32,190 nt of DNA, taken from positions 1 to 32,190 of the IMG/VR virus record IMGVR_UViG_3300024346_000300; one strand, given 5' to 3'. The stretch is from a virus. This document shows positions 1-32,190 of this stretch, in pieces. Positions within the stretch are counted from its first letter, which is position 1. Each line of letters starts with the position of its first letter. Under the pieces are notes generated by a model, which was not told where the DNA came from, searched no databases, and saw only the letters and a program-made list of their open reading frames with translations. The translations under genes were made by a program, and so were the position numbers.

Positions 1-540
1 CTTTAAGATCTTCATATAGATAAGTAGTTGCATCAAATGACCAGTCTTGGCCTTGCCTGATGCCTTTCTATATTCAAACCCTTCGTTCATCATTGTTTTA
101 ATTTCACCAATGAGTTCTTGGCCTTGCCAATCAAACATAACATCGCCATATCCAAAGATAGGAGGGTCTTGATTTATAATCTTAAACTCTGTAGTGGCTT
201 CGTTATTCTCATCACGATAAACTTTTACCATCCCAGCGTTTAACATTGCATTTTGAATTCGTGCATGTGACAGAGTTCCAGCACTCATATTGGCTGATGC
301 ATATGCGTCTGCATTATCTTCAAACATCTGGCCATCAAAAGCAAGGTACCAATATCTAGCACACTCACCGTGACCATAAGCAATAGTTGATGGAGCAAAA
401 GTTTTCTTTGTTGTGTGTTTATCTACACGAGTAATCGTATATCCTTCTTTAATTTTTGCTTCAAGCCCCGCTATATCTATAGGGTGAATTGGTTTTTCTT
501 CTGGCTTTATCATTACAGTATGCAGCAAATTCTTCGTCAT
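1..540 (-). CDS. RecB/Cas4-like PD-(D/E)XK nuclease (C-terminus cut by window edge)
   Basis: The reading frame opens at an ATG (540-538) and runs off the window after 180 codons, so the C-terminus is missing. The start follows a purine-rich GAGAAA about 5 nt upstream. The motifs of the RecB/Cas4 exonuclease family appear in order: H92 in a G-x2-SH context, D133 in GYGD, the E146-x-K148 pair in GEIKT, and Q171-x3-Y175 in QLLIY. A Cas4-like first cysteine, C60, is present, but the C-terminal cysteines that would complete an iron-sulfur site would lie outside the window. Family knowledge: such phage enzymes are metal-dependent DNA exonucleases acting in recombination or end processing. It follows RecA-like and resolvase-like genes, which fits a recombination role. 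The catalytic motifs make the nuclease call strong; the exact subfamily is less certain. Confidence 0.8.
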   Translation of the reverse strand, partial: MTKNLLHTVMIKPEEKPIHPIDIAGLEAKIKEGYTITRVDKHTTKKTFAPSTIAYGHGECARYWYLAFDGQMFEDNADAYASANMSAGTLSHARIQNAMLNAGMVKVYRDENNEATTEFKIINQDPPIFGYGDVMFDWQGQELIGEIKTMMNEGFEYRKASGKAKTGHLMQLLIYMKILK

Positions 541-565
541 TATTTTCTCGTTTCTATTAGTTATA

Positions 566-574
566 AGTATAGCA
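566..574 (-). promoter_or_regulatory. Extended -10 promoter candidate (TGC-TATACT)
   Basis: The gap between the 577..882 gene and the nuclease start carries TGCTATACT on the minus strand, matching an extended -10 element (TGnTATAnT). It sits about 25 nt upstream of the ATG at 540, leaving room for a short leader with a ribosome site. No convincing -35 is visible. The same TATACTTA octamer recurs at 27363-27368 and 28094-28099. Inferred from sequence only. Confidence 0.45.
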
Positions 575-576
575 GA

Positions 577-882
577 TTAGCGTGTTATGTATTTTAGTGC
601 GGACACCAAGTTATTTAACGACTCTGCTGCCGTATAATAAAGATTCTTCTTTCCTCGATCTGACTTGTCAACATTGGCCATCCATGTTGCCTTGAATGCC
701 ATTTTTGCTGCGATTGCTTGAAGCCTTACAATTTCTATATGTGCCACATTTAAAGGAATGTCTGGTTTAATGATTATCTTGGCAATAAATGTAAGAGCCG
801 TAGTTAATTCTTCATCTTCCATGTAGTCTGCAATTTCTGCAAGACCATTTACCATGTCTATTGTTGTACCTTCGTTTTGCAT
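577..882 (-). CDS. Small helical phage protein of unknown function
   Basis: This 101-residue protein starts with ATG at 882, just after the stop of the oxygenase gene (886). Its ribosome site AAAGGA lies in the end of that gene, so translation is probably coupled. The composition suggests an all-helical soluble protein: an acidic N-terminal half (residues 1-30), then segments with R-x-Q-x-x-A-x-x-A spacing, and a polar C-terminus with lysines and aromatics. There are no cysteines, signal peptide or membrane segment. I recall similar short proteins in phages of actinobacteria but cannot attach a function. Its place among replication and recombination genes suggests a DNA-metabolism accessory, which is only inference. 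Confidence 0.6.
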   Translation of the reverse strand: MQNEGTTIDMVNGLAEIADYMEDEELTTALTFIAKIIIKPDIPLNVAHIEIVRLQAIAAKMAFKATWMANVDKSDRGKKNLYYTAAESLNNLVSALKYITR

Positions 883-885
883 TTA

Positions 886-1578
886 TTATCCTTTGCTAAT
901 AATTTTAAAGTTTGTGAATGCATCTTCTTTTTCAAAAAAATCTTTATTGTATTGTGCAAATACTGGATCTGCTTGCCACTTTGCTAATCTTTCTTTTCTT
1001 TTTTCTGGATCACGAGAAACGTTGTTTAGTTCTTCAAAATCTTTTCTTGTTGCAAAGTGCATTGTCAAAACTTCTGTCTTGTCTCCTTCTTTAAACCAGA
1101 CAGGCTCTCTCCAGTGTGCCTGACCAGCACCCCAGAATAGAAGAAGATCTCCATACTGAAGATTAAAACTTTCATTTTCAATTACTATGGGCCAATCAAT
1201 ATTACTATATAATTGATAGTCCATGGTCAATTTTGTAAAATAATTATCTGAATCGTAGTGTACTGGTAATTTTGGATTTGTTGAACCATCGTGTTCTTTT
1301 GTATAACTTAAATAACTATTGTGAGACATAAATACTTCTTCTCCAACCAGATTCGATGCAAAAGATTCAAGTTTGAACTGTATGCTTGGTGGATACATAA
1401 GTTCTATCTGCATTCTAGATAAATCTGGCAGAATAAGTGGAGCATGGAATGCTGATAAATCTTTAGCATTTTTTTGGTATTTTACTATTGCAAGTATTAC
1501 CTCTAGTTCTTCTTCTGTAAAGAAGCCCTTTATGATGTGTGGCTTTATTTCGTTTTTCGGTGCGTGTCCTGTGTCCAT
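886..1578 (-). CDS. 2-oxoglutarate/Fe(II)-dependent oxygenase
   Basis: I take the ATG at 1578 (MDTGHAP) as the start. A longer frame from an upstream codon would translate straight through a TATAAT box, and the ATG lies exactly 6 nt after that box. The 230-residue protein has the family's iron triad: H107-x-D109 (PVHYDSD) and distal H155 (GQAHWREP), preceded by the typical turn GDLLLFWGAG. K167, 12 residues after H155, is positioned to bind the 2-oxoglutarate carboxylate. Family members couple decarboxylation of 2-oxoglutarate to hydroxylation of proteins, nucleic acids or small molecules; the substrate here cannot be read. Such oxygenases are recurrent auxiliary genes in environmental phages. 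The C-terminal 50 residues are charged and probably helical. Confidence 0.8.
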   Translation of the reverse strand: MDTGHAPKNEIKPHIIKGFFTEEELEVILAIVKYQKNAKDLSAFHAPLILPDLSRMQIELMYPPSIQFKLESFASNLVGEEVFMSHNSYLSYTKEHDGSTNPKLPVHYDSDNYFTKLTMDYQLYSNIDWPIVIENESFNLQYGDLLLFWGAGQAHWREPVWFKEGDKTEVLTMHFATRKDFEELNNVSRDPEKRKERLAKWQADPVFAQYNKDFFEKEDAFTNFKIISKG

Positions 1579-1584
1579 AATACT

Positions 1585-1590
1585 ATTATA
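1585..1590 (-). promoter_or_regulatory. -10 box TATAAT placed for leaderless start of oxygenase gene
   Basis: TATAAT ends 6 nt before the ATG at 1578, so a start site at the usual distance would be the A of the ATG. No Shine-Dalgarno sequence precedes that ATG. The hexamer overlaps the upstream gene's final Val codon and stop (GTA TAA). No -35 is recognisable. Confidence 0.55.
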
Positions 1591-1873
1591 CACCATCCTC
1601 TGAAAGTTGTTCTAAAATACTCATCTCAATTATGGCAAGTCTAACCTTAGAATTACCCTCGCCAATAACTACAACAATTGCTGGGTCTTTTCCGTTCTTC
1701 ATAGCATCGGTTGTGGCTTTTGCCCAAACCTCTTTATTTAAAGTAAAGGACTTACCAACCTCTTTAAAGTCTACAACAAAATTTTTCCATGAGGCATCTC
1801 CCTTTTGAGTATTGCGCCCAGAGTTCTTGTGCTGATTAGCACCTATTCTTTTGGACTCACTCTTCTCTGTCAT
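1586..1873 (-). CDS. Putative PD-(D/E)XK Holliday-junction resolvase-like nuclease
   Basis: Starting at ATG 1873 (MTEKSESK) gives 95 residues. A TTG at 1897 in the same frame is possible but has no ribosome site. The layout resembles small phage resolvase-like nucleases: a basic N-terminus with R/K-x-G and N-S-G elements, an acidic GD (GDASW), then V-D-F-K, equivalent to the D-x-K or E-x-K pair, followed by a SFTLNKEVW segment and a hydrophobic PAIVVVIGEG strand. Family knowledge: these enzymes cut branched DNA during recombination or packaging. The gene overlaps the 3' end of the zinc-ribbon gene by 17 nt in another frame. The family assignment is by remembered pattern, not a search; the motif spacing is right but compact. 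Confidence 0.55.
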   Translation of the reverse strand: MTEKSESKRIGANQHKNSGRNTQKGDASWKNFVVDFKEVGKSFTLNKEVWAKATTDAMKNGKDPAIVVVIGEGNSKVRLAIIEMSILEQLSEDGV

Positions 1874-2033
1874 TGCCCTTGTATTTCTGCTTGCCAAACT
1901 TAACTGTACTAAGATGCTTATTTGGACACATCCATGTTGCAGTTTTTGTTTCTGGGTATAGCCTTAGAGATCTAACCTCACTCTTACATTCATGACAAAT
2001 AAACTTTCCATGGTAGACAGTAAAGTTAGCCAT
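1857..2033 (-). CDS. Small zinc-ribbon protein
   Basis: This 58-residue frame runs from ATG 2033 to TGA 1857-1859. It overlaps the RecA stop by 8 nt upstream and the next gene by 17 nt downstream, as expected in a packed operon. An AAGG about 9 nt before the ATG can serve as ribosome site. C13-x2-C16 (FICHEC) and C36-x3-H40 (MCPNKH) form a plausible single zinc site, and the C-terminus is strongly basic (many Lys), suggesting nucleic-acid contact. No further function can be given. Tight packing, the paired metal ligands and the good fit between neighbours support it as a real gene. Confidence 0.6.
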   Translation of the reverse strand: MANFTVYHGKFICHECKSEVRSLRLYPETKTATWMCPNKHLSTVKFGKQKYKGNDREE

Positions 2034-3036
2034 TTAGTTTTGCCTTGATTGATTCTTGCAAGTCAAGATCCTCTCTTACACGATTAACAAATGCCTCTTT
2101 ACCCTGGACCTTTGAGCCATCAGGAAGTATATACCAAGCGCCTGTACGTTCTACAATGCCATTTAGTTCAGCAGTAGTAACAAGATCACCGATGGTGTCA
2201 AGACCAATATCGTCACCTCTAAAATAAAAATCATACTCGCCAGATTGAAACCCTGGGGAGGTTTTTGAGAACTGTAGTTCCCATTTAATAGTTCTTCCAA
2301 TTTTTTCTTCAATTAATTTATCTCCTACCTTGATCTTGCCCTTAATTGCTTGATTGTCTGACTCTGAAGAAAAGAGTTTAACAATACATGAGGAATAAAA
2401 CTTAGTAGCCTGACCACCAGAAGGCTGCTGGCTAGTATACATAGCATTGATATTGTTACGAGACTGAGAAATAAGAACAAGCAAAGTTGGCTTAACTTTA
2501 TTGTTTGCATAATTAAGCATTTTCCATGCGTTACTAAAGTCACGGGACTCTGCTCCAATCTGCTTTGTATTTTCTAGTGCTTTCATTTCATCTGTATCTT
2601 TTTCAAAATAGATTGCTGGAAGCATTGATGTAATAGAGTCTACCACAATTAGGTCAACTCCTGCATTCATTAATCCGACGCCTACGTCTACCATGTCACT
2701 AATAGTTCTTGCTTGTGAGTAGATTAGTTTTTCTGGATCTACCCCAAGAGTTCTAGCCCAGTCTTCTGAGTATGACATTTCTGAGTCAATCCATGCACAT
2801 AGTTTGCCCTCTGCTTGAGCCAGAGCAATCATCTGAAGGCACATAGAGGACTTTGCAGAGTACTTTGAGCCCCAGATAAGTACCTGTCTACCATAAGGCA
2901 GTCCACCTCCTAGAGCACGGTTTAAACCGTAACTGGGTGTAGGTTGATACTCATAGTTTACCCCAACCCCTGTTCCAAGTTTCTTTCTTAGTTTTGGATC
3001 TAGTTGGGCTAAAGCCTCTTCAAGACTAACTGACAT
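2026..3036 (-). CDS. RecA-like recombinase
   Basis: The 336-residue product matches RecA in length and core order: a Walker A region at residues 56-63 (GSKYSAKS), the catalytic-glutamate strand with E86 (AWIDSE), Walker B ending in D133 (LIVVDS), and a loop region with an S-Q-S-R motif (about residue 205) and a GG-Q-A-x-K-F-Y segment resembling the RecA L2 loop. RecA forms ATP-dependent filaments on ssDNA and drives strand exchange. The ATG at 3036 is preceded by GGAGGATG at good spacing, inside the polymerase gene's end, an 11-nt overlap. Oddity: the glycine before the Walker A lysine is alanine (A61), where bacterial RecA has GPESSGKT. UvsX-type and RecA-type cannot be separated with certainty by eye. 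Confidence 0.9.
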   Translation of the reverse strand: MSVSLEEALAQLDPKLRKKLGTGVGVNYEYQPTPSYGLNRALGGGLPYGRQVLIWGSKYSAKSSMCLQMIALAQAEGKLCAWIDSEMSYSEDWARTLGVDPEKLIYSQARTISDMVDVGVGLMNAGVDLIVVDSITSMLPAIYFEKDTDEMKALENTKQIGAESRDFSNAWKMLNYANNKVKPTLLVLISQSRNNINAMYTSQQPSGGQATKFYSSCIVKLFSSESDNQAIKGKIKVGDKLIEEKIGRTIKWELQFSKTSPGFQSGEYDFYFRGDDIGLDTIGDLVTTAELNGIVERTGAWYILPDGSKVQGKEAFVNRVREDLDLQESIKAKLNG

Positions 3037-6000
3037 TTACATCCTCCAATATAACTGTTCCATCCTTGGTCTTACCAAGTGAAAATTTGTAAGCATTTCC
3101 TTCTTCAATTCTCATATAGGCTTTTGCAAATGCCGTTGGAAAAACCGTAATAGAATGTAGGTCTCTTGCAGTATCGGCTACTGTTAGGGACGCCATCTTC
3201 TTTCCAGTCTTTGTAATTCTTGGTTTAAAAGAAACTACAAACATTTCATCATCCTTGTATGGTAATTGTTTATATCCCAAAAACTTAATTAACCCAGTCG
3301 TAGATCCTTTTATGGAGTCGACAGGCACAGCAGAAAGAATCCTATTATCATTAGCAAGAATGATATACGATAAGCCTGCTTCAATAGTTGTTTGTTCGTC
3401 ATCAAATATTCCTACGCTTCCTGTTTTATCTAGCACTTCTACTCTTGACCAACCCTTTGATCTCTTAATTGATTTTACCATACCCATCAAAATAAAAGAA
3501 CCTTTTTCTTCATAGTCTTCAATTGGGCTTATAAATGCATGATAGTGAGATGGTACGGTAATATTAAACTCTGGAAGATTTAAATACTCATACAGGTTCT
3601 CTTTAATCTCTTGTTCATTACGTGGGTTATCCGTAAAGGTTGCAGCGCCAGTAATTCTTAATGCTTGAAGGGCACGACTGTTTACTCCGTTTCCTTTTGT
3701 GAAAGTGAACTTTTCAAGTTCTTCATACGAATTGAATGGTCGTGCTGAAATGTATCTCTCACCAATTTTGTCAGATATGAACTTGATAGCACTGAGTCCA
3801 AACCTAATACCCTTACCCTCAATCTTAAAATCGATATCCGAATCGTTAATGTGAGGTAACTTAATACTAATGCCCATTCTCTTTGCTTCAATAAGATATT
3901 CAGTTCTCGCATCTTTGTCCTTTTCATTTTTTAATAATGAGTACATAAACTCTAGTGGATAGTGATACTTTAGCCACGCCGTCCAATACGAGAGCGTAGA
4001 GTAAGCAACCGCATGAGACTTGTTGAACGAATATCCTGCGTGTGCTTCAAAGTCATGCCAAAGATCTTTCGCTTGATTAGGTGAAATGTAAGCAGACGCA
4101 CCAGATACAAACTTATCCTGAAAAACATCGAATTCTTTAGCATCCTTTTTCTTTCCAATGATTTTTCTAACTTTGTCTGCTTCCGACATGGACATACCGC
4201 CAAGCGATACGCATGCTTGCATAACTTGTTCCTGGTAAAGAATACAGCCATATGTGTCCTCCGTAAATTCTTTTAGTACTTGGTGTGTGTAAGATATGTT
4301 TTGACGACCATGCTTACGATCAATATAATCTTTTCCAATTGTGTTCATAGCACCTGGACGAACAAGAGCGTTTGATGCAGCAAGTTCATTAAGGTTCTTT
4401 ACTCCCATTTTTACAAGAAGGTTTGTGTATGGTGATGCTTCACATTGAAACACACCCTTTGTATATCCATCAGAAAGCATTTGATAAACATTTGCGTCAT
4501 CCATAGGAATTTCAAGCGGATCAATTAGTTTTCCATCTCGCTCTTTAATAATTTGAAGTGCATCCTTTAGTACGCTAAGAGTTTTTAAACCCAAAGCATC
4601 AATCTTAATCAAACCAATCTTTTCAGCCTCTTCCATATCAACTGCAACAACAGGAATGCGCTCATCGCTACCAGTAGAAGAGCGTGTCTCCATTGGTGCG
4701 TACCTAAAAATAGGATCTTTACTAGTGACAACGCCAGCAGCGTGAATGCCAGTACCTCTAATACGACCACGAAGTTGTTCCCCATATATCTCCACCTCTG
4801 GATATTTCTCACGAAATTCTCGTGTTGTTTTTGAACTACAGTATTCATCCCAAGTGTCAACCATTTTTAAAACCTTGTTAACATCTGTAAGAGGAATATT
4901 TAATACTCGTGCAACATCTCGTACAACACCCTTGTCTTTAAACGAAAGGAATGTAGCAATAGATGCAACATGTCGATACTGTCTAACTAGATAATCTTTT
5001 ACTTCTTCACGACGAGTATCTTGAATATCTGTATCAATATCAGGAAAGTCATTACGGTCTGGGTTGATAAAACGAAAGAACAGTAGTTTGTGCTTGATGG
5101 GATCAATGTCTGTAATTCTTAGAACATAACAAAGAAGTGAACCTGCTGCAGAACCACGACCTGGACCAACCATGATTCCTTCTTTCTTTGCCCAAACAAT
5201 CATGTTACGAACAACTAGAAAGTATGGACCAAACTTCTTATCCTTGATTACCTTTAACTCTTCATCAAGTCTGTCTAAGTATTCCTGGTTACCCTCAAAC
5301 CCTCTTTCCTTCAAACCTTCAAGAGCAAGTTCTTTTAATTCTTTATCTGGGTTCTTGTATTGTACTGGTAGTAAGTCTAGTCCTTCTTGGATTCCATAGT
5401 CCCCGACTTTTTCTGCAATCTTCAAAGTGTTAGAATATATATCTGGTCTATCAATGCCTTGTGCTTCCATGGCTGACTTCATCTCTTCATAAGAAAGAAG
5501 GTGAATATCAAACTTATTAAATGTGATCTGTCTGTCTTCTCCATACAAATAATCTAAGCGCTTCATCATGTCTGGTTGCTTCTTTGACTTTTCAAACGTA
5601 TGCTCTTTGTCAATCTTGACATGTGTATTTAAAAGAAGTTTAAACTCTTGAATCTCTTTTTGATCTGTTGAACTATGGTGGCAGTCTGGTGTTACAACAA
5701 CCTCTACTCCAAATTCATCTGCCAAAGCAATTAGTTGTTTGTTTATTTCTTCAGGGTTATGTGGCATTACCTCAATGTAGTAATCATCATTGAATACTCG
5801 CTTAAACCATTCAATATGCTTTTTTGCAATTGCGAACTCGTTGTTCTCTAGTGCTTTTACAAGCACACTACTTGGGCATGCCGATGTTACAATAATTCCT
5901 TCTGAATACTTTTCAAGAATCTCAAAGTCAAATCTTGGCTTCTTAAAGAATCCTTCTGTCCATGCAATCTCATTAATCTTATTTAAATTCTCTAAACCAA

Positions 6001-6301
6001 TTTGGTTCTTAGCGAGAAGGACTATATGGTTATAGACTAAATCTAGATCTCCGTCTCTTTCAGACTTATCTCTAGTGTCAAATCTATCAGAACACATATA
6101 GCCTTCTACGCCAAGTATAGGCTTAATACCCTTTGCTTTTGCAATACGGTGCAGTTCCCTATGCCCAGATAAAGTACCGTGGTCAGTTATGCCAATTGCT
6201 GGCATACCTAACTCAACTGCACGGTCAACGTATTCTTCTGGAGTAGCGATTCCGTCAAAGAGGGAATAGTGGGTATGTACGTGTAAGCCTACGTAATTCA
6301 T
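3026..6301 (-). CDS. dnaE: DNA polymerase III alpha subunit (DnaE type)
   Basis: The 1091-residue protein begins with a PHP domain (H7-x-H9-x-H11, then ITDHGTLSG, roughly residues 1-280). The C-family polymerase core follows: the PGRGSAAGS motif (about residue 380), the catalytic aspartates in FPDIDTDI (about 419-426), and the third acidic site in IKIDALGL (about 565). A helix-hairpin-helix-like stretch (about 880) and an OB-fold (about 930-970, ILMGMVKSI then VEVLD) close the protein. Length is slightly under bacterial DnaE, so all main domains are present. It replicates the phage chromosome, presumably with the primase and helicase encoded upstream. The ATG at 6301 follows the SSB stop by 3 nt, with no strong ribosome site, suggesting translational coupling. 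The active-site residues all look intact. Confidence 0.96.
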   Translation of the reverse strand: MNYVGLHVHTHYSLFDGIATPEEYVDRAVELGMPAIGITDHGTLSGHRELHRIAKAKGIKPILGVEGYMCSDRFDTRDKSERDGDLDLVYNHIVLLAKNQIGLENLNKINEIAWTEGFFKKPRFDFEILEKYSEGIIVTSACPSSVLVKALENNEFAIAKKHIEWFKRVFNDDYYIEVMPHNPEEINKQLIALADEFGVEVVVTPDCHHSSTDQKEIQEFKLLLNTHVKIDKEHTFEKSKKQPDMMKRLDYLYGEDRQITFNKFDIHLLSYEEMKSAMEAQGIDRPDIYSNTLKIAEKVGDYGIQEGLDLLPVQYKNPDKELKELALEGLKERGFEGNQEYLDRLDEELKVIKDKKFGPYFLVVRNMIVWAKKEGIMVGPGRGSAAGSLLCYVLRITDIDPIKHKLLFFRFINPDRNDFPDIDTDIQDTRREEVKDYLVRQYRHVASIATFLSFKDKGVVRDVARVLNIPLTDVNKVLKMVDTWDEYCSSKTTREFREKYPEVEIYGEQLRGRIRGTGIHAAGVVTSKDPIFRYAPMETRSSTGSDERIPVVAVDMEEAEKIGLIKIDALGLKTLSVLKDALQIIKERDGKLIDPLEIPMDDANVYQMLSDGYTKGVFQCEASPYTNLLVKMGVKNLNELAASNALVRPGAMNTIGKDYIDRKHGRQNISYTHQVLKEFTEDTYGCILYQEQVMQACVSLGGMSMSEADKVRKIIGKKKDAKEFDVFQDKFVSGASAYISPNQAKDLWHDFEAHAGYSFNKSHAVAYSTLSYWTAWLKYHYPLEFMYSLLKNEKDKDARTEYLIEAKRMGISIKLPHINDSDIDFKIEGKGIRFGLSAIKFISDKIGERYISARPFNSYEELEKFTFTKGNGVNSRALQALRITGAATFTDNPRNEQEIKENLYEYLNLPEFNITVPSHYHAFISPIEDYEEKGSFILMGMVKSIKRSKGWSRVEVLDKTGSVGIFDDEQTTIEAGLSYIILANDNRILSAVPVDSIKGSTTGLIKFLGYKQLPYKDDEMFVVSFKPRITKTGKKMASLTVADTARDLHSITVFPTAFAKAYMRIEEGNAYKFSLGKTKDGTVILEDVNVS

Positions 6302-6304
6302 CTA

Positions 6305-6958
6305 TTACCAGTCGATGTTTGTACTGGTAACAGAAGGTGTGTCGAATCCAAAGTAGAATGCTTCTTGCTCTGGATAAGGAACCTCACGAACAACCTTTTC
6401 TAGGTTGAAAAATTCAAAGCCTGTCCATGCAAATGGTTCTGCATCTGGCTTTGATGGTAGAAGTGTGTAACTTGTTTCAGTTCCCTGACCGTTACGCTTT
6501 AACTTCCACTCAAGATTTGAAACGCTACCTGTGTCAAGTGCGTATTCACGAATGTTATTAAATGCTGATTGCTTTGAAATTCCTTGGGACCATACAGCAA
6601 TGTAAGGGTCTTCGGTTCCATCATTAATCAAAACATTGCAGTAGAAGCGCATACGTGCTCTCCAACCAACCTTTGGCTCCTTGCGATCCATCTCGCAACC
6701 AAAGCAGCGACCTTCTGAGTCCACAGTACATGCAGCCTTACGCTTGTAGTCCTTTGGATTTGTGTGTTCTGCAACCACAACAGAAAGACCACGGTCTTCT
6801 GAATAGTTTGCTGAATCTTGATCTAGTTCCTCTACGAAACGGATCTTTGCTGATTGTGCATCAGCCAACTTTACCCAACGAACCTTTTGTCCATTACTTT
6901 CAAACTTTGGCTTGTCGAGTAGTGCATTAATTTCTTTTAGTCCTTTAATTACGCTCAT
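6305..6958 (-). CDS. Putative single-stranded DNA-binding protein
   Basis: This 217-residue protein sits between primase and polymerase, the usual place for a replisome ssDNA-binding protein. Residues about 65-95 hold a histidine and three cysteines (AEH, then AAC, then CFGC), reminiscent of the zinc site of T4 gp32-type proteins, and are followed by an aromatic-rich beta region (RFYCNVLIND, YIAVWSQG). The C-terminus is unlike the acidic tail of bacterial SSB, ending in NIDW. The ATG at 6958 has the strongest ribosome site of the module, AAAGGAGAAA, consistent with a protein needed in large amounts. The call rests on context, the zinc ligands and the OB-like strand pattern; it was not tested by a search. 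Confidence 0.65.
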   Translation of the reverse strand: MSVIKGLKEINALLDKPKFESNGQKVRWVKLADAQSAKIRFVEELDQDSANYSEDRGLSVVVAEHTNPKDYKRKAACTVDSEGRCFGCEMDRKEPKVGWRARMRFYCNVLINDGTEDPYIAVWSQGISKQSAFNNIREYALDTGSVSNLEWKLKRNGQGTETSYTLLPSKPDAEPFAWTGFEFFNLEKVVREVPYPEQEAFYFGFDTPSVTSTNIDW

Positions 6959-6984
6959 TTTTATTTCTCCTTTTGTTATTGATA

Positions 6985-7929
6985 TTAGTTTAGCATAGAC
7001 TGTATTGATTTGTCAAACTGAAACTCTAGTTCTTTTATTGACGTATCGTCCATATCGCCTATATCCTTGTACTGCTTATTTAGTTGTATAACGGAAACAC
7101 GAGAGCCAAGTTTTTCAATTATCTTATCTTTCATATTTCCTCCCGCTTCATCGTTATCAGCAATAACAATAATGTTATTAAAATACTTCTGAAGCAATTC
7201 TATTTGTGTGTTAGACACATTGGCACCTAGAGTTGCTACTGCTGGTACCCCTACTTGATCCAATCGAATAGCATCAAAGGATGACTCAACAACATAAACC
7301 TTCTCTGCAGTCTTTACCCGATTTAAATTAAAAAGTGTTTTTGCTTTAGGAAGTCCTGGGGTATTTTTAAAATCTTTTCCTTCAATAGATCTTCCAACAA
7401 AGCCAACAGGTATGCCATCTGGGCTGTGGACTGGAACTGTTACCATATCTTGTTTTTCTGAATAGCCTAAAGAAAACTTAGACCAAGACACAGGAGTAAT
7501 TTTTCTATAGGTGAAGTAGTCTTTTGCTCTATCAGAAGTAATCAAGCCATTATTCAATCTCTTAATAATTAATTCATCAAACGGTACGAAGTCAGGCTTT
7601 GCGTATAGTTGCTTGTTAATTTCTTTGGTTAGGTCTGACTCTGTTTCTTTGCCCTTAATAAATCTAACGGCCTCAAAGTATGTTCTTCCAGACATATGCA
7701 TTGTAAACTCTACAAAGTTTGCAACCTTTTGACATGAGAAACAAAAAAATGTTCCGTTAAACTTATCTACTTCACCTGCAGGGGTCCTATTATTATTATG
7801 GTAAGGACAAAAGATTATATAGTCTGAATCAATCTCAGACTCAATTGTTACACCTGTTCCTGTGAGAACTCTTTTGATTTGCTCTTTAGTGTATAAATTG
7901 GTTTGCTTCCATCTATTCCTTCTATCCAT
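6985..7929 (-). CDS. DNA primase (CHC2 zinc finger and Toprim domain)
   Basis: The 314-residue product has a DnaG-type zinc site, C41-x2-H44 and C63-x2-C66 (FCPYH, FCFSC), and a Toprim domain with catalytic E215 (VVESSFDA) and D258-x-D260 (IADNDEAG). It lacks the helicase domain of T7-type fusions, matching the separate DnaB-type gene nearby. It would synthesise RNA primers at the fork. The ATG at 7929 follows AGGGAGAAAG at good spacing, so I keep this start even though it makes an 82-nt overlap with the preceding 7848..8174 gene; I saw no good later start before the zinc finger. It is shorter than bacterial DnaG (about 580) because the C-terminal helicase-interaction domain is missing or minimal. 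Confidence 0.93.
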   Translation of the reverse strand: MDRRNRWKQTNLYTKEQIKRVLTGTGVTIESEIDSDYIIFCPYHNNNRTPAGEVDKFNGTFFCFSCQKVANFVEFTMHMSGRTYFEAVRFIKGKETESDLTKEINKQLYAKPDFVPFDELIIKRLNNGLITSDRAKDYFTYRKITPVSWSKFSLGYSEKQDMVTVPVHSPDGIPVGFVGRSIEGKDFKNTPGLPKAKTLFNLNRVKTAEKVYVVESSFDAIRLDQVGVPAVATLGANVSNTQIELLQKYFNNIIVIADNDEAGGNMKDKIIEKLGSRVSVIQLNKQYKDIGDMDDTSIKELEFQFDKSIQSMLN

Positions 7930-8174
7930 TCGCTTTGCTTTCTCCCTGTGTGTATACCGTGTACTGTTATCTCAAACTCAAAATACTTCTTCTTCTCATT
8001 ATAGTCTATTGTAAAATCTATGTCAATGTCAAGCCTAGGTACATATCCAGACAAGCGCATTTCAGACTCAATAAGCCTGGTGTACTCTTGTCTAAGTCGA
8101 CCAATGGCTGACTCATCGTAGATGACTCCACTTAAATTGAACTTCTTTATGGGCTTGTGATGATAGTTCGCCAT
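7848..8174 (-). CDS. Unknown phage protein between helicase and primase
   Basis: This 108-residue protein starts at ATG 8174 (MANYHHK) and ends inside the primase gene. The middle (about residues 40-75) reads as alternating beta strands rich in aspartate and aromatic residues (DIDIDF, then KKYFEFEITVHG), and the rest is polar and basic. No cysteine pair, signal peptide or membrane segment is visible. Its start has no Shine-Dalgarno sequence but lies 7 nt after a TATAAT box, so it may be the first gene of a leaderless transcript carrying primase, SSB and polymerase. A replication-accessory role is inferred from position only. Confidence 0.65.
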   Translation of the reverse strand: MANYHHKPIKKFNLSGVIYDESAIGRLRQEYTRLIESEMRLSGYVPRLDIDIDFTIDYNEKKKYFEFEITVHGIHTGRKQSEWIEGIDGSKPIYTLKSKSKEFSQEQV

Positions 8175-8181
8175 GTAACAT

Positions 8182-8187
8182 ATTATA
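8182..8187 (-). promoter_or_regulatory. -10 box TATAAT placed for leaderless start at 8174
   Basis: GGTATAAT ends 7 nt before the ATG at 8174, so transcription would begin at or next to that A. No ribosome site is present. The hexamer overlaps the helicase gene's last codon and stop (GTA TAA), exactly as at 1585-1590. It is a candidate internal promoter for the primase-SSB-polymerase group. Confidence 0.55.
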
Positions 8188-9409
8188 CCGACTTATCTTC
8201 AAAATCTTTATATCTGTAGTATCCCTTGTCAAAGTCAACTTGAACAAGAAAGTCTCCCATAAAACCATTACGGTTCTTTCTAAATGCACACTCAATTACA
8301 TCGCTGTTTTGGGCACGGCCAAGGGCTATAACCCAGTCAGCATCATAAGCAATCTGTCTTGACCAAGAAGTCTGTCCAAGAGTTGGAACACTTGTTAGGT
8401 CATTCGCATCATCAGGAGTGGCAGATGAAATAGCAATAATAGGAACTTCTTCGCCAATAGCCATAAGTTTAAGTTCTCTTGAAAGGTTCTTCATTCGTAC
8501 CGTTTCATTATCTGACTTTTGATTAGGAGCCATCAACTGAAGGTAGTCAACGATTACAAAGTCTGGCTTGTACTGATCAATCTTTCCACGAAGAACTGAC
8601 GGATTGATTTCTCCACCTTGATCATTTGAGATGATGTGGAACTCTGGCTTACCCTGTAGGTGCTTAGCATGCCAAGCCTTAAGAGTCTCTAACTCTACAT
8701 CTCCGTTACTTAATTTTCTGTGGGACCAAAGACCTTCACCCATAATTGTAAATACACGATTACGAACTTCTGTCTCTGACATCTCAAGTGAAATTACAAG
8801 GGGTGTCTTGCCCTGCTTCCAGGCCTGTACAGCGAAGTAGAGAGCCAGCCACGACTTTCCGATACCTGGGTATGCAAGGAAGACTCCTAACTGCCCTGGC
8901 ATGATTCCTGAAGGAAGGTAGTTATCAAATCCTGGTAATCCAGTTTTGATACCAACATGTCCTGCAGCCTGCTGAACTTTAAGATTTTCAAAATAAGCAA
9001 CTGCTGATTCAAGATCTGTTACATCAATATCACGGATTGCTGAAGTATTCTTTTTTAATTCTGATGTTTGTGTAATTAGATTATCTAATGCTTTATTGCC
9101 TTCACCTTGCTGAACATCTCCAGCAGCAGAACGTAAAATATCTTTTAGGCTATCAGTCAAATACTCTGTCTGTAATTCTTCAAGGTGATGCTTTGTTGCC
9201 CCTACCCCGTCAATTGGCTGGAAGTCTCTAAACTTATCCACAACAAGGTTAAGTGGTGGGACAGCACTGTTATGTTCAAAGTAATTTCTAATGAACTCCC
9301 AGACATCGTTATGGGTTCTAAGAAGATTGTCTACATTTGCTTGAAGAAGCACATGGACTTGCTTATCGTTGAGGACTGCTGAAATTACTTTTGCTTCTGT
9401 ATTATTCAC
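8183..9409 (-). CDS. dnaB: Replicative DNA helicase, DnaB type
   Basis: The 408-residue protein has the two-part layout of DnaB: a short helical N-terminal domain (about 1-125) and a RecA-fold ATPase. Walker A is at 179-186 (AYPGIGKS, with Ala first as in many DnaB proteins). A VISLEMSE segment follows, matching the H1a region, and Walker B is IVDYLQLM. C-terminal motifs include SRQIAYDADWV and AFRKNRNG, the arginine-finger type region. It unwinds DNA at the fork as a hexamer and would work with the separate primase. Slightly shorter than bacterial DnaB (about 470), mainly in the N-terminal domain. The start overlaps the preceding gene's stop by 8 nt. Confidence 0.94.
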   Translation of the reverse strand: MNNTEAKVISAVLNDKQVHVLLQANVDNLLRTHNDVWEFIRNYFEHNSAVPPLNLVVDKFRDFQPIDGVGATKHHLEELQTEYLTDSLKDILRSAAGDVQQGEGNKALDNLITQTSELKKNTSAIRDIDVTDLESAVAYFENLKVQQAAGHVGIKTGLPGFDNYLPSGIMPGQLGVFLAYPGIGKSWLALYFAVQAWKQGKTPLVISLEMSETEVRNRVFTIMGEGLWSHRKLSNGDVELETLKAWHAKHLQGKPEFHIISNDQGGEINPSVLRGKIDQYKPDFVIVDYLQLMAPNQKSDNETVRMKNLSRELKLMAIGEEVPIIAISSATPDDANDLTSVPTLGQTSWSRQIAYDADWVIALGRAQNSDVIECAFRKNRNGFMGDFLVQVDFDKGYYRYKDFEDKSV

Positions 9410-9710
9410 TTAGCCACTCCTTTGCCATTCTTCTACGCTCTGCTCTCTCTTCATCGTCTTTCTTTTTATCTTTTTGTGCCTGCAATATTTTTTCTGCGTT
9501 GTATGCAAAATGATTCCAAGAAGGAGTTTCTGCAACCTTAAAGTAATACTCAAGTATATCGTAGCATCCTGACAATCCGTATGACTCCACAAGGGCATCA
9601 GATGCCCACTGTTCTACGTTTAGGTTTAGAGATGGCTTTGATTCGTACCTTACGGTATGATACTTACTGTATCTTGAAAGCAAAGCCATGCGGTCTTTGC
9701 GTTCAGCCAT
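9402..9710 (-). CDS. Unknown protein upstream of the helicase
   Basis: This 102-residue protein begins in a TAATG stop/start overlap at 9710. The N-terminus is basic, the centre is helical with aromatics (YGLSGCYDILEYYFKV), and the last 30 residues are an extremely charged Lys/Glu/Arg helix, typical of a coiled coil or protein-binding tail. A small gene directly before a DnaB-type helicase and overlapping it is a position often held by helicase loaders, but I see no AAA+ or DnaD-like motif here, so that is a guess. It is not recognised as a known family. Confidence 0.6.
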   Translation of the reverse strand: MAERKDRMALLSRYSKYHTVRYESKPSLNLNVEQWASDALVESYGLSGCYDILEYYFKVAETPSWNHFAYNAEKILQAQKDKKKDDEERAERRRMAKEWLSE

Positions 9711-9916
9711 TATTCGTTAATCTCAGCCTTTGCTTCGTTAATCTTTTCAGTTAACTTATCTTCAACAAATTTATACACACGCTCAAAAGCATCGTTTGTA
9801 TTTTCTCCGTCACGCTTGCTATCAATAATTCCAAGATCAAGTCTTAGAGATTGAAAGTTACCAAGGTTTAATGTGTACCCTAATGTTACAGATACCTTTG
9901 TCTCTTCGTTTTCCAT
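9710..9916 (-). CDS. Small unknown protein
   Basis: I choose ATG 9916 (MENEETKV, 68 residues) because GAAGGG lies about 6 nt upstream and it begins after the preceding gene has ended. Longer in-frame starts at 9967 and 9997 would overlap that gene by up to 68 nt. The first half is beta-like (KVSVTLGYTLNLG, SLRLDLGI) and the second half is an acidic-basic helix. This pattern, a short strand-rich head with a helical tail, recurs in conserved phage proteins of unknown role. The stop overlaps the next start as TAATG. It has no motif that suggests an activity. Confidence 0.6.
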   Translation of the reverse strand: MENEETKVSVTLGYTLNLGNFQSLRLDLGIIDSKRDGENTNDAFERVYKFVEDKLTEKINEAKAEINE

Positions 9917-9929
9917 TTCATACCCTTCG

Positions 9930-10472
9930 TTAAATAGACTCACTCCACACTGGAATAAATCGTCCATCTTCAGTTCTCGTATATGTAAGTATACCATCGC
10001 CCATTCTTCGTGTCAACTCTTGTTTGCTGGGCGTAATATCATTTGTAATTAAATTATCTTTTCTTGGTCTTCCAATATGGTGTGATGCAAGTATATCACG
10101 TATCTCTTTTACTTGCGACTCAGAGTAATATGATCTTACTTGAAATCCTCTTGCTCCACCTTTTTGAGATCCCGTTGGAAATGGAATGACTCCTCGTTTC
10201 ATTAATGATGGCATATATTTTTTATGACGATTAACTAAATCAGCAGTCTGGCCAACAGTATATGCTCGCTCTCTTTTCTTTTTAAAGTCACCAATTAAAC
10301 AACTTTCAATTTGATCCTTTGTAATATTATAAACAGACATAATCCCATTAGATTTATTTAAATGATAAATTCTTACAAGGTCTCCGTTAAGAAACCAAAC
10401 CTTTTTATTTCCCTGTATTATAGGGAGGACATTGTAGCCTTCACTCTCGATACTTCCTTTTTTAACAACCAT
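9930..10472 (-). CDS. MerR/excisionase-like HTH protein with AT-hook-like motif
   Basis: I take ATG 10472 (MVVKKGS, 180 residues) as the start because GGAGG lies just before it; a start at 10532 would extend further into the zinc-ribbon gene. Residues about 70-130 resemble a winged-helix MerR or excisionase DNA-binding domain: YTVGQTADLV as the first helix-turn-helix, RGVIPFP as the wing, then a second helix after YYSESQVKEI. Immediately after comes GRPRK (about residues 134-138), the core of an AT-hook, which binds the minor groove of AT-rich DNA. It lies at the border between tail and replication genes, so a transcriptional or replication-organising role is plausible. Target sites are unknown. 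Confidence 0.65.
   Translation of the reverse strand: MVVKKGSIESEGYNVLPIIQGNKKVWFLNGDLVRIYHLNKSNGIMSVYNITKDQIESCLIGDFKKKRERAYTVGQTADLVNRHKKYMPSLMKRGVIPFPTGSQKGGARGFQVRSYYSESQVKEIRDILASHHIGRPRKDNLITNDITPSKQELTRRMGDGILTYTRTEDGRFIPVWSESI
9988..9993 (-). promoter_or_regulatory. Possible -10 box TATACT inside the HTH gene
   Basis: GGTATACTTA lies within the 3' end of the HTH gene, upstream of the 9916 start. It matches the octamer seen in the intergenic promoters at 566 and 27363. Because it is inside coding sequence and unrelated TATACT strings also occur inside genes (for example near 2133), it may be chance. Confidence 0.2.
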
Positions 10473-10609
10473 TGCCCCTCCAAAGATTCTTGTGGTGGAT
10501 GAAAGAAGTTTCTTGATCCACACTTCATACAATATGTTTCAAGATGACTAACTGTGCTGTATTGTCTGTCAAGAAACATTCTTCCATTACATCTAAAACA
10601 TTTCAGCAT
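10418..10609 (-). CDS. Small zinc-ribbon protein with two CxxC pairs
   Basis: This 63-residue frame starts with ATG 10609 in a TAATG overlap with the upstream gene. C4-x2-C7 (CFRCNGRM) and C27-x2-C30 (YCMKCGS) make a standard four-cysteine zinc ribbon, a fold often found in nucleic-acid-binding or transcription-linked proteins. The C-terminal third is basic and overlaps the HTH gene by 55 nt in another frame. The pairing of a zinc ribbon with an HTH protein suggests a small regulatory unit, but that is inference. There is no ribosome site other than the coupling overlap. Confidence 0.7.
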   Translation of the reverse strand: MLKCFRCNGRMFLDRQYSTVSHLETYCMKCGSRNFFHPPQESLEGQWLLKKEVSRVKATMSSL

Positions 10610-11052
10610 TAGTTTGGTACGCCGATGATAATTAGATTAACATCTATAGATACATCACCAGAGGTATTAAATCTAACCATACCCTCAAGTCCAGAAGTGG
10701 TTATGCTTTTTAATACTACTGTGACATTTTTACCAGCAACTGTATTTCCAGTATTAAGTGCAGTGGCCGTTGCGATTGGTGTGTACTTAAATTCTCCAGG
10801 GAATGAATATGTAAAAGATTTTTCTTCTCCAGCAGTAATCGTTCCACTATTTACAACACGCACATTTCCAGCAATTACTCTTGCCTCACTGCCCTTGATA
10901 TTTTGTCTTCCAGCATTTGGTGTGTCAATCGAAGTATACTTGTATGTTGCTGGAGATATGGCGGTTGACAATTCATTAATTGCCTGTGCCATCTGAGAAA
11001 TATAGGTTACATCTAGTGGTTGCCCACGCTCTGGTAGTGGTATTTTTGCCAT
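10609..11052 (-). CDS. Putative small virion (tail-tip or fiber) protein
   Basis: This 147-residue protein closes the structural module. The first 35 residues are helical (ISQMAQAINELSTAI) and could form a trimer stem or anchor. The rest is strand-rich, with many Thr, Ser, Val and Gly and little charge (VRVVNSGTITAGEEKS, NVTVVLKSI, VSIDVNLIIIG), as in beta-sandwich receptor-binding or fiber tip domains. There is no enzymatic motif. Position after the fiber-type gene and beta-rich make-up support a virion role; the receptor is unknown. Translation probably begins without a ribosome site: the ATG sits 9 nt after a TATAAT box. Confidence 0.6.
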   Translation of the reverse strand: MAKIPLPERGQPLDVTYISQMAQAINELSTAISPATYKYTSIDTPNAGRQNIKGSEARVIAGNVRVVNSGTITAGEEKSFTYSFPGEFKYTPIATATALNTGNTVAGKNVTVVLKSITTSGLEGMVRFNTSGDVSIDVNLIIIGVPN

Positions 11053-11061
11053 GGTTATATA

Positions 11062-11067
11062 ATTATA
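11062..11067 (-). promoter_or_regulatory. -10 box TATAAT upstream of 10609..11052
   Basis: GGTATAAT ends 9 nt before the ATG at 11052, giving a leaderless or nearly leaderless transcript; no Shine-Dalgarno sequence is present. A perfect 6-bp inverted repeat (11068-11085) abuts it directly upstream. No -35 is seen. Confidence 0.45.
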
Positions 11068-11085
11068 CCACTAAACCGCTAGTGG
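11068..11085 (-). repeat. Inverted repeat abutting a -10 box
   Basis: CCACTA and TAGTGG flank a 6-nt loop, overlapping the stop of the preceding gene and touching TATAAT on its downstream side. It could be an operator, a weak stop for upstream transcription or chance; the stem is short and lacks a clean U-tract. Confidence 0.35.
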
Positions 11086-11511
11086 CGCAGAGGTAAATAT
11101 TGCAGCAGTTGAGGAATATGCTTTTGGATATGTAGGTATTTGTACTGCAACTGTCAGTGTAGAAACTGTATTAGCAATCAAAGTTGAAAACTGCGTGGTT
11201 GTTGTTGTGGCCATATACTGCCATACGGCAGTTGGACCTGTTCCAGTTTTAAAATAAATATCATATTGCTTTACTGCTAATCCGCTTGGCTGTTGCCATA
11301 CCATGTTAACTACCTTGTCTGTTACTACTACGGAACATTGAACTGTGGGAAACATTTGAACTGCTACTGAATAATATGGTGACCAATGAGAGTATCTATT
11401 CTTATCTTCAGAAGCAATTCTATATCTAACTGAATACTCTCCTGTTAAACCATTAAACGCTGGAAGGTCTTCTTTTTTAATGATCACCTTTTTAATTATT
11501 GGATCTGCCAC
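11071..11511 (-). CDS. Fibronectin-III-like virion protein
   Basis: The 146-residue product begins at GTG 11511, which overlaps the preceding stop as TAGTG. Residues about 20-140 show two beta-sandwich segments: YSVRYRIASEDKNRYSHWSP resembles the paired strands of FN3-type domains, and the following VVNMVWQQPSG then YDIYFKTG matches the conserved Trp and Tyr positions of an FN3 fold. FN3 modules in phage tails usually decorate the tip and bind carbohydrate or proteins. No catalytic motif is seen. It shares an operon position with the preceding tail-fiber gene, so a tail-tip accessory role is likely. Confidence 0.65.
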   Translation of the reverse strand: MADPIIKKVIIKKEDLPAFNGLTGEYSVRYRIASEDKNRYSHWSPYYSVAVQMFPTVQCSVVVTDKVVNMVWQQPSGLAVKQYDIYFKTGTGPTAVWQYMATTTTTQFSTLIANTVSTLTVAVQIPTYPKAYSSTAAIFTSAPLAV

Positions 11512-12677
11512 TATAATACATCCATGCCAAACCTAAACTCAATGTGGTTTGTTGTATTAGGATATTTAAGAATTGGTTGAGATGCTGTATTTTTAATAAC
11601 AGAGTAACCGCTTAAACCATATATGGGGTTTGCGGATGTTACATTTTCTAATCTTAATGCATCAAAGCAGACATAGTAATTATTTGAAATCACGTTATCT
11701 TTAATTACTGATGCATAAATTTTAACAGCCTTTACGGTGCTCCACGTAAATCCATTGCTCTTGTACAAATCTTCTAATTTTTTCTTTGATATAAAGTATC
11801 TATTGCTTGCAAAATCTACACCCAGGTCTGACTCTTTAATCGTAGTCTCAAACTTTGCAGACTGTGCGTTAGCGCCAGTTGTTGCATCTGAAAACTCAAT
11901 TACTATTCTAACTTCGTCTGGCTGTACACTAGACTCTCCATCTTTGTTGATTACAGAGAATGCCAGTCTTAGTTCATCTGACGGTGCGTTTTTGTTTAAA
12001 TCTAAACTTACACCAGTTAGGTGTATATATTTTGAGTTACTTGGCACAACCAGTCTGTCTGATACAACAGAAATATTTGTTAGATCTCCTCTAACAACCA
12101 TTGTGTTATTTAAAAATCTGCACCTCTCATATCTGTTAACTCTTTCGGAGTTTGTAAAAATTGTATTGTCTGCGTTAGTTTGAAATACTGGAAGTTCTGT
12201 AAGTGTTCCCGTTGATGAATACTTTCTTGCTGAGTCTAACTTGTATGAGCCAGTAATTACATTGTTCTCACCCAAAGGTATTTGTATACTTGGAATGCTT
12301 AGTGAGTTGGTGTCTACCTGATGCTCCCAGTTTTCGTTAGTGCTAAAAGAATAAAGGGTTTTACTGTCATATGCTCCAGCAGTTGGGTTTGACCCTGCTG
12401 ACCATACTCCAACTTCTGTTATTTCATATCTTTCTGCTGTTGGAAGTTCTGCAGTAAATACAATTTTTGACTGACCGTTTTCTGTAACATATCCACGAGA
12501 AGTAATTGGAACTCTAAACATTTCAAAATCTAAAGATTGCTTTCCTGAATAGTCTCCATACTGTCCATCAAGGGCTAGTGGAGTAGGTCCACAACCAATG
12601 GCAATATATGAGGCATAGGCTGGTGCCTGTCCTACTAAGTACTTTTCTAAAACATTCTTACCTGTATTAGTTATCAT
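11511..12677 (-). CDS. Putative tail fiber/tail-tip protein
   Basis: This 388-residue protein begins with a phage-type N-terminal domain (MITNTGKNVLEKYLVGQ, then YIAIGCG), a signature I associate with proteins that attach to the tail tip; the pattern ITEVGVWSAG (about 80-90) is typical of the same domain. The remainder (about 120-388) is beta-rich with frequent Asn, Ser and Thr and little homology that I can name, as in variable receptor-binding regions. No hydrolase motif is visible. The ATG at 12677 follows the upstream stop by a few bases. It probably mediates host recognition or holds the following small proteins; the exact role is not readable. Confidence 0.65.
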   Translation of the reverse strand: MITNTGKNVLEKYLVGQAPAYASYIAIGCGPTPLALDGQYGDYSGKQSLDFEMFRVPITSRGYVTENGQSKIVFTAELPTAERYEITEVGVWSAGSNPTAGAYDSKTLYSFSTNENWEHQVDTNSLSIPSIQIPLGENNVITGSYKLDSARKYSSTGTLTELPVFQTNADNTIFTNSERVNRYERCRFLNNTMVVRGDLTNISVVSDRLVVPSNSKYIHLTGVSLDLNKNAPSDELRLAFSVINKDGESSVQPDEVRIVIEFSDATTGANAQSAKFETTIKESDLGVDFASNRYFISKKKLEDLYKSNGFTWSTVKAVKIYASVIKDNVISNNYYVCFDALRLENVTSANPIYGLSGYSVIKNTASQPILKYPNTTNHIEFRFGMDVL

Positions 12678-12679
12678 TA

Positions 12680-13174
12680 TTATTCCGTCCCCTGATATAT
12701 TGTACCATCAAGTATCTCTCCAGAGTTTAATATCTGAACCTCTACCTGCTCGTCTGGCTCTAGATTAGAAACATTTATTACAAGGTTTCCAGAAGAATCC
12801 ATGTATGCAACATCTTCCATGATCCCAGCAGATGTATAAGGTAGTTTGTTTTCTAATCTTATTGGGAAATTTTTAAAGTATGTATCTGCAGCATTTTCAA
12901 GTCTAATTATATTATTAGCATTGTACTGTAAATATAAATCTCTTAGATTTTTAATTGGAGTATAAATAACATCTTGTCCATTGATAAGATCATTTCTGGC
13001 TATATTAATTAATTCTTGCCCCCCAATATTTTCAAAGATTAGGTCTGCCATAATGTCAATGTCTAGTGCTGCATTGCTTAGGGCAATAAGGGCTGGGGTG
13101 GCAACAAGTACTGCTGGATTAACTACGGCTTGTGAACTTGCTGCTGGCTGATTGGCTTTTGCATCTATGGTCAT
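12680..13174 (-). CDS. Structural protein of unknown role next to the tail hub
   Basis: This 164-residue protein starts with an ATGA overlap on the hub gene's stop, so the two are co-translated. The first 40 residues are Ala/Val/Pro-rich and low-complexity, the middle is helical with many Asn and Leu, and the last 60 are strand-rich and acidic (LVINVSNLEPDEQVEVQIL). The shape suggests a flexible anchor, a helical stem and a small beta domain, compatible with a minor tail protein. I recognise no family. The call of a virion protein is from location between hub and fiber genes. Confidence 0.55.
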   Translation of the reverse strand: MTIDAKANQPAASSQAVVNPAVLVATPALIALSNAALDIDIMADLIFENIGGQELINIARNDLINGQDVIYTPIKNLRDLYLQYNANNIIRLENAADTYFKNFPIRLENKLPYTSAGIMEDVAYMDSSGNLVINVSNLEPDEQVEVQILNSGEILDGTIYQGTE

Positions 13175-16100
13175 GAAACAACCTCGCTTAAGAATAGTTT
13201 CATTTCTGGTCCAGCCTTTCCTTTAGAGTATTCAATATTGTAAACAACAAACCTCGAATCAGATGTCCCAGCCTTATCAATTCCATTTTCAACATAGTCA
13301 ACACTAACAATGTCACCAAGTTGAATCATTGGGTTTGCAAAAATTTTAACTCCAAGAGATTTTCTTGGTTTCATTATTTTTTTAATAACCCAAGACATAA
13401 GACTCTCTGCATCTCCATGTGATTGAATGTATGGTACCTGAATAGTAAAGTCCTTCTTGCCATAAGACATTCTGCTTAATTTAATGTCTTCATAGTCTTT
13501 TGATATTTTGTTTGGATATGACACTAGTGTAGTTCCAACAAACTGTGGATCTGATAGATCACTATTCTTAGTAAAGTATTCATCTACAGTCAAATCATTT
13601 TCATTCTGCTGTGTAAATGTTATACCCTGAATTCTTAAATAGTTACCACTGCTTTCGTCAAGACTTAGTGCTGTGTCTGTTGAGTTAAAGATCAAGAACT
13701 CTGCGCCGTATGAGCCAGCCCTAAAGCCAGAAATAGTATATCCCTTTAGCCTATTAAATGTTGGAGACATTTTTGCATAAAGAGCAGGGTAGGCCTTGTC
13801 ATATCTTACATTAAATGATGCTGCTTCACGCATGATTGTTCCAAACTCATCAAAGTACATATTAAACTTGGTTGGCTCTGAAGAACTAATCCCAGTTAAG
13901 TATGATCCCTGCACTACTCCGCTCATTGAGTATCTCATGAATGAATCATTTGCATTGACTTCAGAATCACCAAAAACTGATGCAATTGGAGTGTTAAGTT
14001 TAAATGCCGTGTTCTGTGAGTAGTTGTTCGCTAGTGCATAAATATTTTCAAACATAACTCTAGAGGATCCACGAACAAAAAGTGCCATGTTGTTGTAGGC
14101 TGGTAGAGGTTCTGTGTCATCAACGGTTGCTACCAAGTTGTTATTTAAATAGAGAAAGAATCTTCTTCTAGTTCCAATGTCTTGATACTCAACAGATAGA
14201 TCGTATACCGTTGGGTTATCTTCAGATGCCATTCTGTATTGGCCAGTAAATCTTCCATCATCAACAATAATATTTGTAAGTCCTTCGTACAGTTTAATTG
14301 GAATAGCAGGAGTAGTCTGCTGAATTGTTACATCACCAACTACTGGGGACTTTACCTTATAAAATAAAACATTGTGTACGTTTTCTTTTTGGGCGTCGTT
14401 TAGGTTATTTGCTCCAAGTGCAACAATCTCAAAGTAGTATCCGTTATTTGTTTCTGGATTAATCATGACTGCTAGACCACCAGAGCCACCTGTTATGCTT
14501 ATGTTCTTGTCTGGTGTTGAGCCTGGCACAACATAATATGTAGAACTTCCTACTGGAGTTTGACCACGGTTTGCATCATTTTCAATTTTACCAATGATTC
14601 TAAGCCTTGTTCCAAAGTGTTTAAAGTTATTTGTTAATGGCTTATACACATAGGAAACAAAATCTATTGGAGATTCTGTTGTTGTAAAGCCTGGGCCATT
14701 CATCACAAGTGCTGATGACTGAACAGTTCCAGACTGTGTGGATAGCATTGTGTTTATATCTGTTTCTGCAATATACTTAGACGCTAAGAAGTTCTTGATA
14801 ATTCCATTACGTGTAGTCTTTTGTGCAAGTTTGTTATTTATTCCTGTTGGTCCAACTACTGTTGTTGGAAGTGTTTGATTCATTTTAAATAAATACTTAG
14901 AGTCCATAGTGCATCCTCTAACATTTGCGTTATCTGACCAGTAGGGATTTAGGCCAGCGCTATGAAAAACAACTGGTGTTGCAAACTGACCTCTTCCATG
15001 TTTGGCAACAGGACCATTCTTTAACTTTGTTACACCATAAATCTCTTCGTAGTTTGGTTCAGAGTAAATCCTTACAAGACCTGTTGGGTATATTTTTCCA
15101 TTGAATGGAAGTGATGAGAAGTACTTATCATACTCTTGTACATTATTAATCCATACATCACCAGCACCAGAGATGTTATATTGAACAGCATCGTACTTAA
15201 TAATTTCAGCGTTTGAATATAGATATCCAGAATATCTTGTGATCCAATAAACTCCCTCACCAAGATCCATAACATTATTTACAACAATATTGTTTTTTAC
15301 TGACGGGATATCAGCAGAAAGATTTGAGTTGAGTGGGATTGCGCTAAGCATATAGGAAGACATGTTTCCAACCTCACCATTAATTGACTTGGTATTTTCT
15401 GTTCCTGAGACTTCCCACAGCAGAACAGGCTTATATATCCAGGTCTTCTCGTTGTCGATTAGGCTTGCCTGCTTTATGCTTCCAATAGATCTTTGTATAT
15501 GTCTTGTTGTATAAACAATCTTGCCGTCATTGTATACATCATTCTTTTCAGATGTCAGGTCTATGATGTTAGCCAACTTGGTAGTTGTGTGTTCATTTTT
15601 AATTACCCCAGAATTTTGAGAATCTGAAGATCCATAAAGGGTAAAGTCCGTTGCTCTTTCTGTTAATGATGGCATAATATAATTTTTACTCATCATTACA
15701 AAGTTGTTGTACTCATCAAAGAACATTGCGGTCTGTGTTGATATGGCAATATCTTGAAGAACCTGGGCAATACTTTTGTCTGGTGGAATAAAGAAGTATG
15801 GGATTACAACCTCTGATTCACCTTCTACTCTTTTAAAAACATAGTTAGAAAATCCAATAGAGTCAAGCAATAAAGAAACTGCTGCACTTACTGATGTGCT
15901 TGTAGATAATATTTGCGGTGCGCTTTGAGATTCAAAGTAAAAGAATAAGTCTCTTAGTTCTAGAGAAACCTCTTTTGATTCATTTCCAACTGTTGGGAAA
16001 CCATCAGAATACATAGCCTTTATAGGTATGTAGTAATCTATTCCAGCATTATCTGTAATAACCTCATATAGTTTTATCTGAATATTTTTAGATATATACT

Positions 16101-17475
16101 TACTAATTATGCTAGAGTCGTTATTTGTATTAAAGGAATCGTCAAAATCAAATAGAGATAACTTTCCAGTAGAGGCAAGTAGTTGCCCTACTGGCAAACC
16201 ACTAACACCTAAATCTGATGCGCTCTTGTTAACAGAAAAATCTAATACTCTATCCGTAAGGTTTACTGCAAGTCTTGGAGACATTTCAATTAGATCAAAT
16301 GTTGAATCAAACTTATTCATGCTACTAACTACAACTCTAATTCCAGATATATAGTCAAACTCTTTATACTTAAGAACATTGTTGCTTAAATAAGATGCTG
16401 GGTTAGTCATGTCTGTTACAAAATTTGTGAACCTGTCTACTGATGACTCTTCTAGTTGCCATCCATATGTTGGTGTAAATGTTTTCCACTCTGAGTCATA
16501 CCAAATATTATAGGATCCAAGGTCTCCATCATTTTCAATGATAAGATAGCAGTCCCCCTCTATTCCAATTTCTGGCCTCAATGTCTGAGAGGATAACTCA
16601 CCACGAAAAACAAATACATCTGAATAGATCTTTGGAACTATCAGACCGTAAGATAGTTCTACATAACCATCTGACTTAATAATACTACTTCCATCTTTTC
16701 TTTTATCCTTTTCAGAAAAAGACATTACGTCTACCCAGTTATTATTTTTTAATGCCTGGACCTTCCATACGCTTGGTATTGTTTTATTTAAATCTCCAAA
16801 GTATGGGTCAAAGATTGTCTCTGAGGAGTTTGAAAATGTTCCATAGTCAAGTTCTCCTGTATTGGTTTGCATCTTTAGAATAAGTCTGTTGGTTGGAATC
16901 TTATCTTTATAGACTATGAACGGAGCAGCATCTTCAATTCTGTGTCTTCCATTAATAGTCTTATTAGCAATTCCATACTCAATACCGTTTTCAGTTCTAA
17001 AGGATGTCCAGTACTTAAACATGTCATTTTTATCTGGCATATAGTATCTTGGTCTTTTAGCCATGTTAATGTTTGGGTTATGTAAATATTTTCCATTAAG
17101 ATAAGTTGCCTTGTTGATTCCAGATCTTGGTCTTTGTGGTTTAAAACAATCTTCTAAAGAGTAAAGCATCTTTAACTTATCTTTGTATGCTATAAGAGTT
17201 GTGGGGTCATCGCTATCGTCAAAGCCTCCATCAAGAACAACATCAGCATCGGTTGCTCCAGTGTAGTAGTTTCCTTCATCATTTAAATCAAATGTGTTTG
17301 GTAAAGATGTATACTGTAAGTCAGAAGGACTTGTGGATGTTGGTCTGTATCTATAGTTTCCAATTGTAAACATGTTTGTAGGAATATTCATATTCCATTC
17401 AGCAATTACTGCTGACTGCGTTTTTATAGATGAACTAGTTTCTATGTGATTTAATAAATCTGGATCTTGAAACAT
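13171..17475 (-). CDS. Large tail hub/receptor-binding protein with LamG-like insertion
   Basis: ATG 17475 (MFQDPDL), in a TAATG overlap after GAAGAGG, is the better start than an upstream one in the distal tail gene; it gives 1434 residues. The N-terminal part (IKTQSAVIAEWNMN) resembles minor tail proteins of phages of Gram-positive hosts. Residues about 525-600 and the last 100 (MIQLGDIVSVDY, then FVVYNIEYSKG) read like hub/gp27-type domains. Between them, about residues 920-1160, lies a concanavalin/LamG-like sandwich (GLAVMINPETNNGYYFEIVAL, then RRRFFLYLNNNLVATVDD), a fold that binds sugars. It should form the tail tip and contact the host surface. No peptidase or hydrolase motif was recognised. 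Confidence 0.75.
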   Translation of the reverse strand: MFQDPDLLNHIETSSSIKTQSAVIAEWNMNIPTNMFTIGNYRYRPTSTSPSDLQYTSLPNTFDLNDEGNYYTGATDADVVLDGGFDDSDDPTTLIAYKDKLKMLYSLEDCFKPQRPRSGINKATYLNGKYLHNPNINMAKRPRYYMPDKNDMFKYWTSFRTENGIEYGIANKTINGRHRIEDAAPFIVYKDKIPTNRLILKMQTNTGELDYGTFSNSSETIFDPYFGDLNKTIPSVWKVQALKNNNWVDVMSFSEKDKRKDGSSIIKSDGYVELSYGLIVPKIYSDVFVFRGELSSQTLRPEIGIEGDCYLIIENDGDLGSYNIWYDSEWKTFTPTYGWQLEESSVDRFTNFVTDMTNPASYLSNNVLKYKEFDYISGIRVVVSSMNKFDSTFDLIEMSPRLAVNLTDRVLDFSVNKSASDLGVSGLPVGQLLASTGKLSLFDFDDSFNTNNDSSIISKYISKNIQIKLYEVITDNAGIDYYIPIKAMYSDGFPTVGNESKEVSLELRDLFFYFESQSAPQILSTSTSVSAAVSLLLDSIGFSNYVFKRVEGESEVVIPYFFIPPDKSIAQVLQDIAISTQTAMFFDEYNNFVMMSKNYIMPSLTERATDFTLYGSSDSQNSGVIKNEHTTTKLANIIDLTSEKNDVYNDGKIVYTTRHIQRSIGSIKQASLIDNEKTWIYKPVLLWEVSGTENTKSINGEVGNMSSYMLSAIPLNSNLSADIPSVKNNIVVNNVMDLGEGVYWITRYSGYLYSNAEIIKYDAVQYNISGAGDVWINNVQEYDKYFSSLPFNGKIYPTGLVRIYSEPNYEEIYGVTKLKNGPVAKHGRGQFATPVVFHSAGLNPYWSDNANVRGCTMDSKYLFKMNQTLPTTVVGPTGINNKLAQKTTRNGIIKNFLASKYIAETDINTMLSTQSGTVQSSALVMNGPGFTTTESPIDFVSYVYKPLTNNFKHFGTRLRIIGKIENDANRGQTPVGSSTYYVVPGSTPDKNISITGGSGGLAVMINPETNNGYYFEIVALGANNLNDAQKENVHNVLFYKVKSPVVGDVTIQQTTPAIPIKLYEGLTNIIVDDGRFTGQYRMASEDNPTVYDLSVEYQDIGTRRRFFLYLNNNLVATVDDTEPLPAYNNMALFVRGSSRVMFENIYALANNYSQNTAFKLNTPIASVFGDSEVNANDSFMRYSMSGVVQGSYLTGISSSEPTKFNMYFDEFGTIMREAASFNVRYDKAYPALYAKMSPTFNRLKGYTISGFRAGSYGAEFLIFNSTDTALSLDESSGNYLRIQGITFTQQNENDLTVDEYFTKNSDLSDPQFVGTTLVSYPNKISKDYEDIKLSRMSYGKKDFTIQVPYIQSHGDAESLMSWVIKKIMKPRKSLGVKIFANPMIQLGDIVSVDYVENGIDKAGTSDSRFVVYNIEYSKGKAGPEMKLFLSEVVS

Positions 17476-18131
17476 TACGCCTCTTCCAGTGTCAGAGAGA
17501 CATCCCAAAAGTCAAAGTTCAAACCACTTCTTTTTGTAACAGAGTAATTAAAATCTCCAAAGAATACTTCAACGATCTCACTATACTTGTTTATATTTTT
17601 AAATCTTTCGTCTTCAGGAGTATCTGGATTATCTTCAAAGTTTGTGTACTTGTCATAGGAAAGATATACCCAGAAGGATCCGTTGTGTCTTTCATACCAG
17701 TCTAGTAGTTCAACTCCTCCTGCTCCACCATCTGTAGTAAACTCATACGGATTAGGTCTTGCTACCGTTTTTAAAAGATCAGCATTTCCATTAATATCAA
17801 AATCTGCCAATGTGTCATGGGACCTTGAGGGTAGCGTATTCCAAGAAGTAGATATCTGTAGTTTGTCGGCAATATGATATGACCTCATACGGCCATTAAT
17901 CATTCTTTCACGCTTCTCAATTCTAATGGGCTTAAAGTCTATTGCTGATCTATTATCATCAGAGAGTATTAAAAACTCCCCAGAACTGCCTTCGGAGGGC
18001 GCATAGGCCCCAATCTCAGTTCCTTCTGGTATGTAGAAGCCATTGATTTTCTGCCCTGGATTATCAGCAAACAACATTGCTTGTGGTCTAGAATATTTCT
18101 TTCTACCAGACATGTAGTTATTAGTTGCCAT
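17475..18131 (-). CDS. Distal tail protein
   Basis: The 218-residue product is encoded directly after the tape measure and before the hub, the standard position of Dit-type proteins in siphoviruses. Residues about 1-40 are basic, the middle is beta-rich and hydrophilic, and the C-terminal 60 residues carry aromatic strands (IVEVFFGDFNYSV, NFDFWDVSLTLEE) like the N-terminal ring-forming domain of distal tail proteins. It begins in a TAATG overlap with the tape measure stop. It would cap the tail tube and hold the hub. The family call rests on position and strand pattern, with no characteristic short motif. Confidence 0.6.
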   Translation of the reverse strand: MATNNYMSGRKKYSRPQAMLFADNPGQKINGFYIPEGTEIGAYAPSEGSSGEFLILSDDNRSAIDFKPIRIEKRERMINGRMRSYHIADKLQISTSWNTLPSRSHDTLADFDINGNADLLKTVARPNPYEFTTDGGAGGVELLDWYERHNGSFWVYLSYDKYTNFEDNPDTPEDERFKNINKYSEIVEVFFGDFNYSVTKRSGLNFDFWDVSLTLEEA

Positions 18132-21100
18132 TATATTCTAGTCCCCCTCAATCTTTGTGAGTCAACATTTCTTACTTGAGCCATTACTGATCTAGCAATT
18201 TCATCTGGGTTTGCATCAGACTTAACATTAACACTAATACTATAATTATACACTGAGTCACCAACAGAGTTGCCATTGTTGATTGCTTTCATGGCACTAG
18301 TTCCATGTGTTTGAACAGCATACTTACTCATTACAAATTCTCCAGGAGTTAACATTGCTGGTACTGAGTCTGTGCCTATAACATTTCCACCAACTGCAAA
18401 ATACCTAGGCTTAATTAGTCCACCCTTTGCTGCATACTGATGATCCATTCCTCCACTACTACCACCAGACATGTTTGGGTCAAGTGTAGGAAGTGTTGCG
18501 TCATAGGCTGCTTGTGCTGCAGCAAGTCTTGCCTGCAATCTGTCATAAGCAGCATCTGATCCATGTCCTCCGCTTGTTCCTGCCTCTACCGCTGCAAGGG
18601 CTGCATCAAGTTCTTCAACTATGTCTATAAATTCTTCAAATGCTGCAATAGATTCTGGAGTGTCTGCTGGTGCTACATAGGCATTTGCTCCAACCCCACC
18701 AATTGCATTTACTGCACCCTGAACTGATCCAGGAACACCATTTGCATATTGTGCCAATAGTGCAAGAATATTTGACCAAGTTAATTCTAGTTCTTGTGCT
18801 GCAGATAATAAACCAGCCAATGCAGCAGACCCGTTTGCTGCTTTAAGTGCTGCTGCTTGAGCGTCAAGTTGTGCATTAATTCTAGCCCATTCGTCTCTTG
18901 TTTTACCAAGGACTGTAAGAGAATCTATTTGCTTGTCAATACTATCTTGCAAAATTCTATTTTCATAGTTAAGTAAATCAATTCTCTCTTGTAGGGGTTC
19001 AATAGAGTTTTCCTCTATCTTCCATATTTGATCTTCAAGGTCTCTAATTTTAAGAAGTGCTGCTTCTCTTAACTCCTCTAGGTTATAGATTGCATCTTGC
19101 TTTATTTGAATCTGGTTTAATATTTCAAGTCTTCTTGGATCTGTCTCCATTTGATAAATCTTTTGTGCATTTTGATATTGCTTTTCAGTTATCTGTTCTT
19201 GAGTTAGTCCGCTTTGTGGACCAACAAGACTTCCTAGAGCATTCTTTCTTGCTTGCTCTAGCGCATCAGACTGTCCAGAAGCAAACTGTGCAGCACTTGT
19301 TTGTCTCATTCCCTGTGCTGCTTGCGCTGCTGCTGAAATATCTCCTTGTGTCAGTGCATCTGCAAGCCCAAGTTGCTGCTTCTGCTGCTCCATGATGTTT
19401 GCATTAATCTCTTGTACCTTTGATAAAGCCTCTGCTTGCTCGTCATATTTCTTATTTACTTCTTCGGCAGCATGGGCGATGACTGTTAGGTCATTAGAAA
19501 GCATATTGTTTTCATCTTGTATTTTCTTAATAGCACGATCACCAAAGAATGGATTCATTTCTAATTCACGGTTTAGATCATTAACATCTTCTTGCAATTT
19601 TTCAATAGGTCGTGAATAGTTTTCTTCGATTGCCCTTTGTGCATCTTCTATCTGATCATTTATTAATTCAATTTCTCTGCGGAATGGAGCAATCTGAGAC
19701 TCCAGATCTCTAATCTGTCTTTCATTAGCCTTAAGTTTCATTGCTTCAGGACCTGTACGAATAAGTCCTTCCTGTGCTGCAAACAATTCATCAACAATCT
19801 GTCGTCCTTCTGCTCCAGCCTTTGCCAAGTCACCTTTGTTAAGTGCAACTTGTATATCAATAATCTTTCTTGCCTCAATTGAATTTAGATAATCTGCAAT
19901 TTCTTTTGCATCCATCTTTCCATCTTTTAAGTCTTCAACAAGGAACTTGGCAAGTTCTGGATTACCTAAAACTGTATCTATCTGATCGATACTATAACCC
20001 ATCTCCTTTAACTGTTTGCTTAACTCTGGCATCTTTGAATAATCAGAGAATTCTTGATTTGCCTTTATTGCATCATTTAACACCTTCTGGCGCTCTAAGG
20101 CATCATTAGCACCATTAATATTCTTGATATATGTCTTCCACTCTGGGTCAGTTGTTTTTATTGCTCCACCAGCGATTGCTGCTGCTTGACCTGCGTCAGC
20201 AACAACCTCAAGTGCCCTTGCTGCACTTACGCCATTTGCAATCAACATATTATATGCCGTTGCTTGATCAGTTACTGTTTTAATAGTTTCTTCTTGAACT
20301 AGGTTATAGTCTCCTAGGTTTCTTTCTTTGTACCCTTGGTCTGCTGCTTTTCCAAGTGGGGCAAGACCACTTATAGTGTCCTTTGATCTTGGCTTGTTTT
20401 TTTCAAAAGTAAATAGAGCATCCTTACCCTTTAGTGCTGCTACCTTGGCAAAATCTTCTGCAGACATAGATGCAACTGCATCTCTAAGATCTTTTCCTAC
20501 TCCCATACGAAGAAGTCTGTTTTGAATGCCATCGAACAACTTGAATGCACTCTTTTGTGTTTTCTTGTCTGTAAATGCTGCAAGAAGTGAATCTATTGGC
20601 TTTAGTGCATTGAAAGCATTATCTCTTACTTGCTTTAGCCTCATTGCTAATTCATCAAGGAATGAAAGCGGATTATCTCCCTTGCCTTTTCCACCATCAT
20701 ATTTACCGCCTGCTGCTGCTGTTATCTTTTCCTGCCACTTGATATAATCTTCAGCCTGCTTGCCAGCGATCTTACTTGCTTGCCCTTCTGTTCCGAGTGC
20801 ATTAAATGAATCCATTTCTGATTTGTATATGTATTCATAAAGGTATGTTTGTTGTCCACCCTGAGATCCAGCATTAGCCTTGTCTCTTGCATACTGCTGA
20901 GCCCACATCATTCTTGATTCTTTATCTAAGAACAGACTAGAGTATATAGATGTATAAAGTTGAAGCGCTTGCTTTTTAATATTGTCTGGAAGTTTTTCAA
21001 AATCTTTATAGTTTGCAGTAAATGAGGCTAGGTCTCCAATGTTGGCATTATCCAATTCAAGAATTGCCTCTTTAGTTATTGGTGTTTTAATTGCATCAAT

Positions 21101-24100
21101 CTCTGCAAGGCTCTTGGATAGTCTATCGAGTCCTCCAGATCCCATCTTTGAAAGAGCAACGTCCATGTTAATTTCAACACCATCAAGTTTTGTTAGCATG
21201 TCTAGTGCTTTTAATGTTTTGTCATACTCTGCTGGATTTTTTCTAACAATGTTAGCAATAAATGTTTTTGCAGTTTTCTTTTCTACACTACCAAACATAT
21301 TCATTAGCGCAGCGGTCTTTGCTGCTCCCTGAGTTCTTACTCCTATGTTTAGGTTTGTTTGAAGGGTCTGCAAGTCTCCATCGAATAGGTCAAGCATTGT
21401 CTTTGATTGTTGTGGGCTTAGTAGTCCATTAGCCATCATTAGGTTCATTTGAACCTCTAACTTTTGTGCTTCTGCTGCAGAGGTAAATCCTTGTTTTCCA
21501 TACTGCCTATTGTCGCTTATCTTTGCAAGTCTAGACATTGTATTTTTTGCCATAGACTCTTGCTCTGTTCCCTTATATTTATCTGTTACCTGTGCCTTTA
21601 GAGAATCAAAGTATGCATTTTCTCTGAGATCTTTTGATGTTGATAAGAGTACTCCTGCTGAAAATTCTCCTGCAGACTGAACACTTTCAAAATCTTTGAG
21701 TGCCTTTTGCAAGTACCTATCTGTTTGAATATTCATTCGTCTTTCATCTGTTCCAGATTTTTCCTTTAAGGCAGCAATCTTAGTTTCTATTTCTAGTTGC
21801 TTTTCTTTATTTGTAGTTGATAGCAACTCTTTTTCTAAAATTCTTGTTTGATCATCATACATCTTTGCAACAGCATCCGCCTGGGCCTGGGCAAGTTCGA
21901 CTGTTTTAACAGATATAGCAGCAAGTTGTGCAGACTCTGCCCTTCCGCTATTACCTTCTGAAACAGATTTATTCATTGCTCTCATTGCTTCTTCAGCACC
22001 TAGTGCATATTGAGCAACAATGTTTAATCTTCCTTGAATTGGATCGCTAAATATATCTTTACCATCTGGTCCAACCAAAGTTCTTAGGTTTCCTTCAATG
22101 TTTGCAGTAAGAGTCATGTCTCCAAGTTTTGTTCCAATACTCTGTGCAATACTGTTTGCTTGCTCTGCATCTAATATTCCATCAGAAATATATGCTGCTA
22201 ATTCTAAAGACAATTGTTGTGCTGCTTTTTTACTTCCAACCTTCATTACATTGTCTGTAAGAGATTTCTGCATACCCTTTCCAACTTCGGATGCCAAGAA
22301 TGTTTCTCCAAATGGCTGTCCTTTTCTTTCTCTAGGTCTTGTGTATTGATCAAACATTGCCCCAGATCTGCGCTTAGACATTATTTCTGATGCGCCAACC
22401 TTGCCAGTTACTTCACCAACCTTTTTCATTTTTTCTGTTGATGCAGATATGGAACTAATATATTTTGATTGTGCTTCTGCTGCAGACTTAAGTTGCTTGT
22501 CTAATAAATAAACGCTTGCTCCAAGTGCAGCGATACCTGTAATTGTCCAACCTACTGGACCCATTCCTGCAAGTGCTGGGGCCATCGATGCAACCATCGA
22601 ACCTGCTCCAAGTGCTCCAGTTACTGCTGCTGGGGCACCTGCCATGCCAGCAACCATTGATGCAGTTCCTAGCGCTCCTGCTGCTTTTCCAGAATACCTT
22701 CCAACTTTTTCTCTTCTAACTCCACGATTATATTTTGTTACTAATTTTTTTGCTTGTCTTGGTGGTAGTGGGTTTCCTTCTGCATCTGAAACTAGTTTGC
22801 CATCTGGATAAAAGGTTGGTGCATAGGAATCTACAACTGAACCACCAGACAAACTATCTGACTGAACTTCTTGTTTAACGCCATCAGTGGCTGCGCTTCC
22901 TGTCTTTGCACCCTCTGCCCTTACCGCTGCTTGTGACTCTTTCATTCCTTGGATTACTCCTTCAGAAACTTCTCTGCCAGCAGCCTTTCCTTTTCGTGAT
23001 GGAGACTTTGCATCTGTACCTCTCCTGCTTCTAAGTCCATCAACAACAGCAGCGCCTGTTTCTTGTCCAGCCCTAGTTGCACTTGATGTACCAAAAGCGG
23101 TACCTCTAGTTCTTTTCTCAGCATTTAATATTTTTCTATTTCCAGTACTTCCTTTTGTTACCTTGGGAACTGGTAGGCCATTGTCAGTTGCGTACTGTGC
23201 AACCATTTGTGCTTCTGCATCTGTCATTGAAACTCTAATTGCAGTAAGCATGTTATCTGCACTTTCCATAATTGCTCTTATGGTTCCTGTTGCTTGTGAT
23301 CTTGACTCTTGTTCTATTCCTGCAAAAACTTCATCATTAAATAATCCGTCTGGATTTGCTGCTTTCCATGCCTGAACCTTTGCTAAAACCTGGGCATCGT
23401 ACTGTTGAAACTCTGCCTGCACCTTGTCAAATGTTATTCCAAGCCCATCAGTTGTTGCTTTCCATTTTTCAACACCAACCTTTTCCCAATCTTTTGTAAA
23501 AGCATCTATAACTGGTCCATTGTTAGTTACAAAGTTTGCCTGACCAGATTTTGTTCCTTCTGCCATAACCCTATTTATATTTCCAGTCATGTTTACTGCT
23601 GCTCCGCCCATGACTCTTGCGGTTGGAGATTGCATTCCATTTGCAGCATAGGCAGCATTGACAGTTTTTAACTCTTCTAATACATCTGGTCTGGTTATAT
23701 TTGTTCGTGATTGTACTTGAGAAAGTGGCATATTCTGAGACATACCTAGGTGTGAGTATTGAGAATTTTCTTGTTGATATCTTGCAGTAAGTCCACTATC
23801 TTTAAGTAATGGCTTCAGTGCTTCGTCTCTTAATTTTTGAAAGGATGCCTTTGTGTGTGCGTTTAGTTCGTCTAAAGACTGTGTTGCATTTGTTACCAAT
23901 TCTTTATATCTTTGCTCAATCTGAGAAGTGTCAATTCCCCTATCGGTTGCTCTCTTTAAAACCTTTGCAAGGTCTTGAGTTAATGATGCTTCAATTGATG
24001 CTGGGTTAGTTCCTGCAGAAGCAGTTCGTGCTGCAATTTGTGATGCCCAGTTGCCTTCAATACCAGTTCCATTTCCGTACTTCTTTATGTTGCCATTCAT

Positions 24101-26272
24101 TAAAGCAGCAACAAGTTCTGGATTAGCCTTTACTGTATCTTTTGTAAGAACAACTTCTCCTGGTGTAAGCATTGATGGAACAGAGTCTTGATTTCCAGTA
24201 CCTGGAACTACTCCACCTCGTGCAAACTTCTTTGGAAGTTTTGATGTTGCCCCCTTAGCCCCTGGTGCTGCGTTAAACAATCCTGGAGAAGATGCTGCTA
24301 ATGCTCTTGCTTGAGAAGCAGCATTTGCATACGCAGTTGCTAGTGCATTTATAGATCCTACTTCAACATTAAATGTTTGAATCAGTTGTTGGTGTGAAGT
24401 ATGGAGTGCGTTGGACTGTGCAAGGTTTTCAATTTCTTGCTGTGTCAAATAATCAAACCCTCCACCAAGCACAGCATTTTGTCCATTTAGTTTTGCCATG
24501 CCCCCACGCAGTAGTGCAAAGAACTTAATTAAGTTTGCAAGACCGTTAGCAAGTAGACCAAATGTCATAAGTGCAATAGGTGCAAGACCTCCAACAACTC
24601 CAATAACAATTGCAATTGCTTTTTTTGTTCCATCACTAAAGTTACTAAATTTTTCTAAAATCTTTCCAAAGAATGCAACGACTGGAGTTAATGCTTCAAG
24701 GAATGCCTTACCTACTGGAATAAGTTGAACCTTAAGTTGTTCAATTGTTTTTTGAAACTTAACTCCTACTGCATCCTCTACCTTTCCAAGTTCTCGCTCA
24801 GATAAGATTGCTAACTCTTCAACTGATGCACCAGCAAGACCCAATGCTCTTGATGCCTGTGATGTATCTTTTGTTACGTTTTGAAATAATGTTGATAGAC
24901 GGGCAAACTGGAACTTACCAAATAGTTGTTCAATTGCTCTTGCTCTGTTTAATGGATCAAGTGTATCTAGCGCTTGAGCACAACCTACAACAGTTCCTTT
25001 TAGGTTTCCAGAGTTTGCTTCAACAATTCCTTTAATATTTATACCAAGTTCACCAAGGAATTTGCTTGCTTTTGTTGATGGATTAATTAAAGATGCTAGG
25101 CCAGACTTTAATGCGTTGGCGCCTTCTGATGCATTGATTCCACCTTCTTTCATTGCAGTCATAAAGAATGCAAGATCTTCTACAGATCCACCAAGTTGTT
25201 TTACAACTGGTCCAGCCTTTGGAACGGCTATTGTTAAATCTTCAATAGAAAGAACAGTTTGGTTTTCTACTGCGTTGAGGAAGTTAATCTTTTGTGCAAG
25301 TTGATCTGCAGAAATACCAAATGCATTTTGTAAAGAAATCGTAGTTTCAAGTGCTTGTTGTTGTTCGACCTGACCAAGAACTGAGAGTCTAGTTGCTGCT
25401 GTTACCTGTGCATTAAGATCTGACCCAGTAAGACCCATTGCTGCAGCCTTTGCTGCCATAGCCACTGTGTCTTTGACTGCAATCCCATACTTTGTAAACT
25501 CAACACCTAGTCGTTGAATGTCTGCAATTGCTTTATCGGTTGCTCCAGCATCTGAAAACATATCTCCATAAACACGTTTAAAGTTAACAACTTCTTTTTC
25601 CATTTCTCTAAATGTTTGAGCAGCAAATCCACCAAGCATTGAGAGTGGAACTGTTAAACCAACCATCAACTGACGACCAGCCCACTGTGTATTCTTACCA
25701 AAATTTAGAAGTTGTGTAGAGCCTTGCTTAAGAAGTTGATTCATTAACTGCTGTCTTTGAGCAGCCATCTGTACTCTTGTTGCATAGTCTGTGTACTTAC
25801 CATTAACTGCATCTAAGTGTTTTGGAACTACCTGCAAAACCTTTACAAGGTCACCCTGTGAATTAGTTAATTGGATATACTGTGTTTGAAGTGCCTTGAC
25901 TCTATCTTTTCTGGCACGGTTAATAATGTCTCGCTCTGCCGTAAAGGCTCGTCCCAATATTTTAGTGTTTGCTGTTGCTGCTGCGCCTGTGTACCTGAAG
26001 TACTCACGCATGCTGAGTTTGTTCTTTTCAAGTGCATTAGTAAAAGAGTTTGTACTATTTAAAACATTCTTTTGTGAGGCAACAAACTTGCCTGTTGAAT
26101 TGATTGCCTGAACTAACTGAGCATTTAAACCTTTTTGTGCGTTGGCGGCATTTACATTTCCTGCAGTTAGCGACTGATTAAACTTGCTTAATCCAGCCTG
26201 TAGTTGACGTAAACTGGCAAGAGCATCTTTAGTATCAAAGACTATGCCAATATTGGCGTTTACATCAGACAA
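18131..26272 (-). CDS. Tail tape measure protein (2713 residues)
   Basis: The start is TTG 26272, with AGAGGGTG about 8 nt upstream. Residues about 225-420 match a TP901-type tape measure core (FKRVYGDMF, AAMGLTG, ATRLSVLG, NASEGANALKSGL). Two hydrophobic stretches (about 555-590 and 1195-1257) could cross a membrane or interact in DNA ejection. Coiled-coil segments lie near 2185-2290 and 2380-2467. Two copies of a GG-x-V-x-GT-x-DSVP-x-MLTPGE motif occur, near residues 690 and 2630. Tape measures set tail length at roughly 0.15 nm per residue, which would predict a tail of about 400 nm. No lysozyme or peptidase motif was recognised. It is by far the longest gene in the window. Confidence 0.95.
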   Translation of the reverse strand: MSDVNANIGIVFDTKDALASLRQLQAGLSKFNQSLTAGNVNAANAQKGLNAQLVQAINSTGKFVASQKNVLNSTNSFTNALEKNKLSMREYFRYTGAAATANTKILGRAFTAERDIINRARKDRVKALQTQYIQLTNSQGDLVKVLQVVPKHLDAVNGKYTDYATRVQMAAQRQQLMNQLLKQGSTQLLNFGKNTQWAGRQLMVGLTVPLSMLGGFAAQTFREMEKEVVNFKRVYGDMFSDAGATDKAIADIQRLGVEFTKYGIAVKDTVAMAAKAAAMGLTGSDLNAQVTAATRLSVLGQVEQQQALETTISLQNAFGISADQLAQKINFLNAVENQTVLSIEDLTIAVPKAGPVVKQLGGSVEDLAFFMTAMKEGGINASEGANALKSGLASLINPSTKASKFLGELGINIKGIVEANSGNLKGTVVGCAQALDTLDPLNRARAIEQLFGKFQFARLSTLFQNVTKDTSQASRALGLAGASVEELAILSERELGKVEDAVGVKFQKTIEQLKVQLIPVGKAFLEALTPVVAFFGKILEKFSNFSDGTKKAIAIVIGVVGGLAPIALMTFGLLANGLANLIKFFALLRGGMAKLNGQNAVLGGGFDYLTQQEIENLAQSNALHTSHQQLIQTFNVEVGSINALATAYANAASQARALAASSPGLFNAAPGAKGATSKLPKKFARGGVVPGTGNQDSVPSMLTPGEVVLTKDTVKANPELVAALMNGNIKKYGNGTGIEGNWASQIAARTASAGTNPASIEASLTQDLAKVLKRATDRGIDTSQIEQRYKELVTNATQSLDELNAHTKASFQKLRDEALKPLLKDSGLTARYQQENSQYSHLGMSQNMPLSQVQSRTNITRPDVLEELKTVNAAYAANGMQSPTARVMGGAAVNMTGNINRVMAEGTKSGQANFVTNNGPVIDAFTKDWEKVGVEKWKATTDGLGITFDKVQAEFQQYDAQVLAKVQAWKAANPDGLFNDEVFAGIEQESRSQATGTIRAIMESADNMLTAIRVSMTDAEAQMVAQYATDNGLPVPKVTKGSTGNRKILNAEKRTRGTAFGTSSATRAGQETGAAVVDGLRSRRGTDAKSPSRKGKAAGREVSEGVIQGMKESQAAVRAEGAKTGSAATDGVKQEVQSDSLSGGSVVDSYAPTFYPDGKLVSDAEGNPLPPRQAKKLVTKYNRGVRREKVGRYSGKAAGALGTASMVAGMAGAPAAVTGALGAGSMVASMAPALAGMGPVGWTITGIAALGASVYLLDKQLKSAAEAQSKYISSISASTEKMKKVGEVTGKVGASEIMSKRRSGAMFDQYTRPRERKGQPFGETFLASEVGKGMQKSLTDNVMKVGSKKAAQQLSLELAAYISDGILDAEQANSIAQSIGTKLGDMTLTANIEGNLRTLVGPDGKDIFSDPIQGRLNIVAQYALGAEEAMRAMNKSVSEGNSGRAESAQLAAISVKTVELAQAQADAVAKMYDDQTRILEKELLSTTNKEKQLEIETKIAALKEKSGTDERRMNIQTDRYLQKALKDFESVQSAGEFSAGVLLSTSKDLRENAYFDSLKAQVTDKYKGTEQESMAKNTMSRLAKISDNRQYGKQGFTSAAEAQKLEVQMNLMMANGLLSPQQSKTMLDLFDGDLQTLQTNLNIGVRTQGAAKTAALMNMFGSVEKKTAKTFIANIVRKNPAEYDKTLKALDMLTKLDGVEINMDVALSKMGSGGLDRLSKSLAEIDAIKTPITKEAILELDNANIGDLASFTANYKDFEKLPDNIKKQALQLYTSIYSSLFLDKESRMMWAQQYARDKANAGSQGGQQTYLYEYIYKSEMDSFNALGTEGQASKIAGKQAEDYIKWQEKITAAAGGKYDGGKGKGDNPLSFLDELAMRLKQVRDNAFNALKPIDSLLAAFTDKKTQKSAFKLFDGIQNRLLRMGVGKDLRDAVASMSAEDFAKVAALKGKDALFTFEKNKPRSKDTISGLAPLGKAADQGYKERNLGDYNLVQEETIKTVTDQATAYNMLIANGVSAARALEVVADAGQAAAIAGGAIKTTDPEWKTYIKNINGANDALERQKVLNDAIKANQEFSDYSKMPELSKQLKEMGYSIDQIDTVLGNPELAKFLVEDLKDGKMDAKEIADYLNSIEARKIIDIQVALNKGDLAKAGAEGRQIVDELFAAQEGLIRTGPEAMKLKANERQIRDLESQIAPFRREIELINDQIEDAQRAIEENYSRPIEKLQEDVNDLNRELEMNPFFGDRAIKKIQDENNMLSNDLTVIAHAAEEVNKKYDEQAEALSKVQEINANIMEQQKQQLGLADALTQGDISAAAQAAQGMRQTSAAQFASGQSDALEQARKNALGSLVGPQSGLTQEQITEKQYQNAQKIYQMETDPRRLEILNQIQIKQDAIYNLEELREAALLKIRDLEDQIWKIEENSIEPLQERIDLLNYENRILQDSIDKQIDSLTVLGKTRDEWARINAQLDAQAAALKAANGSAALAGLLSAAQELELTWSNILALLAQYANGVPGSVQGAVNAIGGVGANAYVAPADTPESIAAFEEFIDIVEELDAALAAVEAGTSGGHGSDAAYDRLQARLAAAQAAYDATLPTLDPNMSGGSSGGMDHQYAAKGGLIKPRYFAVGGNVIGTDSVPAMLTPGEFVMSKYAVQTHGTSAMKAINNGNSVGDSVYNYSISVNVKSDANPDEIARSVMAQVRNVDSQRLRGTRI

Positions 26273-26286
26273 TCATTACACCCTCT

Positions 26287-26622
26287 TTACTTTGAAATTT
26301 GACCTATCAGTGCCGTGGCATCCGATAGTTGAATTCCTGATGCAGCATCAACGATTTTGTAAACAGTTGGTAGATCCAAACTATCTTCAATCTTTTCTTT
26401 GTCATCAGCGAGTTCTGGGTAGTACTGTTGGAAAGCAATCTGAACACACTCAATTAGCACATCCATTGACTTTTCATTATCGTCCGCTACCTCTGCAAGG
26501 CCCTGGAAAGTTTTCATGAAGGGCTTTAGTAGTGAGATCTTTAGCGGTTTAACTTCAAAGGTTGTTCCATCAATAAGGGACAACTTTTCTGTCTTGTCGT
26601 TCTTTGCATTAGCGTTAGCCAT
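26287..26622 (-). CDS. Tail assembly chaperone, short paralogue
   Basis: Start ATG 26622 (MANANAK) has GGAGG 7 nt upstream; an ATG at 26634 overlaps that ribosome site. The 111-residue protein has a charged N-terminus, then a strand-helix region (LSLIDGTTFEVKPLKI) and a helical C-terminal half ending LPTVYKIVDAASGIQL. It is similar along its length to the first half of the 226-residue gene upstream: LIDG-x(3)-E-x-x-PLKI and Y-[KR]-[IL]-[VL]-D-x-A-[SA]-GI are shared. Small proteins at this position, just before the tape measure, act as chaperones for its assembly. I found no frameshift signal at its 3' end. Confidence 0.75.
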   Translation of the reverse strand: MANANAKNDKTEKLSLIDGTTFEVKPLKISLLKPFMKTFQGLAEVADDNEKSMDVLIECVQIAFQQYYPELADDKEKIEDSLDLPTVYKIVDAASGIQLSDATALIGQISK

Positions 26623-26650
26623 TATTTCCTCCATAGGTTGTTAACACTTA

Positions 26651-26656
26651 ATTATA
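26651..26656 (-). promoter_or_regulatory. -10 box TATAAT for the short chaperone and tape measure
   Basis: GGTATAAT lies in the 53-nt gap between the two chaperone genes; a start site about 7 nt downstream leaves a leader of about 20 nt that contains the GGAGG ribosome site. No -35 is visible, and the long chaperone stop is about 20 nt upstream. Confidence 0.5.
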
Positions 26657-26675
26657 CCATAGCAGGTCTTTATTT

Positions 26676-27356
26676 TTACTCTATTTTCTCGTAAGAAAGA
26701 CCCATCCCAATTCCAAATCCAGCCTTTTGTGCATTTATTCCCTGAAGGCCAACGATGTCTCTTCCATTTGCAGCAGCCCCACCACTAAAAACCCTGGCCT
26801 TCATATCTTCCCAAGCATTGCTCTTGTTTCCCTTATCTAAATCTACACCTTGCATTGCTGCCAAAAACTTTTTGTTATTATAATCTTCTTCTCTTTTAAT
26901 GTTTAGGATTGATGTTATCTCTGGCATAGATAGTGACTTTTCTAATTCTTCATAGTCTTTCCAGATCCCCAGCAAAAATACCTCAGACTCTAGTTTGGCA
27001 AGATCAAGGTTTTCCCAAGTGTCTCCACTTTTCTCTGCTTGCTCTTTAACAGGTTCTTCCGAGTCCTGGTTAATCTTAATCCCTGCTGCAAGATCAAGTA
27101 GTCTGTAGATTTCATTTAAGTTTATATGGTTTTCAAACTCTTCTATAGATGCTGCAATCTCTGGCTTGTACTGTTTCATACAGTGCATTGCACAAACTGC
27201 TAATGCGCTAATTGCCTCATAGTCATCCTTTGATGCCCTAACATTTTCAAACTCATCCATAAGTCTTCTAAGATATTTAATCTTAAGTGGAGATATCTCT
27301 AACTCTTCACCATCTATTAAATTAATGTATCCCAGTTTGTATATTTCTGTTGCCAT
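26676..27356 (-). CDS. Tail assembly chaperone, long paralogue
   Basis: I take ATG 27356 (MATEIYK), 6 nt after a TATACT box; an ATG-like codon further upstream lies before that box. The 226-residue protein has an N-terminal half homologous to the short chaperone (residues about 10-105) and an additional C-terminal half (about 110-226) rich in Asp, Glu, Lys and Gly (LDLAKLESEVFLLGIWKDY, GIGMGLS). The layout equals lambda gpG versus gpGT, but here both forms are separate genes and the long one is read without frameshift. Role: chaperoning of the tape measure during tail assembly. Its position between the major tail protein and tape measure supports this. Confidence 0.8.
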   Translation of the reverse strand: MATEIYKLGYINLIDGEELEISPLKIKYLRRLMDEFENVRASKDDYEAISALAVCAMHCMKQYKPEIAASIEEFENHINLNEIYRLLDLAAGIKINQDSEEPVKEQAEKSGDTWENLDLAKLESEVFLLGIWKDYEELEKSLSMPEITSILNIKREEDYNNKKFLAAMQGVDLDKGNKSNAWEDMKARVFSGGAAANGRDIVGLQGINAQKAGFGIGMGLSYEKIE

Positions 27357-27362
27357 CTTATA

Positions 27363-27368
27363 AGTATA
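27363..27368 (-). promoter_or_regulatory. -10 box TATACT placed for leaderless start at 27356
   Basis: TATACT ends 6 nt before the chaperone ATG, so transcription would begin at or near the A of ATG; no Shine-Dalgarno sequence is present. It follows the major tail terminator (27371..27404) within 3 nt, so it restarts transcription after that stop. Confidence 0.55.
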
Positions 27369-27370
27369 CC

Positions 27371-27404
27371 AAACAGAAAGGCCCAACCCCGAAGGATTGA
27401 GCCT
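27371..27404 (-). terminator. Rho-independent terminator with UUCG tetraloop
   Basis: On the minus-strand RNA an 11-bp stem (27379-27404) closes a C(UUCG)G tetraloop; AGGCTCAATCC pairs with GGGTTGGGCCT with two G-U wobbles. It is followed by UUCUGUUU. It lies 19 nt after the major tail stop and should end most transcripts of that abundant protein. Stem, loop and U-rich tail agree well, so this is a strong call. Confidence 0.88.
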
Positions 27405-27422
27405 CTCATGTATTAAGTTGTA

Positions 27423-28040
27423 TTACGCTGGTGTGTAAGTACGATCTACGATCTTTCCGTATGATGCGTTATCATTTGGAAGAAGGCGGAAAGATACTTC
27501 AAACATCGTCGCTTCGTCGCGCTTTGCTGCTACTGTAACATTTTCAATTGAAAGTGCACGGTATGCAACATAGACACGCTCAACATTTATTGAAGCGTCT
27601 CCAGTTCCTGGACCAACTGCCACTAAACCACGCTCAACTGGGACATCTCCGATGTCTCCTGCTGAAAGATTAAGTGTTGGGTTGGATGAAACTGTTGCTA
27701 GATCTCCATCTTGTCCTGCTAGTGCGAACAAAAGATTTTCTAGTGTTGATTCTGCGAATGTAGTATTTAGGTTTACCTGCATGCCTTGCTTAAATAACTT
27801 AGCAACGTCAAGTACCTGGTCTACTGCTACTTCGCCGAAATCTGGCTGGAATTGAATTTCCAAACCATTCATTGTGTAACCAACATTACGGAAGTCTGCG
27901 TCATCTGCAAGGGTATCCTTGTATGAGTCGCCTGCTACGTATGCTGGCATGTCTGCGTCTGCAAGTGCGCCATCTTCGTATGTGAAGAGTGCTGCTGCTC
28001 CAACGATAATATCGTTTGAACTACCACGTGTATATGCCAT
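27423..28040 (-). CDS. Major tail protein
   Basis: Start ATG 28040 (MAYTRGS) follows GAGGTG about 6 nt upstream; the ATG at 28049 would overlap that ribosome site. The 205-residue protein is the first tail gene and is followed by a strong terminator, as expected for an abundant tube subunit. Features: an N-terminal arm (SNDIIVGAAALFTYEDG), a beta-rich body (MNGLEIQFQPDFGEVAVDQVLDV) and a C-terminal RLLPN strand. The layout of an arm, a tube domain and no extra Ig domain fits siphovirus tail-tube proteins. Its own promoter lies about 55 nt upstream. The call is from position, size and expression signals as well as sequence pattern. Confidence 0.75.
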   Translation of the reverse strand: MAYTRGSSNDIIVGAAALFTYEDGALADADMPAYVAGDSYKDTLADDADFRNVGYTMNGLEIQFQPDFGEVAVDQVLDVAKLFKQGMQVNLNTTFAESTLENLLFALAGQDGDLATVSSNPTLNLSAGDIGDVPVERGLVAVGPGTGDASINVERVYVAYRALSIENVTVAAKRDEATMFEVSFRLLPNDNASYGKIVDRTYTPA

Positions 28041-28093
28041 ATATTTCACCTCTTTTTTCTTTATAGATTAAAGGGCTTGTTTCCTCAAGGTTA

Positions 28094-28102
28094 AGTATAT
28101 CA
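28094..28102 (-). promoter_or_regulatory. Extended -10 promoter (TGA-TATACT) for the major tail gene
   Basis: TGATATACT is an extended -10 element. A start near 28087 leaves a 5' leader of about 47 nt containing the GAGGTG ribosome site. No -35 match at 17 nt. The element shares the TATACTTA octamer with 566 and 27363. Confidence 0.5.
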
Positions 28103-28115
28103 CCTTTTTGAGGTG
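28101..28115 (-). repeat. Short inverted repeat abutting the major tail promoter
   Basis: CACCT and AGGTG, separated by 5 nt, form a perfect 5-bp stem directly after the stop of the tail-terminator gene and overlapping the TG of the extended -10. It has no U-tract, so it is probably not a strong terminator; it could be an operator. Confidence 0.35.
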
Positions 28116-28718
28116 CTAGATTATTGTCTTTGTAACTGGTTTGGGTTCTCGTGACCAAGATGTGTTTGCAAGTTGGTCTGCCTGATGATAGTCATAGTCA
28201 ATGATCATCTTGTTACCGCCATAAGTTCTGGCTGTTCCAAAGTCAATGATGTCTCTCGTCTCCTCAAGTTGGTATACCTTGAAGTTATGGAAGTAGAACA
28301 CATTGTCAACTACTTCTGTGGGGCTAAGTCTAATCTGACGATTACGACACCAGTCATTAATCTCTTCTGCTGTTTCATCTCCACGATCCATAAGTCTTAG
28401 GACTAATTCCTGAATCTTAACCATTGTCTCTACTGGGTCTGAGCCTTGGGCATAAAAGTAATAAAGAAGTTGCTCACATTTTATGTGTGGAAACCCCGTT
28501 CTATTCATTTTAATCAGTCTATCCCATGTGGCAGCGACACCCTGTGTGCTTGCAGTAAAGTATTGAGTCAGGTCATTTATCGTTGATGGTGTACTTGGAA
28601 AGAATGGGAAGTCTTCAATGTTTGAAAGTTCTGGAATCTTTGCAGCCAAATACTTATTGATCCAAAGAGTTGGAGTGTTGAGTGGGCTTGCGTTTCCTGT
28701 CCAAATTACATTTGCCAT
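28116..28718 (-). CDS. Putative tail terminator protein
   Basis: This 200-residue protein precedes the major tail gene, the usual place of the tail terminator/completion protein of siphoviruses. It has a helical first half (LNTPTLWINKYLAAKIPELS; later CEQLLYYFYAQGSDPVETM with a conserved-looking helix) and a beta C-terminal half (VFYFHNFKVYQLEETRDIID). It has no enzymatic motif. Translation begins in the TAATG overlap of the neck gene. It would cap the tube at the head-proximal end and join it to the neck. The assignment depends mainly on gene order: adaptor, closure, gp10-like, terminator, tube. Confidence 0.55.
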   Translation of the reverse strand: MANVIWTGNASPLNTPTLWINKYLAAKIPELSNIEDFPFFPSTPSTINDLTQYFTASTQGVAATWDRLIKMNRTGFPHIKCEQLLYYFYAQGSDPVETMVKIQELVLRLMDRGDETAEEINDWCRNRQIRLSPTEVVDNVFYFHNFKVYQLEETRDIIDFGTARTYGGNKMIIDYDYHQADQLANTSWSREPKPVTKTII

Positions 28719-29386
28719 TATGCAGTCCTCGCATTTGCTACCCAGCGATATCCAACATTAAGACCATGAGATCTTCCTGCACGAGAACCTTGGGCTAGGT
28801 TTTTCTTGTATACAGTTGGTTTATTAAAGTACTCTGCTAAACCACTTGATCTTAAAAAAGCCTGTGAGAAATATCTTCCAAAGAATGTGTCAAATACTTG
28901 AGCAAACTTTCCTGCAGTATTTCCTCCAGGATTATCAATTGTTACTGGTCTTTTTGTATATATAACTTGACCACCAACCTCAAACCTCAAAGCCTGTGCT
29001 CTTACTGGCTCAATAGTTACTGACTGTCCAGACTCCATAATCGATGCCTTGTTATAAAAAGGAACACGAGATCCATCTCTAATTGTTGTTGACTGTTTAA
29101 AGTCTGCAGTAAAAGAAAGACCAAGGTTGCTTACTGTGTACTTAATGTTATACAGTCTTGCGCTTGGGTCTCCTGCTTGGTACCATTCATATATGTGATG
29201 CAGTGATCTTTCATCTACCCTGGCATTTGAGTCAATGTACTGTGATGCAAGTTCTGAAATCTCAGGACCAAGGTTATTAAGAAATTGTTTCTTTCCAGTC
29301 TGGACTCCGTCAAGAAATCCTGTAGAGTAATCTATGATGTTCTTCATTTCTTTATTAAATGTTTTTGCGTTAAATATTACTTTCAT
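28718..29386 (-). CDS. HK97 gp10-like neck/minor capsid protein
   Basis: The 222-residue protein starts with a helical arm (MKVIFNAKTFNKEMKNIID) resembling the HK97 gp10/neck family, which often reads as M-x-V/I-x-x-D/N, then K, then a long helix. The body is a mixed strand-helix domain with basic C-terminus (NLAQGSRAGRSHGLNVG). These proteins join the head-completion ring to the tail. The position between head-closure and tail-terminator candidates matches. The start overlaps the preceding gene by 4 nt (ATGA-type). Confidence comes from order and the N-terminal pattern. Confidence 0.6.
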   Translation of the reverse strand: MKVIFNAKTFNKEMKNIIDYSTGFLDGVQTGKKQFLNNLGPEISELASQYIDSNARVDERSLHHIYEWYQAGDPSARLYNIKYTVSNLGLSFTADFKQSTTIRDGSRVPFYNKASIMESGQSVTIEPVRAQALRFEVGGQVIYTKRPVTIDNPGGNTAGKFAQVFDTFFGRYFSQAFLRSSGLAEYFNKPTVYKKNLAQGSRAGRSHGLNVGYRWVANARTA

Positions 29387-29829
29387 ACATCTACCGCCTG
29401 ATTCTCAGATCTACGAATAACCAAGTTGTAGTACTCGACGCTGCCAAAAGGACCAATAAAAGGTTCTTGTGTTGCAATCTCAAAAATTGTTGACTTCCCT
29501 GTTCGTGGACCTGATGTTTCTACATAAATATGATTACAGTTTTTGTCACGAATATTAGTTAAAATAATGTTTGTCATTGAGTGTGGTGCGTCAAGGCTTG
29601 ATATTCTTAGATCTGATTTTGCTCTTCCAATAAGTTGAGACTTCTGTGTAATGTTTACGTTTGGAGTAATTTCTTCTTTCCCTGCTGACCCTACTGCATT
29701 AAAGTTTGCAGCAATAGTCTTATCCATTATCCAAGTTTTCTTTACATTTCCGTATGCACCCTGCTCAACAATTGGATAGTATATATCTGCCTGCATTGGA
29801 AAAATAAAGTCTGGCTGCTCGCATATCAT
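29383..29829 (-). CDS. Putative head-closure (stopper) protein
   Basis: The 148-residue product has an N-terminal strand pattern with conserved-looking Tyr residues (FIFPMQADIYYPIVEQ) and a basic, Gly/Ser-rich loop (SGPRTGKST) that looks like a nucleotide-binding loop but has no Walker B. Stopper proteins of the SPP1 gp16 type are short beta-barrels in this position. It starts in a TAATG overlap at 29829 with the adaptor gene. The function is deduced from gene order; sequence alone does not prove it. Confidence 0.5.
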   Translation of the reverse strand: MICEQPDFIFPMQADIYYPIVEQGAYGNVKKTWIMDKTIAANFNAVGSAGKEEITPNVNITQKSQLIGRAKSDLRISSLDAPHSMTNIILTNIRDKNCNHIYVETSGPRTGKSTIFEIATQEPFIGPFGSVEYYNLVIRRSENQAVDV

Positions 29830-30746
29830 TAAATTATCCCTGGCTTGGTAATAGTCTTAACATACTTCTCCAGTATCTTATCTACCAAGAAGTTACCAGT
29901 ACCGTTAAACATTGTTTTGTCAAACTGAATTCTAAACTGATCTGTGTTGTAGGCAGTTACATATCTCTTGTAGTAATCTAACTTTCCACACTTTAAGTCT
30001 TCAATTAAAAGTTTTGAAGCATATTCAATATCTGCTGGAACAGTTAAATACCCGTGGTCAACTATAAATGTATAATCAGATCCTGAAGGAAAGCCTACAC
30101 CCTCATAACCATAGTATCCAAGATCCCCTCTTCCAATTGGAAGGTTTTGTGCAGTTGACTCAAACCTATTCATTTGTCCAGGATAAACTTTTTGAATTGC
30201 AGTCTTATCTGGTGTAATTACGTATTCGTATTTATTTGTATCTGGAGTCGATCTGTCATAGACAAGTTCGTTATTCTCATAAACTTTAAACACTCTATAA
30301 ATTTTTTCCCATAGTGGAAAGTAGTCAGATCCATTGCCAGTTCCAACTACACTAACTTTCTTATTGTAAAAACCTTCTGCAACAAATGTATCAATAATTG
30401 ATCTTGCCACCAACTCTAAAGTTGTATACTCAGCAATCTCTGATGCTGTTGTTCCCAATGTGTTTGGGTCTACGTATGGTCTTATTAATTCATAAAACTC
30501 TTCGTGAATAGCAGTTTCTGTCTCGTTGACAATTTTAAAAAGTTCTACTCTGTAGTTATTATCGTACCTTCCAGGAAGAGAAATCTCTAGATCATCTCCT
30601 GCATCTGAACTCAAAAACTCTAAATCTTGTACTGAAAGATCCGCCATATCTGTAACCCTTGCATAGATGTCTACATTGTTATACCCTGCTGGGACAACAA
30701 AGTTAACTGCAACTGTTTCGTATGGCGGAACTCTCAATATCTCCAT
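29829..30746 (-). CDS. Putative head-tail adaptor protein
   Basis: This 305-residue protein sits after the capsid gene and its accessory protein. The first 100 residues are beta-rich with an Ig-like spacing (YNNVDIYARVTDMADLS, YRVELFKIV), while the later part (about 105-305) has a helix followed by strands and a C-terminal amphipathic helix (LVDKILEKYVKTI), compatible with an adaptor of the gp6/gp15 type fused to an N-terminal domain. It may contact both portal and stopper. There is no recognisable enzymatic motif. It is larger than typical adaptors (about 100-150), which is the reason for moderate confidence. Confidence 0.5.
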   Translation of the reverse strand: MEILRVPPYETVAVNFVVPAGYNNVDIYARVTDMADLSVQDLEFLSSDAGDDLEISLPGRYDNNYRVELFKIVNETETAIHEEFYELIRPYVDPNTLGTTASEIAEYTTLELVARSIIDTFVAEGFYNKKVSVVGTGNGSDYFPLWEKIYRVFKVYENNELVYDRSTPDTNKYEYVITPDKTAIQKVYPGQMNRFESTAQNLPIGRGDLGYYGYEGVGFPSGSDYTFIVDHGYLTVPADIEYASKLLIEDLKCGKLDYYKRYVTAYNTDQFRIQFDKTMFNGTGNFLVDKILEKYVKTITKPGII

Positions 30747-30749
30747 GAA

Positions 30750-31208
30750 TTACTTACCAAATTCCTTAGCAACTTCTTCTGGTGTTGCCATGCGGATGTG
30801 TGAGCGTGTAAGCCATTTATCTGCTGCATCTTTTTCAACAATGTTATAGCCACGATAGACTTTTCCCACCTCTGACCAAGTAACATTCTTTGTTGAATGA
30901 ATAGCAACTGTTTCTTTCTTTTCTTCTGGCTTTGAATTCTTCTTTCTTGGAGAAGCGACTGCTGCTGTAGTAGCACCAATAACTCCTTCTGCCACTGCGC
31001 CGAGTGCCTGAATTTCTTCAGGTGCTGAATATGTAGGTGCTGCAATAGCATCTGGCTCAGCCTCTACGTGTGGTGGAACAAAAGCCTCTTCTACAACTGG
31101 AGTTTCTACAATAGGTTCTACAACTGGCTCTTCGACAACTGGTGCCTCAAAAACTGGTGCTTCAGATACTGCTTCTTCTACAATTGGATTTTCATTAAAG
31201 TTTTCCAT
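30750..31208 (-). CDS. Pro/Val/Glu-rich head-associated protein
   Basis: Start ATG 31208 has a perfect AGGAGG ribosome site. The 152-residue protein has two parts. Residues about 9-70 are low complexity with recurring E-x-P-V-V-E units (for example EAPVVEEPVVEPIVETPVVE, residues 21-40), likely an extended flexible arm. After a basic linker (RKKNSKPEEKKE) comes a small folded C-terminal domain (VTWSEVGKVYRGYNIV to the end). Its own promoter and terminator-flanked position, next to the capsid gene, point to high expression, so a capsid decoration or head fiber is possible. No family is recognised for the C-terminal domain. Confidence 0.6.
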   Translation of the reverse strand: MENFNENPIVEEAVSEAPVFEAPVVEEPVVEPIVETPVVEEAFVPPHVEAEPDAIAAPTYSAPEEIQALGAVAEGVIGATTAAVASPRKKNSKPEEKKETVAIHSTKNVTWSEVGKVYRGYNIVEKDAADKWLTRSHIRMATPEEVAKEFGK

Positions 31209-31226
31209 AATTTCCTCCTAAATAGT

Positions 31227-31240
31227 ATTATATCATTATA
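31227..31240 (-). promoter_or_regulatory. Tandem -10 boxes upstream of the Pro/Val/Glu-rich gene
   Basis: Two TATAAT hexamers (31227-31232 and 31235-31240) lie between the capsid terminator and the AGGAGG ribosome site. Either could give a short leader. No clear -35. Confidence 0.5.
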
Positions 31241-31280
31241 AGTAATAAAGGGGAGTAAGAGCGTTAACTCCTACTCCCCC
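31241..31280 (-). terminator. Rho-independent terminator after the major capsid gene
   Basis: A 12-bp stem (GGGGAGTAGGAG pairing with CTCTTACTCCCC, with one G-U wobble) closes a 6-nt loop at 31250-31279, followed on the minus-strand RNA by UUUAUUACUU. It lies about 20 nt after the capsid stop. The flank on the other side is T-rich on the plus strand, so it may work in both directions. Confidence 0.85.
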
Positions 31281-31300
31281 TAATTTTTACTGTTTACAGA

Positions 31301-32190
31301 TTATGCATCTGCTGCAGCGTCTGCCCATGAGATAGCATCCTGCTCTTCCCATTGAATACCGAAGCGAACGAAGACTGTATATTCTACAGTATCCTTCTTT
31401 GGCTTGTATTCACGGTTAACAGTGATATCTCGCTGGAATCCCCATACACGGTTCTGAGGGAATGTCAAGTCGACATAACCTGCAGGGTAGTAAGGAACTT
31501 CCTGAACATCAATTCCGAGAACACGTGTTGTACGTGCTCCACCGAATGTCTGTCCAGCGCCATCAAGGTATGCTTGACGGTTTGAGGCAGTACCTGCTGG
31601 ACGGTTAGCAAATGCTTCTGCTACTGCGTCTGCAAGTGTACCGTTGTTCTTGATGATTCCCTGGAATGCATCTGTACCAGCATAGAACTTCAAGTTAGAC
31701 TTGATAGCACGATACTTACGTGGCATTGCAAGAATGATCTTCTGCATTGCGTCTGTTGACCAAGTGTTATCAGCAACTGTTACAACTGCTTCATGTGCAT
31801 CTCCGTCTGTCTTAACGCGGTTTACGAAACCATCCATGATTGAAAGGAAGTTTCCTGTTGCGCCATCGCCATTGATTGCAAGGTCTTCGATATCATTACC
31901 GAAAGCATTTGTCATCAAACGAACAATGTGATCTTCTAGTTGTGCACCTTCGATGTTATCTTCTAGTGCTTCTGCAGATACTTCCCAGTCAAGACGAATC
32001 TTCTTTGTAGTCAATTCAACCTTTGAGAATGTTGCACCTGCGTTTGTGTAGTCGCCAACTGCTTGCGCTGCTGCACGAATTACACGCTCTCCGACGTTTA
32101 CCTTTTCGAGTTCCATTGTATTGGCTCTCATAGTAACACGACGGCCATCTTGGGCGAGAATGGTAGCATCCCACACGTAGTCAATAAAAC
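31301..32190 (-). CDS. Major capsid protein, HK97-fold (N-terminus missing)
   Basis: The frame is open to the window edge at 32190, so the N-terminus is missing; a GTG at 32176 is internal, because reading continues in frame (FIDYV) beyond it. The 296 visible codons carry HK97-type capsid features: an E-loop/P-domain region (DGRRVTMRANTMEL), the spine helix with EDNIEGAQLEDHIVRLM, then AFGNDIEDLAINGDG and the A-domain strands near the C-terminus (LGIDVQEVPYYPAGY). It forms the icosahedral shell. It is followed by a strong terminator, in line with a very abundant product. Portal, terminase and scaffold or protease genes must lie beyond the edge. Confidence 0.9.
   Translation of the reverse strand, partial: FIDYVWDATILAQDGRRVTMRANTMELEKVNVGERVIRAAAQAVGDYTNAGATFSKVELTTKKIRLDWEVSAEALEDNIEGAQLEDHIVRLMTNAFGNDIEDLAINGDGATGNFLSIMDGFVNRVKTDGDAHEAVVTVADNTWSTDAMQKIILAMPRKYRAIKSNLKFYAGTDAFQGIIKNNGTLADAVAEAFANRPAGTASNRQAYLDGAGQTFGGARTTRVLGIDVQEVPYYPAGYVDLTFPQNRVWGFQRDITVNREYKPKKDTVEYTVFVRFGIQWEEQDAISWADAAADA

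Follow-up and report, generated by a model that had tools for sequence, protein, structure and literature searches.

The window, meaning the whole 32,190-nt stretch of viral DNA analysed here, carries two paralogous genes, a long one (GT) and a short one (G2), between the genes for the major tail protein and the tape measure protein. The pair very likely forms a system of tail assembly chaperones whose two isoforms come from two paralogous genes, at a ratio probably set through transcription and initiation. With considerably less assurance, we lean towards a more specific reading, in which this clade left programmed frameshifting by one duplication and the ratio now comes from a leaderless, minor GT and a Shine-Dalgarno-led, major G2 on nested transcripts.

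The gene order on the minus strand was major tail protein, GT, G2, and tape measure protein. The pair therefore sits in the usual place of tail assembly chaperone genes, and the long form precedes the short one, as the first-pass annotation had reported. The ATG of the short gene was preceded by GGAGGAA. The locus contains the following parts.

27423..28049, minus strand: major tail protein gene, the upstream neighbour, assigned by PHROG Ig-domain and major-tail families and by orthologs annotated as major tail protein in Stanwilliamsviridae
27376..27407, minus strand: intrinsic-terminator-like hairpin with a 14-pair stem, in the gap that separates the major tail protein gene from the long gene
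27363..27371, minus strand: extended -10 box TGGTATACT, separated from the long-gene ATG by 6 nt; predicted leaderless promoter
26676..27356, minus strand: putative long tail assembly chaperone (GT, TAC-NC type), 226 aa, ATG start; G domain at about 1-97, a linker, and T domain at about 113-226; phrog_10504 at 1-100 and phrog_10474 at 131-189; aligns with the -1-frame T of relatives
26651..26659, minus strand: short-gene extended -10 box TGGTATAAT, separated from the ATG of that gene by 28 nt
26628..26633 (approximate), minus strand: Shine-Dalgarno sequence GGAGGA of the short gene
26287..26622, minus strand: putative short tail assembly chaperone (G2, TAC-N type), 111 aa; phrog_10504 at E 3.8e-20; 34% identical to the G domain of the long form
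18131..26272, minus strand: tape measure protein gene, 2713 aa, starting 14 nt past the short gene; N-terminal part homologous to the annotated tape measure genes of relatives

The first-pass annotation had described the long gene as the short gene plus an extra C-terminal half, and both comparisons of the proteins bore this out. BLASTP aligned residues 14-100 of the short form with residues 11-96 of the long form at 34% identity over 87 aa (E 4e-18), and profile-profile comparison gave 99.8% probability (E 2.4e-27); the homology spans the entire core of the short gene. The motifs listed in that annotation, LIDG, PLKI, and YRLLDLAAGI / YKIVDAASGI, are all present. It had also named different folds as an outcome that would speak against its reading; the AlphaFold2 models agree in the order of elements, each with a beta-hairpin first and then a matching series of helices, and model confidence is low for the T domain of GT past residue 170. 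Judged by these sequence comparisons, the long and short genes are true paralogs, whose isoforms have a common N-terminal domain as in the lambda gpG/gpGT type.

Both proteins matched phrog_10504; phrog_10474 was matched only by GT, in its C-terminal half. PHROGs lists both families as being of unknown function, and they contain the G and T parts, respectively, of annotated Stanwilliamsviridae tail assembly chaperones. Likely functional names are therefore G for phrog_10504 and T for phrog_10474. Homology of both proteins to annotated tail assembly chaperones was also found by searching the phage collection. In Pfam and NCBIfam, nothing scored above cut-off. The BFVD matches to the GT model included tail assembly chaperones of Kitkat and 6ec and the GT of N15. 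Among solved chaperones, the top match was HK97 2ob9, a weak one (Foldseek E 1.6, VIA Z 4.5) that was tied with unrelated entries and was not counted as proof of the fold.

The closest isolated phages, identified by searching the phage collection with both proteins (tblastn), were Streptomyces phages of Stanwilliamsviridae, and at E 0.01 the matches lay only in Streptomyces and Rhodococcus phages. Since the isolated relatives infect these genera, the host is likely an actinobacterium; no relatives were found in bacterial genome contigs or plasmids. Stanwilliamsviridae have a single G gene with T in the -1 frame, and frameshift joins are annotated in Patelgo and in the Rhodococcus phages NiceHouse and Francesca. 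A second, sister metagenomic clade, for which the patterns used retrieved 432 relatives from IMG/VR, showed G and then a -1-frame T in the loci fetched.

The arrangement of G followed by a -1-frame T was found in 108 loci of relatives. An in-frame X_XXY_YYZ heptamer was present in 89 of these (79 CCCAAAC, 8 CCCAAAT, and 2 GGGAAAA), and the non-canonical CCCGGAA occupied the heptamer position in 19, all from Boydwoodruffvirinae and close relatives. These loci (L166, L223-L238, L243, and L245) have GACCCGGAA where relatives have GACCCAAAY, and we regard GACCCGGAA, from its conservation, as a non-canonical candidate slippery site. When read through the slip, the product of the relatives (..GIKLNDPN-SSSGGSGSTWEELDLASLEAEVF) runs colinearly with the window's in-frame gene (..GIKINQDSEEPVKEQAEKSGDTWENLDLAKLESEVF); it enters T at the matching point of GT, and both contain the block SGSTWEELDLA.

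The patterns used retrieved 410 IMG/VR stretches encoding relatives of the long gene and 81 encoding relatives of the short gene. Among the fetched IMG/VR loci of the clade, fused GT was followed by G in 215 of the 215 complete loci. The search for similar pairs that the first-pass annotation had proposed thus found the two-gene form common to the whole clade. Loci with one gene only (n = 7: L004, L021, L028, L046, L084, L162, and L195) were all cut by a contig end or a chimeric join, the contig of L046 being chimeric shortly past the G2 start (3740-4100). Evolutionary intermediates, either GT without G2 or G2 without GT, were accordingly discarded as candidates. Both genes are under purifying selection, with median dN/dS of 0.07 for GT and 0.09 for G2. 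The spacing between GT and G2 was about 28-58 nt except in L096, where approximately 1.2 kb with additional open frames separates them. This insert has its own -10-like box, and one of its open frames resembles, by eye, a 2-oxoglutarate oxygenase. G2 keeps its own promoter in L096, which shows that GT and G2 are separable units.

GT of the window is a single open frame, with no T in another frame. No T domain followed the stop of the short gene in the other two frames, one of which is broken by stops and the other of which, past its stops, is the tape measure gene itself. The first-pass annotation had seen no in-frame slippery heptamer at the end of the short gene, and this holds, the AAATTTC at nt 322 being out of frame. 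In a programmed frameshift, T is reached through a slippery site that is conserved. The heptamers that occur in GT and G2 across 39 loci of the clade are scattered, none of them conserved in place, and were rejected as functional sites.

It is very improbable that programmed frameshifting persists in this clade, either inside GT, where it would yield the short form, or where G2 ends. In-frame heptamers do occur scattered in GT, such as GGGAAAC at codon 175 in the window, and nine lie at codons 100-109 across the 39 loci. However, none is conserved in position over these loci, whereas the relatives conserve theirs, and no T domain lies behind G2 in any frame. The in-frame fusion might also be an assembly or sequencing error, since the record is a metagenomic contig; this hardly deserves credence, because the identical arrangement is found in 215 loci with dN/dS near 0.08, and its recurrence in many contigs already refutes it.

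In the G-domain tree, G1, G2, and the frameshift-type G each formed one side of a branch (support 100/98), and three separate groups fit a single old duplication. Pairwise scores placing G2 closer to the Streptomyces G were not used for polarity, and the G-domain tree itself supports only the three separate groups. The polarity of the change was taken from a rooted species tree of the major tail protein, T, and the tape measure N-terminus (21 rows, quick search, SH-aLRT support), with its root placed on the Rhodococcus phages. In this tree the Streptomyces phages branch off first and the frameshift metagenomic clade next, both outside the GT clade. It makes frameshifting ancestral, and one change from frameshift to two genes suffices. 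The first-pass annotation had proposed that separate paralogous genes stand in for gpG and gpGT, and this can be upheld: the relatives keep the frameshift, and one duplication divides the two states.

The start regions were compared across 39 non-redundant loci of the GT-G2 clade. In 37 of 39 loci, an extended -10 box (TGnTAnAnT) lay 3-9 nt upstream of the GT start, nearly always at 6 nt, and only one of the 39 had a Shine-Dalgarno sequence of at least 4 bases. The start position of GT is safe, as MATxxY opens GT and likewise the G of relatives. Leaderless genes are frequent in Actinobacteria, and a gene with a TA-like signal some 10 bp upstream of its start is most probably of this type (PMC3160421). 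By the sequence criterion of that study, which asks for a -10 box roughly 10 nt upstream of the start codon and no Shine-Dalgarno sequence, GT would count as leaderless. With the -10 box 6 nt from the ATG, transcription should begin at the start codon, and the GT mRNA is therefore probably leaderless.

The start region of G2 was of another type. All 39 loci had an extended -10 box 24-36 nt upstream of the G2 start (1.5 expected from shuffles), and all 39 had a Shine-Dalgarno sequence of at least 4 bases. Of 61 G genes from the frameshift clades, 60 had a Shine-Dalgarno sequence and none had a leaderless-type box. This G2-like arrangement indicates that G2 kept the ancestral start region and that GT has a new one. 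A terminator-like hairpin stood before GT in 31 of 39 loci, compared with 0.05 in shuffles, and none was found between GT and G2 in the 39 loci; GT transcripts would thus also carry G2. A generic sigma-70 scan missed both promoters, and neither has a good -35 box. The separate promoters suggested in the first-pass annotation are supported by the strong conservation of the two extended -10 boxes. That annotation had overlooked the contrast between the leaderless-looking start of the long gene and the Shine-Dalgarno leader of the short one.

These observations can be arranged into the following scheme. An ancestral G gene with a -1-frame T would have been duplicated once. The upstream copy may then have become GT, now one gene in one frame, and the copy downstream would have kept G together with its promoter, leader, and Shine-Dalgarno sequence and lost T; we infer this order of duplication, fusion, and T loss. 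In the present locus, the terminator after the major tail protein gene would be followed by a GT promoter whose transcripts start at the ATG, leaderless and with no Shine-Dalgarno sequence. A second promoter and a strong Shine-Dalgarno sequence would drive G2, which would also be carried on the GT transcripts in a nested arrangement. By analogy with lambda, the short form may coat the tape measure protein, and a few long forms may recruit the major tail protein through T, which is also the basis for the presumed function of the pair in tail assembly. Promoters and unlike initiation would replace frameshifting in setting the short:long ratio. That the promoters and the mode of initiation set this ratio is likely, and the dose of GT would presumably lie below that of G2, although leaderless genes in actinobacteria need not be weakly translated.

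Two other accounts of the pair deserve consideration. The ratio of the paralogous chaperones might be set mainly by other means, such as read-through from the major tail promoter or the stability of mRNA or protein, with the -10 box of GT being weak or auxiliary and not the source of a leaderless mRNA. Terminators leak, and 8 of the 39 loci had no hairpin by the criteria used. We nevertheless consider this account unlikely, because the box lies 6 nt from the GT start in nearly all loci while the adjoining sequence varies, and read-through transcripts would be left without a Shine-Dalgarno sequence for GT. The short gene might instead have drifted to another job, for example as a tape-measure-specific chaperone or a regulator, with GT alone serving tail assembly. 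The identity of just 34% between G1 and G2, which form two separate clades, is in keeping with such drift. It is more doubtful still, however, since G2 retains the ancestral type of leader, its place, purifying selection, and a G-like model, and is present in every complete locus. A pair of isoforms from two genes, with the ratio governed by promoters and initiation, remains the preferred reading.

The pair resembles lambda gpG/gpGT in having short and long forms with an N-terminal domain in common and in lying directly ahead of the gene for the tape measure. The lambda tape measure protein is coated by G, a few GT bring in the major tail protein, and slippage sets the ratio; both forms are made from one start through a frameshift at approximately 30:1 (PMC5009743), whereas the window has separate genes. 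G-T frameshifting is widely conserved in long-tailed phages, with the exception of T4 (PMC5009743). The Stanwilliamsviridae (Streptomyces phages such as Patelgo, Beuffert, and JimJam) and the Trinavirus-type Rhodococcus phages have homologous G and T domains (phrog_10504 and phrog_10474) in a like gene position. They have one G with a -1 frameshift to T at CCCAAAT or, probably, CCCGGAA and no second G, whereas the window has two genes; their G has a leader and a Shine-Dalgarno sequence, and the GT of the window is predicted to have neither.

In some T4-like phages, the short form and the long fusion each have a gene, with no frameshift (Vladimirov, Gautam and Davidson 2022, as described in PMC10885494), a precedent that the first-pass annotation had missed. 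By that description, the two-gene design itself is already known from T4-like phages, and the window pair likewise consists of a separate short gene and a long fusion gene. These phages are myophages, a lineage far from the window clade, so the two designs probably arose independently. New here are the two-gene design in a Stanwilliamsviridae-related lineage, a transition that can be rooted against sister clades that frameshift, and the pairing of a predicted leaderless with a leadered gene; no prior report of this variant was found in the open-access literature.

As an example of conserved recoding, the G/GT frameshift has entered the textbooks. Both states are found here in sister clades on a rooted tree, which amounts to a natural experiment with a simple evolutionary logic: duplicate, fuse, and drop T. 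It allows one to ask whether frameshifting serves to hold the ratio constant, to give both forms the same N-terminus, or only to keep the genes compact. With 34% identity between the two N-terminal domains, the shared part apparently need not be the same in both forms.

Three further observations concern other parts of the window. The gene at 11052-10609 on the minus strand is a second leaderless candidate: TGGTATAAT at 11070-11062 stands roughly 9 nt upstream of its ATG, and it lacks a Shine-Dalgarno sequence. At 31281-31227 on the minus strand, the capsid gene is succeeded by a terminator-like hairpin of 15 pairs, and then come TGATATAAT and a Shine-Dalgarno-led gene (31208-30750); this terminator-promoter design is the same as that at the chaperones. 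Furthermore, a 1091-aa open frame at 6301-3026 on the minus strand resembles, from its translation by eye, the alpha subunit of a DnaE-type DNA polymerase III.
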